From: Gammaproteobacteria bacterium
Lineage (GTDB): Bacteria > Pseudomonadota > Gammaproteobacteria > Pseudomonadales > Azotimanducaceae
Direction: 5' to 3'
Assembly: GCA_009846005.1 (NCBI GenBank)
Contig: VXYL01000016.1
Location: 258,141 to 313,493, forward strand
Length of the DNA stretch: 55,353 nt
The first letter of the stretch is position 1, and every line of letters starts with the position of its first letter. Positions 1-55,353 of this stretch are shown in pieces. A model generated the notes under the pieces. It searched no databases and had not been told where the DNA came from. It saw only the letters and a program-made list of their open reading frames with translations. The position numbers and the translations under genes are program-made.

Positions 1-12
1 CATCGGTTCGGG

Positions 13-1665
13 TTATGGGCGTTGGTGTTGGGGTGTTTTGGGGTCGCGGCTCTCCGGCAGCGACAACTCGTAGATCAAGAGATACTGCGCCGCCAGCGCA
101 CCATCCTCGGGAATTCGGTAGTAGGAATCGTCGTCGCCGTGCATGTTCTTGTTCAGGCGTTTCATGACGTCGGGAAACGCCTGAACATGGCTGACCTCGG
201 GCTGCGCGCGCAGCCATTGCGCAAACGCGTCAACGGCATGCAGGTAATCCGGGTCCGTGATCCCGCCTTCCTCGCCCGAGTCCAGCGAGAATTCCCAGGA
301 TTCGAGGCCGGTCAGGTTTTCGACGATGAAGTCCGTGTCGCGCCTGAACTCGTAGCGGTCGTCGAAGTACTTGATCCAATTGTCGGTGAACTCGAGCCGT
401 GAGATTCCGGCGATCAAGCCGACGATCACCAGCGACATCACCCAGATGAGCGTCGTGCGCCGCGCGATGACGAAACCCGCCAAGCGGTCGAGGAACATCC
501 ACTTGCCGGCGCCTCTACCGGGACGCAGGGGCAGGACCGCGAGCAGCGCCGGCAGGAGGGTCATCGAATAGATGAACGCCCACATCACACCGAACGCGAC
601 CAGATTGCCCAGAACTCGGAAAGGGGGCGCTTCCGATGCGTTCAAGGTCAGGAACGCGATCGCCGTCGTTACCGAGGTGAGGAACACCGGATAGGCGTTT
701 TCGCGCATCGACTCGATGATCGCGTCGCGCTTGGCTAGGCCCCTGCCCAAGGCCGCCATCGCCCCCGAAACGATGTGGATGGAGTCGGCGACCGCAATGG
801 TGAGGACGATCAGCGGCACGCCGGCGTTGACCGGGTTGAACACCGTACCGGCCCAACCCGCGAAACCAAGCGTCGTGTTGATCGTGAACATGAGTACGGC
901 GACAACAGCGACCGTCGCCAAGGCCGAACGCAGCACCGCGATCGTGACCAGGACTATGACGAGGAAGGCGAAGGGCGTCAGCTTCTCTAGGTCGTCCTTC
1001 GTGGCGTCCGCGAATGCCCGATTCATCAGCACGTCGCCGGTGACATGGAACCCCACTTCCGGGTGCTCGCTCCGGTACTCGTCGAGGACCTCTGTCAAGT
1101 GATCGGTGATCTCGATCACTGCGGCATCGGCATCCTCGGGCAGGGCGAACGTGATCGCCAATGCCGCCACCTGCGCGTCGGCCGACACGAGGCGCCCGGC
1201 GATCTCGGGCGCGTTCAGGGCGATTTGCTCGACGCGCGCCAAGGCCTCGTCGGTGAGGGTTTCGGCACCTTCCACCAGCGGTCCGACGGCGAGGTCGTCT
1301 TCGACGGACTCGCTGTGGTTGTAGTTGGTCAGCGAGTCGACCCGGATGGAGTGCGGCGTTTGCCAGGCGGCCTCCGTCAACGACTCCATGAGGCTAAGCG
1401 TCTCGCGCGTGAAGACCGATGCACCGGGGGCGATGGCAATCAACGCCGTGTCGGACTCGGTGTAGGTCTCCTCCAGCGCGTCGTAGGCGAGCAGTTGGGG
1501 GTTGTGCTCGTCGAACAGCACGCGGTGGTCGTTCGTGACGCCGATGAACACGGCTCCGGCGGTGAGCGCGAGCATGGCGAGCCCCGCCACGGCGATCACG
1601 GGCCAACGCCAATCGAGGACCGCCGAGGTATAGCGGTCCAACGGCACCGGACCCGCTTCAGCCAT
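13..1665 (-). CDS. MMPL/RND-family exporter, C-terminally truncated
   Basis: Inner-membrane RND-superfamily protein of the MMPL/HAE3 type, probably a lipid or hydrophobic-compound exporter. From the chosen start (MAEAGPVPL, 550 aa) there is one TM helix at about residues 15-37, a periplasmic domain, a block of helices at about 230-405 containing the characteristic VADSIHIVSGAM segment, then a further helix and the start of the second periplasmic domain. Family members usually run to about 750-850 aa, so the second helix block is missing: the frame loses family character after LYELSLP and stops at 13-15. The start at 1665 is preferred over an upstream one at 1767 because GAGG lies 8 nt before it and the extra 34 residues look non-coding. 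It is the last gene of the minus-strand isoprenoid cluster. The missing half may lie beyond the window in another frame (frameshift) or be deleted. Confidence 0.8.
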   Translation of the reverse strand: MAEAGPVPLDRYTSAVLDWRWPVIAVAGLAMLALTAGAVFIGVTNDHRVLFDEHNPQLLAYDALEETYTESDTALIAIAPGASVFTRETLSLMESLTEAAWQTPHSIRVDSLTNYNHSESVEDDLAVGPLVEGAETLTDEALARVEQIALNAPEIAGRLVSADAQVAALAITFALPEDADAAVIEITDHLTEVLDEYRSEHPEVGFHVTGDVLMNRAFADATKDDLEKLTPFAFLVIVLVTIAVLRSALATVAVVAVLMFTINTTLGFAGWAGTVFNPVNAGVPLIVLTIAVADSIHIVSGAMAALGRGLAKRDAIIESMRENAYPVFLTSVTTAIAFLTLNASEAPPFRVLGNLVAFGVMWAFIYSMTLLPALLAVLPLRPGRGAGKWMFLDRLAGFVIARRTTLIWVMSLVIVGLIAGISRLEFTDNWIKYFDDRYEFRRDTDFIVENLTGLESWEFSLDSGEEGGITDPDYLHAVDAFAQWLRAQPEVSHVQAFPDVMKRLNKNMHGDDDSYYRIPEDGALAAQYLLIYELSLPESRDPKTPQHQRP

Positions 1666-1758
1666 GCCACACGCCTCGTAGCGCCCCAAAGCCAGAGCCG
1701 GCGCTTCGCATTCGCTGCGCGCCGCCTCCGCCTCCGGCCCAGCCACGCCGGCCTGCCC

Positions 1759-1831
1759 ATGGAACAAACGCCACGGTCGCAGGCTCCCTCCGGCGTTTGT
1801 TCCATGCGAGGGGCGACCCTTGTGGTCGCCC
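1759..1831. repeat. Inverted repeat plus a single REP-like hairpin
   Basis: A 14-base inverted repeat (ATGGAACAAACGCC at 1759-1772 and its complement at 1792-1805) is followed directly by a hairpin with stem GGGCGACC, loop CTTGT and matching arm at 1811-1831. The second hairpin is the B form of the palindrome family scattered through this window, here with a degenerate foot (CGAG instead of GTAG). It lies between the DUF2236 gene and the MMPL gene on the minus strand, so it may act as an intra-operon RNA hairpin. There is no T-run typical of an intrinsic terminator. Confidence 0.75.
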
Positions 1832-1910
1832 GTCCCCCACGGTTCGGAGGCGCTCGCGCGTCCGCGCGCCGGCCCTGGATGTTGAAACCCCCATCAGGAG
1901 ACGCGCCGAG

Positions 1911-3079
1911 CTACCACGGATTGGACCGGGACGACAGGTAGTGATCCGGCATACGGTAGCGGTCATCGGGTCTATCGTAGACGGAAATGTCCAAGAGCTG
2001 CGAAAAGTTGTTCAACCGGACCTTCTGCCTTCCCTGGACAAACCGCTGGAGTCGTTGACGGACTCGAAAGGCGGTCAACGAACCCACCGTGTTCATCTTC
2101 GGAAACTCAAGCTGGTCGGCGAGATCGTTGCCGATCAGCGAACGGGACAGCCGGTAGGCGAGTTTCATGACTTTGCGTTGCTCGCGCTCCCCCTCGATAC
2201 CCGCCGTCAAGGGAATCGCCCCGATCAAGGCGTTCGCCATGCTCGCCGCATCCGAATCGGGCTCCGGCTCGCACAGGTGGGCGATCTCGAATATCCGGCG
2301 CGCATGGTCCCGGTCGACAAACAGGATACTCTCCGGTACGCCCATGACCACCCCGGCGTAGCGCCAGACCTGCATGACGCTGGCTTCTTCGTCCTCGTTG
2401 AACACCGCACCGACCAGCGCGGCGTGTTCCAACAGGCGCATGGAGAACACCGTGGTCGCGAGCCCCAGATGCGCGGCGCTGATCGGCGTGCCGTAGTACC
2501 CGACATCCCAAGCGCCGGAATTCGCCAACAGGTGGCGCACGCGCGCGTGCACGAACCGGAGACGCGTCGACAGTTTCCAGCCGTCGCCGTCCCGCTCCAT
2601 GCCGCCGGGAAAGAACACCTCCATGAGATGGCGGTTGTTCTGCATCAAACGCCGCCGGGCGGATTCGGGGTTCAAGACGCGACCGGTCGTGGCGAACGAC
2701 TTCGAGATGAGCGTGGAGAACCCTTCGATCAGGACACCGCAGACGAACGCGACGAGCACGTTGGCCGCGTTGACGTTGAAAGCCCGCACGGCAGGCCTAT
2801 GAGCCTCGAAGTCGAGCCACGGCGGGGGACCCACCTTGTCTTCGAAGAAGTGCCGAAGCGATCTCGGCGCTTGGCGAAGTGCCTCGGCATCGTGCTCGAT
2901 GCCGGCGCGGATGGCACGCTGCAGCTGATCGCCGGCGAGGTCCGCCACGTCCTCAATGACGCCATCCAGATCCGGATCGCCGATACGCGTGTGACGCATG
3001 TACGCGTCGGCCAGCGCAGGATCGACACCTCTGGCGGTGGCGTACCCTTCCACGTAGGCACCTGGGGTTTGCAGCGCGG

Positions 3080-3083
<4 letters not shown>
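1911..3083 (-). CDS. DUF2236 / MpaB-like oxygenase
   Basis: 390 aa protein of the DUF2236 family (ER-bound oxygenase MpaB, related to latex-clearing protein), a haem-dependent oxygenase fold that in characterised members cleaves isoprenoid chains. The diagnostic RLRFVHARVR segment is at residues 174-183, with GTPIS at 198-202; the His is the expected haem ligand region. The gene starts with GTG inside the end of the upstream HMG-CoA reductase/mevalonate kinase fusion (GTGA, 4-base overlap), so the two are probably translationally coupled. Placement in a mevalonate cluster fits an isoprenoid substrate, but that is inference; the actual substrate is unknown. Confidence 0.85.
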
Positions 3084-5365
<2,282 letters not shown>

Positions 5366-5473
5366 GGATGAAAACCCCTGCTACGCGAGTTCTTCCGCAT
5401 GGGACAACGTCCCTACATCGTAACACGCTGTCCTGCGGTGGTTTTTCCCGCGAGCGGTAGGGGCAGGGCGATC

Positions 5474-5488
5474 GCGCCTGAAAGGCGC
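5474..5488. other. Short hairpin between idi and the fusion gene
   Basis: A 6-bp stem with a 3-nt loop (GCGCCT-GAA-AGGCGC) lies just downstream of the idi stop in the 139-base gap before the HMG-CoA reductase/mevalonate kinase gene. No T-run follows, so it is not a convincing terminator. It could be an attenuating or processing hairpin within one transcript. Confidence 0.35.
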
Positions 5489-5504
5489 CCGCCGGGTAAG
5501 CCGG

Positions 5505-6074
5505 TCAGTACGGTTGAATGCGGCCGAGGAACTCGGTCGTCAGCCGCCGCCACTCGATCTTCAGCCACGGCGTGAAGTCCTGAGGGGCCGCTTGCATTTC
5601 GCGGTCCAGTTCGCGTCGCGAGATCCAACGCCACTCGGCGATCTCCGCCGAATTCACCTGCGGCGTCTCGGCACCGTGGCTCACGAAGACTGAGCACAGT
5701 TCGAACTCGCTGCCGATGTCGCCGAACGACGCCTGGTACTGGAATTTGAACAGGAACTCGGGCGCCACCGAGAGGCCCAGTTCCTGGCCTGCGCGGCGCA
5801 CCACGGCTTGCTCGAGATCCTCGCCGAGCCGAGGATGGGAGCAGCAGCCGTTCGACCAGTACCCCGGCCACAGCCGCTTGTCCGCGTGCCGCCTCTGCAA
5901 CAGCGTGTCGCCATTGGCGTTGAAGACGAACAGCGAAAACGCCCGGTGTAGCGTTCCATTGCCGTCATGGCAGGACGTCTTGTCGAGCGTGCCGACCTCG
6001 CGATCCTGCTCGTCGACAAGGATCAGCGGTTCGTCGTCGCTGGATACGACCTCGAATCGTGCTCTCGGCGCCAT
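5505..6074 (-). CDS. idi: Isopentenyl-diphosphate delta-isomerase, type I
   Basis: 189 aa Nudix-fold enzyme interconverting isopentenyl and dimethylallyl diphosphate, which is required when isoprenoids are made by the mevalonate route. Visible family features: LQRRHADKRLWPGYWSN, the active-site Cys in SNGCCSHPR, the Nudix-like segment RRAGQELGL, and the metal/catalytic acidic site in SEFELCSVF. The ATG at 6074 is chosen because homology-like sequence begins near it; an in-frame GTG at 6110 would add 12 residues and neither start has a strong ribosome-binding site. It heads the minus-strand cluster idi, HMGR-MVK fusion, DUF2236, MMPL. Confidence 0.92.
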   Translation of the reverse strand: MAPRARFEVVSSDDEPLILVDEQDREVGTLDKTSCHDGNGTLHRAFSLFVFNANGDTLLQRRHADKRLWPGYWSNGCCSHPRLGEDLEQAVVRRAGQELGLSVAPEFLFKFQYQASFGDIGSEFELCSVFVSHGAETPQVNSAEIAEWRWISRRELDREMQAAPQDFTPWLKIEWRRLTTEFLGRIQPY

Positions 6075-6128
6075 GGCAGTGAGTCTAGCCACCCCAACGA
6101 ACGAACGCACGTTGACCGCGCATCTGCC

Positions 6129-6177
6129 GTAGGGCGCGCCCGAAGGGTGCGCCGGGACGGGACAAGCCCGTCCCTAC
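6129..6177. repeat. REP-like inverted pair (forms E and A)
   Basis: Composite palindrome: GTAG, then a GGCGCGCCC/GGGTGCGCC hairpin with a GAA loop, immediately followed by the A-form hairpin GGGACGGG-ACAAG-CCCGTCCC ending in TAC. The GTAG feet face outwards, as in REPIN doublets. It lies upstream of idi. Confidence 0.8.
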
Positions 6178-6205
6178 GGAATGGCCCGGCACGGGGCGGA
6201 ACCCC

Positions 6206-6288
6206 GTAGGGGCGGGGCTTGTCCCCGCCCGCCCGCGCCGGGTGTTGTGGAGCCCACGGAAACGGGACGGGACAATCCCGTCCCCTGC
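6206..6288. repeat. REP-like inverted pair (forms C and A)
   Basis: First half at 6206-6230: GTAG, stem GGGCGGGG, loop CTTGT, arm CCCCGCCC. Second half at 6264-6288: GGGACGGG, loop ACAAT, CCCGTCCC, CTGC (degenerate foot). The halves are inverted with a 33-base spacer. A small extra hairpin (ACGGGGC.GAACCCCGT) precedes it at 6191-6207. Together with the neighbouring pair at 6129-6177 it fills most of the gap between idi and the crotonase gene. Confidence 0.8.
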
Positions 6289-6319
6289 GGTTTGTGCGCC
6301 GCGCGTTCGCGACTCGGTA

Positions 6320-7258
6320 TCAGGAACGGCTGTAGTCTGCGTCTCCCGGCTTCGCGTCCTGGGGTGTGGACCCGGCCAGCGGCCGGCTCTTGGGTGCCGA
6401 TTCGTACTCGCCCCGGAAATCCCCGAACGGGCCGTCCCGCCACTCCAAGGCGGCCTTCAGGCCGAACTCGCGCACCCGGCGACCGAACTCCGACGCGGCG
6501 GGGCGGTGCTTGGACATGGCTTCCACGTCGGTGCCGGACATGAGGCCCGTGCGGATGCCCATGATCTCGTACTGCCGGTTGACCGCGCGCTTGTTGTAGT
6601 TCAATTGGTCGTTGTCGATATGGCCGAGGCGGCGGGCGAAGCGGATGGTGAAGTCCTCGAGTTCATCCTTGGGCTTGCAGAAAGTCGCCCAGCCGAAATC
6701 GGCCATCTCCTCGCCGCTGAACCAGTCGCCGGTGTAGGCGAAGGCCCGGGCCTTGCCGGGTTTCATGAACCACGGCGCCCACATCATGTCCATGGTGCCC
6801 ATGGCTCGAACCGGTGGATAGCCGACGCGGGCATCGTCGGCGACCATGCGCATGTCACACATGGAGGACAGTTCCGTGGCGCCGGCGAGGCACCAGCCGT
6901 GGATCTGGGCGATGACAGGTTTGGCGAGTTCCCAGATCAGCCAATGGCCCATCAGGGCATGCCGCGACCAGTCGTAGTGCTGCGGGTGGGTGGAGCCGGT
7001 GTCGGGCATCTTCGAGCGGTGGCTGACGTAGTCGCTCTGCTCGTCCGGATTGGGGGCGAGGTCGTAGCCCGCGGAGAATGCGCGGCCGGCGCCTTTGAGG
7101 ATGATGACGCCGATGGCGGGATCGGCCTCCGCCTCCTTCATGGCGTCGTAGACCTCGCCGCGAAGGGCATGGCTTAAGGCATTGAGCTTCTCCGGGCGGT
7201 TCATGGTGATGAACGCGAGCCGGTCGTCGGTCTCGTAGATGATGTTGTTGTAGCTCAT
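6320..7258 (-). CDS. Enoyl-CoA hydratase/isomerase family (crotonase) protein
   Basis: 312 aa crotonase-fold protein acting on acyl-CoA thioesters. The N-terminal signature FITMNRPEKLNAL, the oxyanion-hole segment GRAFSAGYDL and the second helix segment GWCLAGATELSS are clear. The segment that normally carries catalytic Glu in hydratases reads YPPVRAMGTMDMM, so neither usual Glu is evident; the reaction may not be simple hydration. The C-terminal part (ALEWRDGPFGDF) resembles a long subgroup seen beside lipid and steroid genes. Start: MSYNNI at 7258 with GGAGA 4 nt upstream of the ATG; a longer frame to 7288 is less likely. It follows the epoxide hydrolase with a 22-base gap, a probable operon. 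Confidence 0.85.
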   Translation of the reverse strand: MSYNNIIYETDDRLAFITMNRPEKLNALSHALRGEVYDAMKEAEADPAIGVIILKGAGRAFSAGYDLAPNPDEQSDYVSHRSKMPDTGSTHPQHYDWSRHALMGHWLIWELAKPVIAQIHGWCLAGATELSSMCDMRMVADDARVGYPPVRAMGTMDMMWAPWFMKPGKARAFAYTGDWFSGEEMADFGWATFCKPKDELEDFTIRFARRLGHIDNDQLNYNKRAVNRQYEIMGIRTGLMSGTDVEAMSKHRPAASEFGRRVREFGLKAALEWRDGPFGDFRGEYESAPKSRPLAGSTPQDAKPGDADYSRS

Positions 7259-7280
7259 GGGGTCTCCGTTGATATGAGAT

Positions 7281-8231
7281 TCAGTCAAGCGAATCCAGGA
7301 ACCTGAGCAACGCCTCGTTGGTGCCTGCGGGATTCTCCTGTTGTGTCCAGTGCCCGATGCCGGGGAAGGTCACGACCTCGGTGAGGTTGGGAACCATGTC
7401 GCGCAGTTGCTCCGCGCTCAGGAAGCCGCGCGTCACGTCCCTTTCGCCAATGATGTAGAGCGCAGGCTGGTTGACCTTCATGCCTTGGAACGGGGCCGAC
7501 AACACCCAGTTGTGGTCGATGTTCCGGTACCAGTTGAGGCCGCCGCGAAACCCGGCGCGCTGGAACTCCTTCGCGAAATAGTCGAGATCGCCTTCGGTCA
7601 ACCAGTCCGGCAACCCCTCCGGATTGGTCATCGCGTCGAGGAACCCCGCGCTTTTCGGGAGCGGACCGCCGCCCCGGGCGGTGTTGTTGCCCGATGCCGA
7701 GTAAAGGAGCATCCGCAGGCTGCGCTTGACGTCCTTCTGCAGTTCGTGTTCCGCAACGCCGGGCGTCTGGAAGTGCAGGATGTAGAAGAAATTGTCGCCG
7801 AACGTTGCCTTCATTCCGGCAGTCGGTGGAAACGAAGGACGCCCGGAGAGCGGCACGCTCATCGCCACGACGCCCCGGAATATGTCGGGTCGCCACATGG
7901 CCGCATTCCAGGCTACCGGCGCCCCCCAGTCGTGGCCCACGATGACGGCGGTCTCCTCGCCGAGGGCGTGGACCAGCCCCACGATGTCGCCGACCAGGTG
8001 GAAAAGCGTGTACGCGGCGATCTCTTCGGGCGCATCCGTTCGACCGTAGCCGCGCTGGTCTGGGGCGACAGCGTGGTAGCCGTTGGCGGCCAGGGCGAGG
8101 ATCTGGTGCCGCCAGGAGTACCAGGACTCCGGGAAACCGTGGCAGAGAACGACCAGCGGGCCCTCGCCTGCCTCGACGTAGTGCATCTTGATGCCGTTGG
8201 TGTCAACGACGCGGTGGTTGATGTCCGTCAT
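7281..8231 (-). CDS. Alpha/beta hydrolase, epoxide hydrolase type
   Basis: 316 aa soluble alpha/beta hydrolase. HGFPESWYSWRHQ (31-43) supplies the oxyanion-hole HGxP motif, VGHDWGAPVAW carries the nucleophilic Asp101 typical of epoxide hydrolases and haloalkane dehalogenases, and GIGHWTQQE holds the catalytic His. Lid-domain Tyr in GLNWYRN supports epoxide hydrolase over dehalogenase. Predicted reaction: hydrolysis of an epoxide to a vicinal diol. Start MTDINHR at 8231 has AGGGAA 7 nt upstream. It is followed by the crotonase gene on the same strand. Confidence 0.87.
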   Translation of the reverse strand: MTDINHRVVDTNGIKMHYVEAGEGPLVVLCHGFPESWYSWRHQILALAANGYHAVAPDQRGYGRTDAPEEIAAYTLFHLVGDIVGLVHALGEETAVIVGHDWGAPVAWNAAMWRPDIFRGVVAMSVPLSGRPSFPPTAGMKATFGDNFFYILHFQTPGVAEHELQKDVKRSLRMLLYSASGNNTARGGGPLPKSAGFLDAMTNPEGLPDWLTEGDLDYFAKEFQRAGFRGGLNWYRNIDHNWVLSAPFQGMKVNQPALYIIGERDVTRGFLSAEQLRDMVPNLTEVVTFPGIGHWTQQENPAGTNEALLRFLDSLD

Positions 8232-8429
8232 GCCGCATTCCCTGAATCTGTCGTATCGCGGTAAAGGGCTCCCGCTCGAGTTAGGTTCCGATGCCGTATT
8301 GTCGCCTTCACTCGTCTTATCCGGGTGTCGCCGCTGGTGCAAAGTTCGCCATCATACCAATTGGCGCGGTGTTAACCTTCGCCGCGTGTTGGCGGGCGGT
8401 ATGCCCGCAGGGATCAAGAGGAGATCTGA

Positions 8430-8594
8430 ATGAGAAAGTGGCAGTGCATGACCTGCGGGTTCATCTACGACGAGGAACAGGGTTCCCCGGACGAAGGCAT
8501 CGACCCCGGAACACGGTGGGAGGACGTCCCGGAGGACTGGGTATGCCCGGAGTGTGCGACGCCGAAGTCGGACTTCGAAATGGTGGAGATCTGA
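8430..8594 (+). CDS. Rubredoxin
   Basis: 54 aa small electron carrier. The four iron ligands are in two CxxC knuckles, C6-M-T-C9-G and C39-P-E-C42, with the usual [28 protein letters not shown]-like core (aromatic W30 and W37 preserved; described here by positions 13-40). A strong AGGAG ribosome-binding site lies 8-10 nt before the ATG. It sits alone between a divergently oriented epoxide hydrolase and a downstream SDR; no rubredoxin reductase or alkane hydroxylase is adjacent, so its partner lies elsewhere. Confidence 0.95.
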
Positions 8595-8665
8595 CGCGAT
8601 CCCAGGGGTGAACCGGTGGCTCGGTTCCGGGGTGTTAGCATGATCGTTCGTCAGGGGAGGGCGAT

Positions 8666-9481
8666 ATGGCTGATTTGAGTGGCCGGGTGGCCATTGTCAC
8701 GGGCTCGACCCGTGGCATCGGGGAGGCGATCGCGAGGCGCTTCGCCATGGCGGGTGCGAAAGTGGTGGTCACGGCGCGTACCGTGGAGGTGCGCGACGAA
8801 CGTCTGCCGGGAACCGTCCATACCGTCGCGGAGGCGATCCGTGCTGCGGGTGGGGAGGCCACGGCCGTTCCAGCGAACCTTCAGAAAAAGCCCGAACGCG
8901 AGCAACTCGTGCAGGCGGCGCTCGACGCCTACGGGCAAGTCGACATCCTGGTTAACAATGCCGCGATCCTCGTACCGGGCGCCACCGTGGATTTCCCCGA
9001 GCGGTACTACGACCGCATGTTCGAGATCCTCGTCAAGGCACCCCACCACCTTTGCCAGTTGACGCTGCCGGGGATGATCGAGCGTGGCGGTGGATCGGTG
9101 CTCAACATCTCCTCGAAGGCCGCGATTCATCCGAAACCGGGCCAACGGTCGTACGACGGAGCCGTCTACGGCATGACCAAGGCCGCCATCGAGCGCTTCA
9201 CCACCGGTCTGGCCGCGGAGTTGTACGAACACGGCATCTCCGTCAACGCCCTGTCGCCGGACAAGGTCGTGGCGACGCCCGGCCAGATGTTCGGCCGTAA
9301 GTACACCCGGGAGATGCTCGACGCCGCCGAACCGGTTGAAGCGATGGCGGAGGCGGCGTTGGCCTTGGTGAGCGGCGATCCCAAGGTCGTGACCGGGGGC
9401 ATTCGCTATTCGGCGGAGGTCCTCGAGGCGTTCGGGCTCGCGCCAGCGGATATCGGGATGACGGCGCCGACGCCTAACTGA
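8666..9481 (+). CDS. Short-chain dehydrogenase/reductase (SDR)
   Basis: 271 aa classical-type SDR. The cofactor loop TGSTRGIG is at residues 12-19, NNAA at 97-100, a Ser at about 149 and the catalytic pair Y168-GMT-K172. The insertion after the first Rossmann strand (VRDERLPGT) is longer than usual and resembles SDRs that act on acyl or steroid-like substrates. GGGGAGG lies upstream of the ATG. Substrate unknown. The C-terminus lacks any extra domain. Confidence 0.9.
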   Translation: MADLSGRVAIVTGSTRGIGEAIARRFAMAGAKVVVTARTVEVRDERLPGTVHTVAEAIRAAGGEATAVPANLQKKPEREQLVQAALDAYGQVDILVNNAAILVPGATVDFPERYYDRMFEILVKAPHHLCQLTLPGMIERGGGSVLNISSKAAIHPKPGQRSYDGAVYGMTKAAIERFTTGLAAELYEHGISVNALSPDKVVATPGQMFGRKYTREMLDAAEPVEAMAEAALALVSGDPKVVTGGIRYSAEVLEAFGLAPADIGMTAPTPN

Positions 9482-9538
9482 CGACTTGCCGGCAAGCGTC
9501 CCTGTGTTGGTCGACACAGAACGCCGCGAGCGTCGAAC

Positions 9539-10957
9539 ATGAGCGACGATCCCTACACCATCCAGCCGGGTCGCACCCGCGAGCCGCCCACGACGTTGCT
9601 GGGCAGGCTCCGCTACCTGGGGCCGGGCATCATCGTGTCGGGCTCCATCGTCGGCTCCGGCGAGATTCTGCTCACCGCCGGGCTCGGCGCCGCTGCCGGG
9701 TTCACGTTGCTCTGGTTCGTGCTGTTCTCGTGCTGGATCAAATCGCTCGTCCAGGCGGAACTCGCCCGCTACGTGGTGACGACGGGCGACACCTATCTCA
9801 GGACGCTCAACCGTATGCCGGGGAGAACGCCGGCGCGGCGCGAAGGTGGGCAGTGGTGGTGGCCGAAAGTCGAAGTCTCTTGGCCGATCTGGTTCGGCTT
9901 GCTCGGTTTCATTCCCGGGCTCGTCACCTCCGGCGGGATCATCGGCGGGGCCGGGCAGGCGCTCGGCCTGTTGCTCGACGCCGTGCCTGCCATGCCAGAC
10001 GTGGACGGCAAGGTCGCCACCGGCATCGCGGCGGTCCTCGTGATGCTGCTCCTATGGACCGGCCGGTACGGTCGCATCGAGAAAATACTGGTGGTCATGG
10101 TGATGAGTTTCAGCTTCACCACAATCATCTGCGCGGCGTTGATGCAGACCACGGAATTCCAGGTGACCGCCGACGACATCGTCGCGGGGCTGCAGTTCGA
10201 CTTCCCCTTGGAGTTGCTGTTCCTCGCGGTGGGCATGTACGGGGCTACCGGCGTCGCGTCCAGTGAAATCGCGGGCTATACCTACTGGTGCATCGAGAAG
10301 GGCTATCCGAGTTTCGTCGGCGGCGACCGGGATGATCCGCGCTGGGTGGCGCGGGCCAAGGGGTGGGTCCGGGTCGTGCAGGTGGACGTCCTTGTGACGT
10401 TGGTGATCCTGACGTTCGCGACGCTGTCGTTCTACTTTCTCGGGGCTGGCGTCCTGCACAGCCAAGGTCTCGTGCCCGAGCGGGAAGAGACGGTGGCCAT
10501 TCTCGCCAACATGTACTCCCTGACACTCGGGGATTGGTCGACGTACCTGTTCATATTCGGCGCGTTCTTCATCCTGTTTTCCACGGTCCTTTCCGGTCTT
10601 GGGGCCGGTTCGCGGTCGTTCCCTGATCTTTTGGTCACGTTCGGGTTCTTTCCGCGCAAGAACCTGGAGACCCGGCTGAAGTGGACCCGGGGCTACATCA
10701 TCGGCATGCCGATCCTGAGCCTCCTGCTCTATATGAGCATTGAACGGCCGATCGCCATGGTGATCGTCGGCGCCACCTTCGGAGCGTTCATGTTGCCGAT
10801 ACAGGCCGTCGTAACCCTTTACATGCAGCGCAAACGCATGGATCCCCGGGTGCGGCCGAAGAACTGGGTGTCCTGGTGCATCGTCGGCGTATTCCTGGCG
10901 ATGGCGACGCTGTGCGCGTTCTATATCTACGGGGTCTACCTGGACAATTTCGGATGA
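9539..10957 (+). CDS. Nramp-related membrane transporter lacking the canonical metal motifs
   Basis: 472 aa polytopic inner-membrane protein with about 11 hydrophobic segments. The N-terminal GPGIIVSGSIVGSGE and the segments PGLVTSGGIIGGAGQ and MYGATGVASSEIAGYTYWC follow the Nramp layout. However, the TM1 DPGN and TM6 MPH motifs that coordinate Mn/Fe in classical Nramp proteins are replaced by GSGE and ATGVAS. It belongs to an Nramp-related group whose substrate cannot be read from sequence; divalent metal transport should not be assumed. It is 57 bases after the SDR on the same strand. Confidence 0.8.
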   Translation: MSDDPYTIQPGRTREPPTTLLGRLRYLGPGIIVSGSIVGSGEILLTAGLGAAAGFTLLWFVLFSCWIKSLVQAELARYVVTTGDTYLRTLNRMPGRTPARREGGQWWWPKVEVSWPIWFGLLGFIPGLVTSGGIIGGAGQALGLLLDAVPAMPDVDGKVATGIAAVLVMLLLWTGRYGRIEKILVVMVMSFSFTTIICAALMQTTEFQVTADDIVAGLQFDFPLELLFLAVGMYGATGVASSEIAGYTYWCIEKGYPSFVGGDRDDPRWVARAKGWVRVVQVDVLVTLVILTFATLSFYFLGAGVLHSQGLVPEREETVAILANMYSLTLGDWSTYLFIFGAFFILFSTVLSGLGAGSRSFPDLLVTFGFFPRKNLETRLKWTRGYIIGMPILSLLLYMSIERPIAMVIVGATFGAFMLPIQAVVTLYMQRKRMDPRVRPKNWVSWCIVGVFLAMATLCAFYIYGVYLDNFG

Positions 10958-10985
10958 TCGCCGCGTCGGCGGAGTCGGCGTCCCT

Positions 10986-11684
10986 GTGGAAAACCAGTTC
11001 CAACCGCTAAGCGCACCACACATCGCGGTGTTGTGCCTTGTGGTCATCGTGCCAGTCGTGCTGAGCATCGCCGCACGACGCGGCGGCGAGCGGACCACGA
11101 CGATCATCTGTGTCAGCTTCGCCGCGGTGATGTTCGTCAACGTAGCCGTGCACTGGGTCTACCGACTCGCCGAGGTGGGGATCGAGGAGTTCGTGCAGCG
11201 GCACCTTCCGTTGCACATCTGCGGCATCGCGGCGCTGGCGCTCGTGGTTACGTTGCTCTTCCGCAATCGCCACACCTTCGAGATCGTCTACTTCTGGGGG
11301 CTCGCCGGGACGTTGAACGCCCTGGCGACGCCCCAACTGGAGGTGGTCTTTCCGCACTACCGGTTCTTCCAGTTCTTCATCGCCCACGGCGGCATCGTCG
11401 CGGGGGCGCTGTTCGCGGTGTGGGGATTGGGGATGCGGCCGACGTTCGCCTCGCTGGGGCGGGCCTTCGGATGGCTTTTTCTACTGACTTGCGTGTTGCT
11501 CGTGGTCAACCCGATCCTAGACAGCAACTACATGTTCCTCCAGGAACCCCCCGACTCCGCCTCGCCGTTCTTCTTCGCGCCGTGGCCCTACTACATTCCC
11601 ATTCTCGCCGGGGTCGGATTGGTGTTCTTCTTGCTGCTGCTGGCGCCGTTCGAAATCGCCAAACGGTGGCCACGGCGGCCCTAG
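10986..11684 (+). CDS. YwaF/TIGR02206-type integral membrane protein
   Basis: 232 aa membrane protein with about six TM helices and no signal peptide. LPLHICGIAALAL, YFWGLAGTLNALATPQL, FPHYRFFQFFIAHGGI and NYMFLQEPP are recognisable landmarks of the TIGR02206 (YwaF) family, whose function is unknown. It begins with GTG 28 bases after the Nramp-like gene and probably shares its transcript. Confidence 0.85.
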   Translation: MENQFQPLSAPHIAVLCLVVIVPVVLSIAARRGGERTTTIICVSFAAVMFVNVAVHWVYRLAEVGIEEFVQRHLPLHICGIAALALVVTLLFRNRHTFEIVYFWGLAGTLNALATPQLEVVFPHYRFFQFFIAHGGIVAGALFAVWGLGMRPTFASLGRAFGWLFLLTCVLLVVNPILDSNYMFLQEPPDSASPFFFAPWPYYIPILAGVGLVFFLLLLAPFEIAKRWPRRP

Positions 11685-11692
11685 CCGAGTAC

Positions 11693-11716
11693 GGGACGGG
11701 ACAAGCCCGTCCTCTA
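11693..11716. repeat. Single REP-like hairpin (form A) supplying a stop codon
   Basis: GGGACGGG at 11693-11700, loop ACAAG, arm CCCGTCCT, then CTAT. Read on the minus strand, the foot gives the TAG stop (11714-11716) of the NYN gene. It separates two convergent genes. Confidence 0.8.
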
Positions 11717-12316
11717 TGAGCGCCGTTTGCGCAGGTTGTAGGAGACCTTTTCCTGGTTGACGACGATGTGGCCCTTGGCCTGAAGCTGGGCGATCACGGA
11801 TTGCACCTCGTCGTCGCTCAAGCCGTCCTTGAACAGCGATCCGATGGTGCTGGCGAGCGTCCGTAGCTTGCGCGGTTTCGAGGAACCCCGACCGGCGAGA
11901 TTCTTGACCACGTCATCGACGATCCCGTCGTCGCCGACCGTCTTCGGAAGGCGCAGCGCGCGGATCTCGAAGAGGTCGCCGACCCGGCTGGCCTTGATGT
12001 TGCTCGCCTTAAGGTAGGTGATCAGCGGATCGAACCCCCGGTCCTTGGAGACGATGTGGAACGACGCGTCGGGTTCCCGTTCGGCGAGGCGACCGATCAT
12101 GTAGGCGATATGGAAGTCGAGCGCGTTGTGGCCGTTGCCGGAAATGCGGACGTATTCCGCAGCCTTGAGACTTTGCACCTGCATGGCGAAGTCGGTGGAG
12201 ATCTTGTGCTGGCTGGCACCCACAAACACCATGAGGTGGTAGGCCTTGTCGGTAATCGGCCCGAGATCGATGGCCTTGACGTTCTCGTAGTCGATCAGGA
12301 TGTAGTCTTTGGCCAC
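11714..12316 (-). CDS. NYN/PIN-like nuclease-domain protein
   Basis: 200 aa protein. The first 120 residues match the NYN (PIN-like, LabA/DUF88) fold: ILIDYENVK with an acidic metal ligand, VFVGASQHKI, SGNGHNALDFHIAYMIG and HIVSKDRGFDPLI, the acidic residues being the expected metal-binding set of a ribonuclease. The C-terminal ~50 residues (DDEVQSVIAQLQAKGHIVV) look like a small helix-turn-helix. Start: GTG at 12316, 7 bases after the stop of the upstream crotonase gene; a longer frame would overlap that gene. Its stop codon lies in a REP-like repeat. The RNA target is unknown. Confidence 0.85.
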   Translation of the reverse strand: MAKDYILIDYENVKAIDLGPITDKAYHLMVFVGASQHKISTDFAMQVQSLKAAEYVRISGNGHNALDFHIAYMIGRLAEREPDASFHIVSKDRGFDPLITYLKASNIKASRVGDLFEIRALRLPKTVGDDGIVDDVVKNLAGRGSSKPRKLRTLASTIGSLFKDGLSDDEVQSVIAQLQAKGHIVVNQEKVSYNLRKRRS

Positions 12317-12323
12317 GGTGCGC

Positions 12324-13112
12324 TCAACGGTTGAAGTTGGGGTCGCGCTTCTCGAGGAACGCGGCGACCGCCTCGGCATGGTCCGGGAGACGTCGGGCGA
12401 TCTGGTCGCGCAACCCTTCGCGCTCCATCACCGCGTCGAGGTCGTCCTCCATCGGGTTCTTGCGCAGCAGTTCCTTGATCATCATCACCGCGCGGGTCGG
12501 GTTGTTGGCGATCTCCTCCGCCTTGGCCAGCGCGGTGGGCAGTAGGTCGTCGGGCTCGGTGACCGCGCTCACCAGGCCCATGCGCATTGCCTCGTCCGCA
12601 GGCACCATCCGACCGGTCAGGCACATCTCCGTGGCGTTTCCAAGGCCGATGAGTTGGGCGAGAAGGTGGGTGGAACCGAGTTCGGGCATCAGTCCCATCT
12701 TGATGAAGCGGATGCTCAAGTTGGCGTTCGTGGACGCGATGCGCACGTCGCAGGGCAGGATCATCGTCAGGCCGACGCCCACCGCGTAGCCGTTGATGGC
12801 GGCGATGGTGGGCTTCGATTGACGGATGAAGTGGGTCATGTTGGCACCGCCGCGGCTAAGCTGTTCGCCCTGGCCTTGGCGGTTGGTCTCGACGCGCTCG
12901 GCGAAGTTGCCGATGTCGGCACCGGCGCAGAACGCCCGGCCCTCGCCGGTCAGGACGATGGCGCCGATGCCGTCGTCGGCATTCCAGGCGGTCATCGCGT
13001 CGATGATCTCGCCGGACATGGTGGACGTCCAGGCGTTGAGCTTGCGCGGGCGGTTCAGTCGGATGACGCCGACGCGGTCCCGGGTCTCGGTGAGGATTTC
13101 TTCGTAGGCCAT
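12324..13112 (-). CDS. Enoyl-CoA hydratase/isomerase
   Basis: 262 aa crotonase. VIRLNRPRKLNAW, oxyanion-hole segment GRAFCAGADIGNF, GYAVGVGLTMILPCD and the catalytic-Glu region GLMPELGSTHLL are present, so hydratase or isomerase activity on an enoyl-CoA is plausible. AARL-type C-terminal helix is normal length. It follows the CaiB/BaiF CoA transferase gene by 15 bases, consistent with a small acyl-CoA catabolic operon. Confidence 0.9.
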   Translation of the reverse strand: MAYEEILTETRDRVGVIRLNRPRKLNAWTSTMSGEIIDAMTAWNADDGIGAIVLTGEGRAFCAGADIGNFAERVETNRQGQGEQLSRGGANMTHFIRQSKPTIAAINGYAVGVGLTMILPCDVRIASTNANLSIRFIKMGLMPELGSTHLLAQLIGLGNATEMCLTGRMVPADEAMRMGLVSAVTEPDDLLPTALAKAEEIANNPTRAVMMIKELLRKNPMEDDLDAVMEREGLRDQIARRLPDHAEAVAAFLEKRDPNFNR

Positions 13113-13127
13113 TGATTCGTCCTTTGG

Positions 13128-14315
13128 TTAGATCGTCTTCTGTTCGCGCAAAACCGCGAGTTCGTCGTCGTCGATGCCGGCCCCGCGCAGAACTTCCTCC
13201 GTGTGGGCACCGAGTTCCGCCGCCGTCGCGCCGGGTTCGAGGGGTGTCCCGCTCATGCGGATCGGCGTCCCCACGACTTGCGTCGTCCCGCCCTCGGCAT
13301 TGGCGACCTCGGCGAAATAGCCGTTTTCCCAGGCACCGGGATCCTCGAGCGCCTGTCGGTGATCCCGCACCGGAGCGTACCGGAGTCCGGCTTCGCGCAG
13401 TACCCCGCACCAGTCGGCAGTTGGCCGGGTCTTGAACGCGGCAACGAGTTGCTCCATCAGCCAGTCGAAGACATCATGGACCGCGACCCCCTGCAACCGG
13501 TGGTCCAAGGTCAGGTCGGGTCGGTCGAGCGCGATGAAGAAGGCATCGCGCGCATGGGGCGGTACGCCGGGAATGGCGATCCAGCCGTCGGCCGTCTCGA
13601 AGGTGCCGTACACCCCCTTGATCAGCGAGTGGCCGCCGTTGGCTCGCGCGGCGGTTTCCCCCGTCAACAGGAGATGGGTGAATTCCGTGGCCTGAGCCCA
13701 GATCTGCCCGCCGAGCAGGGAAGACTCGACGCGTTGGCCCCGCCCGGTCGTCGCGCGGGCGTGCAGCGCGGCCAGAATGCCCGCCGCGAGGTTCAGTGAG
13801 GCGATGTGGTCGGCGATGAACACGCCGACCGGGGAGGGCGGATCCTGGTCGCGGCCAACCGTGCTGATGAGTCCGCCGGCCGCCTGTCCCGCGAGGTCGG
13901 CGCCTTCGCGTTCGGCATCGGGTCCAACCGGGCCGAAGGTGCTGCCTTGGGCGCAAATGATGCCGGGGTTGATTTCGGCCAGATCGTCGTGCCCGATACC
14001 CCAGCTTTCCAGGGTGCCGGGCTTGAAGTTGCTGACGAAGACGTCGGCGTCCTTGGCGAGCATCTTGAATATGTCGGCACCGCGCGGATGCCGCAGATCC
14101 AGTGCAACGCTGCGCTTGCCGCGGTTGCAGGCGGTGTAGACGGCACTGCGCGGGTCGTCTGGACCGACGTGGATGTAGCGTCCCTGGTCGCCATGATCCG
14201 GCAACTCGATCTTGATCACGTCCGCACCCATGTCGGCGAGCAGCGCTGTCGCCTGCGGGCCCTGGATGAGGAGACCGGCCTCGAGAACGCGTATGCCGCC
14301 GAGCGGTCCGGGCAA
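13128..14315 (-). CDS. CaiB/BaiF (family III) CoA transferase
   Basis: 395 aa family III CoA transferase. LGGIRVLEAG at the N-terminus, LADMGADVIKIE, NRGKRSVALDL, the catalytic-Asp segment GADLAGQAAGG and GRGQRVESSLL are typical. It would activate a carboxylic acid by CoA transfer. The start appears to be TTG (14313-14315) with GAGG 8 nt upstream; no ATG or GTG fits better. It begins 21 bases after the stop of the preceding PhyH gene and is followed by a crotonase, so activation and processing of an acid seem linked. Confidence 0.9.
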   Translation of the reverse strand: MPGPLGGIRVLEAGLLIQGPQATALLADMGADVIKIELPDHGDQGRYIHVGPDDPRSAVYTACNRGKRSVALDLRHPRGADIFKMLAKDADVFVSNFKPGTLESWGIGHDDLAEINPGIICAQGSTFGPVGPDAEREGADLAGQAAGGLISTVGRDQDPPSPVGVFIADHIASLNLAAGILAALHARATTGRGQRVESSLLGGQIWAQATEFTHLLLTGETAARANGGHSLIKGVYGTFETADGWIAIPGVPPHARDAFFIALDRPDLTLDHRLQGVAVHDVFDWLMEQLVAAFKTRPTADWCGVLREAGLRYAPVRDHRQALEDPGAWENGYFAEVANAEGGTTQVVGTPIRMSGTPLEPGATAAELGAHTEEVLRGAGIDDDELAVLREQKTI

Positions 14316-14336
14316 CTGGAAAACCTCGCTACGCGA

Positions 14337-15569
14337 TCAGTAGACCGACCGCGGCCCGGATGCCTGCTGTCGGACGCGTTCAGTGAGCTCCTGATCGATC
14401 CCGATCGCGAACAGGCCCCCCGGGCCGACGATCTTGTGGACCATCAGCTTTTCGACTTCCTTGCGTTCCCGCTCCGTGACCTCTTGGTAGGCGTCGCTCT
14501 TGAGGAACGCCTTGTAAGTGCCGCTGGTATCCATGAACGGGACGATGAATCCGGGGATGAGCGCCTGGATGATGGCGCCGCGCTTCTTGTCGGTCTGGTT
14601 CATGCCGGCCCGGTGCCAGGTGCGGGCGTCGTAGAGGACGATCGTGCCGGCCGGGGCTTCGATGACGTCGGCGTCGGGACCGGCATAGGGGAGCCCGAAC
14701 TCGGCGCGGTGGCCCCGCCGGTAGGTATTGGTGGAAATGCCCCACTCCTTGGGCGGCGGCTTGTTGGACGCGTGGCTGCCGAGTTTGAACAGGGTGGCGC
14801 CGTTCTCCTTGGTGAAGTCGGAGACGCAGACGTTGCGCTGCATGCCGAGCACAAGGTCGCCCGAGGGCACCGGAATCCGGTCGCCGGTGCCCCAGAGGTA
14901 CGGGAAGTCGTTGTGCCAGCCCTGCACTTCCCGTTTGCCGTCGTCGCGGGTCAGCGCCGAGACGCCCGGCGAGTGGCCGAGCCGGATGTCCCGCGTGTGC
15001 ATGTACTCCCGGGTCAGCCACAACGACACGGGTTCGACGCTGACCTTGGCGACTGCCGGATCCTGGGCCAGCGGCGCTTGGCGCACGGGTTCGCGCTCGG
15101 CATAGGCGTCGACGCATCCGACCCGCTGCAGGCCGTCCACGACGCTCGGCGGCAGTACGCAGGCAAGCGCGACCCAACCCTCCTTATAAAGCGTTTCCAA
15201 GTATTGGGAAGGCAGCTTCTCCGGCCCGTGGCCAATCTGAAACGTTCCCGGGGGCGTACCGTTTCCCAACGAACCGTCCGCAGCGAGGCTGGACTCCCCT
15301 AGCCGCAGCCCCGTCGCGGAATCCAACGTGGTCGTGTCCGCCTGAAGGCGCAGTCCCGTGGCGACGTGCCTGAAACCGTTGTCCGAGACGTCCCAAATCG
15401 CAGCATCGTCGACGTGTTCCTGCACGCCAAGGGTCTTGCCGTCGCTGGTCGCGAGCCAGTCGCCGTTGGCATCGGTCAAGTAGCGGAAATGGTGCCGGGG
15501 CCTGGCGACGGTGATGACCCGCGGGTTGTATTCGCTCGCGGTCTTGGGTCGTTCGCTAGTCGCTAACAC
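14337..15569 (-). CDS. Phytanoyl-CoA dioxygenase family protein with N-terminal extension
   Basis: 410 aa Fe(II)/2-oxoglutarate oxygenase of the PhyH family. Iron ligands: HND in GWHNDFPYLWG and the distal His in RTWHRAGMNQ. The first ~110 residues are unusual: a run of short beta-like segments (GDWLATSDGK, AAIWDVSDNG, GLRLQADTTTL) resembling one or two lobes of a beta-trefoil rather than any PhyH region. The start is GTG at 15569, preceded at 7-12 nt by a very strong AAGGGGG site; the longer frame starting at 15596 would place that site inside the gene. Upstream of the CoA transferase and crotonase genes, same strand. Confidence 0.87.
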   Translation of the reverse strand: MLATSERPKTASEYNPRVITVARPRHHFRYLTDANGDWLATSDGKTLGVQEHVDDAAIWDVSDNGFRHVATGLRLQADTTTLDSATGLRLGESSLAADGSLGNGTPPGTFQIGHGPEKLPSQYLETLYKEGWVALACVLPPSVVDGLQRVGCVDAYAEREPVRQAPLAQDPAVAKVSVEPVSLWLTREYMHTRDIRLGHSPGVSALTRDDGKREVQGWHNDFPYLWGTGDRIPVPSGDLVLGMQRNVCVSDFTKENGATLFKLGSHASNKPPPKEWGISTNTYRRGHRAEFGLPYAGPDADVIEAPAGTIVLYDARTWHRAGMNQTDKKRGAIIQALIPGFIVPFMDTSGTYKAFLKSDAYQEVTERERKEVEKLMVHKIVGPGGLFAIGIDQELTERVRQQASGPRSVY

Positions 15570-15613
15570 GTTGCCACCCCCTTTAAGCCGTAGCACGCGA
15601 GTATAACCGCCAC

Positions 15614-15667
15614 GTAGGGGCGACCCTTGTGGTCGCCCGGTTGGTTCGCCGACGATCTCGCCCCTAC
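15614..15667. repeat. REP-like element (form B, nested) supplying a stop codon
   Basis: GTAG at 15614-15617, stem GGGCGACC, loop CTTGT, arm GGTCGCCC ending at 15638. An outer inverted repeat pairs GTAGGGGCGA (15614-15623) with TCGCCCCTAC (15658-15667). The right-hand CTA (15664-15666) is the TAG stop of the amidohydrolase gene on the minus strand. Confidence 0.85.
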
Positions 15668-16668
15668 AGCCGATACACCCGTGCCGCGGTGCCGTAGAAC
15701 ATGGCGTGCTTCTCGTCCTCGCTGAAGTCCGCCGCGATCTTCTTCATGCCGTTCCACATGACGTGGTAGGAGATCGAGAGCTTGTCGACCGGGAAGTTGC
15801 TCTCGAACATGCAGCGGTCCGGTCCGAAGCACTCGATGGTGTGCTGGTAGTAGGGCCGCTGGGCTTCCACGAACTCGTCGGCGGTTGGCGGCATGTCGCG
15901 CTTGTCCCAGCCGAAGCCGTTGTCGGGCATCGCGAGTCCGCCGAGTTTGGCGACGACGTTGGGACACTCGGCGATCGAGGCCATGTCCTCCTTCCACTGC
16001 GCGAAGATCTCCTCGCGCCGGCCGGCGTAGGCGCCGACGCCGAGCGGCGTGCCGAAGTGGTCGAGGATCATGGTCGTGTCCGGCACCGCGCGGGCCAGGT
16101 CCAGGTAGTCGCGGTTCTGGTGGTAGAAGTGCCAAGTGTCGTAGGTGTACCCGAGTTGCCCCAGTCGTCGCATGCCGGTACGGAAGTCCTCGTCGCCGTA
16201 GGGGCAGGGCTGTCCGCGACCGGTGTTGGTGAGCGTGCCCGTTGTATCGTGGGGTCCCGCGTGGCGGATGCCGCGGAAGAGGCCCCTGCCGGCTTCCTCG
16301 TGTGCGTCGAGCACCTCTTCCACCGCGTCGCCCAGGAGCAGGTTGGCATGGCTCACGATGCCCGCGATCGTCGCCGAGCCTTCCCGCTTGGCGCTCTCGG
16401 CGGCGACGCCCGCGATGAACTCCGTCTCGCCGACCGGGCGCAGGTGTTCCGGGCCGTGACGCCGGTAGCCGGAGCGGCAATCGATGAACACCGTCTTCTC
16501 GATGTTGTGGCCGGATTCCGTGTCCGCCCAGAGATCCTCCAGCACGTAGGTCCCCCACATCGACGTTGTCTCCCAGAGGTGGTGGTGGGGATCGATGATG
16601 GGACGTCCGGGATCGACGATCTCCTCTTGGACGGCCGCGTACCATTCCGGGGTGTGTGGTTCGGGCAT
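15664..16668 (-). CDS. Amidohydrolase family protein (TIM-barrel lactonase/decarboxylase type)
   Basis: 334 aa metal-dependent hydrolase of the amidohydrolase_2 group, like 2-pyrone-4,6-dicarboxylate lactonases. IIDPHHHLWE (residues 24-33) is the first metal-binding motif; FRGIRHA, MILDHFGTPLG and MFESNFPVDKL supply the later His/Asp ligands. Predicted soluble. Substrate unknown; aromatic or sugar lactones are typical of the group. Its stop codon is contributed by a REP-like repeat. A second, longer antisense-like frame across 15563-17722 is not a gene. Confidence 0.88.
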   Translation of the reverse strand: MPEPHTPEWYAAVQEEIVDPGRPIIDPHHHLWETTSMWGTYVLEDLWADTESGHNIEKTVFIDCRSGYRRHGPEHLRPVGETEFIAGVAAESAKREGSATIAGIVSHANLLLGDAVEEVLDAHEEAGRGLFRGIRHAGPHDTTGTLTNTGRGQPCPYGDEDFRTGMRRLGQLGYTYDTWHFYHQNRDYLDLARAVPDTTMILDHFGTPLGVGAYAGRREEIFAQWKEDMASIAECPNVVAKLGGLAMPDNGFGWDKRDMPPTADEFVEAQRPYYQHTIECFGPDRCMFESNFPVDKLSISYHVMWNGMKKIAADFSEDEKHAMFYGTAARVYRL

Positions 16669-16786
16669 GTAGCCTCTCCCATAGATGACTTCCGATGGTC
16701 AGCCGACAATTGTCACCGATTGACGCCGGGCGCGGAATGTCGCGTGTAGACTCCGCATCGTACGGATACGGACTGCGGAGCGTTAA

Positions 16787-17182
16787 GTGCGCGTGACCCG
16801 CTTCTACACCACCCCGGAAGGCGGATCGGCCTTCGATGACGTAGACATTCCCGTGTCCTTCGTGTCCCCGGACGCTTGGGGCAATGAACTGCGGATGAGC
16901 GAGTCGTTCGTGTCGCCCGCCGTGCGGGTGTTCGAGGCCCCCGTCGGGGCGTTTCAGGATTGGCACAACGCCCCGCGTCGGCAGCTGTGCATCATGATGC
17001 AGGGCATCTGGGAGATCGGTACCACGGACGGCCAGAAACGCCGCTGGGGGCCGGGCGAACCCTTCCTTCCCGATGATGTCGTTGGCAAGGGCCATACCAG
17101 CGAGGTGATCGAAGGGCCGGTTCGAATGGTGTTCATCCCGCTCCCGGACGACTTGGATCTCGAAGCCTGGACGGTCCGATAG
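16787..17182 (+). CDS. Small cupin-like protein
   Basis: 131 aa single-domain protein that reads as a cupin barrel: WHNAPRRQLCIMMQGIWEI and GPGEPFLPDDVVGKGHTSE correspond to the two cupin motifs, with His residues available for metal binding. Start is GTG with GGAG 8 nt upstream. It is followed after one base by a TPR gene, so they are co-transcribed. Substrate unknown. Confidence 0.8.
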   Translation: MRVTRFYTTPEGGSAFDDVDIPVSFVSPDAWGNELRMSESFVSPAVRVFEAPVGAFQDWHNAPRRQLCIMMQGIWEIGTTDGQKRRWGPGEPFLPDDVVGKGHTSEVIEGPVRMVFIPLPDDLDLEAWTVR

Positions 17183-17183
17183 C

Positions 17184-17732
17184 GTGTTCGACCCGGTCGC
17201 CTCGCGCATCGATCTGGCGCTCGCCGCGATGAACGCCGAGTTGCCGGCCGACACGCCGGAACTCGACGCGTTGTTCGCCAAGCTGCGCTCGGCCGGGGAG
17301 AACGCGGAACGCCGGGCAACGACGCAGCGCATCTGGTCCGCCTGGTGTTCCCACCCCGATGCCGCTGCTGCCGATGCCATGCGGACGGTGGTCGAGGCAT
17401 TCGATTCCGGCGAGCTTGACCACGTCGGGGAGACCTTGGATGGCATGGTGCATCGCTGGCCGGACTGGGCGGAGGCCTGGAACAAGCGGGCCACGCTTCG
17501 CTTCGTCGAGGATCGCCACACCGAGAGCCTCGACGACATCGCCCGCACCCTGGAGCGGGAACCGCGCCACTTCGGTGCGCTTTCGGGGCTAGGCCAGATC
17601 TGCCTCGGCCACGGCGACCTCACCTCCGCGCTGTTGGCCTTCGAGCGCGTGTTGAGCATCGATCCCGGCGTCCGGGAGGTCCGCCAGGCCGTCGACATGC
17701 TCCGAAAGCGTGCCCAACCCACGATTCACTGA
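17184..17732 (+). CDS. TPR-repeat protein
   Basis: 182 aa soluble protein. The second half has two or three tetratricopeptide-like helix pairs (DWAEAWNKRATLRFVEDRH, FGALSGLGQICLGHGDL, SALLAFERVLSIDP), expected to mediate protein binding. It starts with GTG one base after the cupin stop. No catalytic motif seen. Confidence 0.8.
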   Translation: MFDPVASRIDLALAAMNAELPADTPELDALFAKLRSAGENAERRATTQRIWSAWCSHPDAAAADAMRTVVEAFDSGELDHVGETLDGMVHRWPDWAEAWNKRATLRFVEDRHTESLDDIARTLEREPRHFGALSGLGQICLGHGDLTSALLAFERVLSIDPGVREVRQAVDMLRKRAQPTIH

Positions 17733-17773
17733 CGCAGCGTGACGATCGCAGTCGGTTGGCGGATAATCGACCG

Positions 17774-19225
17774 ATGCGCGCCTATCCCCTCGAAGCCCGA
17801 CGACACAACGCGGGCCGTGCCAACGTTCCCCTGACTGCCGAGCAACTCCGCGAGTTCGTCGCCCGCGGATTCGTGACCTTGAAGTCCTCGCTGCCCGAGA
17901 GCTACCACCGGGTCATCTTCGAGAGGTTCGACGAGTTGGCCCAGGGGATCGGGCACTTCGGCAACAACCTGTTGCCGCTCATCCCGGAATTGAACGAGTT
18001 CTTCGAGGACCCGGTAGTGAAAGGCGCATTGACGAGCGTGGTTGGCGAAGGGTATTCGATGCACCCGCACCGCGCCCTGCACAAGAACCCGCCGGACAGC
18101 GACGAGCAAGAGTTTCACAAGGACAGCTACTGGGGTTATGTGCGCCGGGTCCGCAACCATCGCCCGTGGTGGGTGATGATCATGTACTTCCCCCAGGACA
18201 CCCAACTGGCCAAGGGACCCACGGCGGTGATGGACGGCAGCCAACACCTCAACCAGCGGCCGGAGGATTTCTGCCAGGAGGTCCCTATTGCCGGTCCAGC
18301 GGGGTCGTTCGTGCTGATTCACTACGACATCTGGCACCGCAAGATGAAAAACCGTACCGAGGCCAATCGGTACATGTTCAAATTCGAGTTCGTGCGCCTG
18401 CGGCCCCCGGCCCGAGTCGATGCGGGGATTCGCTGGCGCAAACCCCGAAAGACGCCCGGCCTCGATCTCTCGCCGGTGTGGCAGTCCACCTGGAGCTGGC
18501 TTGCGGGGCAGGGGGCCCCGGCAGCGAACGGCAAGGCAAGCGTCGACGACTTGGGTGCCGACGACGAATCCGTCGGCATCAACGCGGGCTACCGGTTGGG
18601 CCTGCACAACGAGACGCGCGCCCTGCTTGACGCGCTGGACTCGAATCCCGCCACCCACGGGAACAAGCGCCGGTACTCGGACAACGGCCAGATCTGGCGC
18701 GAGGACGCCGTGGTACGCAACGCGGCCCATGGTTTGGTCCAGGCGGGCGACAGGTCCGTCCCGGGGCTCGTCGATGTGCTCCGCGACGGCACCCCGCGCG
18801 GCCGCAAGCACGCCGCTTTCGCGCTGGGGGAGATTGGCGCCGCGGACGCCGGGGACGCCTTGATCGATGCCTTGGCCGACGACGACGTCCACGTCCGCAT
18901 CGCTGCGGCGGAAGCCCTCGGCATCATCGAACCCACGCCGGCGACCCGCGACGGCCTGTTGGCGGCATTGGGTGACCCGGCATCCGAAGTCCGTTTCGAC
19001 GCGGCGCTGTCACTGACCCGGGCCGCGGTGTGCGGTTGCACCGAACTGATGGCCGGAACCGTGGCGCGGCTCGAGGAAGCCCTGTTCGACACCAACCGCT
19101 ACGTCAGCGCCTACGCGGCCGAAACGCTGGAGCGAATCGGCACGCGCGAGGCGTTCGACGCCTTGGTGCCGTTCCTGCGGACCGCCCGTTGGTGCCCGCA
19201 TACGGACAACCGCCGACCCTTTTGA
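17774..19225 (+). CDS. Phytanoyl-CoA dioxygenase domain fused to HEAT repeats
   Basis: 483 aa. Residues about 15-220 are a PhyH-family Fe(II)/2-oxoglutarate oxygenase with iron ligands in EFHKDSYWG (HxD) and IWHRKMKNRT (distal His). After a linker, residues about 310-480 contain four to five HEAT/PBS-lyase-like repeats (VPGLVDVLRDG, RGRKHAAFALGEIG, VRIAAAEALG, EVRFDAALSL, YVSAYAAETLERIG), a protein-binding solenoid. The ATG at 17774 is used; an in-frame TTG lies 18 bases upstream. The C-terminus ends ARWCPHTDNRRPF. Kinase gene follows after four bases. Confidence 0.88.
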   Translation: MRAYPLEARRHNAGRANVPLTAEQLREFVARGFVTLKSSLPESYHRVIFERFDELAQGIGHFGNNLLPLIPELNEFFEDPVVKGALTSVVGEGYSMHPHRALHKNPPDSDEQEFHKDSYWGYVRRVRNHRPWWVMIMYFPQDTQLAKGPTAVMDGSQHLNQRPEDFCQEVPIAGPAGSFVLIHYDIWHRKMKNRTEANRYMFKFEFVRLRPPARVDAGIRWRKPRKTPGLDLSPVWQSTWSWLAGQGAPAANGKASVDDLGADDESVGINAGYRLGLHNETRALLDALDSNPATHGNKRRYSDNGQIWREDAVVRNAAHGLVQAGDRSVPGLVDVLRDGTPRGRKHAAFALGEIGAADAGDALIDALADDDVHVRIAAAEALGIIEPTPATRDGLLAALGDPASEVRFDAALSLTRAAVCGCTELMAGTVARLEEALFDTNRYVSAYAAETLERIGTREAFDALVPFLRTARWCPHTDNRRPF

Positions 19226-19229
19226 CCGC

Positions 19230-19748
19230 GTGCCGGTACGCGGGACCTCTGTCGCGTTCATCGTCTTGGGTGGCTTGCCCGGCACCGGCAAGTCGACATT
19301 GGCGAATGCGCTGGCGGAGCGGCTTGGCGCGATGCATCTGCGCATCGACACGATCGAACAGGCCCTGCGCGATGCCGGTCAAACCATCGCGGGACCGGAG
19401 GGCTATCTCGTAGCCCGGGATGTCGCTCGCGAGAACCTCCGACTCGGGGTGGCGGTCATCGTCGATGCCGTCAATCCCATCGCCTACACGCGCGAACTCT
19501 GGCACGGGACCGCCGCGGCGACCGGCGCGCGGTTGGTCGAGATCGAGCTTGTCTGCAGCGACAGCACCGAGCATCGGCACCGCGTCGAGTCCCGAACCGT
19601 CGACATCGACGGATTCCGATTGCCGACGTGGCAGGATGTGTTGGACCGGGAATACGAGCCGTGGCGAACGGCTGAAGTCGTGGATACGGCAGGCACGAGC
19701 GTCGAGGCAGCGCTCGCCGAAGTGGTTCGCCGTGGGCGGTTAGACTAA
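19230..19748 (+). CDS. P-loop AAA/zeta-like kinase
   Basis: 172 aa nucleotide-binding protein. Walker A GLPGTGKST is at residues 15-23, RIDTIEQAL follows, and VIVDAVNP is a Walker B-like strand. This is the pattern of small P-loop kinases (gluconate/chloramphenicol phosphotransferase or zeta-toxin-like), acting on an unknown small molecule. Start is GTG, four bases after the PhyH-HEAT stop, indicating one transcript. No antitoxin-like partner is next to it. Confidence 0.82.
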   Translation: MPVRGTSVAFIVLGGLPGTGKSTLANALAERLGAMHLRIDTIEQALRDAGQTIAGPEGYLVARDVARENLRLGVAVIVDAVNPIAYTRELWHGTAAATGARLVEIELVCSDSTEHRHRVESRTVDIDGFRLPTWQDVLDREYEPWRTAEVVDTAGTSVEAALAEVVRRGRLD

Positions 19749-19786
19749 ACGGCTTCAATCTCAATCCGGAGGGGGGACCGGTCGCC

Positions 19787-20887
19787 ATGGCAGACCTCGA
19801 CTTGATCCAGACCATCGACGACTTCCAGTCGGAATACCGCAAAGGGATCGGCGCGGTTCTGCCGCATCGGCCGAGCAAGGAAGCGAACCTCGACAACATC
19901 CGCCGCTTCGGCGACGGCGTTGGCGACTACAACCCGCTTTGGCGGGACGAGGCGCATGCGGCGGCCAGCCGCTTCGGCATGATCACGGCGCCGCCGCCCT
20001 TCCTCTTCGGCGTGACCCTCGGCGTCGTGGCCGGCGAGACCGGCGCCATCGACCGGCGCCGCGTTTCCACCCGGTACCTGCCGGTGAACTACGCCGGCGC
20101 GGAGATCGACTTCGTCCGCCCGATCTGGCTCGGCGACCGTATAACCGCCCAGGAACACGTCGGCGAGACGGTTCGGAAACAGAGTCGGCGCATCGGGCCA
20201 ATCAACTTCAACACCGGCCACGTCACGTTCACGAACCAGCGTCAGGAAGTGGTGGCGACGATCAACACCCTGATGGTGCGCTACCAGAATACCGGTCACA
20301 CGATGGAGTACGACCGGACGCCAAAACGTGCGGGCGGAGAGCCGGCACAACCGGTGGTGGTGCCCGCGGATCCCCTGGTCTGGGAACGCGGGCGTCGTGG
20401 CGCACAAACCCGCTACTGGGAGGATGTAGAGGAGGGGGAGGCGATTCCGTCGCTACCCAAGGGCACGTACTCGGTCACGGAGCTGTTCCTGTTCACCCAT
20501 GGCGTGCTCGGCACTGGTCGCAGTTCCCGGGCCGCGTTGGACGCGGAAGGTTCGGCCGATCTCGGCGGCGGGGGGCGTTTCGACTCGGAGCACGCCACCA
20601 AGCGCCGCAACATGCCGGGACAGTTCGACTACGGACCGCAGCGGGTCTGCTGGCTGAGCCAGATCGTCACCGACTGGATGGGCGACGATGGGATCCTCAG
20701 GAAGCTTCACGCCTCGATCCGGCACCCCAACGTGGTGGGCGACACCAACACGCTGCACGGCGAGGTCGCAAAGAAGATGGTCGTCGATGGCGAACACCTT
20801 GTGGAGCTACAAGTCCGCAACGAAAACCAGTCGGGATTGCCCACGGCCTACGCCACCGCAACGGTCGCGCTGCCGTCGCGCCCGTAG
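19787..20887 (+). CDS. FAS1-like/MaoC double-hotdog dehydratase
   Basis: 366 aa. Two hotdog domains: an N-terminal FAS1-like dehydratase region (FGDGVGDYNPLWRDE, where D and N/H-like positions form the active-site cleft, then PVNYAGAEIDFVRP) and a C-terminal region (YWEDVEEGEAIPSLPKGTYSVT, then LVELQVRNENQSG). Predicted to hydrate an enoyl-CoA or serve as a 3-hydroxyacyl dehydratase. GGAGGGG lies upstream of the ATG. The TAG stop at 20885-20887 comes from the left foot of a REP-like pair. Confidence 0.85.
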   Translation: MADLDLIQTIDDFQSEYRKGIGAVLPHRPSKEANLDNIRRFGDGVGDYNPLWRDEAHAAASRFGMITAPPPFLFGVTLGVVAGETGAIDRRRVSTRYLPVNYAGAEIDFVRPIWLGDRITAQEHVGETVRKQSRRIGPINFNTGHVTFTNQRQEVVATINTLMVRYQNTGHTMEYDRTPKRAGGEPAQPVVVPADPLVWERGRRGAQTRYWEDVEEGEAIPSLPKGTYSVTELFLFTHGVLGTGRSSRAALDAEGSADLGGGGRFDSEHATKRRNMPGQFDYGPQRVCWLSQIVTDWMGDDGILRKLHASIRHPNVVGDTNTLHGEVAKKMVVDGEHLVELQVRNENQSGLPTAYATATVALPSRP

Positions 20888-20956
20888 GGGTCTTTGTGGT
20901 CGCCCGCACGTCCCAGACGCCGTGGGATGGCGGGACGGGACAAGCCCGTCCCCTAC
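20884..20956. repeat. REP-like inverted pair ending two convergent genes
   Basis: Left half 20884-20905 is a shortened form B (GTAGGGG-TCT-TTGT-GGTCGCCCG). Right half 20932-20956 is form A (GGGACGGG-ACAAG-CCCGTCCC-CTAC). The left GTAG provides the TAG stop of the dehydratase on the plus strand, and the right CTAC provides the TAG stop (20953-20955) of the PhyH gene on the minus strand, so the pair exactly fills the space between the genes. Confidence 0.88.
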
Positions 20957-21858
20957 GACGGGTCCGCGATTCGCGTCGTGCCGTCAGCGTGGTTGAAGTA
21001 CTGCGCGGATAACGTCCGTTGGTTCTCGTAGATGGACCCTTGGTAGGGCGCCCGGGGTAGGGGCATCTTCACCGGAACGTCCTCCAATCGCGGTCGCAGT
21101 GTCGGTTCGCCGTGCACCATCCGTCCGTTGAAGTCGTCCAGCTTGTCCAGGTGCTCGATGCCCGCAAGCGGCCAGGCATCGGCCGCGGCGTATTCGAAGA
21201 ACAGTACGCGCCGTTGCCGGTCGGACTTGTTCATTCCTGAGCCGTGCACGAGACGCGCGTGGTGGATCGTGATGGATCCCGCCCGACCGTTGACTTCCCG
21301 GGCGCCGGAGACATCAAGATGCTCCCGGGCGACGTCGATCGCACCGCAGAACGCGCCGTAGCTGTGGTGGTCGTAGACCGGTCCCCGGTGCGAACCCGGC
21401 AGCACCATCAGCGGACCGTTGTCGGGATCCATGTCGTCGAGGAGGATGCCGACGGCCAAGACGTCCTGGTTGGTATGCGGATAGAACGCCCAGTCCTGGT
21501 GCCATTCCACGGGAGCACCGTAGTCGGCGGACTTCATGTTGATCTTGCCGCCTGCGCGCAGGCGGATGTCCTTCCCGATCAGCGGTTCGAGGGCGGCCAT
21601 GATGCCCCGGTGGGCGGCCAGTTCACGGTAGAACGGATCGGCGAGATGGGGCTGTTTGATCCGTCTCACCCGGGGTGCATCCGGGCTGTGGGACGCTTCC
21701 AGGTCGAGGATGTTGGTGTGGTCGTCGATGCCGGCGGCGCTGGCGACGATGTCGTCGGTGACCCGGCGCAGGTCGGCCAAGGTCTCGGTTTCGAGGACAT
21801 TCTCCACGAGGACGTAGCCGTCGTTGCGGTATTGGTCGATCTGCGCGTGGGTCAGCAT
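20953..21858 (-). CDS. Phytanoyl-CoA dioxygenase family protein
   Basis: 301 aa Fe(II)/2-oxoglutarate oxygenase. WHQDWAFYPHTN carries the HxD iron motif, DMDPDNGPLMVLPGSH is the family core, and HGSGMNKSDRQRRV contains the distal His and the 2-oxoglutarate-binding Arg. All facial-triad residues are intact. No signal peptide. Divergent from the Gfo/Idh/MocA-aldo/keto reductase gene, with which it may share a control region. Substrate unknown. Confidence 0.92.
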   Translation of the reverse strand: MLTHAQIDQYRNDGYVLVENVLETETLADLRRVTDDIVASAAGIDDHTNILDLEASHSPDAPRVRRIKQPHLADPFYRELAAHRGIMAALEPLIGKDIRLRAGGKINMKSADYGAPVEWHQDWAFYPHTNQDVLAVGILLDDMDPDNGPLMVLPGSHRGPVYDHHSYGAFCGAIDVAREHLDVSGAREVNGRAGSITIHHARLVHGSGMNKSDRQRRVLFFEYAAADAWPLAGIEHLDKLDDFNGRMVHGEPTLRPRLEDVPVKMPLPRAPYQGSIYENQRTLSAQYFNHADGTTRIADPS

Positions 21859-21966
21859 GGATCGCGTTAGGTCGCGTTCATTCGTCCATCATACCCCACG
21901 TCCTATGGCGGCCCGCCGCCAGCCGGGCGTGCAGTATGATGCGTCGATTTGCCGGGGGTAGTGGAG

Positions 21967-23985
21967 ATGACAACGCGTTGGGGAGTCCTCGCCACCGGGA
22001 ATATCGCCCACAAGCTCGCCCGAGCCGTCGTGGCCTCCGATACGTCCGAACTAGTCGCGGTCGGCAGCCGGACGCAAGCCGCTGCGGATGACTTCGCCCA
22101 GCAATACGGGCTCTCGGCGGCGGGCGCCCACGGCACCTACGATGCCCTGCTCGAGGATCCCAACGTCGACGTCGTCTACGTCTCGACGCCGCATCCCATG
22201 CATGCCGAATGGACCATCAAGGCGCTGGAGGCCGGCAAGGCAGTGCTGTGCGAAAAACCGATGGGCGTCAATCATCCCGAGGTGATGGCGATGGTCGAGA
22301 CGGCGGCGTTCCACCAACGTTTCCTGATGGAAGCCTTCATGTACCGCACGCACCCGCAGACGGCCAAGGCCGTGGAACTGATCCGCGACGGCGCGATCGG
22401 CGAGGTGCGGCAGATGAACATGAGCTTCGGGTTTGCTTCGCCGTTCAACCCAGAGAGTCGGCTGCACGCCAACGAACTGGCCGGTGGCGGCATCATGGAT
22501 GTCGGGTGCTACCCGGTTTCCATGGCCCGGCTCGTTGCCGGCGAAGAGCCGGATGCCGTAGTCGGTTTCGGGCGACTGAGCCCGATGGGCGTCGATGCCT
22601 GGGCTTGTGCGCTGCTGAACTTCCCGAGCGGGGCCATCGCGAGGGTGTCGACGGCCGTCCAACTGGGACTCGACAACGCCGCCGAGGTGTTCGGCGCCGG
22701 GGGTTCCATCCGTATCGCTTCGCCCTGGATGGGTTCCCGACCCGACGGCAGCTGGAGCTTCGAACTCAATCGCGGCGGCAAGCGCGAGACCATCGCAGGC
22801 AAGACCAAGCCACTCTACGTGCACGAGGTGGATGCGGTCGCACAAGCCCTGGACGACGGTAGTTTGGAGTCGCGCTACATGGACTGGGAGGACAGCCTGG
22901 GCAACGTGCGGGTACTCGACCTCTGGCGCCGGGAAGCGGGCGTGCGATTCGATTTCGAGAAGCCCGAGCGGTGCACGGTACCGGTCCACGGACGGCCGCT
23001 CGGGGTCAGACGGAATGCGATCCCCAACGGCGCAGTCGCCGGCGTCGGCAAACCGGTGTCGAGGCTGGTCATGGGCTGCGACAACCAACCGGACATCCTT
23101 CATGCGTCGGTGATGTGGGACAGCTATTTCGAGTATGGCGGCAACACCTTCGACACGGCCCACATCTACGGCGGTGGGCGCATGGAGCAACTGCTAGGCA
23201 CTTGGATGGCCAATCGGGGTGTCCGCGACGACGTCGTGGTGATCGGCAAGGGCGCGCACACGCCCGCGAATTTCCCGGACCGGGTAGGCCCGCAACTTGA
23301 CGTGACCCTGGAGCGGCTCGGTACGGATTACATCGATCTCTATTTCCTGCACCGAGACAACACCGAGGTTCCGGTCGGGGAGTGGATCGACGTGCTGAAC
23401 GCGGAACGTTCCGCAGGGCGCATCCGGGCATTCGGCGGGTCCAACTGGTCGCTGTCGCGGGTTCGGGCAGCCAACGCCTACGCGGTGGCCGCGGGTTCGA
23501 CGCCATTCGCCGCCGTATCCAACAATTTCAGCCTGGCGCGAATGGTGGATCCGGTGTGGGCGGGATGCATCGCCTCGTCGACAGCCGAGTGGCGCGCATG
23601 GCTCGAAGCCGAGCAGTTGGCGCTATTCCCCTGGTCGAGCCAGGCACGTGGGTTCTTCACGGATCGGTTCGACGCCATCCGCGCGGCGAGCGGCAGGGGG
23701 GCCGACGGTAGGTTCTTCAATCAGCCGAGCGATGCGGAACTCGAGCGTTGCTGGTTCGCGGACGACAACTTCGAACGACGCGCCCGAGCCGTGGAGTTGG
23801 CGGACGAGCGCGGCGTCGAACCGATCAATGTCGCCTTGGCGTATGTCCTCAATCAGCCGTTCCCCTGTTTCGCTCTGTTCGGACCACGCGTGCTCGCGGA
23901 GACGCGCTCGTCGCTTGCGGCGTTGGACGTCTCCCTTACGGGAGACGAGCGGCGGTGGCTCAATCTGGAGACGAATTCGCGCTAA
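21967..23985 (+). CDS. Gfo/Idh/MocA oxidoreductase fused to aldo/keto reductase
   Basis: 672 aa fusion of two NAD(P)-dependent oxidoreductases. Residues 1 to about 335: Gfo/Idh/MocA type with a Rossmann start (GVLATGNIAHKLA), STPHPMHAEW, the LCEKPMG Lys-Pro motif and GGGIMDVGCYPV. Residues about 345-672: aldo/keto reductase with Asp and Tyr in FDTAHIYGGG, Lys in VVVIGKGAH, His in YFLHRDN, and a shortened end. Both halves are normally separate ~330 aa enzymes, often in sugar or inositol catabolism, so a sugar-type substrate channelled between them is likely. Start ATG at 21967 has GGGGG 8 nt upstream. Its 3' end overlaps the convergent TlpA gene by 26 bases. Confidence 0.9.
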   Translation: MTTRWGVLATGNIAHKLARAVVASDTSELVAVGSRTQAAADDFAQQYGLSAAGAHGTYDALLEDPNVDVVYVSTPHPMHAEWTIKALEAGKAVLCEKPMGVNHPEVMAMVETAAFHQRFLMEAFMYRTHPQTAKAVELIRDGAIGEVRQMNMSFGFASPFNPESRLHANELAGGGIMDVGCYPVSMARLVAGEEPDAVVGFGRLSPMGVDAWACALLNFPSGAIARVSTAVQLGLDNAAEVFGAGGSIRIASPWMGSRPDGSWSFELNRGGKRETIAGKTKPLYVHEVDAVAQALDDGSLESRYMDWEDSLGNVRVLDLWRREAGVRFDFEKPERCTVPVHGRPLGVRRNAIPNGAVAGVGKPVSRLVMGCDNQPDILHASVMWDSYFEYGGNTFDTAHIYGGGRMEQLLGTWMANRGVRDDVVVIGKGAHTPANFPDRVGPQLDVTLERLGTDYIDLYFLHRDNTEVPVGEWIDVLNAERSAGRIRAFGGSNWSLSRVRAANAYAVAAGSTPFAAVSNNFSLARMVDPVWAGCIASSTAEWRAWLEAEQLALFPWSSQARGFFTDRFDAIRAASGRGADGRFFNQPSDAELERCWFADDNFERRARAVELADERGVEPINVALAYVLNQPFPCFALFGPRVLAETRSSLAALDVSLTGDERRWLNLETNSR

Positions 23986-24574
23986 CGCTGGACGAACGAA
24001 GCAGGCGATCGAAGTACTCGAGCGAAGCCGGCGCATCCCACAGCGCACTGCCGACATGCGCGAAGACGATCCGGCGCGTGTCGTCGAGGACGAAGGTGGC
24101 AGGGATGCCGCGACTCTGGAACACCGGTGGAACCTGCCTGGCCAGGTAGATGGGCAGATTCCATCCCTTGTCCGCCACGAATGGGGCCACCGTCTCGGCG
24201 GGCTCGTTGGACACGATTACGAACGCGATGTCCTCGTCGGCGAGCCCGGCGGCGAGTTTCTCGATGCTCGGCATCTCCTTCAGGCACGGGGCGCACCACG
24301 TTGCCCATCGATTGACGAAAACCACGCTATGCGACAACTCGGCGAGGTCGACGGCGTTGCCGTTTAGGTCTCGCATTCGCCACCCCATCTCGGAGTCCGA
24401 GTCGGTTGGAACCGGCGGAGGATTGAGCCCGCCAATGACAGAGATCGATCCCGGCCCATCGGCCGCGCGCTGGATGGCGATGCCGAGCAGGACGATTCCG
24501 ACAATGCCGATGGCCACGAGTAGGAACGCGCCGGCGAGCATGCCGACGAAGAACTGCCTGTTGAAGAAGCTCAT
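23960..24574 (-). CDS. TlpA-like membrane-anchored thioredoxin
   Basis: 204 aa. An N-terminal hydrophobic segment (residues 8-34) anchors a periplasmic thioredoxin domain with the active site WATWCAPC (C94, C97), then IPATFVLDDTRRIVF with the cis-Pro region. Predicted thiol-disulfide reductase for periplasmic proteins or cytochrome maturation. It follows the SRAP gene with a 6-base gap and overlaps the convergent upstream gene by 26 bases. Confidence 0.9.
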   Translation of the reverse strand: MSFFNRQFFVGMLAGAFLLVAIGIVGIVLLGIAIQRAADGPGSISVIGGLNPPPVPTDSDSEMGWRMRDLNGNAVDLAELSHSVVFVNRWATWCAPCLKEMPSIEKLAAGLADEDIAFVIVSNEPAETVAPFVADKGWNLPIYLARQVPPVFQSRGIPATFVLDDTRRIVFAHVGSALWDAPASLEYFDRLLRSSSVSANSSPD

Positions 24575-24580
24575 GGGTCT

Positions 24581-25300
24581 CTATTCCCGTTCTTTCTGCA
24601 ATTGCACGTCGCGGTCGATGGCCAGGCTGGCCGCGACGGGTTCTAGACAACGGCTCTCCTTGTTGCGCGGATCGCCGACGTAGGCGGACACCGGCACCAC
24701 CATGAGGTCCATGGGAATCCGTGGCGCCAGCAGCGCGCCTAGGTCGGACGGCGCGGCGTCGCGCGACATCCATCGGCGCGCACCGGTCTTCGAGAGCATC
24801 ACCGGTTGCCGGTTGTGGAGGAATTCGAGCTTGCGGCTTACCGCTGTGGTGACGATGGAGAAACTCGTGATCGCCTGGGTGCGGTCGCGGCTCCGCCAGC
24901 GGTCCCAAACGCCGGCGAGCAGCATGCCCCCCGTTCTTGGCCGCACGTAGTAGGGGATGCGGCGCCGACCGTCCTTCTGCCACTCGTAGTACCCGCAAAC
25001 GGGCACTAGGCAGCGTCGCCGTCGGAAGGGCTCCCGGAATGAATTTGCCTCGGCGAGAGTTTCCGCTCGCGCGTTGAACGTCGCGTGCTTCGGCTTCGGC
25101 GTCTTCGACCAGTAGGGCGTCAACCACCACCGCGCGGCAATGGCTTCGAGTTCCTCGCTTCCGGGAGCGTCCTGGCGCACGATCCAAGCCGTCTCGGTGG
25201 GTGCCGTGTTGTGATTGGTCTCGCCGGGAAACGGGTGTCCGACGAGTTCCTCGAAGACCTGGTTAAGCGGGTCGTCGGCCGCGTTGAAGCGCCCGCACAT
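24581..25300 (-). CDS. SRAP (YedK/HMCES-type) abasic-site crosslinking protein
   Basis: 239 aa. The catalytic Cys is residue 2 of MCGRFN, the mark of SRAP proteins, which covalently shield abasic sites in single-stranded DNA. Asn in TFNARAET, Glu in CGYYEWQKDG and His in HNRQPVML complete the active site. The start must be the ATG at 25300, because Cys2 has to become the N-terminus; a longer frame extends to 25651 but is not coding. TlpA gene follows after six bases, an odd pairing with no obvious functional link. Confidence 0.95.
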   Translation of the reverse strand: MCGRFNAADDPLNQVFEELVGHPFPGETNHNTAPTETAWIVRQDAPGSEELEAIAARWWLTPYWSKTPKPKHATFNARAETLAEANSFREPFRRRRCLVPVCGYYEWQKDGRRRIPYYVRPRTGGMLLAGVWDRWRSRDRTQAITSFSIVTTAVSRKLEFLHNRQPVMLSKTGARRWMSRDAAPSDLGALLAPRIPMDLMVVPVSAYVGDPRNKESRCLEPVAASLAIDRDVQLQKERE

Positions 25301-25475
25301 CAGCAGTTTGCTCCGCTGGCGAGGAGGCGCTTGGATGTTGAACGCGCGACCATTGCCCGACGATACCCCGGTTTGTCCCGCTCGTGCACTCGTCGCCACT
25401 TGCCGTGTTCCGGGGCAATCCGCCAAACTGGCCCGTTCGAGCGGGAAACCGCTTATCTGTTGGAGACGCGAAGCG

Positions 25476-26483
25476 ATGGCGGTGCCAAAACGAATTGCCC
25501 TCACCCTGCCAGCGGGACCAAAGGTCGAGGACTCGATCACCTTGGTCAAGTGGGCCGAGGCGAACGGTTTCGACGACGTCTGGTTCAGCGACGCAATGGC
25601 GCCGGACAGCCTGACCATGGTGGCGGCGGTGGCGCCGTACACGCAACGCATGCGGGTCGGCGTGGCCGTGACACCCGTCTACACGCGCACGCCGGCGGTG
25701 TTCGCGGCCACGGCCAACGTCCTCGCCCAACTGCTGCCGGGTCGGTTCGTGATGGGGCTGGGTTCATCGAGCGAGGCGATCATGGAGCGCTTCAACGGCA
25801 TCAAGCTGGAGAAGCCGCTCACGCGGGTGAAGGAGACGGCAATCATGGTCCGTTCGATGCTTGCGGGCGAGCGGTCGGACTTCGACCTGGCGACCTTGAA
25901 GAGCAAGGGCTACCGGCAGGAACCGCTGCCGGCGCCGCCGCCGATCTACCTCGCGGCGCTGCGTCCGAAGATGATCGAGATGGCGGCCGAGGTGGGCGAT
26001 GGAGTGGTGTTCAACCTTTGGCCTCAGAAGGCGCTTCCCCGGATGCTGGAGCATGTCGAGATTGGCGCGAAGCGGGCCGGCAAGCGCATCGAAGACATCG
26101 AGATCGTGAACCGGCTGCTGGTTATGGTTACCGACGACGTCGAGTATGCCAAGGCCCGCTTTCGTAGCCAGTACGCGCCCTACTACGCCAATCCCGTATA
26201 CAACAACTTCCTGAAGTGGGCGGGCTTCCGGGACGAGGCGGAGGGAATACTCGCAGGTTGGGCGGCGAGGGACCGGGAATTGTCGACGAGTTCGATCTCC
26301 GACGAGATGATCGACACGGTCTGCAACATCGGCGACGTCCACAAGGTCCAGCGCCGGGTCCACGAAGACGCCGAGGCCGGCATCGACACCACCATCGTCT
26401 CTCCTGTCGGCGTTATGCCGTTGGCCGAGGCGATGCCGGCCTTCGAGGCGTTTGCAGCGGACCGGTTCGCGATCAGCGGTTGA
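25476..26483 (+). CDS. LLM-class (F420-type) oxidoreductase
   Basis: 335 aa luciferase-like monooxygenase-fold protein. KRIALTLPAG, ANGFDDVWFSD, VAVTPVYTRTPAV, LPGRFVMGLGSSSE and PIYLAALRPKMIEMAAEVGDG are typical of the F420-dependent branch (5,10-methylene-H4MPT reductase-like). Probable cofactor F420, possibly FMN. ATG at 25476 with GGAG about 10 nt upstream; an open frame upstream to 25215 overlaps the SRAP gene and is not coding. A second LLM protein follows, 91 bases on. Confidence 0.9.
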   Translation: MAVPKRIALTLPAGPKVEDSITLVKWAEANGFDDVWFSDAMAPDSLTMVAAVAPYTQRMRVGVAVTPVYTRTPAVFAATANVLAQLLPGRFVMGLGSSSEAIMERFNGIKLEKPLTRVKETAIMVRSMLAGERSDFDLATLKSKGYRQEPLPAPPPIYLAALRPKMIEMAAEVGDGVVFNLWPQKALPRMLEHVEIGAKRAGKRIEDIEIVNRLLVMVTDDVEYAKARFRSQYAPYYANPVYNNFLKWAGFRDEAEGILAGWAARDRELSTSSISDEMIDTVCNIGDVHKVQRRVHEDAEAGIDTTIVSPVGVMPLAEAMPAFEAFAADRFAISG

Positions 26484-26574
26484 CGAGTCTCCGGGGTTCG
26501 TGCCCCTAGCAAATTTCGGGTTGCCCGATATAGTGGCCCTTCGCGGTACCAAAACGAAAACGAAGGGGTAGGAC

Positions 26575-27597
26575 ATGAAGGTTGACGGAGGTGTCGGCTG
26601 GGACCTCAAGCGGGTGGGTGCGCAAGCCCAGGAACTCGAGGAGATGGGCTATAGCGGCATCCAGTCCGCGGAGACGGGACACGATCCGTTCCTGCCGTTG
26701 GCGTTTGCGGCCCAGAGTACCCGGAAGGTCGATCTGATCACCGGTATCGCGGTTGCGTTCGCCCGGACGCCGATGCTCCTGGCGCATATCGGCCACGATC
26801 TGAACGCGACCTCCGAAGGTCGTTTCGTACTCGGGCTAGGGTCCCAGATCCGCGCCCACATCACCAAGCGATTCAGCATGCCATGGTCTTCCCCGGCCGC
26901 GCGAATGCGCGAGTTCATCCTTGCCATGCGGGCCATCTGGGCAACATGGCACAAGGGCGAGCCCCTTGAGTTCGCGGGCAGGTTCTATACGCACACCCTG
27001 ATGACGCCATTCTTCACACCCACAAACACCGAGTTCGGCGCGCCGCGGATTTTCCTGGCGGCCGTGGGTCCATTGATGACGGAGGTGGCGGGGGAGGTGG
27101 CCGACGGCATCATCGTGCATCCGTTCACCACCGACAAATACCTGCGCGAGACCACGGTTCCCGCCCTCGAGCGGGGTTTCGCCAAGGCACGCGCCGGGGG
27201 CGAGGAGAAGTCGCGCGAGAACTTCGAAATCTCCTACCCCTGCTTCGTGGTTACCGGGCGGGACGAGCAAGAGCTTGCCGGCGCGAAGCAGGCAACGCGC
27301 CAGCAGATCGCCTTCTACGGCTCGACGCCTGCCTACAAGCCGGTGCTCGACAGCGTCGGCGCCGGTGATCTGCAAGGGCAACTCAACACCATGTCGAAGC
27401 AGGGCAGGTGGGTGGAGATGGGCGGATTGATCGACGACGACCTGATGGGGCATTTCGCCGTGGTGGCGGAACCGGACGGAATCGCCGCGGCGATCAAAAG
27501 CCGTTTCGGCGACGTGGTCGACCGAACGTCCGCGGCCTACGCGCAGCTCCCCAAGGCTGATCGGGCGCGGGTAGTCCAGGAACTCACGGCGGCGTAG
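26575..27597 (+). CDS. LLM-class F420-dependent oxidoreductase, TIGR03617-like
   Basis: 340 aa. Begins MKVDGGVGWDL and has TGHDPFLPLAFAAQST, IAVAFARTPM, SEGRFVLGLGSQI and PWSSPAARMREFI, which I recognise as the TIGR03617 subgroup, described from F420-using actinobacteria. A ribosome-binding site (AAGGGG, then AGGA) precedes the ATG. The two consecutive LLM genes likely form one transcript. The TAG stop is part of a REP-like repeat. Confidence 0.9.
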   Translation: MKVDGGVGWDLKRVGAQAQELEEMGYSGIQSAETGHDPFLPLAFAAQSTRKVDLITGIAVAFARTPMLLAHIGHDLNATSEGRFVLGLGSQIRAHITKRFSMPWSSPAARMREFILAMRAIWATWHKGEPLEFAGRFYTHTLMTPFFTPTNTEFGAPRIFLAAVGPLMTEVAGEVADGIIVHPFTTDKYLRETTVPALERGFAKARAGGEEKSRENFEISYPCFVVTGRDEQELAGAKQATRQQIAFYGSTPAYKPVLDSVGAGDLQGQLNTMSKQGRWVEMGGLIDDDLMGHFAVVAEPDGIAAAIKSRFGDVVDRTSAAYAQLPKADRARVVQELTAA

Positions 27598-27618
27598 GGG
27601 ACGGGCTCGTCCCGTCCC
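27594..27618. repeat. Single REP-like hairpin (form A) supplying a stop codon
   Basis: GTAG, stem GGGACGGG, loop CTCGT (one base off the usual CTTGT), arm CCCGTCCC. The TAG at 27595-27597 is the LLM gene's stop codon. Confidence 0.85.
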
Positions 27619-27779
27619 GCGGGAGACTCCCGCCGCCGTGCCGTCACGCTAGGAATCTGCGTCGCACGACGGTCGTTCAAGTGATTTGTTTTGCGGCCTC
27701 TGATGGCGGCGGTACGAGATCGGAAGTCGATGGCATGGGCCGTTTGGGGGTACTTGAAATAACTAGATCACATATAACA

Positions 27780-27807
27780 TTGATGAAGTATCCCAATGAT
27801 GTATAAG
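27780..27807 (+). promoter_or_regulatory. Possible promoter in an AT-rich patch
   Basis: TTGATG (27780-27785), 16-base spacer, TATAAG (27802-27807), within a roughly 100-base AT-rich stretch (27750-27850) that stands out in this GC-rich window. It would serve the lytic transglycosylase gene if translation begins at 27901 or later. Match is partial (4/6 and 5/6). Confidence 0.4.
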
Positions 27808-27900
27808 AATCATGCAGAATCCCTCCATTTTACCTTCACTTTTGGCGCGAAACCGGTAGACTCCGCTTCCCCGTTTCGAGACACGGACGCCTTGGCCGGG

Positions 27901-28581
27901 ATGATTATGCGAACAAACGCCCTGATCGAAAGACCGTCGTACCGCTTCCACCGGATGGGCAAGATCCCGAGATTCTTGGTTGGCGCGACCCGGATGGGCG
28001 CGTTGGCGGCGCTCGCTACCCTTGCCGTTTCCTCCTCCATGGTCTTTGCCCGGGATGACGGGCGAACGCAGATCTCAATTGACATTCCCGCTCCCACCTA
28101 CGAGCGGCCCACGTGGTACGAAGAGCGCGACGCGTTCGGGGCGCGGTTGTCGGCAGGCTACGAGTTGGAAGACGCGCTCGCCGTGGAGTTCGCGGGCTGG
28201 ATCCTGGAAGCGGCCACGCGACAGGACTTGGAGCCCGAACTGCTGGCGAGTCTCGTCATGACGGAGAGTTCGTTCCGCAAGGTAGTGCGGTCGTCGGTCG
28301 GCGCCGTTGGTCCGACCCAGGTCCAGCCGCTGCTATGGAAGGAATTCTGCGCCGTGGACCTGATGAACCCCGAGGAGAACCTCTACTGCGGCGCGCAGAT
28401 CCTTGCCTACTACCGGGAGCGCTGCGCGGTCACCAAACCTGCATCCGAGGATGCCCAGTCATGCGCGCTGCGTTCCTACAACGTGGGGTACCGCAACCGC
28501 GACAACGACTACTTTCTGCCTGCGGCCACCCGCTACGTGGCGAAGATCAACCGACACCTGGCTTCGCTCGCCAAATCCTAG
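27901..28581 (+). CDS. Lytic transglycosylase (SLT-type) with signal peptide
   Basis: 226 aa from ATG 27901 (starts at 27796, 27907 and 27955 are also possible). A signal peptide-like stretch (GATRMGALAALATLAVSSS then MVFA) precedes the mature protein. The SLT domain carries the catalytic Glu in VMTESSFRK, the GAVGPTQVQPLLW segment (the usual GAxGLMQ, altered to GPTQVQ), EENLYCGAQIL and ALRSYNVGY, so it should cleave peptidoglycan glycan strands in the periplasm. Two Cys pairs around CAV and CAL may form disulfides. The first ~35 codons of the longer frame lie in AT-rich DNA and look non-coding. Confidence 0.82.
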   Translation: MIMRTNALIERPSYRFHRMGKIPRFLVGATRMGALAALATLAVSSSMVFARDDGRTQISIDIPAPTYERPTWYEERDAFGARLSAGYELEDALAVEFAGWILEAATRQDLEPELLASLVMTESSFRKVVRSSVGAVGPTQVQPLLWKEFCAVDLMNPEENLYCGAQILAYYRERCAVTKPASEDAQSCALRSYNVGYRNRDNDYFLPAATRYVAKINRHLASLAKS

Positions 28582-28608
28582 CCCGGCACCCAGGGCGCGT
28601 TTCCGCCG

Positions 28609-29622
28609 TCACATCACCGCGAACTCGAACACCGTTCGAGCGCAATAGCGTGCGCCGGGACGCAGGATGGCGCTCGGGTAGTTGGGGTGGTTCGGGGCGT
28701 CGGGAAACTGCTGGGTCTCGAGACACAGCCCGCCATGAACCGTGTAGCTCTGACCATGCTTGCCTTGGGCGGCCAGCGTGTTGCCGGTGTAGAACTGAAC
28801 GCCTGGCTGGTCCGTGGCGACGACAAGGGTGCGGCCCGACGCGGCGTGGCGAACCTCGGCAGCGCGGCGCAGGCCGCTGCCGGCAACCACGAAGGTGTGG
28901 TCGAACCCGTCGCCGGCGAGCCGGATTTGACGGTCGTCGGCCGCCATGGCATCGCCGAGCGTCACCGGACGTCGCAGGTCGAAGGGCGTTTCGAACACCG
29001 GCTGCACGATGCCGAGTTGAGTGAGGTCGTCGCTGACCGGCAGATAGGCTGCAGCGTTGATCGTGACCTCGTGATCCGCGATCGTCGAACCGTGCTCGGC
29101 GCTCAGGTTGTAGTAGTGGTGAGACGTCAAGCTGACCGGCGTCGGCGCATTCGCGGTGGCCGCGATCTCGAGGGCCATGCGCGAACCCGCGAAGCGATAC
29201 CGGGCCTCGGCGGTTAGCGCGCCCGGGTACCCAGCGTCCCCCGCGGGACTCGTTAGGCGGAACACGATTTCGTCGCCGTCCGTCGCTCCCGTCCATCGCC
29301 GCGTACCGAATCCGTCGCGACCGCCGTGCAGGTGGTGCGGCGGGATATTGGCGTCGAGGCTATGGGTCACGCCGTCGAGCGTGAACCGGGCGTTAGTCAT
29401 CCGGTTGGCGTAGCGGCCGACCAGGCAGTTGAAGTGCGGGTGCGGGCCTACGTAGTCGGCAATGGTGGGGCAGCCAAGCAGAACATCGCCGAACTGGCCG
29501 TTCCGGTCCGGGACTTCGAGGCGCGTGACGGTCCCGCCGAGCTCGATCAGTTCGGCCCGGAGGGAACCGGTATCGACGCGAAATCCGTTGAACCCCGGAT
29601 GGGCCTCGAAGGTCTCGATCAC
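28609..29622 (-). CDS. galM: Aldose 1-epimerase
   Basis: 337 aa galactose mutarotase-like protein interconverting alpha and beta sugar anomers. NCLVGRYANRM, PPHHLHGGRDGFG (catalytic His), SLTSHHYYNLS (second His), GFDHTFVV (Asp) and CLETQQFPDAPNHPNYP (catalytic Glu) are all intact. No signal peptide. Start is GTG six bases after the stop of the acyl-CoA synthetase gene. The pairing of a mutarotase with a fatty acyl-CoA synthetase is unusual. Confidence 0.95.
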   Translation of the reverse strand: MIETFEAHPGFNGFRVDTGSLRAELIELGGTVTRLEVPDRNGQFGDVLLGCPTIADYVGPHPHFNCLVGRYANRMTNARFTLDGVTHSLDANIPPHHLHGGRDGFGTRRWTGATDGDEIVFRLTSPAGDAGYPGALTAEARYRFAGSRMALEIAATANAPTPVSLTSHHYYNLSAEHGSTIADHEVTINAAAYLPVSDDLTQLGIVQPVFETPFDLRRPVTLGDAMAADDRQIRLAGDGFDHTFVVAGSGLRRAAEVRHAASGRTLVVATDQPGVQFYTGNTLAAQGKHGQSYTVHGGLCLETQQFPDAPNHPNYPSAILRPGARYCARTVFEFAVM

Positions 29623-29628
29623 CTGGCG

Positions 29629-31431
29629 TCAGAAACCGGCCGCGCCGTCGCGGATCGTCTGCAGGTACTCGGGGTCGAGGGGGACGTAGTTGTTCGTGCG
29701 CGGCTTCATGACGTAGACCGGGTCGGAGAACGCGTCGATGTTGTATCCCTCGCGTTTCAGGTCCCCCTTGACGAGCTTGAACGTGCCCGTGAGGTCGAAA
29801 TCCTTCTGAATGCGCAGGAACACCGGGCGCGCGTAGGCGGGAAGTTCGCGCTCGACGTATTGCGCGAATCCGTCGAGGTCGAGTTCGGCGCTGGCTGAGA
29901 GACAGATCGCGGCCATCCCCGCGCGACCGTCGGCAGCCGGTACTTCGACCCCGTAGACATTGCAGATCTCGACGCCGTCGAAGCCGTTCACGATTTCCCC
30001 GACCTCGTTCGTGGAGACGTTCTCGGCCCGCCAGCGGAAGGTGTCGCCGACGCGGTCGACAAACTGGTAGTGCGGATACCCCAGCGAGTAGCCGACATCG
30101 ATCTCGCGCACCAGGTCCCCGGTGTTGAACCAGGCATCCCCCGCCTCCAGGACGTCCCGCAGAATCTTCTTCTCGGTGGCTTCCCGGTCGGTATAGCCCT
30201 CGAAGGCGGCGTTGGGATTGATGTGCCCGAGCACCAGTCCGGGTTCTCCTGGCTCGACCTCAACACAGCGCCCGTCGGCATCGCGCACGATCTCGTCGGC
30301 GTCGACGTCGTAGTCCACTAGTGCGATCTTTGCCGATGTCATGCCGATGGTGCGGTCCTTGTTGAGCAGGTTCGCGAAGGCGACGTTGCCTTCGCTGGCG
30401 CCGTAGAACTCGGTGATGCGCTTGAGGCCGAACCGGTGCTTGAACTCGAACCAGATGTCCGGACGCAGGCCGTTGCCCATGACCGTGTCCAAGGGGTTGT
30501 CGTGGTCGTCTGGCTTCGCGGGGCTCGCGAGCAGGTAGCGGCAGAGTTCGCCGACATAGACGAAACGCGTGCAGTTGTACTCCCGTATTTCCGCGAGGAA
30601 CGCGCTCGCGGAGAATCGCTTGCGCACGAACATCGAAGCGCCGGACATGAATGCCGCCCCGGCGCCGACCATCAGTCCGGAGGCATGGTATAGGGGCAGG
30701 CAGATGTAGACGCGATCCTTCTCCGTGCAACGCAGCCCCGCCTTGGCAGTCAGCGCGGCGAGCATCAGGAAGCGCCGGTTGGAGACCAGGGCAGCCTTCG
30801 GCAGGCCGGTTGTGCCGGACGTGAAGATGTACATCGCGGTCTCACCCAGCGTGACCTCGCCGGTGTGGGCGGGGTTGTCGGTGGGCAGGTTCGCGCTTGC
30901 CGCTGCCATGTCCACGGCCCAGTCCGGCGCGCTGGCCCCCGCATCGGGAACAACGAAGTAGTCGGAACCCTCGACGAGGTCGAGTTCGCCCTTCACCTCG
31001 GCGATGGCGTCCGTCAGCTCGCCGCCGAAGATGCACTTCTTCGAGTCCGTGACGGTGATGCAGTGAACCAAGGGCCGTTCCCGCAGGTTGGTGTTGATGA
31101 GGCCCGCGGTGATTCCCAGCTTGTTGGCAGCGAGTATGAGGGCGAACAACTCGATGCGGTTCTCCATCATGATGCTGACCGTGTCGCCGGGTGCAAGGCC
31201 GGCGCTGGCCATAAACTCGGCATAGCGGTTCGTCCAGTCGTTGAGCTCCGCCCACGTCACCTCGGCGCTCTCGGTGATCACGGCAAGACGGTCGCCGATG
31301 CGTTCCGCATTGGCTTCGAGGGCGGCGCCGATGCAGTCGCGGTCCGTATTGGGCCGCGGCACCAGGCCTTTCTTCAACGCCAACAGCGCGGGTAGCTCGG
31401 TTAGTGCCGATAGGAAACCCTTGATGTCCAT
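29629..31431 (-). CDS. Long-chain/very-long-chain fatty acyl-CoA synthetase
   Basis: 600 aa ANL-superfamily ligase of the FATP/FadD6-like type. AMP-binding P-loop YIFTSGTTGLPKAAL (about 202-216), ITEFYGASEGN (A5), WFNTGDLVR (A7) and FRWRAENVSTNEV (A8) are complete, and the conserved C-terminal Lys in GTFKLVKGDLKREGYN is present. It activates fatty acids to acyl-CoA with ATP. A good AGAGG site lies 6 nt before the ATG. Divergent from the metallo-beta-lactamase-fold gene and upstream of galM. Confidence 0.93.
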   Translation of the reverse strand: MDIKGFLSALTELPALLALKKGLVPRPNTDRDCIGAALEANAERIGDRLAVITESAEVTWAELNDWTNRYAEFMASAGLAPGDTVSIMMENRIELFALILAANKLGITAGLINTNLRERPLVHCITVTDSKKCIFGGELTDAIAEVKGELDLVEGSDYFVVPDAGASAPDWAVDMAAASANLPTDNPAHTGEVTLGETAMYIFTSGTTGLPKAALVSNRRFLMLAALTAKAGLRCTEKDRVYICLPLYHASGLMVGAGAAFMSGASMFVRKRFSASAFLAEIREYNCTRFVYVGELCRYLLASPAKPDDHDNPLDTVMGNGLRPDIWFEFKHRFGLKRITEFYGASEGNVAFANLLNKDRTIGMTSAKIALVDYDVDADEIVRDADGRCVEVEPGEPGLVLGHINPNAAFEGYTDREATEKKILRDVLEAGDAWFNTGDLVREIDVGYSLGYPHYQFVDRVGDTFRWRAENVSTNEVGEIVNGFDGVEICNVYGVEVPAADGRAGMAAICLSASAELDLDGFAQYVERELPAYARPVFLRIQKDFDLTGTFKLVKGDLKREGYNIDAFSDPVYVMKPRTNNYVPLDPEYLQTIRDGAAGF

Positions 31432-31501
31432 CGTCTGCCTCTTGTTGCTCGCTCAAGGTACGTTCACCAATAATCGCACAAGACGGAGAAGAGGATTCGC
31501 G

Positions 31502-32359
31502 ATGAACGAGGTTTGGCAGGTCGGCAAGGTGAAGGTCACCCGGGTGGTGGAAATGGAGGTCGCCGGGGGTACCCGATTCATCCTGCCGGATGCGACCCGC
31601 GAAGCGGTCCGGGAGTATCGGTGGCTGTACCCGCACTTCATGGACGACGCGGGCAATCTCGTGATGAGCATTCACGCGCTCGTCGTCGACACCGGCCAAC
31701 GACGAATCGTCGTTGACACCTGCATCGGCAACGACAAGCAGCGTGCGATTCCGACCTGGAGCAACCTGCAGACCAGTTTCCTCACCGACCTCGAGACGGC
31801 CGGCTATCCCCCATCTTCCATCGACACCGTGCTTTGCACGCATCTTCACGTCGATCATGTCGGGTGGAACACGATGCTCCTCGACGGCGCGTGGGTGCCG
31901 ACATTTGGCAATGCCCGCTACCTCGTGGCGGAGACCGAATGGCGGTACTGGAAGGATGTCGACTCGAGCCAGGACGTCCTCGCAGACTCCGTGCGGCCGG
32001 TGTTGGCGGCGGGCTTGGTGGACTTCGTGCCGATGGACTACCGCTTGTGCGACGAGGTCTGGCTCGAGCCGACGCCGGGGCACACCCCTGGCCATGTCAG
32101 CGTGCGCATCGCATCGGAAGGGGACGATGCGCTAATCACCGGGGACTGTATCCACCACCCCTGCCAAATGACCCGCACGGACTGGTGCAGCTCGGCGGAC
32201 TTCGACCGGGCGCAGGGCCTCAAGACGCGGGAATCGCTGCTTGAACGCTACGTCGACACCGGGGTGCTCGTGATCGGCACGCACTTCGCCACGCCGACCG
32301 CGGGCCATGTCAGGCGTCGCGACGAGGGGGGCTACTGGCTGCGGGTTTCGGCGTCCTGA
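31502..32359 (+). CDS. Metallo-beta-lactamase-fold hydrolase
   Basis: 285 aa. Dinuclear zinc motif HLHVDHVGWN, later ligands in PTPGHTPGHVS, LITGDCIHHP and IGTHFATP. Sequence style is close to methyl parathion hydrolase/lactonase-like members. Start ATG at 31502 has AGAGGA 6 nt upstream; the open frame extends upstream to 31241 but overlaps the divergent synthetase gene. Its end overlaps the convergent small membrane-protein gene by 28 bases. Substrate unknown. Confidence 0.9.
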   Translation: MNEVWQVGKVKVTRVVEMEVAGGTRFILPDATREAVREYRWLYPHFMDDAGNLVMSIHALVVDTGQRRIVVDTCIGNDKQRAIPTWSNLQTSFLTDLETAGYPPSSIDTVLCTHLHVDHVGWNTMLLDGAWVPTFGNARYLVAETEWRYWKDVDSSQDVLADSVRPVLAAGLVDFVPMDYRLCDEVWLEPTPGHTPGHVSVRIASEGDDALITGDCIHHPCQMTRTDWCSSADFDRAQGLKTRESLLERYVDTGVLVIGTHFATPTAGHVRRRDEGGYWLRVSAS

Positions 32360-32652
32360 TCGTGGGCTTCGACCGCCGCTGACTCTGCCGTCGATTTCAG
32401 CTTGACCATCCAGTCGTGAACCTTGTGGCGCGACCAGGGGATGTCCAAGGCAATCAGCGCGACCCCTAGGGGCAGCATCCAGATGCCGATGATGGGCAGA
32501 AACCAGAGTATGCCGCCGATGACGAAAAGCACGCCGAGTAACGACCGCAAGCCGAACGGAACATGATTGTCGCCCCACTTCAACGTGAAATACGTGAAAC
32601 GGGCGATGTTCTCCCGGGTGAGCTGCCGCCTAAGGCGCCGGAACCACTTCAT
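32332..32652 (-). CDS. Small PGPGW-like membrane protein
   Basis: 106 aa. A basic N-terminus (MKWFRRLRRQ) is followed by a hydrophobic hairpin (LLGVLFVIGGILWFLPII, WMLPLGVALIALDIP) and a basic/acidic C-tail. The WMLPLG-x-ALD-P-R arrangement matches the putative transmembrane PGPGW family of unknown function. Start at 32652 is preferred; a longer frame reaches 32712. It lies between two metallo-beta-lactamase-fold genes. Confidence 0.75.
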   Translation of the reverse strand: MKWFRRLRRQLTRENIARFTYFTLKWGDNHVPFGLRSLLGVLFVIGGILWFLPIIGIWMLPLGVALIALDIPWSRHKVHDWMVKLKSTAESAAVEAHDQDAETRSQ

Positions 32653-32680
32653 CTGCTGCACCGGGTGAGGGAAATGCCCG

Positions 32681-33802
32681 TCACACCATGATCGGCGCGT
32701 CGTCGGGCGCATCGTGGCGGCCGGGATGCGCGCGGCGTTCCAGGTCAGGGTCGATGGACAGGAACCGGTAGCAGCCGTCCTCGTCGAGCGTCCGCCCGAG
32801 ACGGTTGCGGTGCATCAGCAGGTGGCAGTGGGCGATGGCCTCACCCAGCGCCATCATGGTCTGCCGGGCATCGAGCTTGCGCCGGAACAGTACCGGAAGC
32901 ATCTCCTTCGCCGTCTTCGGTTCCACGCAGAACTCCTCGATGGCGAGCATCCGGTCTTCGTGGTGGCCGATCAGGTCACGCAGTCTCTCCCGCACGCCGT
33001 AGAACGGCAGGTTGTGGGCCGGTAGCACGAAGGTGTTTTCCGGGATGTCCAGGAACTTGTCGTGGGACTCCATCCACACCTTCAAGGGGTTCGCCTCCGG
33101 TTCGGTGGGGTGGACGCTGACGTTCGAGGTGATCACCGGCAGAATCTGGTCGCCAGAAATCATGATGCCGAGACTGTGGCAGTGCAGGCAGGCGTGCTCC
33201 GGCGAGTGGCCGGCGCCGACGACCACCTGCCAGTCGTGATCGCCGATGGTCAGGAGGTCGCCGTCCTGCAGACGGTGGTAGCCCATGGGCAGGGGGTCCG
33301 GGGTGTCTTCCGCCGGGGTTCTGCCCATTGCCTTCGCCCGGGACTTCCAGGCGTCGCGCATCGAGTGCAGCGGCGCCATGGACATCCCGTAGCGATGGTA
33401 GAACTGCTCGCCCAGCCACCCGCCCTTGGCGGTGGACATGCCCATCGTCATGAACGAACGGGCCTGGTAGTACTCGGCGCGCGTCATGTAGAGCGGGCAG
33501 CGGAAGTGGTTGACGATCATGCCTGCCTGGCCGACATGGTCCGGGTGCATGTGGGTGCAGATCACGCCCTTGACCGGCTTGCCGACCAACTCGGTCTCAA
33601 AGATCTCGTGCCAGAGACGCTTTGTCTCGCTCGTGGCCAGCCCGGTGTCGACGACGAACCAACCGTCCGTGTCCTCGAGCAGGTAGAGATTGATATGGTT
33701 GAGCGACCCCCCCATGGGCATGGTCAGCCAGCGCACGCCATCGGCGACATCGATGGTCGTGCCGGCCTCGGGGTGCGCGGGATAGGGGTATTCGAGGGCC
33801 AT
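32681..33802 (-). CDS. Metallo-beta-lactamase-fold hydrolase with C-terminal winged helix
   Basis: 373 aa. Zinc motifs THMHPDHVGQ, GAGHSPEHACLH, MISGDQILP and VLPAHNLPF are in order, and a C-terminal helical domain (HHEDRMLAIEEF, MMALGEAIAHCHLL) resembles the winged-helix tail of LACTB2-like proteins. Predicted soluble hydrolase, substrate unknown. Its 3' end overlaps nothing; the small membrane gene begins 28 bases downstream on the same strand. Confidence 0.9.
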   Translation of the reverse strand: MALEYPYPAHPEAGTTIDVADGVRWLTMPMGGSLNHINLYLLEDTDGWFVVDTGLATSETKRLWHEIFETELVGKPVKGVICTHMHPDHVGQAGMIVNHFRCPLYMTRAEYYQARSFMTMGMSTAKGGWLGEQFYHRYGMSMAPLHSMRDAWKSRAKAMGRTPAEDTPDPLPMGYHRLQDGDLLTIGDHDWQVVVGAGHSPEHACLHCHSLGIMISGDQILPVITSNVSVHPTEPEANPLKVWMESHDKFLDIPENTFVLPAHNLPFYGVRERLRDLIGHHEDRMLAIEEFCVEPKTAKEMLPVLFRRKLDARQTMMALGEAIAHCHLLMHRNRLGRTLDEDGCYRFLSIDPDLERRAHPGRHDAPDDAPIMV

Positions 33803-33856
33803 GAACGCGTCAGTATATCGGACGGTTCGCCTTGGTTCGGATAATGGTCTGCCGTT

Positions 33857-34384
33857 CTAGGTCGCTGGCGCAGCAACCGAATCGTCGGCACGTTCAATCG
33901 CGTGAACCTGTGGCACCGATGCGTCGTCAGGCGAAGGCGAGAAGCGCGGCGACGAGGCGGTGTAGGTGACGAGTCCGCCGAGCACGGTGAAGCCGAGGAC
34001 CATCATGCAGGCAAGCACGTTGAACTTGCCCGAGACCTCCCGTTGCACCGACTCGATCTTCAGGTCCAGGGCGTCGAATTTCGCTTCGAACTTGGCGTCG
34101 AGGCTGTCGATCCTTGAGTCGATGCCCTCGAATCTGGCGTCGATGGCCTCGAATCTGGCGTCGATGGCCTCGAATCTGGCGTCGATGCCCTCGAACTTGG
34201 CGTCGATGGCATCGAACCTTGCGTCGACGACAACCTTGAACTCGTCCAGATCGCGCCGGGTCAGCATGCGCTCGGCTAGTTCGTCGCCTAGCGCGCACGC
34301 CATTCCCTCGGCATGGGATGGGTCAAAGCCCGCCTCCTTCAGGCGATTCGCGAACCGCAGCGTGTCGATCACGGTGGGATACAT
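33857..34384 (-). CDS. Coiled-coil membrane protein with heptad repeats
   Basis: 175 aa, DUF1640/CCDC90-like in layout. An N-terminal helical segment is followed by a run of near-identical heptads (DARFEAI, DAKFEGI, DSRIDSL) at about residues 51-105, then one TM helix (VLACMMVLGFTVLGGLVTYT) and a low-complexity tail. The heptads are encoded by 21-base tandem repeats in the DNA. Likely an inner-membrane trimeric coiled coil; function unknown. It is transcribed in the same direction as the cus operon, 112 bases downstream of cusA. Confidence 0.85.
   Translation of the reverse strand: MYPTVIDTLRFANRLKEAGFDPSHAEGMACALGDELAERMLTRRDLDEFKVVVDARFDAIDAKFEGIDARFEAIDARFEAIDARFEGIDSRIDSLDAKFEAKFDALDLKIESVQREVSGKFNVLACMMVLGFTVLGGLVTYTASSPRFSPSPDDASVPQVHAIERADDSVAAPAT
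34086..34232. repeat. 21-base tandem repeat (seven units) inside a coiled-coil gene
   Basis: Units at 34086, 34107, 34128, 34149, 34170, 34191 and 34212. The three central units are identical or differ by a single base (consensus TCGAATCTGGCGTCGATGGC plus C); the outer ones have diverged. Each encodes one heptad, so unit number change would lengthen or shorten the coiled coil by exactly seven residues. Confidence 0.92.
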
Positions 34385-34496
34385 CTACTTCTCGATCGTC
34401 GAACAGTCTAGCAATCCGATGATGCCTTTTCGCCATCGACGAGTTTGTGCGATAGGGCCCATTGAGACCGTGCGAATTGTCCGAAAACGGTGTGAG

Positions 34497-37400
34497 CTAT
34501 TGCCTGAATCGCGGCAGGCTGCGGGCATTCCAGAGGTAGAAAGCCACGGGGAATACGAACAATACGACGACCCCGGCCGTCGCGACGCCCCCCACGAGCG
34601 GTGTAGCGATCCGCTTCATCACGTCCGCGCCAGCACCCGTACTCCACATGATCGGCAATAGCCCGACAACGTCCGTGGCGATGGTCATCAGGATGGGCCG
34701 AACGCGTTTCACGGTGCCGTCCTTGATGGCGTCGATCAGCGCGGCGCGATCAGTCAGACGACCGCTTTCGGCGTACTCGCGCACCGAGATATTGAGGTAC
34801 AGGAGCAGCACGGTCGCGGTCTCGGCATAGAGTCCGGCAAGGGCGATGATCCCGACCCACACGGCGATGCTTAAGTTGTAGTCCAGGAGGTCGATCAGCC
34901 AGATCGCGCCGGTCACCGCCAGCGGCGCGCCGAGCAGGACCAGCAGGGTCTCGAATGCGGACTTTCGGCTCAAGTAGACGATGCCTGCGATCAAGAGCAG
35001 CGTCGCGGGGATCACCAGGGCGAGCCGCTGCTCGGCACGCTGGATGTATTCGAACTGCCCGCTCCAGGCGATGGTGTAACCCGAGGGCACGTCGACCTGC
35101 GCGGCGACTGCCTCTCGCGCCGCCTCGACGTAGCCGCCGACATCGACGTCGCGGATGTCCACGTAGACCCAGGCGTTCGGTTTGCCGCCTTCGCTCTTGA
35201 TGCTCGGCGGACCCACGGTGAACTCGATTTGCGCCAGCCGCCCCAAGGGAATCTGGGGTCCGGCCGGGGTGGGTACGAGCACGTTGCGCAACGATGGGAG
35301 ATCGTCGCGCAGTTCCCGGCTGTAGCGCAGGTTCACCGGGAGTCGCTCGAGTCCCTGGATGGTGGTGGTGATGTTCATGCCGCCGATGGCGGTCTGGACG
35401 ACCTCCTGCACGTCGCGGATGGTCAGGGCGTAGCGGGCGATGGCGTCGCGGTCGATGGTGACATCGAGATAGCCGCCCCCCATCACCCGTTCCGCGTACG
35501 CGTCGAGCGTCCCCGGGACCTCGCGCACCACGGCCTCGACCTCCTTGCCGAGTCGTTCGAGTTCGGCGAGATCCGGGCCGGCGATCTTGATCCCGACGGG
35601 GGTCTTGATGCCCGTGGAGAGCATGTCGATGCGGGTTCTGATCGGCATGGTCCAGGAATTCGTGAGCCCGGGCACGTCGATGGCCGCGTTCATCTCCTCG
35701 GCGAGCTTGTCCGGGGTCATGCCGGGGCGCCACTCGCTCTTCGGTTTCAGCATGATGGTCGTCTCGATCATCGACAGGGGCGCGGGATCGGTGGCGGTAT
35801 CGGCGCGGCCCACCTTGCCGAACACGTTCTCCACCTCCGGGAAGGTGCGGATGATCCGGTCGGTCTGCTGCAGGAGTTCGCCCGCCTTGGTGATCGAGAT
35901 GCCCGGCAACGTGGTCGGCATGTACAGCATGTCGCCTTCCCAGAGCGTCGGCATGAACTCGGAGCCGATCCGCGACAGGGGGATGGCCGTTACCGCCAGC
36001 GCCAGCCCGGCGAGCCCGAGGACGACGAACTTGAACCGGAACACCGTGTTCAGGACCGGGCGTACGAGCCAGGAGAACGCAAATACGACCAGTCCGACTT
36101 CCACGGCCGCCCGGCTGATCGGATTCCTGTCCGCCAGCGAGATTCGTCCGCGGACCCAGAAGCCGACCAGTACCGGAACGAGCGTCACCGCCAGCAGTGC
36201 CGCGGCGGCCATCGCGTAGGTCTTGGCGTAGGCCAGCGGCTTGAAGAGCCGGCCTTCCTGGGCTTCCAACGCAAACACCGGGAGGAACGAGACGGTGATG
36301 ACCAAGAGCGCGAAGAACAGCGTCGGTCCCACCTCCTTCGCGGCGTCGGCTATGACCGTCCAGTGGTCCCGCTGCTCGTCGTTCCGCGCGAGGTGCCGGT
36401 GCGCGTTCTCGACCATGACAATGCTGGCATCGACCATGGTCCCGATGGCCACGGCGATGCCGCCGAGCGACATGATGTTGACGTTGATGCCCTGGGCCGT
36501 CATGACCAAGAACGCCGCTAGGATGCCGATCGGGAGCGACACGACGGCCACCAGGCCGCTGCGGAAGTGGAGCAGAAACACCATGGAAACCAGGCCCACG
36601 ATCAGGAGCTGTTGCAGGAGACTAGTGCGCAGGCTCGCCACCGACCGCTCGATCAGCGCCGTGCGGTCGTAGGCCACCTCGACCGCCACGCCGTCGGGCA
36701 GACCGGGCTTGACCGCCTCGAGCTTGGCCTTGACGTCTTCGATCACCTTGAGCGTGCCGGCGCCGTGGCGCACGACGACGATGCCGCCGACGGTCTCGCC
36801 TTCGCCGTTCCACTCCGCGATGCCCCGGCGCATCTCGGGACCGATCCCCACCCGCGCCACGTCCTTGAGCAGAATCGGCGCCCCGTTCGCGTCGACGCCC
36901 AGCGAGATCTTCTGGATGTCCTCGACCGACTCGATGGTGCCGAGGCCGCGGATCATGAACTCCTTCTCTGCGAACTCCAGGGAGCGGCCGCCGACGTCGG
37001 TGTTGCTGGCCTCAACAGCCGCGCGGATCCTCGAAATGGGAATGCCGTACGCGCGCAGTCGGTTCGGGTCCACGGTGATCTGGTACTGCTGCACGAAGCC
37101 GCCGATGCTGGCGACCTCGGAGACACCGGGAACGCTCGCCAGTTCGTATTTCAGGAACCAGTCCTGGATGGAGCGCAGTTCGCCGAGATCGTGTCTATCG
37201 GAGGTGAGCGCGTACATGAACGCCCAGCCGACGCCCGTGGCGTCGGGGCCCAGCGACGGCGTGACGCCTGCGGGCAGCTTTCCTGCTGCATGGCTCAAGG
37301 TCTCCAGTACCCGCGCCCTGGCCCAATAGAGGTCGGTGCCGTCCTCGAAGATGACGTAGACGAACGAGTAGCCGAAGAACGAGTAGCCCCGGACGACCTC

Positions 37401-37637
37401 GGCGTGGGGCACGCCCAGCAGTTGCGTGGTCAGGGGGTATGTGACCTGATCCTCGACGATGCGCGGCCCTTGCCCCGGATATTCCGTGTAGACGATGACC
37501 TGGACGTCGGAGAGATCGGGTATCGCGTCCAGCGGTGCCCGCATGAGGGAGTAGACGCCCACCGCCGTGACCAGCGCCGCGGCGATGACGACCAGGAATC
37601 GGTTTTCGATGGACCAATCGATGACGCGTTCGAACAT
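34497..37637 (-). CDS. cusA: Cu(I)/Ag(I) efflux RND pump CusA-type
   Basis: 1046 aa heavy-metal RND pump. TM4 has the proton-relay motif GTMVDASIVMVENAHR, as in monovalent-cation (HME4) pumps. The three methionines that bind Cu/Ag in the porter domain are recognisable: in LYMPTTLPG, SMIETTIMLK and RIDMLSTGIKTP. Twelve TM helices and two large periplasmic loops are of normal length. Third in the operon after the outer-membrane channel and adaptor; the adaptor stop is nine bases upstream. It exports metal directly out of the cell with those two partners. Confidence 0.95.
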   Translation of the reverse strand: MFERVIDWSIENRFLVVIAAALVTAVGVYSLMRAPLDAIPDLSDVQVIVYTEYPGQGPRIVEDQVTYPLTTQLLGVPHAEVVRGYSFFGYSFVYVIFEDGTDLYWARARVLETLSHAAGKLPAGVTPSLGPDATGVGWAFMYALTSDRHDLGELRSIQDWFLKYELASVPGVSEVASIGGFVQQYQITVDPNRLRAYGIPISRIRAAVEASNTDVGGRSLEFAEKEFMIRGLGTIESVEDIQKISLGVDANGAPILLKDVARVGIGPEMRRGIAEWNGEGETVGGIVVVRHGAGTLKVIEDVKAKLEAVKPGLPDGVAVEVAYDRTALIERSVASLRTSLLQQLLIVGLVSMVFLLHFRSGLVAVVSLPIGILAAFLVMTAQGINVNIMSLGGIAVAIGTMVDASIVMVENAHRHLARNDEQRDHWTVIADAAKEVGPTLFFALLVITVSFLPVFALEAQEGRLFKPLAYAKTYAMAAAALLAVTLVPVLVGFWVRGRISLADRNPISRAAVEVGLVVFAFSWLVRPVLNTVFRFKFVVLGLAGLALAVTAIPLSRIGSEFMPTLWEGDMLYMPTTLPGISITKAGELLQQTDRIIRTFPEVENVFGKVGRADTATDPAPLSMIETTIMLKPKSEWRPGMTPDKLAEEMNAAIDVPGLTNSWTMPIRTRIDMLSTGIKTPVGIKIAGPDLAELERLGKEVEAVVREVPGTLDAYAERVMGGGYLDVTIDRDAIARYALTIRDVQEVVQTAIGGMNITTTIQGLERLPVNLRYSRELRDDLPSLRNVLVPTPAGPQIPLGRLAQIEFTVGPPSIKSEGGKPNAWVYVDIRDVDVGGYVEAAREAVAAQVDVPSGYTIAWSGQFEYIQRAEQRLALVIPATLLLIAGIVYLSRKSAFETLLVLLGAPLAVTGAIWLIDLLDYNLSIAVWVGIIALAGLYAETATVLLLYLNISVREYAESGRLTDRAALIDAIKDGTVKRVRPILMTIATDVVGLLPIMWSTGAGADVMKRIATPLVGGVATAGVVVLFVFPVAFYLWNARSLPRFRQ

Positions 37638-37646
37638 GCCTGGCGC

Positions 37647-39008
37647 TCAGTGGTGATGGTGGTGGTGTTGGGGCATCGGTTCGTCCGGTTCGTCGTCCGG
37701 CTCGTCGCCGCGCAATAGCTGGGCGGTGGCCGCCTTGAGGTTGCTCTCGGAGTCGATGAGGAACTGCGACGAAACCACGACGGTCTCGCCCGGCGAGAGA
37801 CCCGCCGTGACCTCCTGCAGACCCTCGGCGGCAAGCCCTAGGGAAACCTCCCGGGGTTCGAACAGGCCGTCGTCCTTCTCGACGATCACGACTGATCGTT
37901 CGCCGCTGTGCAGCACGGCTTCGGCGGGGATGAGCACCGCGTCCGCGGCACCGTCGAGGCTTAGCGAGACGTCGACGTACATCATTGGGCGAAGCGAGAG
38001 ATCTGCGTTGTCCACTTCGACGAACGCTGTCAGCGCCCGGGTTTCCGGGTCGACGGCGGAACGGAAGAACAGGATGCGGCCGCTCCAGCGCCGCCCGGGG
38101 AAGGCGTCGACCTCGATTCTCACCTCGCTGCCCTCGCGCACGTGGCGCAGGTCCGACTCGAAAAACTCCGCCTGCGCCCACAGGGTGGAGTGGTCGGCGA
38201 TTTTGAGTACCGTCATGCCCGGTTGCAGTCTCATCCCCTCGAGCGAGTCGCCCATCTTCTCCACCACGAAGCCGGAGGCGGGAGAGAAGAACCGTATCGT
38301 GCGCGGGGCCGAGCCGGACCGTTCCAGGGCGTCGATCTGCTCATCGGTGATGTCCCAGTAGTGGAGCCGCTCGCTAGCGGCCTCGAGGAGCGACGTGGCG
38401 CGCTCGATGGCGTCGGGGTAGGCGTCGCTGGCTTCGAGTTGCTGCACGTAGGCCATCGCCGCGAGGTACTCGCGCTGGGTGGTGACCAACTGCGGGCTGT
38501 AGATGTCGAAGAGGACGTCGCCCTCGGCCACGGACTCGCCCACGTTGTTGACGTGGGCCGTCTCGATCCAGCCCTCGAACTTGGTGTTGACGGAAACCAG
38601 CTTCTCTTCGTTGTGGGCGAGGACGCCGACCGTGCGAATCGACACGGGTAGGGTGCCACGTTCGACGACGGCGGTACGAACCGCGAAGTTCTGCAGGAAA
38701 CCCGGTGCAACACGGACGTCGGTGTCCGATTCGTCGTCTTTCTGCGGACCGGATGGCTTCTTGGGGACGAGTTTCATTCCGCAGATCGGGCAATTGCCCG
38801 GCTCGGTGCGGGTGACGTTGGGGTGCATGCCGCAGGTGTAGACTGCTTGGTCCGCGGCCGCGGCTGCGGCGGTTTCGGGGGTCGGCTGGGTGTCTTCGAG
38901 CCATGCCCAGCCGGCCGGGTTGTAGGCCACGAAGGCCACCGCGACGGTGCCGAGAACGGCACCGAGAACGACGCCGAGCAGTATCAGGGAGATCGTGCGG
39001 AAGTTCAT
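37647..39008 (-). CDS. cusB: CusB-type periplasmic adaptor with heavy-metal-binding domain and natural His6 tail
   Basis: 453 aa membrane fusion protein. An N-terminal TM (8-28) is followed by a heavy-metal-binding domain YTCGMHP...GNCPICGMKL (Cys59, His62, Cys73, Cys76), then barrel-sandwich and beta-barrel domains (VSVNTKFEGWI, DALERSGS, RRWSGRILFFRSAVDPETR). The gene ends CCCCAACAC CAC CAC CAT CAC CAC TGA, giving a genuine C-terminal six-histidine tail after an acidic linker. Start ATG overlaps the outer-membrane channel stop (ATGA). It links the pump to the channel and probably transfers metal. Confidence 0.93.
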   Translation of the reverse strand: MNFRTISLILLGVVLGAVLGTVAVAFVAYNPAGWAWLEDTQPTPETAAAAAADQAVYTCGMHPNVTRTEPGNCPICGMKLVPKKPSGPQKDDESDTDVRVAPGFLQNFAVRTAVVERGTLPVSIRTVGVLAHNEEKLVSVNTKFEGWIETAHVNNVGESVAEGDVLFDIYSPQLVTTQREYLAAMAYVQQLEASDAYPDAIERATSLLEAASERLHYWDITDEQIDALERSGSAPRTIRFFSPASGFVVEKMGDSLEGMRLQPGMTVLKIADHSTLWAQAEFFESDLRHVREGSEVRIEVDAFPGRRWSGRILFFRSAVDPETRALTAFVEVDNADLSLRPMMYVDVSLSLDGAADAVLIPAEAVLHSGERSVVIVEKDDGLFEPREVSLGLAAEGLQEVTAGLSPGETVVVSSQFLIDSESNLKAATAQLLRGDEPDDEPDEPMPQHHHHHH

Positions 39009-40312
39009 TTCTGCCTCCTCATGGGGAAGGGCGCGCCGATGGCGCGTTCCATGTCGGCAAGGGCCTGCATGTAGTCGGCTTTTAGACGGACGAGGCCGAG
39101 GCGCACATTGAGCAGCATCTCCTCGCTGTCGAGCAGGTCGAGAACCCCCGTGGTTCCCGTCGCGTAGGCCTCCTCGGTGGCCGCCAGCGCCTGTTCCGCC
39201 TGGGGAACGAGGGCGTTTTCGTAGAGCGCGATCTGCGCCTCGATGGTGGTCAGCGCGAAGCCGGTCGACCTCACGGCCTGGTCGACGCCGTTCAGCGCCA
39301 GCCGGTGGTTTCGCTGTGCGGCGGATCGTCGGGCAACGGCTACCCGGACACCGGCATCGTAGATCCCCCTATGCAGCGGGATGTTGATGCCAACGGTCAG
39401 TCCAAGGGTGTCCTTGCCGTTGTCGGGCGGCGGATTCGATCGACCGGGTTGGTCGTCGCGCGCCCGGATCCGACCCCAGGTTCCGCCGAGGACGAGATCG
39501 GGCCAATAGCGGCGCTCTGCAAGCCGAACGTCGACCTCGTTGGCCTCCACGGCGAGCGCGGCCGCCTTGACCTCCGGTGCGTTGGCTCGGCCGATGGCCA
39601 GGGTACGGTCCTCGTCGAGGGCAACCCGGGGCAGCTCGGCGAGCTTCACATCGGGAATGCCGACGTGGGCAGGGCGGTCGCGCAACGCATTGAGCCTTGA
39701 CTCCACGTCGATGCGTTGCCGTGTGAGTTCCTGGCGCCGGTTCAGAACCCGGGTGATCTCGGCCTGCAGCTTGACGACGGCTTGCTGCAACCCGATGCCC
39801 TGGGAGTAGCGGGCACGGGCAAGTGACTCGTAGTGTTCGAGAAGCTCGCGTTCCTCGCCGGCGATCCCGATCGCCCGGTCCAGGAAGGCGAGTTCGTAGT
39901 AGGCGACCTTCACCTGGCGCACCACGTCGGCGCGTCGCGCGGCGGCGATTTCGCGCTGGATGTCCGCCTGAACCGTCGTCACCTCGGCCCGGTCGGCGCG
40001 CTTGCCGAACCACGGCACGCGTTGATTGATCGCGAGTCCGCTCACCTGCGGTCCGACCCGCGTTTGGGGCGGCTGCGCGAAGCCCGTGAGCTGCAGCGTC
40101 GGGTCGGGCAGTGCGCCAGCCGCTGGTATTTGCTCCCGTGTAGCCGTCTCAGACCAAACAGCCGCTTGGACCGCCGGGTTTCTCTCTAGCGCTTCCTCGA
40201 TCAGCGCCTTGAGTCGCGCGTCGTCAACGATCGCGTAGTCCGCCGTGGCGGCGTGGAAAAACATGCCGAAGAGGCACGGAACCAACCAGGCGAGTGTACT
40301 CGGTGCTTTCAT
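39005..40312 (-). CDS. cusC: TolC-family outer-membrane efflux channel
   Basis: 435 aa. Signal peptide (MKAPSTLAWLVPCLFGMFFHAATA) then two repeated coiled-coil/beta-barrel halves typical of OMF proteins (ALIEEALERNPAVQAA, LEHYESLARARYSQGIGLQ, GINIPLHRGIYDAGV, LDLLDSEEMLL). The real start is the ATG at 40312, 4 nt after GGAGGG; a longer frame to 40414 lies in unrelated sequence. It is first of the three structural efflux genes and overlaps the adaptor start by four bases. It forms the outer-membrane exit for Cu/Ag. Confidence 0.9.
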   Translation of the reverse strand: MKAPSTLAWLVPCLFGMFFHAATADYAIVDDARLKALIEEALERNPAVQAAVWSETATREQIPAAGALPDPTLQLTGFAQPPQTRVGPQVSGLAINQRVPWFGKRADRAEVTTVQADIQREIAAARRADVVRQVKVAYYELAFLDRAIGIAGEERELLEHYESLARARYSQGIGLQQAVVKLQAEITRVLNRRQELTRQRIDVESRLNALRDRPAHVGIPDVKLAELPRVALDEDRTLAIGRANAPEVKAAALAVEANEVDVRLAERRYWPDLVLGGTWGRIRARDDQPGRSNPPPDNGKDTLGLTVGINIPLHRGIYDAGVRVAVARRSAAQRNHRLALNGVDQAVRSTGFALTTIEAQIALYENALVPQAEQALAATEEAYATGTTGVLDLLDSEEMLLNVRLGLVRLKADYMQALADMERAIGAPFPMRRQK

Positions 40313-40422
40313 CGCACCCTCCGAAAATGGACTTCTCGTAACCCGCTTGCTTTCCCGCAGGGAACCACGGAGTGCAAGCGAAGCAAAGGAAACGCGGCGT
40401 GCCGCGTTCGCCAAGGAGGGCG

Positions 40423-40803
40423 CTAGTTCAGAAGTCTGTCGAAGCGGCTGACCGGCGAGTCAACCGCACGGAAGGGTCGCCATGGCGGGTGGTGATAGGA
40501 CGGCACGCGAGCCGCGTGTGCAAAGGACGCCGATGCAGCGGCGGTCGCGGGATCGTCGTGGGAAGGCTTCGGGAGTTCGAAGGAAGCCGTTTGGCCCGTT
40601 GGCTGGGTGGCTTCGACCCCGCAGTCGCCGTGGCAGTCGAGATGCGCACACGCCGTCGGCATCGAGCTGTTCGTGCCGTGATGCACGTGGTGGCCGGTTG
40701 CGCCTGCCTCGTCGACGGTGGGCAATGCGCATGCGCACGCCGCACCCGCCCAAGCCACTGCGATGGCGAGGGCGGCTGCGATGATCGGCTGCGGATTGCT
40801 CAC
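40423..40803 (-). CDS. Small secreted Cys/His-rich protein heading the cus operon
   Basis: 126 aa hypothetical. A hydrophobic leader (IIAAALAIAVAWAGAACACA) suggests export, followed by GHHVHHGTNSSM and a Cys cluster CAHLDCHGDCG (Cys52, 57, 61), good soft-metal ligands. Ends with SFAHAARVPSYHHPPWRPF. GTG start at 40803. The position just upstream of cusCBA, 110 bases away on the same strand, suggests a periplasmic copper-binding or sensing role, but no family was recognised. Confidence 0.7.
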   Translation of the reverse strand: MSNPQPIIAAALAIAVAWAGAACACALPTVDEAGATGHHVHHGTNSSMPTACAHLDCHGDCGVEATQPTGQTASFELPKPSHDDPATAAASASFAHAARVPSYHHPPWRPFRAVDSPVSRFDRLLN

Positions 40804-40811
40804 AGGGACGG

Positions 40812-40840
40812 CGTATACGCTTGTCGCGATCAGCGGTCAA
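40812..40840 (-). promoter_or_regulatory. Putative promoter of the cus operon
   Basis: On the minus strand TTGACC (complement of 40835-40840), a 17-base spacer and TATACG (complement of 40812-40817). It places transcription start only a few bases before the GTG of the small Cys/His-rich gene, making that message nearly leaderless. The 17-base spacer does not match the 19-20 base spacer of MerR/CueR-type promoters. Confidence 0.55.
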
Positions 40841-40846
40841 GGCCCA

Positions 40847-40875
40847 TTGGCATGGACAACAGATAGCGTTAGGAT
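40847..40875 (+). promoter_or_regulatory. Putative promoter of the SPFH gene
   Basis: TTGGCA (40847-40852), 17-base spacer, TAGGAT (40870-40875), 5/6 and 4/6 matches. It diverges from the cus promoter. Just after it, GATATC-TAAAT-GATATC (40873-40889) is an inverted repeat that could be an operator. Confidence 0.45.
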
Positions 40876-40903
40876 ATCTAAATGATATCACTTGGAGTAC
40901 GCC

Positions 40904-41773
40904 ATGATCCACGAAATCCCCCGCACCGCGGTGTCCGGCATCCTTGTCCTGCTGCTCTTGCTGGCGGCAATCGGCGGGGACATCGCGTTGTTCATCGTCG
41001 GCATCCAACTTCAGAGCCCGCTTGCGGTCATCGGTGCCGTGCTGCTGTTGCTGGTCTTCATCTTCCTTCTCATCGGCTTGTTCATGGTCAATCCCAACGA
41101 GGCGCGGGTGCTGCAGTTGTTCGGTCGCTATGTCGGCACGGTCAGCGACCAGGGCCTGCGCTGGGCCAACCCGCTGTATTCGAAACGGCGTATCTCGCTC
41201 CGCGTGCGCAACTTCGAGACGGACCGCTCCAAGGTCAACGACGCCGACGGCAACCCCATCGAGATCGCTGCGGTGGTGGTGTGGAAAGTCGTCGATACGG
41301 CGGAGGCCACCTTCGAGGTGGACGACTACGTCAACTTCATGCACGTCCAGAGCGAGTCGGCGGTGCGCAACCTCGCCACCCAGTATCCCTACGACACCCG
41401 GGACGACGAACAGATCTCGCTACGCGGCAACACCGAGGAGATCGCCGTCCGGTTGCAGACCGAGATCCAGGGACGCTTGCACAAGGCGGGGCTCGAGGTG
41501 CTCGAAGCGCGCATCACGCACCTGGCCTACGCGCCGGAGATCGCCGCCGCCATGCTTCAGCGCCAGCAGGCCGGCGCGATCATCGAAGCCCGGGAGCGGA
41601 TCGTCGAAGGCGCGGTGAGCATGGTGCAGATGGCCTTGGAGAACCTCTCCAGCCGGGGAATCGTTGACCTCGACGAAGAGCGCAAGGCCGCCATGGTAAG
41701 CAATCTCCTCGTGGTGCTGTGCGGCGACAAGGGCACCCAACCGGTGCTGAACACAGGGAGCCTCTACCAGTAG
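40904..41773 (+). CDS. SPFH/Band 7 domain membrane protein
   Basis: 289 aa. Two N-terminal TM segments (about 10-34 and 40-63), then a SPFH domain ([66 protein letters not shown]) with a C-terminal helical tail. It is a stomatin/prohibitin-like membrane scaffold. ATG at 40904 with GGAG 6 nt upstream is used; an upstream TTG in frame is unlikely. A small ribbon-helix-helix gene follows after 25 bases, a pairing I recall from other proteobacteria. Confidence 0.92.
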
Positions 41774-41798
41774 CGTGATGCGTTCGGATGGTTGACAA

Positions 41799-42008
41799 AT
41801 GGCGTCCCGGAAGCCCTTTCTGCTGCGCACCGATCCGGCGGTGATCGCCGCGCTACAACGCTGGGCGGCCGACGAGTTGCGAAGTGTCAACGCCCAGATC
41901 GACTTCCTCCTGCGTCGGGCTCTGCGCGATGCCGGTCGGTTGCCGGTACGGCAGGATCAGGCGGGCGGCGATTCACCCTCGACCGATTCACCCGAACCGA
42001 ACGCGTAG
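41799..42008 (+). CDS. Ribbon-helix-helix (Arc-like) protein next to SPFH gene
   Basis: 69 aa. [43 protein letters not shown]-like core (residues 5-47) reads as a ribbon-helix-helix DNA-binding fold. It probably regulates or interacts with the SPFH protein; no toxin-like partner is adjacent, so an antitoxin role is not supported. Its TAG stop is contributed by a REP-like hairpin. Confidence 0.8.
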
Positions 42009-42106
42009 GGGACGGGCTTGTCCCGTCCCGCTCGGTGGATCGATGGGCGCGCAACCGTTACGCGGGCGACGGCGTGCCCTGACGGGCACGTTAGCGTCGC
42101 CCCGAC
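42005..42106. repeat. REP-like inverted pair supplying a stop codon
   Basis: Left half 42005-42029: GTAG, GGGACGGG, CTTGT, CCCGTCCC. Right half from 42071: hairpin CGTGCCC-TGAC-GGGCACG joined to GTTAGCGTCGCCCCGAC, the reverse of the E form seen at 47124, with a decayed foot. The left TAG (42006-42008) ends the ribbon-helix-helix gene. Confidence 0.8.
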
Positions 42107-42129
42107 GGGGCTGGCGGTGGCGAGACATT

Positions 42130-45100
42130 TTACTGCGCTAGGGCTTCTCGACTCGCCAGAAGGCGTCTGGCTGATGCGCGTAGCATCGATGGTGCCCGGC
42201 GAATGGCGCGCATGAAGGGCCGATGCGGCAGTGCCAGCATGGCGGGTGTGGCCACGAGGGTGAGTAGCGTAGCGAAGGTCAGACCGGAGACGATGGCTTG
42301 TGCGAGCGGCACCCAGAAACCCGCCAACTGACCGCCGTAGATGATCGTGCGGTTGATGAAGTCGATTGACAGATGGCTGGCAAGGGGCAACAAGCCGAAC
42401 ACGGTGGTCACCGTGGTCAGAAGCACCGGGCGAAAGCGCTGCGCGCCGGTGCGGATGACCGCTTCGACCGGGTCGAGCTCGGGATGCCTCTCCCGGATGT
42501 GGTTGTACGTGTCGATGAGCACGATGTTGTTGTTGACGACGATTCCCGCCAGCGCGACCACGCCGACGCCGGTGAGAATCGCGCTGAACGGGCTTCCCGT
42601 CACCAAGAGGCCGATCAGCACGCCCGCCGTCGACATGACCACCGCAACGAGGATCAATGCGGCTTGGTAGAAACTGTTGAACTGGGTCACGAGCAGCACG
42701 AACATCAACAGGAGAGACATCACCATCGCGACGACGATGAAGGCAATGGACTCGGCCTGCTCTTCGTTGGCGCCGCGGAAGGCGATGTCGACGCGCGGAT
42801 CCAACTCGTTGCGCTCGAGCCATGCGCGGATTTCCCGGACCTTGTCGTCGGCCAAGATACCGGGCGCCACGTTGGCACGAATGAACATTACCACGCGACC
42901 GTCGATGCGTTCGATGGCGTCGAGGTTGGGTACCGCCTCCCGACGCACGAAATTCGCGATTGGGACGAGGCCCTTTGGCGTCGTGATCTTGAGATCGTCG
43001 AGAGCGCGCAGGCCGCGGGCGTCGGGAGGGTAGCGAACCCGGATATCCACGGCGTCGTCCGCGGTATCCGGCCGGTACTCGCCGACCCAGACGCCGTTGG
43101 TCACCAACTGCACGGCGACGCCGACGAGGGATACGTCCGCGTTGTAGAGCGCCGCTTGCGCCCGGTCGACGCTAAGTTTCCATTCGACGCCTGGCAGGGA
43201 TCGCGTGTCCTCGATGTCGCGCAAGCCCTCGACCTCGTTGTCGAGATAGTCGCGGACCTGGGCCACCACCGGGCCAAGCAGTGCGTTGTCGCTCCCGGAG
43301 AACTGGATTTGCACCGGTTTTCCGACCGGCGGACCATCTTCCAACTCCTGAACGTCGACCCCGATCCCAGCGAGGTCGGCCGTCCGCGTCCGGACCTCCT
43401 CCAGGATTTCCCGACCGCTCAGCCTACGCTCGAACTCCTCGTGCATCTCGAGGTAGAGCGATCCCACGGTATCCGAGGCGGTGCTGGAACCGCCCAGGCC
43501 GGTCATGCCGGCGCCACCCCCGGTCTGCGTCCAGGTGTTGACGCTCTTGATCCCAGGGATGGTGAGCACGCGCTGTTCGACCTCCTTCACCAGGGCGAAC
43601 GTCTCCAGCGCCGACAGGTTGCCGCGCGCTCGCACCGACACCTGCGCGTAGGACGGGTCGGCGTCCGAGAAGAACGTCATGCCGCGACCGAATTGGCTGT
43701 AGGCGAAGAACGACACTGCGAGGATGGCAACCGTTGCGAGCACCGTGATGCCGGCGTGTCGACACGTTCGCCGAATCAGGCGCGCGTAGACTCCGGTGAA
43801 GCCCTTGAGCGCGGTCGGGTCGCCGTCCTCGAGCTGGCGCAGGGTCCGTCTCAGTCGCTCGTCGCGGGCGCTCGCCTTGCCGATCAACGAACCGATGGTC
43901 GGCCCGAAGACCAAGGCGTAGAGCAGCGACCCGGTCAGGACGAAGAATACGGTGATCGGCAGGTAGCGCATGAACTTGCCGGCCACCCCGGGCCAGAAGA
44001 TGAGCGGCAGAAACGCCGCCAGCGTCGTGGCGACAGATGCCGCGACCGGCCAGAACATGCGCGAGGCCGAATTCGCATAGGCCTCGCGTGGCGTCATTCC
44101 CTCGGCCATCTTGCGATCGGCGTACTCGGTGACGACGATCGCGCCGTCGATGAGCATGCCGAGGCCAAGCAGCATGCCGAACATGACCATGAAGTTGAAC
44201 GAGTAGCCGAGAATCCAGACGAATACCAGCGCGAACAGGAACGACACCGGGATCGCCGCGCCGACGATCAAGCCGCTGCGCAGTCCGATGACGGCAACCA
44301 CCAGTACCATGACGAAAGCGAGCGCCGTGATGATATTGCCCTGCAGTTCCGTCACCTGATCGCGAGCGTAGGGCGCCTGGTTTTGGGTGTAGAACAACTC
44401 GACGCTGCGCGGCAGGCGCTCCCGATACGACTCCGCGATGGCCACGACCTTGTCGACGGTATCGACCAGGTTCGCGTTGGCGCGCTTGCCGACGTCGATC
44501 GAAATGGTGTCCTTGCCGTTGACCCGGGCGAAACTGACGCGATCCTTGAAGGTGCGGCGGATTTCGGCGATGTCGGAGAGCGTGACGACCGAGTCGCCGT
44601 TCGCTTTCACGGGAAGTTCGAAAATGTCCTCCGCCCGCTCGATGACGCTGGGTACCTTGACGGCCATGCGGCCGGTGCCCGTGTCGAGGGAACCGGCGGC
44701 GATGAGCCGGTTGTTGCGCAGCATCGTGTTGAGGAGTTCGCCGCTGCTGACGCCGTACGCTTCTAGGGCGGCCGGGTCGATGACCACCTCCAACAGCTCC
44801 TCGCGTTCACCTTGCAGGTAGGCGTCGAGAACCTCGGGCAGCGCTTCGATGTCGTCGCGGAGCGCTTTTGCGAGGTTGTAGATGACGCGCTCGTGAACGC
44901 CTTCGCCCACGAGATTGATCTGAACGATGGAAAACGTGGAGGCGCCCATTTCCTGGATGTACGGCTCTTCCGTCGTGGCGGGGAACAAAGGCCGGGCGCG
45001 GTCGACGGCGGCGCGTACGTCGTTGAGCGCATCGTCGAGGTCGTAGTCGGCATCGAATTCCACCGCGAGACGCGCCATACCCTGGTAGGCGTAGGCGCGC

Positions 45101-45348
45101 ACCTCCTCGGCCCCCTCGATCGCGCGGAGCTCCGTTTCCAGGGGCTTGACCAGCAGCCGCGCCGAGTCCTCGGGGGAGATGCCCTCGTGCGGTACGCCGA
45201 TCATGAACACGGGCACGTCGATGTTCGGCGAGGACTCGATGGGAATGGTGATCCGGGCGACGACACCGGCGATGACCACCATCGCCATCACCAACAGCGT
45301 CGTCCGCGACCGACGGATCGCGGCGTCAACGAGGGGGTTGCTCATGAC
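42130..45348 (-). CDS. RND efflux pump, HAE1-type
   Basis: 1072 aa inner-membrane pump of the hydrophobe/amphiphile type. TM4 reads GLGMLIDGAIVVTEY (one of the usual two Asp is Gly) and TM10 reads LAGIVVNNNIVLIDT (Asn where AcrB has the relay Lys), a variant I know from a separate branch of HAE1 pumps. Two large porter loops and about 12 helices are complete. ATG at 45348 (MSNPLVDAAIRRS); the frame extends upstream only into the adaptor gene. The adaptor stop overlaps its start by seven bases. Confidence 0.92.
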   Translation of the reverse strand, partial: VMSNPLVDAAIRRSRTTLLVMAMVVIAGVVARITIPIESSPNIDVPVFMIGVPHEGISPEDSARLLVKPLETELRAIEGAEEVRAYAYQGMARLAVEFDADYDLDDALNDVRAAVDRARPLFPATTEEPYIQEMGASTFSIVQINLVGEGVHERVIYNLAKALRDDIEALPEVLDAYLQGEREELLEVVIDPAALEAYGVSSGELLNTMLRNNRLIAAGSLDTGTGRMAVKVPSVIERAEDIFELPVKANGDSVVTLSDIAEIRRTFKDRVSFARVNGKDTISIDVGKRANANLVDTVDKVVAIAESYRERLPRSVELFYTQNQAPYARDQVTELQGNIITALAFVMVLVVAVIGLRSGLIVGAAIPVSFLFALVFVWILGYSFNFMVMFGMLLGLGMLIDGAIVVTEYADRKMAEGMTPREAYANSASRMFWPVAASVATTLAAFLPLIFWPGVAGKFMRYLPITVFFVLTGSLLYALVFGPTIGSLIGKASARDERLRRTLRQLEDGDPTALKGFTGVYARLIRRTCRHAGITVLATVAILAVSFFAYSQFGRGMTFFSDADPSYAQVSVRARGNLSALETFALVKEVEQRVLTIPGIKSVNTWTQTGGGAGMTGLGGSSTASDTVGSLYLEMHEEFERRLSGREILEEVRTRTADLAGIGVDVQELEDGPPVGKPVQIQFSGSDNALLGPVVAQVRDYLDNEVEGLRDIEDTRSLPGVEWKLSVDRAQAALYNADVSLVGVAVQLVTNGVWVGEYRPDTADDAVDIRVRYPPDARGLRALDDLKITTPKGLVPIANFVRREAVPNLDAIERIDGRVVMFIRANVAPGILADDKVREIRAWLERNELDPRVDIAFRGANEEQAESIAFIVVAMVMSLLLMFVLLVTQFNSFYQAALILVAVVMSTAGVLIGLLVTGSPFSAILTGVGVVALAGIVVNNNIVLIDTYNHIRERHPELDPVEAVIRTGAQRFRPVLLTTVTTVFGLLPLASHLSIDFINRTIIYGGQLAGFWVPLAQAIVSGLTFATLLTLVATPAMLALPHRPFMRAIRRAPSMLRASARRLLASREALAQ

Positions 45349-46502
45349 GGCTCGGGGGCGTCGGCCTCTCCGCTGGCAAGAACGGGCGAATCCGGGCTGT
45401 CGTCCGCCGCAGGACCGTTGGCCATTTGTACGAGGACACGTTCGCCGGCGGTGACGAATTCCTGTCCCACCGTGATGAGCCTGGTTTGCTGGGGCAGGCC
45501 GGTGACCCACACGCCGTCGCGGTCGTCGGCGACGACGTCCACAAGGCGGAACTGCACGCGGTCGTCGGGCCCGACTATTCGGACCCCCAACCGGCCCTCG
45601 TCATTGAGCGCGAAAACGGCGGGAGTGATCTTGTGTGCGAGGACGTCGCCAACGCGAATGTCGATCTGTGTGGTCACGCCGCTGCGCAACCGGTAGTCCG
45701 CGTTCGGGACCATGACCTCGACCCGGTATGTCCGTGTCCCGGGATCGGCCTCGTAGCCGACGAAACTGATCGTCCCGCTCACCTCGGCACCCGTGGAAAG
45801 CCTGCCGGTGGCCGGCGAACCCAAGGCTACGCGGTCGACGGTGCGTTCGGTTAGCTGCCCGACGAGCAGCATGGGGTCGAGGTCGACGATGCGTGCGCAT
45901 GGCGTGCCGGATTGGGCGTAGTCGCCCACCTCGAGTTGGACATCCTCCACGACCCCTTCGAACGGTGCCCGAATGTAGGTCCGATCGAGATCCAGGGCGG
46001 CCGCCTCGCGCCGTGCTTCGGCAGTCGCCAGCCTCGCCCGGGCCTGCGCGATGGCGGTCTCCGACTGCAGGCCGCGATCCTTGAGCTTGAGGCTGCCGGC
46101 GTACTCCAGGCGCGCCTGCTTGACGCCCTCGTCGCCTTCGTCGACGCGGGATTGGCGATCCTCCGCGGCGATCTGGCAGAGCAGATCGCCGGATCTGACC
46201 TCATCGCCCCTTTCGACGGGACGCGCGACCACGCGACCGGTTGTTTCGGCGCGAACCTCGACGGTGCGCTTGTTCTCGGTGCGCCCCCGTAGGGTCAGGA
46301 GTTCCGATCGTTTGCTGGCGTGGATTGTCCGCGCACGCACCGGAGTTGGCCCTCCCGGGTCCGACGCTTGGCCGTAGCGCCCGTTGGCCTCGGCAAGCGA
46401 CGGATGTTCGGCAACCCTGTCATCAGCGGTCAGGAATCCGGACAGGAGCCAGATTCCGATGAACACGCTGATGACGAGGGCGGTGATGTAGGTGCCGCGC
46501 AT
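45342..46502 (-). CDS. RND periplasmic adaptor (membrane fusion protein)
   Basis: 386 aa. N-terminal TM (YITALVISVFIGIWLLSGFL), lipoyl/barrel-sandwich halves (TVEVRAETTGRVVARPVERGDEV and YIRAPFEGVVEDVQLEVGDYA) around an alpha-hairpin, then a beta-barrel (GTISFVGYEADPGTRTYRVEV). Pairs with the RND pump gene downstream (overlap of seven bases). The ATG at 46502 fits the TM start but lacks a ribosome-binding site; a GTG at 46541 is the alternative. No outer-membrane channel gene is in this operon, so a channel from elsewhere must be used. Confidence 0.9.
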   Translation of the reverse strand: MRGTYITALVISVFIGIWLLSGFLTADDRVAEHPSLAEANGRYGQASDPGGPTPVRARTIHASKRSELLTLRGRTENKRTVEVRAETTGRVVARPVERGDEVRSGDLLCQIAAEDRQSRVDEGDEGVKQARLEYAGSLKLKDRGLQSETAIAQARARLATAEARREAAALDLDRTYIRAPFEGVVEDVQLEVGDYAQSGTPCARIVDLDPMLLVGQLTERTVDRVALGSPATGRLSTGAEVSGTISFVGYEADPGTRTYRVEVMVPNADYRLRSGVTTQIDIRVGDVLAHKITPAVFALNDEGRLGVRIVGPDDRVQFRLVDVVADDRDGVWVTGLPQQTRLITVGQEFVTAGERVLVQMANGPAADDSPDSPVLASGEADAPEPS

Positions 46503-46768
46503 AGGAGGTAGTGACGTCAGGCGGGCAGGCGAAATTAACACATGCGGCTGACCAACTGCTTCTAGTGGTGGGATGGCAATCGTAGGAGCGCCTAGCGCCG
46601 ACCCCGCGCATGAGCATGCTGCAACTTGCCATGCGCGAGATTAATCGTGACGGCACCACCACTCATCCATCCTGCCGAGGAACTCGGCACTTGGGTTGCA
46701 GTCGAATCGGCAGGAAGCCGATGGTGCCCCGACGTTGGCGAAGCACTTTTCTCCTTGAGCGAGGAAGT
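46503..46768. other. Intergenic region between divergent adaptor and zinc-ribbon genes
   Basis: About 266 bases. It must hold promoters for both directions, but I see no well-matched -35/-10 pair and no repeat. Long frames crossing it look non-coding. Confidence 0.5.
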
Positions 46769-47095
46769 ATGGATACGGATCACGCCGCCGATCACGAGAT
46801 GCCTAGTCGGGTGGAGACCGCCGTTGCCTTGCTGCTCCGGTCACCTCACCTCGAGGTGGGTCAGATCATGGAACTCATGGATATCGGCGACCGGGAATTT
46901 CGCGATATGGCCTCGCGCAACGGCGATATCGCACAACGCCTCGAAGAACGTCGGCTGGGCACGTTGCGACCGATCAAATCGGAGCCCAGACGCTGCAAGT
47001 CCTGCCGGGAGTGGTTCCTGCCGTACGGCCACGACCGCTACTGTTCGGACGCCTGCAAGCGCACCGCGCAGTTCGCACAGTGCCACAAGCGATAA
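46769..47095 (+). CDS. Small zinc-ribbon protein
   Basis: 108 aa hypothetical. N-terminal ~55 residues (VETAVALLLRSPHLEVGQIMELMDIG) look helical, winged-helix-like; the C-terminus has a four-Cys cluster CKSC...YCSDACKR (Cys76, 79, 92, 96), a likely zinc knuckle. AGGA precedes the ATG at 46769 by a few bases; the frame is open upstream to 46610 but that part lacks coding character. Possibly nucleic-acid binding; family not recognised. Confidence 0.7.
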   Translation: MDTDHAADHEMPSRVETAVALLLRSPHLEVGQIMELMDIGDREFRDMASRNGDIAQRLEERRLGTLRPIKSEPRRCKSCREWFLPYGHDRYCSDACKRTAQFAQCHKR

Positions 47096-47123
47096 GACCT
47101 CGGAACACCCGCTTTCGCGCGTC

Positions 47124-47218
47124 GTAGGGGCGACGCTAACGCGCCCGTAGGGCGCGCCTTCGCCCGCTACGGATGTATCGACGGGGTCGATTCGGGACGG
47201 GACAAGCCCGTCCCCTAC
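47124..47218. repeat. REP-like inverted pair (forms E and A) supplying a stop codon
   Basis: Left half 47124-47170: GTAGGGGCGA, an inner GCGCCC-GTA-GGGCGC hairpin, and closing TCGCCCGCTAC. Right half 47194-47218: GGGACGGG-ACAAG-CCCGTCCC-CTAC. The right foot supplies the TAG stop of the ArsC-type gene (47215-47217). Confidence 0.85.
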
Positions 47219-47691
47219 GGCCCGTTTCCCTGCGGCTTCCGTACGCGGCACACCGGGTGATATCCGTCTACTTCGCTGGCCAGCAAGTCCCGGCTGAAAG
47301 CGCCGATCGCATCCCGGATTCGACGGAACACCGCCGCGAACTCCTCTTCGTCCATCCACGGATAGTCCGGGTCCTCGAAGGCCCGGTGCAGCGTTCGCTT
47401 CGCGCTTGGGAAGACGGGACAGGCTTCCTTCGCCTGGTCGCACACGGTAACGACTAAGTCGAAATCGTCGTCGATGTAGTCGTCGACGTGATCGGAAGTG
47501 TGGCCTGAAATGTCGATGCCGATTTCCGCCATCACCTTGATCGCCACGGGGTGAACACCCTTGGGTGCCGTCCCCGCGCTTTCGACCTCGATGCGCTCGC
47601 CGCCGAGGTGGGTGAGCCAACCGTGCGCCATCTGCGAGCGAGCGCGGTTGCCGGTGCAGATGACCAGTAGCCGAAACGGCGTGCTGCTCAC
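47215..47691 (-). CDS. arsC: ArsC-type arsenate reductase / low-molecular-weight phosphatase
   Basis: 158 aa. The P-loop CTGNRARSQMA gives CX5R (Cys12, Arg18), and Cys84 and Cys91 in VTVCDQAKEACPVFP are the resolving cysteines of thioredoxin-coupled arsenate reductases. Predicted to reduce arsenate to arsenite. It starts at GTG 47691 inside the stop of the upstream PhyH gene (GTGA), so translation is coupled. No arsenite pump or arsR is nearby. Its stop codon is in a REP-like repeat. Confidence 0.9.
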   Translation of the reverse strand: MSSTPFRLLVICTGNRARSQMAHGWLTHLGGERIEVESAGTAPKGVHPVAIKVMAEIGIDISGHTSDHVDDYIDDDFDLVVTVCDQAKEACPVFPSAKRTLHRAFEDPDYPWMDEEEFAAVFRRIRDAIGAFSRDLLASEVDGYHPVCRVRKPQGNGP

Positions 47692-48842
47692 AGCCGGGGT
47701 GATCGTTTCAGAACGCTGACTGCGTGCTTTAGGTGCAGGGCGAGTTCGAGATCGTCGTCGGCGATCGCCGCTGCCTTTCGATCCTCGAGGGAACGGAGTC
47801 TCTGCGTAAAGGAGTCTTCGTCGGCCGGCGCGAACGAGGGACCGTCCAGGTCGGGGTCCATGGGGTGGCCATGGGCACCCGGCACGAGCACGTCGAAGTC
47901 CTCCTTCAAGACCGAGTCCGCCGGCGCCTGGCACTCGGCGACGTAGTTGAGCGCACCGGCAGGTTGCCGATAGCCGATCAAACGCTGCAACTCCACGGGC
48001 AGCTTGCGCGCGATGTGCGGTGGACAGGCAAGTAACTGGTTCTCCTCTTGGGCGAGAAACGCCAGGGCGTAGTTGATGTTCATGCCGATGCGGCGTTCCG
48101 GGGAGGTGTTCACCCCCGCCCCGTGAACCGACCAGCCCGTCCAGACCAGCGCACTGCCCTTGCGCATGACCGCCTGGACCGTGGGCTGCCGATGACTAAG
48201 GTGTCCGCCGCGGGGTTCCTCGCGATGGCTGCCGAGCACGACATGGGTGGCGCCGTTGTCTTCGGTGAAATCCGACAGCGCCCACATCACCTCGACCTGT
48301 GGGTCGAGGCCCGCATTCTGGAAATCATGGACCCACATGCCGTTGGCGCGGTGCAGCTTGAGATGGTGCGGCATGGCCTCGGTGCCGGCACCCGGGCCCA
48401 CGTCGATGATCTGGGTCAGATGGAGTTGCCACGGGTAGCGGAAGCCCTTCTCGCCCTTGCCGGACTTGCCGTTGATCTGCACCGCATCGCCGGACAGGCG
48501 CTGTTCGCCTAGGATCGCATTGGCGAGGCGGAGGATCGCCGGGTGCGCGATCATCTTGTGGCTCGCCGGCGATCTCGACACCAGGGCACCGACACGGCGG
48601 GTGCCGCCGAGGCCATGCAAACCGTGCGGCGTCGCGTCGATGTAGGGACGCATCTCTGCGACCAGGGCGTCGCAGGCGGTGCCGTCCACGGCGTTTTCGA
48701 TCACCACGAAGCCGTGCCGGTCGACGGCCTCCAGAACGTTCCGGTGGAACTCCTCGTCCGTATCTGCCGCCTTCGCCCGCGCGTAGTCGAAGCGAAGCAG
48801 TTCGTGGCTGCCGAATGCGTTAGTGACTGTCGAGGCCTGCAT
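47688..48842 (-). CDS. PhyH-family protein with HxA in place of the HxD iron motif
   Basis: 384 aa. Family core TMWALxDFTxDNGATxVVxGSH is present (here MWALSDFTEDNGATHVVLGSH-like, residues 186-206), the distal iron His is H240 in WSVHGAGVN and the 2-oxoglutarate Arg follows (about 250). At the first iron site the usual HRD is HRA (His164-Arg165-Ala166; Ala codon GCC at 48345-48347), a single-base change from GAC. In known Fe/2OG halogenases this Asp is Ala or Gly. The C-terminal ~60 residues are an added acidic helical tail. It overlaps ArsC (GTGA) and is divergent from an SDR. Confidence 0.88.
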   Translation of the reverse strand: MQASTVTNAFGSHELLRFDYARAKAADTDEEFHRNVLEAVDRHGFVVIENAVDGTACDALVAEMRPYIDATPHGLHGLGGTRRVGALVSRSPASHKMIAHPAILRLANAILGEQRLSGDAVQINGKSGKGEKGFRYPWQLHLTQIIDVGPGAGTEAMPHHLKLHRANGMWVHDFQNAGLDPQVEVMWALSDFTEDNGATHVVLGSHREEPRGGHLSHRQPTVQAVMRKGSALVWTGWSVHGAGVNTSPERRIGMNINYALAFLAQEENQLLACPPHIARKLPVELQRLIGYRQPAGALNYVAECQAPADSVLKEDFDVLVPGAHGHPMDPDLDGPSFAPADEDSFTQRLRSLEDRKAAAIADDDLELALHLKHAVSVLKRSPRL

Positions 48843-48955
48843 GGTCCGGTCTTCCCGTCGCGCGCCGCATTATCGACGGGAACGCCAGAGCGCGCCACGG
48901 TTCAAGGCCTGCGGGTATGCTGTGCCGTTTCGTCCGGACGAAAAGAGGACCGACG

Positions 48956-49897
48956 ATGGCTGCCGACGAACATGGGGTCCAGAACAATGCACACCCCGAC
49001 TTGGATGTGCTGGCGGGAGGCGTGGCCGTGGTCACGGGCGGCGCCTCGGGAATCGGCTTTGCCTTGGTGGAGAAGGCCATCGACGGCGGAATGCACGCGG
49101 TGATCGCCGACATCGAAGCCGCGGCCATCGCCGAGGCCGAGTCCCGACTGGCCGACGCCGCGAGGGCAGCGGGGGTCGAGGTCTTCGGCCATCGCGTCGA
49201 TGTCTCTGCGGAGGCGGACGTCCTCGAGCTGGAAGCGGCCGTTTCGGCTCGTTTCCCGGACAACCCGGTGTCGCTCCTATGCTGCAATGCGGGTGTCGGC
49301 GGCGGGGGTCCCGTGTCCAGGGCCAGCGACATCGACTGGGACTTCGTGCTCGGCGTCAATGTCAAGGGTGTCGCCAACTGCGTGCGCGCGTTCGTCCCCA
49401 AGATGGCGTCGGGGGACGCGCCCGGATCCGTGATGGCCACGTCGTCGCAAGACGGGCTGTGCGCCGCCCAAGGCGTCTACGGTGTCTCGAAACACGCCTG
49501 CGTGGCGTTGATGGAGGCCCTCTACCAGGAACTCCGCGGTCGTCTGTCGGTACACGTGCTATGCCCGAACGTCGTGGCGACCAACATCGTGACCTCCGAA
49601 CGCAACCGACCGGAGCGTTTCGGCGGCCCGCGCAGGACGAGCGCGGCGAATCCCGTCCTTGAACGATTCAAAGCGTTCGGCATGCCCCCGTCGCGCTGCG
49701 CGGACCTCGTGTTCGACGCCATCCGCACGGGCACCTTCTACATCATGGCGGAGTCGGAGGACGACCCGGGCTACGTGCGGCTGGAGGCCGAGACCCGCAT
49801 GAAGGCGATCCTCGAGGACGGCTTGCCCTATCGGCCCCGCAGCGCCTACATCGCCAGCATGTTCAATCCGCGGACCCCGATGCCCGGAAAAGACTGA
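48956..49897 (+). CDS. Short-chain dehydrogenase/reductase
   Basis: 313 aa. NAD(P)-binding TGGASGIG, CCNAG, a Ser in MATSSQDG and YGVSK give the classical tetrad. Start at ATG 48956 (MAADEHGVQ) with AGAGGA upstream. C-terminal extension of about 50 residues (EDDPGYVRLEAETRM) is longer than classical SDRs. Divergent from the HxA PhyH gene, so the two may share regulation and a substrate. Confidence 0.9.
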   Translation: MAADEHGVQNNAHPDLDVLAGGVAVVTGGASGIGFALVEKAIDGGMHAVIADIEAAAIAEAESRLADAARAAGVEVFGHRVDVSAEADVLELEAAVSARFPDNPVSLLCCNAGVGGGGPVSRASDIDWDFVLGVNVKGVANCVRAFVPKMASGDAPGSVMATSSQDGLCAAQGVYGVSKHACVALMEALYQELRGRLSVHVLCPNVVATNIVTSERNRPERFGGPRRTSAANPVLERFKAFGMPPSRCADLVFDAIRTGTFYIMAESEDDPGYVRLEAETRMKAILEDGLPYRPRSAYIASMFNPRTPMPGKD

Positions 49898-49905
49898 ACG
49901 CCCGC

Positions 49906-49989
49906 GTAGGGGCGACCCTTGTGGTCGCCCGCATCGGTAACCCGGCTGCGATGAGACGCTTCTCGGGACGGGACAAGCCCGTCCCCTAC
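49906..49989. repeat. REP-like inverted pair (forms B and A)
   Basis: Left 49906-49930: GTAG, GGGCGACC, CTTGT, GGTCGCCC. Right 49965-49989: GGGACGGG, ACAAG, CCCGTCCC, CTAC. Spacer 34 bases. Lies between the convergent SDR and serine hydrolase genes. Confidence 0.88.
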
Positions 49990-50034
49990 GGTCCCGTCGT
50001 TCTCGTTGGTTCGCAGCCCGAACCCGCGTGGCTC

Positions 50035-51282
50035 TCAAACCAGCGCTTGGTACACCAACCGCTGGAAATCCTCCTGGTAGGTGTTGTTCGGCATCATCCC
50101 CGCGGACATCACCTGGGTCAGGCACACGCCGATGAGTTGCTCCGCCGGATCTGCAAAGTAGGTCGTCCCGGCAGCCCCGCCCCAGCCGTACGTGCCCACC
50201 GAACGGATTAATGGCGGCCGCCCGCGGCCGTGGTACATGGCGACGCCGAGCCCCCAGTGGAACCCCGGTCCCGTCATCGGAATGACCATGTCACCGGTGT
50301 GGTTGCCGATCATCATGTCGACGGTCTTGCGGCCGAGGATGCGAACGCCGTCCAACTCGCCGCCGTTCAACAGCATCTGACCGAAGCGCGCATAGTCGCC
50401 CGCCGTCGACAGCACGCCGCCCATGTCGCCGCCAGCCGAGAACTCGGTCTTGGGACCGACCACCTTCTCGCTTGTCGCGGCCTTCTCGACAGCCACGAGG
50501 CGGATCTTGCCGTCCACTTCCCGGGGAACGTAGTTGGCGCCGAAACGGTGGACCGCGTCGTCGGCGACATAGAAGTGGGTGTCGTCCATCCCCAGGGGAT
50601 CGAAGATCGCTTCCCGGAAGAACACGTCCAGGGGCTGGCCGCTCGCTTCCTCGAGGACGGCGGTGAGCACGGGATAGCCGACGTGGTAGCCGAACTGCTC
50701 GCCGGGATGGGCGGCCAGCGGCAGTTCCGCCAGCGCCCGGATCCGTTCCCGGTTGTTCGGACGCGGCGCGTCGTCGTCACCGGGTATCCAGCCGAGCTTG
50801 GTGAGCGCGTCGCGATACTGCTGACGGTAGAAGTGCGGCATCGTGCCTGGGTTGGAGAGTCCGGTGGTGTTCGTCAGGCAGTCGCGGATGGTGATGCCGC
50901 GCCGGGCGCGCTCGGTCAGCATCGGCTCGTCGGCCCGGCGCACCTGCAGATCCCGCCATTCGGGCAGGTAGCGGCCGACGGAATCGTCGGGAGTCAGCAC
51001 GCCGCGTTCGTAGAGCACCATCGTGGCCGCGCCGGCGATGGGCTTGGTATTCGAATACATCCGGAACAACGTATCGAGCCCGGCGGGTGCGTTCTCGTCC
51101 AGATCGAGGACGCCGCAGGCGTGGCGGTGGACGATCTGGCCGCCCCGGGCGACGAGCGTGACGAGGTTCGGGACGCGTTGATCGTCGACAAACGCCTGCA
51201 TCGCGGGCCCGATTTGGGCGAGGCGGTCCGGGTCGAAACCAAGCGCCGCCGGGTCGCCGACGGGTAACGGGGAGTCTGACAT
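50035..51282 (-). CDS. Serine hydrolase (beta-lactamase/esterase class C-like)
   Basis: 415 aa penicillin-binding-like hydrolase. Nucleophile motif YSNTK (SxxK) in FRMYSNTKPIAG, Tyr in FGYHVGYPV (YxN-like position), and GTYGWGGAAGT near the C-terminus. No signal peptide, so a cytoplasmic esterase or peptidase is more likely than a beta-lactamase. Start at 51282 (MSDSPLPVG) has AAGAGAG 5 nt upstream. A short decayed paralogue-like scrap lies at 52443-52496. Confidence 0.9.
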   Translation of the reverse strand: MSDSPLPVGDPAALGFDPDRLAQIGPAMQAFVDDQRVPNLVTLVARGGQIVHRHACGVLDLDENAPAGLDTLFRMYSNTKPIAGAATMVLYERGVLTPDDSVGRYLPEWRDLQVRRADEPMLTERARRGITIRDCLTNTTGLSNPGTMPHFYRQQYRDALTKLGWIPGDDDAPRPNNRERIRALAELPLAAHPGEQFGYHVGYPVLTAVLEEASGQPLDVFFREAIFDPLGMDDTHFYVADDAVHRFGANYVPREVDGKIRLVAVEKAATSEKVVGPKTEFSAGGDMGGVLSTAGDYARFGQMLLNGGELDGVRILGRKTVDMMIGNHTGDMVIPMTGPGFHWGLGVAMYHGRGRPPLIRSVGTYGWGGAAGTTYFADPAEQLIGVCLTQVMSAGMMPNNTYQEDFQRLVYQALV

Positions 51283-51402
51283 GCATGCTCTCTTGGGGAT
51301 TCGGTGAATGGAACCAATCATTGTCGCAGGTTTTCGCCTGGGATCTTGGCACCATCGGACTGCGCTCCGTTCAACGGCAACGCAAACCTGCGGCGCGGCT
51401 TC

Positions 51403-51498
51403 GTAGGGGCGACCCTAACGCGCCCGAAGGGCGCGCGGTCGCCCGAGCCCGGTCGCGACGCGGTGATTCGGCACGGGCCGGACAAGCCCGTCCCCTAC
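51403..51498. repeat. REP-like inverted pair (forms E and A), first of a tandem
   Basis: Left 51403-51444: GTAGGGGCGACC, an inner GCGCCC-GAA-GGGCGC hairpin in place of the CTTGT loop, closing GGTCGCCC. Right 51474-51498: partly decayed form A ending CTAC. A 38-base segment inside (51439-51476) recurs exactly 90 bases later. Confidence 0.82.
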
Positions 51499-51508
51499 GC
51501 GCAGGCTC

Positions 51509-51589
51509 GTAGGGGCGATCCCTTGTGGTCGCCCGAGCCCGGTCGCGACGCGGTGATTCGGCACGGTACGGGACAAGCCCGTCCCCTAC
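51509..51589. repeat. REP-like inverted pair (forms B and A), second of a tandem, supplying a stop codon
   Basis: Left 51509-51534: GTAG, GGGCGATCC (extra base), CTTGT, GGTCGCCC. Right 51568-51589: ACGGG-ACAAG-CCCGTCCC-CTAC. The right foot gives the TAG stop (51586-51588) of the HipA remnant. The 90-base period with the preceding pair points to tandem duplication of a whole unit. Confidence 0.82.
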
Positions 51590-52035
51590 GGCCATCCGAG
51601 CGAGTCCAGGCGCTTGCCGATTAGGGACAGGTAGTGCGTCTGCTGGTCGGTCGGGAGAAAGGAGTCCGCGATTCGCCGTCGCCATGCGGGAACGGACGTC
51701 AGCAGCTCTTTCCGCACGCGCTCGACGACCTTGGGTGGAATTCGCAGACGCTCGTCGGCGTAATAGCCAATCCAGTCCTTGCCGCTAAGACGCCGCTTCT
51801 TGCCGCGAAGCGGCAGGGCGACTTCCTCCAGGGTCTCCAGGCGTTTGCCGAGCGCGAGGAACGCCACTGTGGTGTTGAGGTAGTCGTACGCGGGGGCGAG
51901 TTCGACCTTGTCGTGCCGCGCGATCACCGAGAGGTTCTTAAGATGCATGTCCTCGTTGCCCACGAGGAAGTTGAACAGGCTTCTCTTTAGGAGCTTGACC
52001 TTCTCGATGGCCGGAAACGTACAGTAGGCGTCGCG
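51586..52035 (-). pseudogene. HipA-kinase C-terminal remnant
   Basis: The HipA_C-like stretch FPAIEKVKLLKRSLFN, then FLVGNEDMHLKNLSVI and APAYDYLNT, is followed by about 95 residues typical of HipA C-termini, ending RLDSLGWP. The N-terminal half of HipA (about 200-300 residues with the ATP-binding region) is absent: upstream the frame continues into the PD-(D/E)XK fragment without a start codon. No HipB antitoxin is adjacent. Not a functional toxin. Confidence 0.8.
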
Positions 52036-52037
52036 CG

Positions 52038-52348
52038 GTCGCGTACTCCAGGGCTTGGGCGACGACCTTGCGTCGGGCTTCCGGGTTTTCCCAGAGCTTC
52101 ACCTCGGCCAAGATAAGGTTGCCTTCGGGCGTGACGAAGAGGTTGTCGGCAGTACCAATCCCGAGCGGCAACTCCATGCAGACTGAGACCGGTTGCCCGA
52201 TGCCGGGCTCGATCAGATCCAGCGGTAGGCACGTGGGATGGTCGAAGATCAGTTCCTGCAGGCGTCGTTCGTTCCAGTCGTTGACGCGGGTTAGCGGTGC
52301 GCTCGCCTGTGGCGAGACCATGATCGGCGTTCCTGCGGCGTTCGTCAT
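52038..52348 (-). pseudogene. PD-(D/E)XK nuclease-like protein, N-terminal fragment
   Basis: About 104 residues from MTNAAGTPIM: LQELIFDHPTCLPLD, TADNLFVTPEGNLILAEVK and ARRKVVAQALEYA match the start of a family of PD-(D/E)XK-like proteins normally 300 or more residues long (Asp in the DN pair and EVK as the acidic/Lys motif). Just after ALEYA the family pattern ends, and the DNA passes into the HipA remnant; the open frame continues to 51938 only by chance. A deletion joining two genes is the simplest explanation. Confidence 0.75.
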
Positions 52349-53043
52349 TTACTTCCTCGGGTCTACGGGACTTGGTCGGTCAAAATGCCTAATGTATGCC
52401 AACGGTGCCTGGCGTGGGTACGCTTCTTCGGTGACGATGTCACGGTCGCCCCTGCAGCATGATCGGCTCCTCGGCCCGGGGCACTTGCAGATTCCTCTAC
52501 CGGGCTTTTGGAAGGGGCTTCGCTTCGGGACCGGCTCCTACGGCCCTAGCGAGAGACTCCGAGCAATGGCACCTCCCCGACCAGAACGAAACTACGATAC
52601 CGCAGCCCCCGGAGAAATCGCCCGGGACCGACTAGACCGGCACTTCGGCGACGACCCCACCTTGATTGGGTACGTATCGACGGTCACGAAGTCTGGCGGG
52701 TTCGGCAGATCGAGATCAACGGACGGCGACCGTCAAGTCCGGCGCGAACGTCGCGACAACACGAACGATGGCCCACAGCGGAGTCGCGCCTCAGGGTCGG
52801 GGAGGACGATGCGTTGGGTAAGATGACCGTTTCGCTGGCGACGGCGTGGCTGCCGTTCGAGAACGCGGGCTGCCAGGTTGGACAGTTCGGCCGCAACGAT
52901 CACCAGCGAGGGCGGGTTCGGTGCTGCAGGCGATGTTGCCCGGGACCTTGCCGAGCACTTCGGTGCTGCTGGGCAACGCTCAGCGACTGGCAGGAAGCAT
53001 GAACGCCTAACGCCAACGGATAGATGAGAGGAGGCAACTGAAG
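52349..53043. other. Gene-poor region with decayed coding scraps
   Basis: About 700 bases without an intact gene. The one piece I can place is the serine-hydrolase scrap at 52443-52496. Around 52665-52740 a plus-strand frame reads DWVRIDGHEVWRVRQIEING, which looks coding but belongs to no family I recognise and is not bounded by a start or stop. The remainder has no repeats or RNA features that I can see. Confidence 0.6.
52443..52496 (-). pseudogene. Serine-hydrolase scrap
   Basis: Read on the minus strand, this gives RNLQVPRAEEPIMLQ followed by GRP and a stop, which parallels RDLQVRRADEPMLTERAR of the intact serine hydrolase at 50035-51282. An upstream in-frame stop (at about 52500) confirms decay. 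It is a vestige of a related gene. Confidence 0.55.
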
Positions 53044-53439
53044 ATGAGGATTCACCTAGCCAGCGTCTTCGTAGACGACCAACAGAAGGCGCTCCGTTTC
53101 TACACGCAGACGCTCGGCTTCAAGCTGAAGCACAACATTCCCCTAGGACGTCATGCCTGGATCACCGTTGTATCCGAGGAAGCGCCAGAGGGGATGGAGT
53201 TGGTGCTCGAGCCCGACGAACATCCCGCAGTCCGTCCGTACAGGACGGCACTCGTGAAGGACGGTATCCCCAGTACCTCGTTCGCTGTGGACGACCTGGA
53301 AGCCGAACACGAGCGACTCGTTGCCAAAGGTGTTCGATTCGTACAGCCGCCAACAGACCTCGGGACTGTGATTACCGCCGTCTTCGACGATACGTGTGGC
53401 AACTTGATCCAGATCGCGGAGGAGAAGCGTCAGGGCTAA
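53044..53439 (+). CDS. VOC-family (glyoxalase/dioxygenase-fold) protein
   Basis: 131 aa. IHLASVFVDDQQKALRFYTQTLGF is the first beta-alpha-beta module and STSFAVDDLEAEHERLVAKG the second, with FDDTCGNLIQIAE at the end carrying the metal-ligand Glu. Ribosome-binding site AGGAGG lies 9 nt before the ATG, one of the strongest here. Substrate unknown; bleomycin-resistance-like or glyoxalase roles are both possible. Confidence 0.9.
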   Translation: MRIHLASVFVDDQQKALRFYTQTLGFKLKHNIPLGRHAWITVVSEEAPEGMELVLEPDEHPAVRPYRTALVKDGIPSTSFAVDDLEAEHERLVAKGVRFVQPPTDLGTVITAVFDDTCGNLIQIAEEKRQG

Positions 53440-53468
53440 TTCGCCGTCAAGCAAACCGGCAGGCGCCG

Positions 53469-53595
53469 CCTCAGACCGACGAGCCGTAGGGGACGGGCTT
53501 GTCCCGTCCCGCGCCGTTCGAGCGGAGCCGTGGAACAAACCGGCGCGGGCGAGGACAAGCCTCGCCCCTACGGGGTCGCCCAAACCTTGCTCAAC
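53469..53595. repeat. Left direct-repeat block beside the sulfatase gene, containing a REP-like pair
   Basis: Contains the form A hairpin (GTAG foot at 53486, CTTGT loop) and an inverted form D hairpin (GGGCGAGG-ACAAG-CCTCGCCC-CTAC, 53547-53571). The first 50 bases (53469-53518) match 55121-55170 at all but one position; AACCTTGCTCAAC (53583-53595) matches 55257-55269. Confidence 0.9.
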
Positions 53596-53609
53596 ATGGA
53601 CCAGGCAGC

Positions 53610-55109
53610 ATGACCGAGAAACCGAACATTCTGTTCATCCTCACCGACGACCAAGGCTACTGGGCCATGGGATGCGCCGGCAACGAGGAGATCCGCACCC
53701 CGAATCTCGACCGGCTGGCAGCCAGCGGGTTGCGTTTCACCAGCTTCTTCTGCACCTCGCCGGTCTGCTCGCCCGCACGGGCCTCGATCCTGACCGGGCG
53801 GATCCCGTCGCAGCACGGCATCCACGACTTCCTGAGCGCAGGGAACACGAACCTGGCCTTCGGGACGGGCGCGAAACCGGGAGACGAGGCGATCGAGTAC
53901 CTTGCGGGCATCCCGGCCTACACCGATTTCCTGGCGGCGGCCGGCTACACGTGCGCTTTGAGCGGCAAGTGGCACATGGGCTTCTCCGAGAAGCCGCAGA
54001 AAAGCTTCGAGTTCTGGGACGTGCACGCCTACGGTGCCGGCGCGTACTTCGCGCCGTCGATGATTCGCGATGGCGCTGCCTACGAGACAAACCAATACGC
54101 AAGCGATCTGTTTACGGACAATGCGTTGCGGTTCCTGGAGCAGCGCAAGGACACCGAACGGCCGTTTTGCCTGAACGTCCACTTCACCGCGCCGCATGCG
54201 CCCTGGCAGCGAGAACATCACCCGGCCGAGTTGTGGGACGACTACTATCTGAACTGCCCGTTCGCGTCCACGCCGGACCTTCCCATGCACCCGCATCAAC
54301 TGGCCAAGGAGGGGTCGTCCGGGTCGCTCGGCTTCACGGCCGAGGGTAGGAAAGAGGCCCTAAGCGGCTACTTCTCCGCGCTGACGAAAATGGATGAGAA
54401 CGTGGGACGCCTGCTCGACTGGCTCGAGCGGAACGGGGAACGCGAGAACACGCTCGTGGTGTTTTCCAGCGACAACGGCATGAACATGGGCCACCACGGC
54501 ATCTACGGCAAGGGCAACGGCACGTTTCCGCCGAACATGTTCGATACGTCGGTCAAGGTCCCGATGCTGATGTCTCGACCGGGACACATTCCCGAGGGCC
54601 AGGTCGTCGCCACGCTCCACAGCCACTACGACCTGATGCCGACGCTGCTCGAATATGTCGGCGTCGAGAATCCGGAGGCGGACTCGTTGCCGGGACTGAG
54701 CTTCCGGGGCGTGCTCGACGGCAGGGAGTTGGACGGCGACGACTACGTCGTGGTGTTCGACGAATACGGCCCGACGCGCATGGTCCGCACGGCCGACTGG
54801 AAATACGTGCATCGCTATCCCTACGGCGACCACGAACTCTACGATCTCGCCAACGATCCGGACGAGCAATACAACCTCATCGACCGGGACGAACACAGGG
54901 AGATGCACAAGTCCCTGCAGGCCAGGCTCGATGCGTTCTTCGCACGGTTCGCGGATCCGGCGCGCGATGGTTCGCGCGAGGCGGTGATCGGCAGGGGTCA
55001 GATCGACGTGGTCGGCCCGGCCGCCCAAGGCAGGAAGCGGTTCGGGGACGATCTGCTTTTCGAGGCGGACCGGCTCAAGGGCGCGGTTCGCGGTACCGTG
55101 AAGGACTAG
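53610..55109 (+). CDS. Sulfatase (type I, Cys-type)
   Basis: 499 aa. The formylglycine site is CSPARASILTG (Cys53), the metal ligands begin with LTDDQG (Asp13-Asp14), and SGKWHMG, HFTAPHAPW and FSSDNGMNMGHHG are the usual downstream motifs. It would hydrolyse a sulfate ester after activation by a formylglycine-generating enzyme encoded elsewhere. No signal peptide is visible, unusual for sulfatases acting on polysaccharides. ATG at 53610 lacks a strong ribosome-binding site. Flanked by matching direct-repeat blocks. Confidence 0.95.
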   Translation: MTEKPNILFILTDDQGYWAMGCAGNEEIRTPNLDRLAASGLRFTSFFCTSPVCSPARASILTGRIPSQHGIHDFLSAGNTNLAFGTGAKPGDEAIEYLAGIPAYTDFLAAAGYTCALSGKWHMGFSEKPQKSFEFWDVHAYGAGAYFAPSMIRDGAAYETNQYASDLFTDNALRFLEQRKDTERPFCLNVHFTAPHAPWQREHHPAELWDDYYLNCPFASTPDLPMHPHQLAKEGSSGSLGFTAEGRKEALSGYFSALTKMDENVGRLLDWLERNGERENTLVVFSSDNGMNMGHHGIYGKGNGTFPPNMFDTSVKVPMLMSRPGHIPEGQVVATLHSHYDLMPTLLEYVGVENPEADSLPGLSFRGVLDGRELDGDDYVVVFDEYGPTRMVRTADWKYVHRYPYGDHELYDLANDPDEQYNLIDRDEHREMHKSLQARLDAFFARFADPARDGSREAVIGRGQIDVVGPAAQGRKRFGDDLLFEADRLKGAVRGTVKD

Positions 55110-55120
55110 GCGCGACTCCA

Positions 55121-55269
55121 CCTCAGACCGACGCGCCGTAGGGGACGGGCTTGTCCCGTCCCGCGCCGTTGAACCGACCCCTTCTGTGTCGCGAACACGG
55201 GCGAGGACAAGCCTCGCCCCTACGGGCCTTCGTCGCCCGTGGGGCGCCTCGTGAGGAACCTTGCTCAAC
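55121..55269. repeat. Right direct-repeat block beside the sulfatase gene, containing a REP-like pair
   Basis: Form A at 55138-55162 and inverted form D at 55199-55223, in the same order and orientation as in the left block, plus the AACCTTGCTCAAC tail at 55257. Spacers between the shared pieces have diverged. Confidence 0.9.
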
Positions 55270-55353
55270 TGTACAGATGGCACCCCCTCGAGAACGCTAG
55301 CGAGATCAGCGGCTTGGCGACATGTCGGCGTACAGTCGTGTGCGTTACCTTTA
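55270..55353. other. Window end, no feature seen
   Basis: Eighty-four bases with no open frame, repeat or promoter that I can support. Confidence 0.5.

Follow-up and report, generated by a model that had tools for sequence, protein, structure and literature searches.

The window, the whole stretch of DNA analyzed here (55,353 nucleotides), spans positions 258141 to 313493 of contig C40 in a 5.0-Mb genome of 106 contigs (G000). Its minus strand encodes, at 47688-48842, a protein of 384 amino acids (P0001) that matches the PhyH family (PF05721) over residues 41 to 252 with 82.3 bits against a cut-off of 22, placing it in the PhyH fold family. The iron motif reads H164-R165-A166, with alanine where HxD PhyH proteins carry aspartate. 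P0001 lacks the HxD/E...H motif of the 2-His-1-carboxylate PhyH enzymes, shows the HxA/HxG-for-HxD replacement of Fe(II)/2-oxoglutarate (2OG) halogenases in general, and retains the residues of an Fe(II)/2OG enzyme (His164, His240, and Arg251), all invariant in a 33-row alignment of homologues (A2). The features of the locus and the other PhyH genes of the window are as follows, where clade A is the group of P0001 and clade G its sister clade:

47688..48842, minus strand: PhyH-family protein P0001, HxA replacing HxD (PF05721; dN/dS 0.10-0.20)
48345..48347, minus strand: Ala166 (GCC) at the iron-binding Asp position; Ala in 24/24 clade-A loci, Gly in 10/10 sister loci
48351..48353, minus strand: His164 (CAC), predicted proximal iron ligand; invariant in 33/33 rows of A2
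48291..48293, minus strand: Glu184 (GAG), in the cavity on the following strand and candidate compensating carboxylate; Glu in 32/32 A/G rows
48246..48248, minus strand: Thr199 (ACC), probably the 2OG-side Thr; invariant in A2, at the place of PrhA Thr167 by our reading
48132..48134, minus strand: Trp237, three residues N-terminal of the distal His; Trp in 32/32 A/G rows, Ser in 49/54 HxD relatives
48123..48125, minus strand: His240 (CAC), predicted distal iron ligand; invariant in A2, aligned with AsqJ His211
48090..48092, minus strand: Arg251 (CGC), 2OG-binding Arg position; invariant in A2 and in 54/54 HxD relatives, aligned with AsqJ Arg223
47691..47870, minus strand: C-terminal tail (residues 325-384) found in clade A but not in clade G; weakly UVR-like
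48917..49897, plus strand: short-chain dehydrogenase/reductase (SDR), divergent neighbor (PF00106)
47215..47676, minus strand: low-molecular-weight (LMW) phosphatase/arsenate-reductase-like protein, directly downstream (PF01451)
20953-21858, minus strand: PhyH protein with HQD
14337-15596, minus strand: PhyH protein with HND
17756-19225, plus strand: PhyH protein with HKD

An earlier note on this DNA had reported that the Asp of an HRD motif is replaced by Ala, that the distal His and the 2OG Arg are kept, and that the other three PhyH proteins of the window retain HxD. All of this is borne out: the minus-strand codon at 48347..48345 is GCC (Ala166), His240 and Arg251 are present, and the other motifs read HQD, HND, and HKD. 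A single base separates GCC from GAC (Asp) at codon 166, as a sequencing error or a decaying gene might produce, and one clade-A relative, the copy in genome G015 (L065/L088 10001-11101), has an in-frame TGA upstream of its HxA motif. Conservation makes such an origin scarcely credible. At least 36 relative loci were retrieved from a named genome collection with two peptide patterns. Position 166 is Ala in 24/24 clade-A loci (64-92% identity to the window protein; the motif of L085 is HKA), and the motif is HRG in 10/10 clade-G loci (51-54% identity); the remaining two of the 36, from Acidimicrobiaceae (41%) and Myxococcales (38%), have HRD. The codon is GCC in all 15 clade-A genes compared, the window gene included, and dN/dS against the window gene ranges from 0.10 to 0.195 over 14 clade-A genes and equals 0.18 for a single clade-G gene (15 homologues).

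Alignment A2 comprises 33 rows from the 36 loci without L088 (in-frame stop), L100, L101 (partial), and L102. Its 57 invariant columns include His164, His240, Arg251, Thr199, and Arg83, and five random sites would all be invariant with a probability of roughly 7e-5; these residues hold down to about 51% identity. The earlier note had taken conservation of the Ala among close homologues as support for function, which Ala or Gly in 34/34 loci of the two clades now provides. Its proposal of a halogenase or an inactivated oxygenase survives in part: the halogenase is weighed below, and inactivation by decay is excluded by the Ala or Gly kept in the clade loci together with the low dN/dS and the invariant iron and 2OG residues.

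Scores divide the matches within the bacterial family (206 genomes) into an A-type, present in 25 genomes (at least 613 bits except one contig-edge piece at 361), a G-type, present in 10 (482-536 bits), and others of at most 247 bits, and the motifs are as expected in all 24 A-type and 6 G-type loci read. A class sample of 274 genomes gave three matches at E 1e-60 or better, which are the genome of the window and two HxD proteins. Of the 16 genomes searched from its own genus, 15 have the gene, a distribution like that of a core gene. On plasmids, 82 records have a match, every best place lies below 60% identity, and the best among the matches listed reaches 36.6%. The locus sets of these searches overlap largely and are not summed. 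The 34 A/G loci come from Gammaproteobacteria, Pseudomonadales, and one Proteobacteria metagenome-assembled genome, including OM182 clade, ALOHA, and Tara Red Sea records; the COS, RHO, IRC, and SB06xx bins are presumably sponge derived.

In a 58-row tree, from which seven near-identical clade-A rows were omitted, clades A (16 rows) and G (9 rows) form one branch (100/100) among HxD PhyH proteins, with supports of 100/99 for A alone and 85/81 for G alone. Four chlorinating enzymes (L157-L160) form their own 100/100 branch beside other HxD paralogues and apart from A+G, in a tree whose long branches make deep placements unsure by the program's own warning. Because the tree places the two groups apart, the Asp would have been lost on the A+G branch independently of the SyrB2-type enzymes. 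Against TIGR01762 (cut-off 226.3 bits), no match is listed for P0001 at E values up to 10, where the search filters drop most matches above 0.1, and the clade-G member L093 scores 16.1 bits. The own genome has nothing above the cut-off (best 53.7 bits, at another locus than P0001), and a search of 293 genomes from the order found rows above it in 4. Given the missing match and the separate branch, P0001 was not assigned to the TIGR01762 family.

To our knowledge, the natural HxA enzymes of the superfamily are all halogenases, and the SyrB2-type fold is related to the PhyH fold. P0001 shares with the SyrB2-type enzymes a 2-His iron site and Ala or Gly for Asp; the alternation between Ala and Gly in the two sister clades is the same as among the true chlorinating enzymes (HQA in L157-L159, HQG in L160). 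P0001 could be a carrier-independent halogenase derived from HxD PhyH proteins by a route distinct from that of the SyrB2 family, with chloride or bromide in the place of the Asp and with Glu184 binding a cationic substrate or tuning the halide. We regard this as possible, if on the unlikely side. In SyrB2, which has been called EctD related (PMC2871039), chloride occupies the space left by Ala118 (PMC2767507). Plant DAH became a halogenase by an Asp-to-Gly change within an oxygenase clade, more precisely a clade of hydroxylases, and chloride is incorporated by two plant hydroxylases once their Asp is mutated to Gly/Ala (PMC12346261). The marine hosts, as judged from the record names of the A/G loci, also fit. 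Against a halogenase stand the missing TIGR01762 match and the position in the tree far from the chlorinating enzymes, which is nonetheless compatible with convergence; moreover, none of the three carrier-protein matches (PF00550) of the genome lies on contig C40. With the carrier-independent halogenases WelO5, BesD, AdeV, and plant DAH, compared by description only, P0001 has the small residue for Asp in common. The descriptions consulted gave no signature beyond HxG/HxA, and that of AdeV (PMC12766721) nothing bearing on the choice between hydroxylase and halogenase.

The columns of 32 A/G rows were compared with those of 12 HxD relatives, and chosen columns with 54 HxD relatives (40 family-search matches below 250 bits, the 12 of the first comparison, and L170 and L171). 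Position 166 is Ala or Gly in the A/G rows and Asp in 54/54 relatives. Position 184 is Glu in 32/32 A/G rows, and in 30/30 A/G loci of the family and class searches, a set that overlaps these rows; in the relatives it is Asn (47), Ser (5), Thr (1), or Pro (1). Position 234 is Trp instead of Tyr (48) or Phe (6), position 237 is Trp instead of Ser (49 of 54), and positions 262 and 299 are Phe and Asn where all 54 relatives have Trp and Gly, respectively. His164, Thr199, His240, and Arg251 are identical in 54/54 relatives and Arg83 in 51, with three gaps. Judged from these alignments, the Asp loss is accompanied on the A+G branch by remodeling of the predicted active site (Glu184, Trp234, Trp237, and Phe262), where the two Trp residues and Phe262 would lie close to the iron. 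The contrast of 32/32 with 0/54 at position 184 goes back to a single event on the tree, and these rows are not independent replicates. An invariant cavity Glu, in the place of an Asn in most HxD relatives, disfavors an anion site and hence a halogenase; the residue aligned to it in the four chlorinating enzymes is Thr, which we take to be SyrB2 Thr143. A neighboring acid is compatible with halogenation, since HctB has a second-sphere Glu223 near its chloride (PMC6218459). A general link between an acid at position 184 and a motif without Asp found no support among the other PhyH paralogues of the genome (acid in 1/4 non-Asp versus 3/67 Asp proteins, p = 0.21, or 0.25 with a fragment counted).

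In a phmmer alignment whose numbering is confirmed by His240 and Arg251 (AsqJ His211 and Arg223), Glu184 corresponds to AsqJ Asn157, which is included in an active-site quantum model (PMC5862883). In SptF, Thr148 would be at position 184 and Asn150 at 186 (Met186), assuming no gaps and native numbering from query 180 = chain 144; both are described as hydrophilic cavity residues (PMC8748661). Glu184 might coordinate the iron directly, in a 2-His-1-Glu triad of new geometry that would serve an ordinary oxygenase. The exchange on one branch of Asp166 for a Glu184 where HxD relatives mostly have Asn, the alignment with active-site positions of AsqJ and, by our placement, SptF, and the prediction of strand 182-188 at a pLDDT of about 93 are consistent with this. 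We nevertheless consider it decidedly unlikely, as the SptF residues placed here face the substrate and are perhaps too distant from the iron, a P4H with rearranged ligands is reported to be inactive, and the change is a single event on the tree. More broadly, the role of the Asp may have passed to Glu184 on the neighboring strand, either as an iron ligand or as the residue fixing a replacing ligand, while Ala and Gly fill the old place interchangeably; this is a doubtful proposal which, if true, would define a type of Fe(II)/2OG site of which we found no description.

AlphaFold2 (33 sequences) yields a model of modest quality, with a mean pLDDT of 74.6 and a pTM of 0.68, the block 181-190 at a pLDDT of 93 and the HxA block at about 67. 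Among the best 50 of 1681 Foldseek matches to the PDB, the top ones to this predicted model are oxygenases: DhiD (8zyb), AsqJ, PrhA, TlxIJ, AndA, and SptF. Of the known PhyH enzymes, DhiD, TlxIJ, AndA, SptF, and SwnH presumably are HxD enzymes. AsqJ and PrhA carry an HxD triad (PMC5862883 for AsqJ). The PhyH oxygenases (PF05721) of the AsqJ/PrhA/AndA/SptF/DhiD/SwnH type are thus the closest solved relatives by sequence and fold and share the proximal His, the distal His, and the Arg, whereas the present clades have HxA or HxG for their HxD, a Glu aligned with AsqJ Asn157, and a Trp (Trp237) ahead of the distal His. The SyrB2-type enzymes differ from P0001 by their family profile, their separate branch, and their Thr in the place of Glu184, and by the lack of a carrier protein on the contig of P0001.

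A 2-His site is also found in human AspH, which belongs to a different 2OG oxygenase family from PhyH. AspH has an HxG...H motif with two His ligands and a water molecule at the carboxylate position, which is destabilized by D721A (PMC10947486, PMC13168262). It is a hydroxylase for which no halogenation of the substrate was seen, so that HxA/HxG is insufficient for calling a halogenase (PMC13168262). A paper on halogenase mining likewise states that HxA/G yields false positives (PMC12871659). The likeness to P0001 lies in the 2-His site and, if Glu184 plays the part of Asp721, in an acidic residue, but the acid of AspH precedes its distal His725 by four residues, whereas Glu184 is on another strand. 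The negative charge of a cavity Glu184 would fit an AspH-like hydroxylase, or direct ligation by Glu184, better than a halogenase. The tolerance of other enzymes to Asp loss varies: an Asp-to-Gly variant of FIH keeps some activity and an Asp-to-Ala variant does not (PMC10947486), and D414A and D414G of P4H are both dead. For a halogenase, the P4H mutants mean that Asp loss need not suffice.

The same dead mutants, together with the loss of one iron ligand and the presence of a C-terminal tail, would fit a non-catalytic sensor or scaffold of PhyH fold that still binds 2OG or metal, with the tail of clade A as contact site. The tail is helical, and a UVR domain (PF02151) was matched in one of five clade-A tails at E 0.032, below the cut-off, the tail of the window protein itself giving no match; a UVR domain was therefore rejected. 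Against this, invariance extends to both His, Arg251, Thr199, and Arg83, the clade-specific changes are conserved too, for which a dead enzyme would have no obvious use, and the tail is absent from clade G. A functional but non-catalytic protein is unlikely.

Gene calls were made with a home-made hexamer caller, and because clustering caught the focus gene in 20 of 25 clade-A entries, the clade-A neighborhoods were rechecked by tblastn with seven window neighbors as queries. Of the 24 loci, 11 have the SDR upstream and in divergent orientation, at a distance of 69-153 bases in 8 and of about 2.5 kb in 3; the other 13 show no SDR, some because the locus is short. In 6 of the 24, the LMW phosphatase gene follows 15-27 bases downstream; several of the 24 loci are short on one side. 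No other of the seven neighbors recurs, and these queries gave no conserved biosynthetic operon around clade A. In clade G, 6 of 10 loci (L093, L095-L099) have same-strand genes downstream for an amidohydrolase, a solute-binding protein, two permeases, and a CoA-transferase III (Pfam names read for L095), the ABC transporter being of the peptide type; L091 and L092 adjoin genes for an enoyl-CoA reductase and a URO-D protein (Pfam for L092). The operon contents may hint at the substrate class. The context of clade G looks catabolic, and the neighborhoods look more like uptake and breakdown or primary metabolism than natural-product assembly, an indirect indication. The catabolic look of clade G and the core-gene distribution speak against a halogenase.

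The missing Asp, both His, the 2OG Arg, and the Thr that are kept, purifying selection, and the clade-specific residues are read from the sequences themselves. The retention of His164, His240, Arg251, and Thr199 argues for an active iron/2OG site, in which the absence of the carboxylate makes space for water or halide; P0001 is probably a catalytically active 2-His Fe(II)/2OG enzyme. Either the clade is a new halogenating enzyme or it is an oxygenase with an unusual iron site. The SDR beside clade A and the uptake operon in the Gly clade suggest oxidation, and we favor a hydroxylase slightly over a halogenase; hydroxylation is a plausible, if tentative, assignment for P0001. In the preferred account, an active 2-His PhyH subfamily that hydroxylates via a water-filled site, the iron would be held by His164 and His240, the Asp position would be occupied by a small residue, Ala in clade A and Gly in clade G, and iron and 2OG would bind in the usual manner. 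A water fixed by Glu184, as by Asp721 in AspH, could take the vacant coordination site. O2 would then cleave 2OG, and the ferryl would hydroxylate a C-H bond of a small metabolite, the product alcohol perhaps being handed to the neighboring SDR. As a whole, this hydroxylase account is our leading one, held with reserve. A literature search, mostly outside the subscription journals, found no description of the clade or of the relocated Glu.

What determines hydroxylation versus halogenation at 2-His Fe(II)/2OG sites is debated, and mutation of the Asp alone can yield dead enzymes, as for P4H. Here, natural HxA and HxG sister clades can be compared with HxD relatives whose identity to the window protein, where checked, is 32-47%, and the clade-specific residues 184, 234, 237, 262, and 299 provide a short list that is individually testable. 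For the mining of halogenases by HxA/HxG, the clades are a caution that the rest of the cavity must be inspected too.

The genome of the window holds 73 PhyH matches, which in 5 Mb looks like a large expansion, a count taken from this genome alone. They comprise 67 H-D, 1 H-A (P0001), 3 H-G, and 1 H-H proteins and 1 fragment without a letter at that place. The window protein at 17756-19225 (plus strand) combines a PhyH domain (87-205) with HEAT repeats (335-420). The three H-G paralogues, L126 (C2:7539-9114), L143 (C79:22688-24314), and L144 (C99:103098-104655), have LHGG and form one group whose nearest tree row, L135, has HxD; they are thus a second, unrelated set of PhyH proteins without the Asp. 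In L120 (C80:117227-118820), the motif aligns as HQH, possibly a 3-His site, and an Asp occupies the place of Glu184.
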